From positions 1-6,249 of the forward strand of contig JBDROU010000009.1 in NCBI GenBank assembly GCA_043809745.1: DNA of 6,249 bases, given 5' to 3'. The notes beneath the pieces are model-generated. The model did not search any database. It had not been told where the DNA came from and worked only from the letters and a program-made list of their open reading frames with translations. Shown one piece after another: positions 1 through 6,249 of this stretch. Source of the stretch: JBDROU01 sp043809745 [NCBI: bacterium]. GTDB taxonomy: Bacteria > Elusimicrobiota > JBDRMW01. The first letter of the stretch is position 1. Each line of letters begins with the position of its first letter. The position numbers were made by a program, and so were the translations under genes.

Positions 1-1
1 A

Positions 2-3000
2 AAAGGTGGCAGAGACGGCTCGGTGGATTACCTGATTATCACTAGCGACGCTCTAATATCCAGCGGAGTATTTGATCCTCTCCTGACTAGCCGAGAAGAA
101 AGAGGTCTTACAACTAGGATTACATCTGTTGCCTGGATTGAAGCTAACTATGATGGAAGAGATACACAGGAACAAATCAGAAACTACATAAAAGATCTTT
201 ATTTAAATGAGGGGCTCATTTATGTTCTGTTGGGAGGAGATACAAATATTGTTCCTGATCGGAAAGCATATTCTGCAGTTGATGGTAGAGTGCCTTGTGA
301 TATGTATTATTCAGATTTAGATGGTGATTGGGATGACGACGGTGATGATGTTTTCGGCGAACCCAGTGATAATATAGATTTATATCCAGATGTATTTGTT
401 GGCAGGGCGCCTGTTGAAAATCAAACAGAAGCAGCGGCATTTGTTAATAAAACTCTAACATTTGAATCAAAATCTTTTGCCGATTACGATTACAACGGTA
501 GTCGTGCTTTATTTATGGCAGTGGAGATGCCAGATTGGCCGTATGATGGTGGAGAAACTAAAGATTCTATTGATGCTAACATTATGCCGGATAGATTCAA
601 ACCCATAATGAAGCTATATGAGAGAAACGGTGAATTAAATCACGATAATGCCATGGGATCTCTTGAATTAGGTTACTATCTTGTAAATCACATTGAACAC
701 GCTAATATAGACGTATTATACGTCGGTGATGATACTATCAATATTAACGATATTAATAACTTATCAAATGCTCCCTATTTTTCTATCCTCTGGTCTTGTG
801 GTTGCTTTCCAGCAGCTATAGACTATAATTGCATAGCAGAACACTGGGTAACAAATCCTAATGGCGGAGGAGCAGTATTCATCGGTAATAGCCGTCATGG
901 ATTACACCCTGAATCTGACACAATGCTTGATCCTGCATTCTACGCGTCCCTGTTTTTTGATCAGATATATCACGTGGGAGAAACCCTAGCAGATTCAAAA
1001 ATAACTTTTATTTCTCAAGCTCAAGCTAGCTTGTATATGAGACATGCTATGTTTGAATTGAATCTTTTAGGAGACCCTGCTTTAGAAATAGATATGAATA
1101 TGGTGATTAGCGTCCCAAATGACTACCCTACTATCCAAGGAGCAATAGATGTTGCCTATGATGGAGATACAATATTAGTCACACCCGGTGTATATGATAT
1201 AAATGAACCAATATATTTTATGGGTAAGACTATTACATTAAAAAGTAGAGATGGACCAGAGGCTACTATAATTAGAGGGAATAATTCCGAGAAAGTGATA
1301 ACATTTGATGGTTGGGAAGGCCCGGATACTATAATCGATGGTTTTACGATTAAAAATGGATATACCACTAACACTGGCGGCGGGATCTATTGCATAGACT
1401 CCTCCCCCACAATCAAAAACAACATAATCACTAACAATAACGCAGGTTTTGGCGCTGGTATAGGCTGTCTAAACAATGCCTCTCCCACAATTATCAATAA
1501 CACAATAACAGACAATACTGCAGACTATGAAGGTGGAGGTATTGATTGTTACTTCTCTTCTCCTGTAATTACTAATAATATAATCACAGAAAATACCTCA
1601 AATGAAACTGGCGGAGGGATAACCTGCTATAATGCCTCCCCAACAATCACAAACAATATCATCGATGATAATAGCGCAGTGGATACTGGCGGTGGGATTG
1701 ATTGTCGTAATTTATCTTCTCCTGAGATTATAAATAACACAATTGTTAATAATGCTGCTATCTCTGGTGGCGGACTCTCTTCCATCAACTCCACCCCGAC
1801 GATTACAAACTCTATCCTTTGGTTTAATGAGGCTACAAACGAGCCTTCGATCTATTTTGAAGGAAGCTCGCCAACAGTCAGCTACAGTAATGTCGAGTAC
1901 GGCTTTAGTGGAACAGGCAATATTCACGATTCCCCACTTTTCACACACCCAGGAGCTAGAGATTATCATCTTGGTTCACAGTCGCCCTGTATCGATGTTG
2001 CCAATGGTGAAGTTGAGCCCCAGAAGGATTTTGACGGTGAAGAAAGATATGACGACGCTGATGTTGTCAATGGGGGCATTGGCACGCCTGTTTACGTGGA
2101 TATGGGAGTTTTTGAAAGACAAACCGATTCAAATCCAGCAGGATCGATAATCCGTGTTCCCCAGGACCGTACCACTATCCAACATGCAATAAATGATGGT
2201 GTTAACGGAGATTTAATATTAGTCTCACCAGGTACATACAATCCGATAGATTTTATGGGTAAGAATATTACTGTACAAAGTACTGATGGACCAAAGACGA
2301 CAATAATTAGTGGAGATCAGACTTCATATGCGGTGGTTTTCCAAGGAGGCGAAAACTCAAACGCTGTCCTTGATGGGTTTACGATTACGAACGGACACGG
2401 TGGCATTCACTGTACAATCTCCTCTCCCACAATCATCAATAACATAATCACTGAAAATTCTGATTATGAAGGCGGCGGCATCTATGGTTACGGTTCATCG
2501 TCTACGATAAAAAATAACATCATTGTTGAAAATTCTGCCACTGGTACCGGCAGCTCGGGCGGGGGTATTTACTTCTCATATTCTAACCCCACGCTTATCA
2601 ATAACATAATCATCAGAAATACAGCGGGTGCGTATGGCGGCGGGATTCATTTATTTAGTTCCTCTGCGACAATCACCAATAATACTATTACCCTAAACTC
2701 TGCCAACAACTCAGGAGCCGGCATTTATTGCTACGACTCTTCTCCTGCAATTACCAATACCATCATTTGGGGCAATAGCGCGCCCAGCAGTCCCAATATC
2801 CGCGTTTTTGGAAACAGCAACCCGACAGTACGTTATTGCGCTATCCAAGGAGGCTGGAGCGGAGCAGATAATATCAATGCTGACCCTCGCTTCTTAAATG
2901 CTTTCGGCAGCGATTACTATGATTTTGGGCTTAAATCTCATTCGCCTTGCATTGATGCAGCTAATGGCGATGAGGCAACAGATGAGGATTTTGATAATAA

Positions 3001-3142
3001 GCCCAGATTCAACGATAGAAATGTTAGTAATACAGGTGTAGGCACGCCTGAATATACAGATATAGGGGCTTGGGAGAGACAGATACACTCAAGAGGTCCT
3101 GGACCTGAACCAAAACTTATCCTAGAACTCCCTGCGCCTTAA
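2..3142 (+). CDS. Secreted C25 (gingipain-like) cysteine protease with two C-terminal beta-helix modules; 5' partial
   Basis: The frame is open to the left edge. The first possible start (GTG at 23) falls inside the opening strand of the catalytic domain (VDYLIITSD), so the true start, and presumably a signal peptide and propeptide, lie outside the window. Residues below are counted from codon 23. Residues 1-355 match peptidase family C25: YVLLGGD at 67-73, an Asp-rich loop at 98-109, DVFVGRAPV at 123-131, probable catalytic His226 (NHIEHAN), probable catalytic Cys261 (SCGCFPAAID), then CIAEHW and GGGAVFIGNSR. Residues 361-701 and 708-1021 are two right-handed beta-helix modules. Each opens with a VP..xTIQxAI segment, contains coils of about 26 residues marked by GGGI and SPTITNN, and closes with SPCIDxAN and a final xFERQ-type strand. 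The gingipain Ig-like domain is absent, and no recognised sorting domain follows; the chain ends in a short proline-rich tail. The protein probably acts outside the cytoplasm; its substrate cannot be read from sequence. The downstream protease gene is 38 bases away and likely co-transcribed. Confidence 0.88.
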   Translation, partial: KGGRDGSVDYLIITSDALISSGVFDPLLTSREERGLTTRITSVAWIEANYDGRDTQEQIRNYIKDLYLNEGLIYVLLGGDTNIVPDRKAYSAVDGRVPCDMYYSDLDGDWDDDGDDVFGEPSDNIDLYPDVFVGRAPVENQTEAAAFVNKTLTFESKSFADYDYNGSRALFMAVEMPDWPYDGGETKDSIDANIMPDRFKPIMKLYERNGELNHDNAMGSLELGYYLVNHIEHANIDVLYVGDDTININDINNLSNAPYFSILWSCGCFPAAIDYNCIAEHWVTNPNGGGAVFIGNSRHGLHPESDTMLDPAFYASLFFDQIYHVGETLADSKITFISQAQASLYMRHAMFELNLLGDPALEIDMNMVISVPNDYPTIQGAIDVAYDGDTILVTPGVYDINEPIYFMGKTITLKSRDGPEATIIRGNNSEKVITFDGWEGPDTIIDGFTIKNGYTTNTGGGIYCIDSSPTIKNNIITNNNAGFGAGIGCLNNASPTIINNTITDNTADYEGGGIDCYFSSPVITNNIITENTSNETGGGITCYNASPTITNNIIDDNSAVDTGGGIDCRNLSSPEIINNTIVNNAAISGGGLSSINSTPTITNSILWFNEATNEPSIYFEGSSPTVSYSNVEYGFSGTGNIHDSPLFTHPGARDYHLGSQSPCIDVANGEVEPQKDFDGEERYDDADVVNGGIGTPVYVDMGVFERQTDSNPAGSIIRVPQDRTTIQHAINDGVNGDLILVSPGTYNPIDFMGKNITVQSTDGPKTTIISGDQTSYAVVFQGGENSNAVLDGFTITNGHGGIHCTISSPTIINNIITENSDYEGGGIYGYGSSSTIKNNIIVENSATGTGSSGGGIYFSYSNPTLINNIIIRNTAGAYGGGIHLFSSSATITNNTITLNSANNSGAGIYCYDSSPAITNTIIWGNSAPSSPNIRVFGNSNPTVRYCAIQGGWSGADNINADPRFLNAFGSDYYDFGLKSHSPCIDAANGDEATDEDFDNKPRFNDRNVSNTGVGTPEYTDIGAWERQIHSRGPGPEPKLILELPAP
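1103..2125 (+). repeat. Beta-helix module A (first of three homologous modules)
   Basis: This stretch encodes residues 361-701 of the C25 protease. It starts with a cap (VPNDYPTIQGAIDVA), then ILVTPGVY, then a GFTIKNG strand. Six coils follow whose SPT-like turns sit at residues 461, 487, 513, 539, 566 and 590, a spacing of 26, 26, 26, 27 and 24. The last coil reads NSILWFNEA. A SYSNVEYG strand, an SPLF strand, SPCIDVAN and a terminal GVFERQTDS complete the module. Asn-rich turns at equivalent positions suggest an internal asparagine ladder, as in pectate-lyase-like helices. No polysaccharide-lyase active site was recognised, so a structural, binding or surface-attachment role is inferred. 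Confidence 0.8.
2144..3085 (+). repeat. Beta-helix module B (second of three homologous modules)
   Basis: This stretch encodes residues 708-1021 of the C25 protease and follows module A after about six residues. It repeats the same plan: VPQDRTTIQHAI, LVSPGTYNPIDF, a LDGFTITNG strand, and five coils with SPT-like turns at residues 801, 826, 855, 881 and 907. It ends with NTIIWGNSA, AIQGG, NADPRF, SPCIDAAN and GAWERQ. It has one coil fewer than module A. Its opening (SPGTYxPIDF.GK, then a GD/GS.QxxxAV segment) is closer to module C of the next gene than to module A next to it. Confidence 0.8.
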
Positions 3143-3148
3143 TTTTGA

Positions 3149-3162
3149 CGATGCGGGTTTTT
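3149..3162 (+). repeat. Short post-stop motif shared with the 3' flank of the next gene
   Basis: CGATGCGG followed by a T-run begins seven bases after the stop of the C25 gene. The same CGATGCGG plus TTT begins seven bases after the stop of the papain gene, at 5846. The preceding coding ends also align (AGAACT, then CCCTG after a four-base gap). It may be the remnant of a duplicated 3' end, or a functional element. It is not a recognisable terminator because there is no clear stem. Confidence 0.4.
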
Positions 3163-3170
3163 GGTTTTAT

Positions 3171-3174
3171 GGAG
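3171..3174 (+). promoter_or_regulatory. Shine-Dalgarno sequence that decides the start of the papain-type gene
   Basis: GGAG is followed by the six-base spacer ATAATA and then ATG at 3181. This is a near-ideal ribosome binding site. The alternative starts in the same frame are TTG at 3145 and ATG at 3151 and 3169. They lack comparable spacing and would add residues in front of a clean Lys-rich signal-peptide start. The site lies in the 38-base gap after the C25 gene, consistent with translation from a shared message. Confidence 0.75.
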
Positions 3175-3180
3175 ATAATA

Positions 3181-5838
3181 ATGAAAAATAAAATATTCAA
3201 AATAAATTTCGGTTTTGTTTTATTTGTAATTTTCATATTTATTTTTTGGGGTCGACAGCAGAAAACTCTGGCTGAGTTCTTACCCGAAAAGATATGTCCC
3301 GCCCATAAAGAAAATAAATCGATAGGAATGGCAAATCCTGCAGCTGTTTATTGTACTGACCTAGGTTATGAATATAAAGTTGTTAACGACCCTTCTGGTC
3401 AAAAAGGTATGTGTACGTTCCCTGATAAAAGTGAATGTGATGCTTGGAAATTCTTAGCAGGACAATGCGGCCAAGAGTATTCGTACTGTGCACAGCAAGG
3501 CTATGACACAATAACTAAACATGATGGCAAAAATGCATTGTCACGGGATTATGCTGTGTGCGTTACAAAAATGGGCGTGGAAATAGGTGCGGTAACCACC
3601 TTAACTGACTTAAGCGAAAAATCTACTATCGGAAGCGTCCGTCTAGAAAATCACGAACAAGAACACAACCCAGAAGCACTTCCGAAAGACACCCTCCCTA
3701 TAACGCCTCCTTCGTTTGATTGGCGGAATCATAACGGCAGCAATTGGATGACATCAGTAAAAGACCAAGCAGGCTGTGGTTCATGCTGGGCGTTCGCGGC
3801 TGTTGGGTCAGTAGAGGCAGTAAACAACATACACTTAAATAACCCTAATAGTGATATTGACCTTTCAGAGCAATATCTCGTATCTGACTGTTTTGATTCG
3901 GGCAGTTGTGCTGGTGGCTCTATTAGAGAATCTTTACATTATATAGGAGCTAACGGGGTTCCTGACGAGGGTTGTTTTCCATATATTGCTAGCGATGCCG
4001 AATGTTCTGAAAGATGCCCAGACTGGGAATCAAGGTTGACAAGCATAGTTACTACCGGCAGAGTTCCTAATGACCAAGAGGCTATCAAACAACGTCTTAT
4101 TTTGCACGGTCCTCTCGCAGCAAGTGTATATACTAGTGAAGGCGGCGGTTTTGGCGGTATGGGTTATTTCGATTCTAATAATATTTATCGATGCTCTAAT
4201 GAACCTGAGGATCCTTATACAAATCATGTAGTAGTTATTGTTGGTTACAATGATAACTCTGAGTATTGGATTGTTAAAAATAGCTGGGGCAGTTCATGGG
4301 GAGAAGAAGGCTATTTTAAAGTCGGATATGGTGAATGTTTTATAGAAAGCTGGGTTTTTTATGCTGATATGGCAATGCCTGAATGTGGAGACGTAATAAC
4401 AGCAAATACATACTTGAGTAGCGATATCGTGGATTGCCCTGAGCATGGATTAATTATAGACGCTGACAATATTGATTTGGATTGTAAAGGTCATACCATC
4501 AGCGGTCTCGGTACCCCTTTTTCATATGGTGTTGACATTACAGAGAAAGAGTGGTCCGACGTCATGAGGTGCAATATAACTAATTTCTATAGTGGGATTA
4601 AGTTGAAAGATGAAGATTACTGCAAGATAAAAAATAGCTATATCTATAATAATTTTATAGGAATAGATTCATCATTAAGTTGGAATACGGAAATCATTAA
4701 TAACCTTGTGCTTGATAATGAAATTGGTATTTATATTAAAGGGGATGGCCCCAGACATCCTAAGCTCTTTGATAATATTGCGTGCAATAATTTCAGTCAA
4801 GATTTGGAATGTCGGGATAATTATTATCCTTATCCTTCCTTTATCACTGGTAATAATCGTTTTCACAAAGTGGCTCGTTGCGGTGGAGTGATTTATTCGG
4901 ATTGTAATCCTTTGGTTCCGCAAGAGTTTCCAACTATACAAGCGGCTATTGATGATGCCTGTTGTGAGGGAATTCAAATACTCGTTTCTCCCGGCACGTA
5001 TCAACCAATCGATTTTAAGGGTAAAGCGGTTACGGTAAAAAGTCTTGATGGGCCAGCTACTACTATAATTGATGGTAGTCAATCAGGAAGTGCAGTAACC
5101 TTTGAAAGCGGCGAAGGTCCGGATTCAGTATTGGATGGATTTACGATTACCGGTGGACATGATAATATGGGCGGAGGTATTCTCTGTGTCGGTGCTGCCA
5201 CAACTCCGACAATAAAAAATAGTTTCATCATCGGCAACTCTGCTGACTCTAACGGTGGCGGTATCTCTGCGTATTATGCTTCACCCACAATCATAAATAC
5301 AGTCATTGCTGATAACTCAGCTCAATTTGGAGCTGGAATAGATCTTGTTTCTTCTTCTGCATCCATCATAAACAGTACCATCACTGGGAATTCAGCTGTT
5401 TACTCTGGAGGCGGAATCTATAGCGGTGCTCCATCCTCTCCAGAAATAACAAATACAATTATCTGGGGCAATACTGCTGGTTATGAAGAACCAGGCCTTT
5501 ATGCCGAATACCCATATCCTACAATTAGTTATTCAGATATCCAAGGTGGCTGTTCCTATTGTCCAGGAGAAAGAAATATTAATTCTAATCCTCTCTTTGT
5601 AAACGCAAGTGATAATAATTACCGTCTTGGTTCACGCTCACCTTGTATTGATAGAGCTAATGCTGATGCAGCACCAGATTTAGATATAGATGGTAATTCT
5701 AGATATGATGATAGGGGTGTTAGTAATAAAGGAACTGGTGAAATTAACTACGTAGATATAGGTGCATTTGAGAAACAAACTGATTCAGAAGGGATACGTA
5801 GAGGCAAGCTGAGAGAACTTCTTCTCCCTGAGCAATAG
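3181..5838 (+). CDS. Secreted papain-family (C1A) cysteine protease with DUF333-like N-terminus and C-terminal beta-helix
   Basis: Started at ATG 3181 the protein has 885 residues. Residues 1-31 are a signal peptide: basic MKNKIFK, then a hydrophobic FVLFVIFIFIFW core, with likely cleavage after TLA (29-31). Residues 49-100 resemble DUF333 (MANPAAVYC, GMCTFPDKSECDAW, GQC), and 101-145 look like a second, diverged copy. Residues 177-395 are a full papain domain: oxyanion Gln196, catalytic Cys202 in CGSCWAF, His349 in NHVVVIVGY and Asn367 in VKNSWGSSWGEEGYF. No I29 ERFNIN propeptide is visible, so the DUF333 region may take the pro-segment position. Residues 400-545 are a NosD-like solenoid opening with CGDVITANTYLSSDIVDCP. 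Residues 578-868 are beta-helix module C. The tail KLRELLLPEQ is basic and hydrophobic. All catalytic residues are present, so an active exported protease is likely; its target is unknown. It probably shares an operon with the upstream C25 gene. Confidence 0.9.
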   Translation: MKNKIFKINFGFVLFVIFIFIFWGRQQKTLAEFLPEKICPAHKENKSIGMANPAAVYCTDLGYEYKVVNDPSGQKGMCTFPDKSECDAWKFLAGQCGQEYSYCAQQGYDTITKHDGKNALSRDYAVCVTKMGVEIGAVTTLTDLSEKSTIGSVRLENHEQEHNPEALPKDTLPITPPSFDWRNHNGSNWMTSVKDQAGCGSCWAFAAVGSVEAVNNIHLNNPNSDIDLSEQYLVSDCFDSGSCAGGSIRESLHYIGANGVPDEGCFPYIASDAECSERCPDWESRLTSIVTTGRVPNDQEAIKQRLILHGPLAASVYTSEGGGFGGMGYFDSNNIYRCSNEPEDPYTNHVVVIVGYNDNSEYWIVKNSWGSSWGEEGYFKVGYGECFIESWVFYADMAMPECGDVITANTYLSSDIVDCPEHGLIIDADNIDLDCKGHTISGLGTPFSYGVDITEKEWSDVMRCNITNFYSGIKLKDEDYCKIKNSYIYNNFIGIDSSLSWNTEIINNLVLDNEIGIYIKGDGPRHPKLFDNIACNNFSQDLECRDNYYPYPSFITGNNRFHKVARCGGVIYSDCNPLVPQEFPTIQAAIDDACCEGIQILVSPGTYQPIDFKGKAVTVKSLDGPATTIIDGSQSGSAVTFESGEGPDSVLDGFTITGGHDNMGGGILCVGAATTPTIKNSFIIGNSADSNGGGISAYYASPTIINTVIADNSAQFGAGIDLVSSSASIINSTITGNSAVYSGGGIYSGAPSSPEITNTIIWGNTAGYEEPGLYAEYPYPTISYSDIQGGCSYCPGERNINSNPLFVNASDNNYRLGSRSPCIDRANADAAPDLDIDGNSRYDDRGVSNKGTGEINYVDIGAFEKQTDSEGIRRGKLRELLLPEQ
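4912..5784 (+). repeat. Beta-helix module C (third homologous module, in the papain-type gene)
   Basis: This stretch encodes residues 578-868 of the papain-type protein. It starts VPQEFPTIQAAIDDA, then LVSPGTYQPIDFKGK, SLDGPATTIIDG and LDGFTITGG. Four coils follow with SPT-like turns at residues 675, 701, 726 and 753 (spacing 26, 25, 27). It ends with NTIIWGNTA, SYSDIQGG, NSNPLF, SPCIDRAN and GAFEKQTDS. It is homologous to modules A and B of the upstream gene and closest to B. Confidence 0.8.
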
Positions 5839-5845
5839 ACTTAGC

Positions 5846-5856
5846 CGATGCGGTTT
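5846..5856 (+). repeat. Second copy of the post-stop motif
   Basis: CGATGCGGTTT lies just behind the stop codon of the papain-type gene, at nearly the same distance as its counterpart at 3149 behind the C25 gene. Together with the aligned last codons, it suggests the two genes inherited a common 3' end that includes non-coding bases. Confidence 0.4.
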
Positions 5857-5877
5857 CTAGCAATCCTAAAATACTCA

Positions 5878-5899
5878 ATTACAATCCCAAAAACTTAAT
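5878..5899. repeat. Direct repeat, left copy, flanking the hairpin cluster
   Basis: These 22 bases match 6059-6080 at 20 positions, with an offset of 181 bases. The core is ATTACAATCCCAA. On the minus strand both copies read IKFLGL plus stop, and the two differences fall on third codon positions (TTT/TTC and AAG/AAA), so both are synonymous. A weaker third copy (CAATCCTAAAATACTCAATT) precedes this one at 5861-5880. Confidence 0.6.
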
Positions 5900-5901
5900 G
5901 A

Positions 5902-5942
5902 GTCCAAACTTATGGAGCGCTAGCGAACATAAGTTTGTGGAC
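5902..5942. repeat. Hairpin 1 of the convergent intergenic region
   Basis: AAACTTATG (5906-5914) pairs perfectly with CATAAGTTT (5928-5936). An outer GTCC (5902-5905) pairs with GGAC (5939-5942) once the GT at 5937-5938 is bulged out. The 13-base loop is GAGCGCTAGCGAA, which contains the self-complementary CGCTAGCG. No T-run follows, so a simple rho-independent terminator is not supported. The structure is symmetric enough to form on RNA from either strand. Confidence 0.7.
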
Positions 5943-5945
5943 GAA

Positions 5946-6005
5946 TTAACCCCCCACCCAGATACTACGAAGAATCGCTACGAAGTTTCTGGGTGCGGGG
6001 TTTAA
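5946..6005. terminator. Hairpin 2, GC-rich; possible bidirectional terminator
   Basis: CACCCAGA (5955-5962) pairs with TCTGGGTG (5988-5995). After one C/C mismatch, CCCC (5950-5953) pairs with GGGG (5997-6000), then AA with TT. TT/AA pairs extend the stem if T6003 is bulged. The 25-base loop contains CTACGAAG twice (5965-5972 and 5978-5985). It is the most stable of the three stems and lies between convergent genes, so transcription termination in both directions is plausible. Only a short TTT follows on the plus strand and a short TT on the minus strand, so the terminator call is tentative. Confidence 0.45.
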
Positions 6006-6012
6006 GTCGATC

Positions 6013-6051
6013 AGACAATTTACGTCACTGTCGTTCCGTAAATTGTGGTCT
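6013..6051. repeat. Hairpin 3 of the convergent intergenic region
   Basis: AATTTACG (6017-6024) pairs with CGTAAATT (6037-6044), and an outer AGAC (6013-6016) pairs with GTCT (6048-6051) if GTG at 6045-6047 is bulged; alternatively, a continuous 10-base-pair stem ACAATTTACG/CGTAAATTGT forms. The loop TCACTGTCGTTC, read on the minus strand, is GAACGACAGTGA, which matches 8 of 12 positions of the hairpin 1 loop. There is no adjacent T-run. Confidence 0.7.
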
Positions 6052-6058
6052 CTTAAAA

Positions 6059-6080
6059 ATTACAATCCCAAGAATTTAAT
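6059..6080. repeat. Direct repeat, right copy, flanking the hairpin cluster
   Basis: This is the partner of 5878-5899 (20 of 22 identical). The copy is the last part of the membrane-helix-like open stretch on the minus strand at 6060-6131, encoding its final IKFLGL and stop. The two copies bracket all three hairpins, with only one to seven bases between the repeats and the outermost stems. Confidence 0.6.
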
Positions 6081-6131
6081 CGCTCCGCCGCAGAGGAAAA
6101 TTACTAATCCTGCCAAGGCGTGGGAATATTC
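6060..6131 (-). pseudogene. Possible remnant: C-terminal membrane helix of an unidentified protein
   Basis: On the minus strand, 23 codons are open between a stop at 6132-6134 and a stop at 6060-6062. They read EYSHALAGLVIF, then LCGGAIKFLGL. This is a convincing hydrophobic helix with a short polar lead, like the last transmembrane segment of a small membrane protein. There is no ATG and no ribosome binding site; TTG at 6116-6114 is the only start candidate, so a decayed gene tail is more likely than a functional peptide. It lies 22 bases downstream of the ABC ATPase stop, so a former membrane partner of that transporter is conceivable. Chance cannot be excluded for so short a stretch. Confidence 0.3.
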
Positions 6132-6153
6132 TTATATTTTATATTGTTTAAAT

Positions 6154-6249
6154 TTAATTTTTATATCTAATCGATAGCGGTAATTCCAAACCGTGAGATT
6201 CCAAGAGATTCTCATCTGATAACATATGGCGGGTTTTGCCGTCAGATAC
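6154..6249 (-). CDS. ABC transporter ATP-binding protein, probably CbiO/ECF type; only the last 31 codons
   Basis: On the minus strand the frame is open from the right edge to a TAA at 6156-6154. The end reads SDGKTRHMLSDENLL, then ESHGLELPLS, then a basic IRYKN tail. The pattern of DGK, a short 'R.(I/M)LSDE.LL' helix, then HGLELP is what follows the ATPase core in cobalt/nickel (CbiO) and other energy-coupling-factor ATPases. Walker A, Walker B and the signature motif lie outside the window, so the family call rests on this tail alone. The gene points toward the protease operon, making 5839-6153 a convergent intergenic region. Confidence 0.65.
   Translation of the reverse strand, partial: VSDGKTRHMLSDENLLESHGLELPLSIRYKN

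What the first reader, a model, noticed from the sequence alone, without database searches (positions are those of the whole stretch)
2..5838. Two unrelated cysteine proteases on the same beta-helix scaffold in one probable operon
Seen: the first gene has C25 (clan CD) motifs with His226 and Cys261, the second has papain (clan CA) Cys202/His349/Asn367, and both end in homologous beta-helix modules of about 26-residue coils. The genes are 38 bases apart on one strand. Established: C25 and C1A are evolutionarily unrelated folds. Inference: different catalytic heads were combined with a common C-terminal scaffold, perhaps so both proteases sit on the same surface or matrix. The arrangement could be a small exported degradation system.
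Basis: partly seen in the sequence, partly recalled or inferred. Interest (0 to 1): 0.62.

Follow-up and report, generated by a model that had tools for sequence, protein, structure and literature searches.

The report
Two proteases sharing an interchangeable tail
A stretch of DNA from an unidentified microbe carries two neighbouring genes for unrelated, probably secreted protein-cutting enzymes that end in the same kind of spiral-shaped tail; the tail is an add-on seen on many other proteins, so the pairing is real but fairly ordinary.

Summary
Gene 1 (nt 2-3142, start missing) is a gingipain-type C25 peptidase with two beta-helix modules; gene 2 (nt 3181-5838) is DUF333, papain C1A, a NosD-like helix and one such module. 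Catalytic residues are intact. The modules are homologous (42-49% identical), and similarity continues through the C-terminal tails past the stop codons. The pairing looks local. The module is generic: 80 loci from many phyla, and 0 of 57 other module proteins scanned have C25 or C1. C25 lies near C1 in 5 of 60 sampled regions (2.2 expected, P=0.075). The three nearest gene-2 homologues found have other tails and no C25 in the DNA held. In a TA06 genome, adjacent C25 and C1 genes share a different tail that has 90 matches in that genome. Best reading: two exported scavenging proteases given one common tail, as described for the KLIKK proteases of Tannerella. Against it: in half of ten genomes compared, C25 and C1 proteins share no tail. 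Host, close relatives and co-transcription could not be examined. Interest is low to moderate.

The parts
2..3142 (+). Gene 1 (5' end cut off by the window edge): gingipain-type C25 peptidase with two C-terminal beta-helix modules
   Evidence: ORF; Pfam C25 2.4e-56 and Beta_helix
29..1087 (+). C25 catalytic domain
   Evidence: Pfam residues 10-362; AlphaFold2 model pLDDT 94.0; VIA-align Z 41.6 to RgpB 4ief_B, rmsd 2.3, 323 aligned
698..700 (+).
   Evidence: shared by 28 of 32 other C25 rows
803..805 (+).
   Evidence: shared by 32 of 32 other C25 rows
1103..2122 (+). Beta-helix module 1
   Evidence: 43% identical to module 2 and 42% to module 3
2147..3082 (+). Beta-helix module 2, ending in a choice-of-anchor Q match
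   Evidence: 49% identical to module 3; choice_anch_Q residues 967-1027; AlphaFold2 pLDDT 90.9 for module plus tail; Z 26.1 to rhombotarget A 9cdv_B
3083..3139 (+). Short C-terminal tail of gene 1
   Evidence: tail plus 3' flank resembles that of gene 2; 3 of 2000 shuffles score as high
3131..3162 (+). Weak hairpin and T-run overlapping the gene 1 stop
   Evidence: -7.3 kcal/mol; the 101-nt region around it folds no better than shuffles, z 0.00; not reported by the terminator scan
3144..3159 (+). 16-nt block just after the gene 1 stop, 14 of 16 aligned bases shared with nt 5841-5856
   Evidence: 15 of 5000 shuffled pairs score as high
3181..5838 (+). Gene 2: signal-peptide-like N-terminus, DUF333, papain-type C1A peptidase, NosD-like helix region, one beta-helix module
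   Evidence: ORF; Pfam; signal peptide judged by eye only
3325..3462 (+). DUF333 domain
   Evidence: Pfam 1.2e-19, residues 49-94
3706..4362 (+). C1A papain catalytic domain with Cys202 (nt 3784-3786), His349 (4225-4227), Asn367 (4279-4281)
   Evidence: Pfam residues 176-394; best PDB sequence match dipeptidyl peptidase I, 9.9e-35; positions
4441..4905 (+). NosD-like beta-helix region between protease and module
   Evidence: Pfam NosD and Beta_helix stretches; a NosD match follows the protease in L219 and L255 too
4909..5778 (+). Beta-helix module 3, ending in a choice-of-anchor Q match
5779..5835 (+). Short C-terminal tail of gene 2
5841..5856 (+). Second copy of the post-stop block

Best explanation
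Two exported cysteine endopeptidases of unrelated clans (C25 and C1A) serve extracellular protein scavenging in an uncultured microbe. Each carries a right-handed beta-helix/choice-of-anchor Q module used as an interchangeable C-terminal tail, probably one common in its lineage, and the module works as a stalk or attachment part rather than as a third enzyme. The shared tail arose by duplication and exchange of a 3' gene segment (module, short tail, stop codon and a few bases beyond), not by joint evolution of a dedicated two-protease machine. Shown: domain content, intact catalytic residues, homology of the modules and of the gene 3' ends, occurrence of the module on many other proteins, different tails on homologues of each gene. 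Inferred: secretion, surface retention, substrate, co-transcription, and that the module is a common tail of this particular host.
For: Domains and residues; C25 model Z 41.6 to RgpB; module model Z 26.1 to rhombotarget A. Modules 42-49% identical in protein, 65-67% in DNA; similarity continues past the stop codons. Module in 80 loci of many phyla; 0 of 57 other module proteins scanned have C25 or C1. Gene 2's DUF333-C1-NosD part recurs with a dockerin tail (L219) and a type IX sorting tail (L255), and DUF333-C1 with GEVED (L141); the C25 profile found nothing on those stretches. Of the four best C25 relatives, L142 ends in a type IX tail, L144 in InlB-type repeats, L096 has PKD but is cut before its end, and L101 has a beta-helix region; no C1 on their stretches and no C1 match in their four genomes. 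TA06 genome: adjacent C25 and C1 share a 108-residue tail (43% identical) that has 90 matches in that genome. C25/C1 tails alike in 33 of 55 same-genome pairs against 231 of 1375 cross-genome pairs.
Against: The host genome is not held, so that the module is common in this lineage is inferred. The same-genome tail excess rests mostly on one genome, 24 of the 33 pairs; all genomes together 13 of 2000 label permutations reach the observed share, without that genome 187 of 2000 (9 of 31 against 157 of 1031). In 5 of 10 genomes no C25/C1 pair shared a tail, among them G352, the genome of the nearest gene-2 homologue. C25 near C1 is mildly above expectation (5 against 2.2), which leaves room for weak co-localisation. 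L101 shows a C25 gene (interrupted by a TGA) leading into a region that matches the module profile, so C25 plus this kind of helix is not unique. No known anchor or sorting signal was recognised at either C-terminus. The 3'-end test uses simple base shuffles.
Confidence: 0.7

Rival explanations
1. A dedicated, co-selected two-protease unit: C25 and C1A are co-transcribed and co-displayed through interacting beta-helix modules to attack one substrate in two ways.
For: 38-nt gap, same strand, homologous modules. Same-strand neighbours elsewhere: L186 with 59 nt and L192 with 347 nt between open frames; TA06 L143 with 28 nt between the ATG- and GTG-started ORFs.
Against: No partner found on the stretches of the nearest homologues, and no C1 match at all in the genomes of the four best C25 relatives. 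L186 shares no tail; L192's C25 frame ends inside the catalytic domain, so its tail cannot be judged. Only 5 of 60 regions have both. The TA06 tail has 90 matches in its genome. A weak hairpin lies between the window genes.
Confidence: 0.16
2. The module is itself an enzyme (polysaccharide lyase or epimerase-like), so each protein is a protease plus a matrix-polysaccharide enzyme.
For: The fold searches list alginate and pectate lyases, epimerases and pectin methylesterases beside rhombotarget A.
Against: Right-handed beta-helices match one another broadly. Among the 25 of 64 Pfam families shown for the 59 module proteins, the only such enzyme family is a weak pectinesterase match in 2; the other 39 families were not shown. 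No active-site residues were tested.
Confidence: 0.08
3. Chance neighbours: genes of secreted proteins that lie side by side, each having acquired a common module independently, with no functional link.
For: Module generic; C25/C1 proximity not clearly above expectation.
Against: Similarity of the two 3' ends extends past the stop codons at nearly the same offset, 1 and 2 bases, which favours one exchange within this genome over two independent acquisitions.
Confidence: 0.25

Closest known systems
KLIKK proteases of Tannerella forsythia (PMC5445135, passages seen)
   Same: Proteases of unrelated catalytic types in one organism bear a nearly identical C-terminal domain.
   Different: Three metallo- and three serine proteases with a type IX-type tail; here two cysteine protease clans with beta-helix modules and no recognised sorting tail.
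Dockerin-bearing enzymes of Candidatus Stygibacter, including a C25 and an S8 peptidase (PMC8542988, passages seen)
   Same: One C-terminal tail type on different exported enzymes of an uncultured lineage.
   Different: The tail is a dockerin for cohesin binding; no dockerin match was reported for the window proteins.
Gingipains RgpB and Kgp (family C25)
   Same: Catalytic fold and His/Cys dyad.
   Different: Beta-helix modules in place of an Ig-like domain and type IX tail (the latter from PMC5445135 passages); the N-terminal part of gene 1 is not in the window.
Rhombotarget A
   Same: Beta-helix fold of the module, Z 26.1, 268 residues aligned, 18% identity.
   Different: I recall no protease head on rhombotarget A; no GlyGly-type end was reported for the window proteins.
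Adjacent C25 and C1 peptidases of a TA06 genome (L143)
   Same: Divergent C25 and C1 genes side by side with a shared C-terminal tail.
   Different: The tail is a 108-residue domain without a Pfam match (Ig-like is my guess) that has 90 matches in that genome.

Membership tests
Peptidase family C25 | Profile match over the catalytic domain | tested here: met
   2.4e-56, profile 1-373 of 374
Peptidase family C25 | His/Cys dyad | tested here: met
   H233 in 28 of 32 and C268 in 32 of 32 other rows
Peptidase family C25 | Gingipain fold | tested here: met
   Z 41.6 to RgpB, rmsd 2.3, 323 aligned
Peptidase family C25 | N-terminal propeptide | not testable with these tools
   gene 1 is cut by the window edge
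Peptidase family C1A | Profile match and Cys/His/Asn | tested here: met
   5.9e-46; residues 202, 349, 367
Peptidase family C1A | Proteolytic activity | not testable with these tools
   needs an assay
Choice-of-anchor Q proteins (NF041518) | Match over the curated cut-off | tested here: met
   28.5 bits (gene 1) and 25.7 bits (gene 2) against a cut-off of 25
Type IX secretion cargo | C-terminal sorting domain (Por_Secre_tail) | tested here: not met
   not among the matches at E up to 1 for either protein
PorU sortase (NF033707) | Match over the curated cut-off | tested here: not met
   52.1 bits against 420
Conserved C25-C1A gene pair | Neighbourhood kept in the relatives examined | tested here: not met
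   5 of 60 regions against 2.2 expected; none on the stretches of the nearest homologues. Close relatives of the host were not available

The most novel reading that the evidence does not exclude
A DUF333-C1A protease core, seen in the window, in two genomes of one bacterial phylum and on one contig that also carries an archaeal-type ribosomal protein S12 gene, travels between lineages and is refitted each time with an export or attachment tail of the receiving lineage; in the window it has been matched to a gingipain by copying the 3' end, beta-helix and all, so that two unrelated proteases dock at the same place.
Probability: 0.18. Interest if true: 0.5.

Novelty: new variant of a known kind. 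Interest (0 to 1): 0.27.

Why it matters
It is a clean small example of modular protein evolution in uncultured microbes: unrelated catalytic heads fitted with one interchangeable tail, with traces of how the tail was copied. It also warns that a shared domain in two neighbouring genes need not mean a joint machine when the domain is generic. C25 and C01A peptidases are both reported as expressed in sedimentary Thermoprofundales archaea (PMC6461988, passages seen), so such tails bear on how protein-degrading enzymes are held outside cells.

Tried and rejected
Single-protein scans of viral contigs with gene 2 and with the C25 head found no relatives, nor did the module alignment there. A phage-record search with gene 2 gave three C1 matches at 26-28% identity. 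A PDB sequence search for gene 1 found nothing at E 0.01, although the fold comparison did. Host: no whole genome is held. In 237 Omnitrophota genomes, 49 matched the DUF333-C1 profile, one strongly (2.3e-56, covering the C1 part, open frame 321 aa). The TA06 phylum holds only that one genome. Alignments mixing heads and modules were not used for folding: one misplaced the C25 rows and the other spread the module rows. No Rfam match. Literature: 'peptidase C25' with beta-helix or C1A gave 11 papers, none holding 'peptidase C25'; 'gingipain' with 'parallel beta-helix' gave none holding both; 'DUF333' with papain gave one, whose hit is DUF3335; C25, C1A and same operon gave two, judged from the listing as not on this arrangement. 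Searches were used as listings; passages of PMC8359207 gave only background on C25 in Black Sea genomes. That such a pair is not described rests on these searches alone.

Considered and dropped: GTG at nt 23 as start of gene 1 (the frame is open to the edge); a dedicated two-protease machine; the module as an enzyme.

Limits of the counts. In some searches, 40 of the 80 module loci were given, lying in 39 genomes; same-contig comparison was by eye on the listed rows, and the C25 list was truncated, as were those. The 60 C1 regions: 20 from among the first 22 rows (one row dropped because its small contig had been fetched, one because it lay in a region already taken), and 40 taken at about every third row, with one row replaced by the next usable one to avoid overlap; L219 came in by that replacement. 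Several regions are shortened by contig ends. The local C25 profile missed the divergent C25 of L143, so 5 of 60 may be low. Density used 256 C25 matches by Pfam at E 0.001 in 103.1 Mb of rounded genome sizes, a looser test than the local one. Pfam was run on 57 of 68 qualifying module proteins because of the residue limit. In one search the C25 loci and part of the C1 loci have only 1.5-kb flanks, so module carriers are undercounted there. In one search, 22 of 26 C25 frames and 65 of 68 C1 frames were used; frames open at an edge or with under 60 residues after the catalytic domain were dropped. Of the five C25/C1 regions, the C25 frame of L192 ends inside its catalytic domain and that of L211 is cut by the contig edge, so their tails cannot be judged.

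Full report
What is there. The window holds two + strand genes and about 410 nt of downstream DNA. Gene 1 runs from the window edge to nt 3142 and lacks its start; gene 2 starts with an ATG at nt 3181 behind a GGAG (by eye) and ends at nt 5838. Gene 1 is a C25 peptidase (2.4e-56) followed by two beta-helix modules; gene 2 is DUF333 (1.2e-19), C1 peptidase (5.9e-46), a NosD-like helix region and one module. Both proteins match choice-of-anchor Q near their ends (28.5 and 25.7 bits, cut-off 25). No tRNA and no Rfam family were found.

Catalytic residues. In an alignment of 33 C25 heads the window Cys (residue 268 from nt 2) is shared by 32 of 32 others and the His (233) by 28 of 32. The C25 head folds with pLDDT 94.0 and matches RgpB at Z 41.6, rmsd 2.3, 323 aligned residues. 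The papain triad is at 202, 349 and 367 of gene 2; the closest PDB sequence is dipeptidyl peptidase I at 9.9e-35. Both enzymes therefore look active; activity was not tested.

The modules. They are 42%, 43% and 49% identical pairwise and 65-67% in DNA. Module 2 with its tail folds with pLDDT 90.9; its best structural match is rhombotarget A, Z 26.1, 268 aligned, 18% identity, followed by many polysaccharide-active beta-helix enzymes and phage tailspikes. The heads show no similarity to each other (best E 0.28). A 16-column block 1 and 2 bases after the two stop codons has 14 identities (15 of 5000 shuffled pairs score as high), and tail plus flank together are matched by 3 of 2000. I read this as a 3' segment copied within this genome; these are simple base shuffles, so the evidence is moderate.

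Is the module specific? One genome scan found 193 pattern stretches, of which 89 encode relatives; the best 80 became loci, with titles from many bacterial phyla and some archaea. Of 68 qualifying module proteins in them, 57 were scanned with Pfam: none has C25 or C1, 2 have S8, and others have RCC1, PD40, Ig, PKD, dockerin or sorting-tail matches (25 of 64 families shown). In a wider set of held ORFs the module profile hit 2 of 41 C25 ORFs (the window, and the second half of a C25 gene interrupted by a TGA in L101) and 1 of 124 C1 ORFs (the window). So the module is generic, and cysteine proteases are unusual carriers in this sample.

Is the pair conserved? Of 39 module-bearing genomes (40 of the 80 loci), 28 have C25 and 16 have C1 at E 0.001; only one contig (TA06, L143) holds both among the listed rows. 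Of 60 C1-centred regions from two phyla, 895 kb in all, 5 also hold C25 (L186, L192, L197, L211, L216). The 33 genomes concerned have 256 C25 matches in about 103 Mb, so 2.2 are expected, and P(5 or more) is 0.075. L186 and L192 have the two frames close on one strand (59 and 347 nt between open frames); L197 and L216 lie 3.4 and 1.8 kb apart. L197 shares a 68-residue dockerin-type tail (71% identical) and L216 a 400-residue C-terminal part (38%); L186 shares none; the C25 frames of L192 and L211 are incomplete, so their tails cannot be judged.

Nearest homologues. Gene 2 aligns at 46% over 500 columns with L219, 43% over 521 with L255, and 42% over 396 with L141. L219 is DUF333-C1-NosD-dockerin; L255 is DUF333-C1-NosD-type IX sorting tail; L141 is DUF333-C1-GEVED with a membrane-anchor-like end seen by eye. 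L141's contig carries an S12 gene that passes the archaeal/eukaryotic model (158.5 against 140.2 bits) and not the bacterial one (46.5 against 112.95); it is below the cut-off of a third S12 model (164.8 against 196). I take it as probably an archaeal contig in a bacterial bin. The C25 profile found nothing in L219 (9.2 kb), L255 (19.9 kb) or L141 (4.4 kb); L255 does hold a beta-helix protein matching the module profile (6.6e-27), 4.3 kb from the protease gene. Strong matches to the DUF333-C1 profile are few: 2 of 132 and 3 of 245 genomes at E 1e-50, each count including the genome that gave a row to the query, and two of the latter three cover the C1 part only.

The four best C25 relatives by local comparison are L142/L092, L144/L098, L096 and L101. 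L142 ends in a type IX tail, L144 in InlB-type repeats, L096 has PKD but runs off its contig, and L101 has a beta-helix region. None has C1 on the stretch held, and their genomes (G039, G006, G008, G020) have no C1 match at all.

A parallel. In L143 a divergent C25 gene (4.8e-9) and a divergent C1 gene (3.1e-7) stand side by side, 28 nt apart by ATG/GTG starts, and share a 108-residue tail at 43% identity; the tail has no Pfam match, and calling it Ig-like is my guess. A frame with an InhA-like MAM domain precedes them and carries the tail too; the search found 90 matches in that genome, the query included. There the shared tail of two neighbouring proteases is simply a tail common in the genome. 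In ten other genomes with both kinds of complete frames, C25 and C1 tails were alike in 33 of 55 same-genome pairs against 231 of 1375 cross-genome pairs (13 of 2000 label permutations reach this). One genome gives 24 of the 33; without it 9 of 31 against 157 of 1031 (187 of 2000). In 5 of the 10 genomes no pair shares a tail, among them G352, home of L219. So tail sharing between the two protease kinds is common but not a rule.

Mechanism. Most likely both proteins are exported, mature to active cysteine endopeptidases and are held outside the cell through the beta-helix part, together widening the range of proteins that can be cut. Export of gene 2 rests on a signal-peptide-like start judged by eye; that of gene 1 on its family. 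What the module binds is unknown. Co-transcription is plausible from the 38-nt gap. A weak hairpin with a T-run lies between the genes (-7.3 kcal/mol), but the region does not fold better than shuffles and the terminator scan did not report it.

Known background. Proteases of different catalytic types sharing one C-terminal domain are described: the KLIKK proteases of Tannerella (PMC5445135, passages), and dockerins on C25, S8 and glycoside hydrolases of Candidatus Stygibacter (PMC8542988, passages). C25 and C01A peptidases are reported as expressed in Thermoprofundales (PMC6461988, passages). The window adds a variant with beta-helix modules. I found no paper on this exact arrangement in the searches named in Tried and rejected.

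Verdict. Observation confirmed; interpretation partly supported; interest 0.27. On checking, confidence in the best explanation was lowered slightly (0.72 to 0.70) and the novel reading from 0.20 to 0.18, because half of the ten genomes compared, that of the nearest gene-2 homologue included, show no shared C25/C1 tail; the dedicated-pair rival rises from 0.15 to 0.16 because two of the five neighbour pairs cannot be judged for tails. What I would most like to know is the host, and how many of its other secreted proteins carry the module.

Noticed in passing
window 5896-6056: Three consecutive hairpins downstream of gene 2 (nt 5896-5948, 5949-6001, 6002-6056); the 282-nt region folds at z -5.56 with 0 of 200 shuffles as good. 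Two copies of a 23-nt repeat (91% identical) flank them at 5877-5899 and 6058-6080. No Rfam match.
   Followed up: partly
window 3181-4908; L219:1236-3935; L255:8566-10728: DUF333-C1A-NosD-helix protein architecture shared by the window and two genomes of one phylum, with different C-terminal tails.
   Followed up: yes
L141 (4382 nt): DUF333-C1 protease gene on a contig with an archaeal-type S12 gene, in a genome whose locus L022 is titled 'bacterium'; probably a contaminant archaeal contig.
   Followed up: yes
L143 and genome G001: A 108-residue C-terminal tail with 90 matches in one TA06 genome, on C25, C1 and InhA-MAM-type frames that stand next to one another.
   Followed up: partly
L101:595-4125: C25 gene with one in-frame TGA whose second half leads into a beta-helix region matching the module profile.
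   Followed up: no
L036:2471-6660: A C1 peptidase with lectin-like domain and type IX tail is followed, with 17 nt between open frames, by a separate beta-helix module gene: protease and helix as neighbours instead of a fusion.
   Followed up: no
L255:682-4260: A beta-helix protein matching the module profile lies 4.3 kb from the DUF333-C1 gene of genome G399.
   Followed up: no
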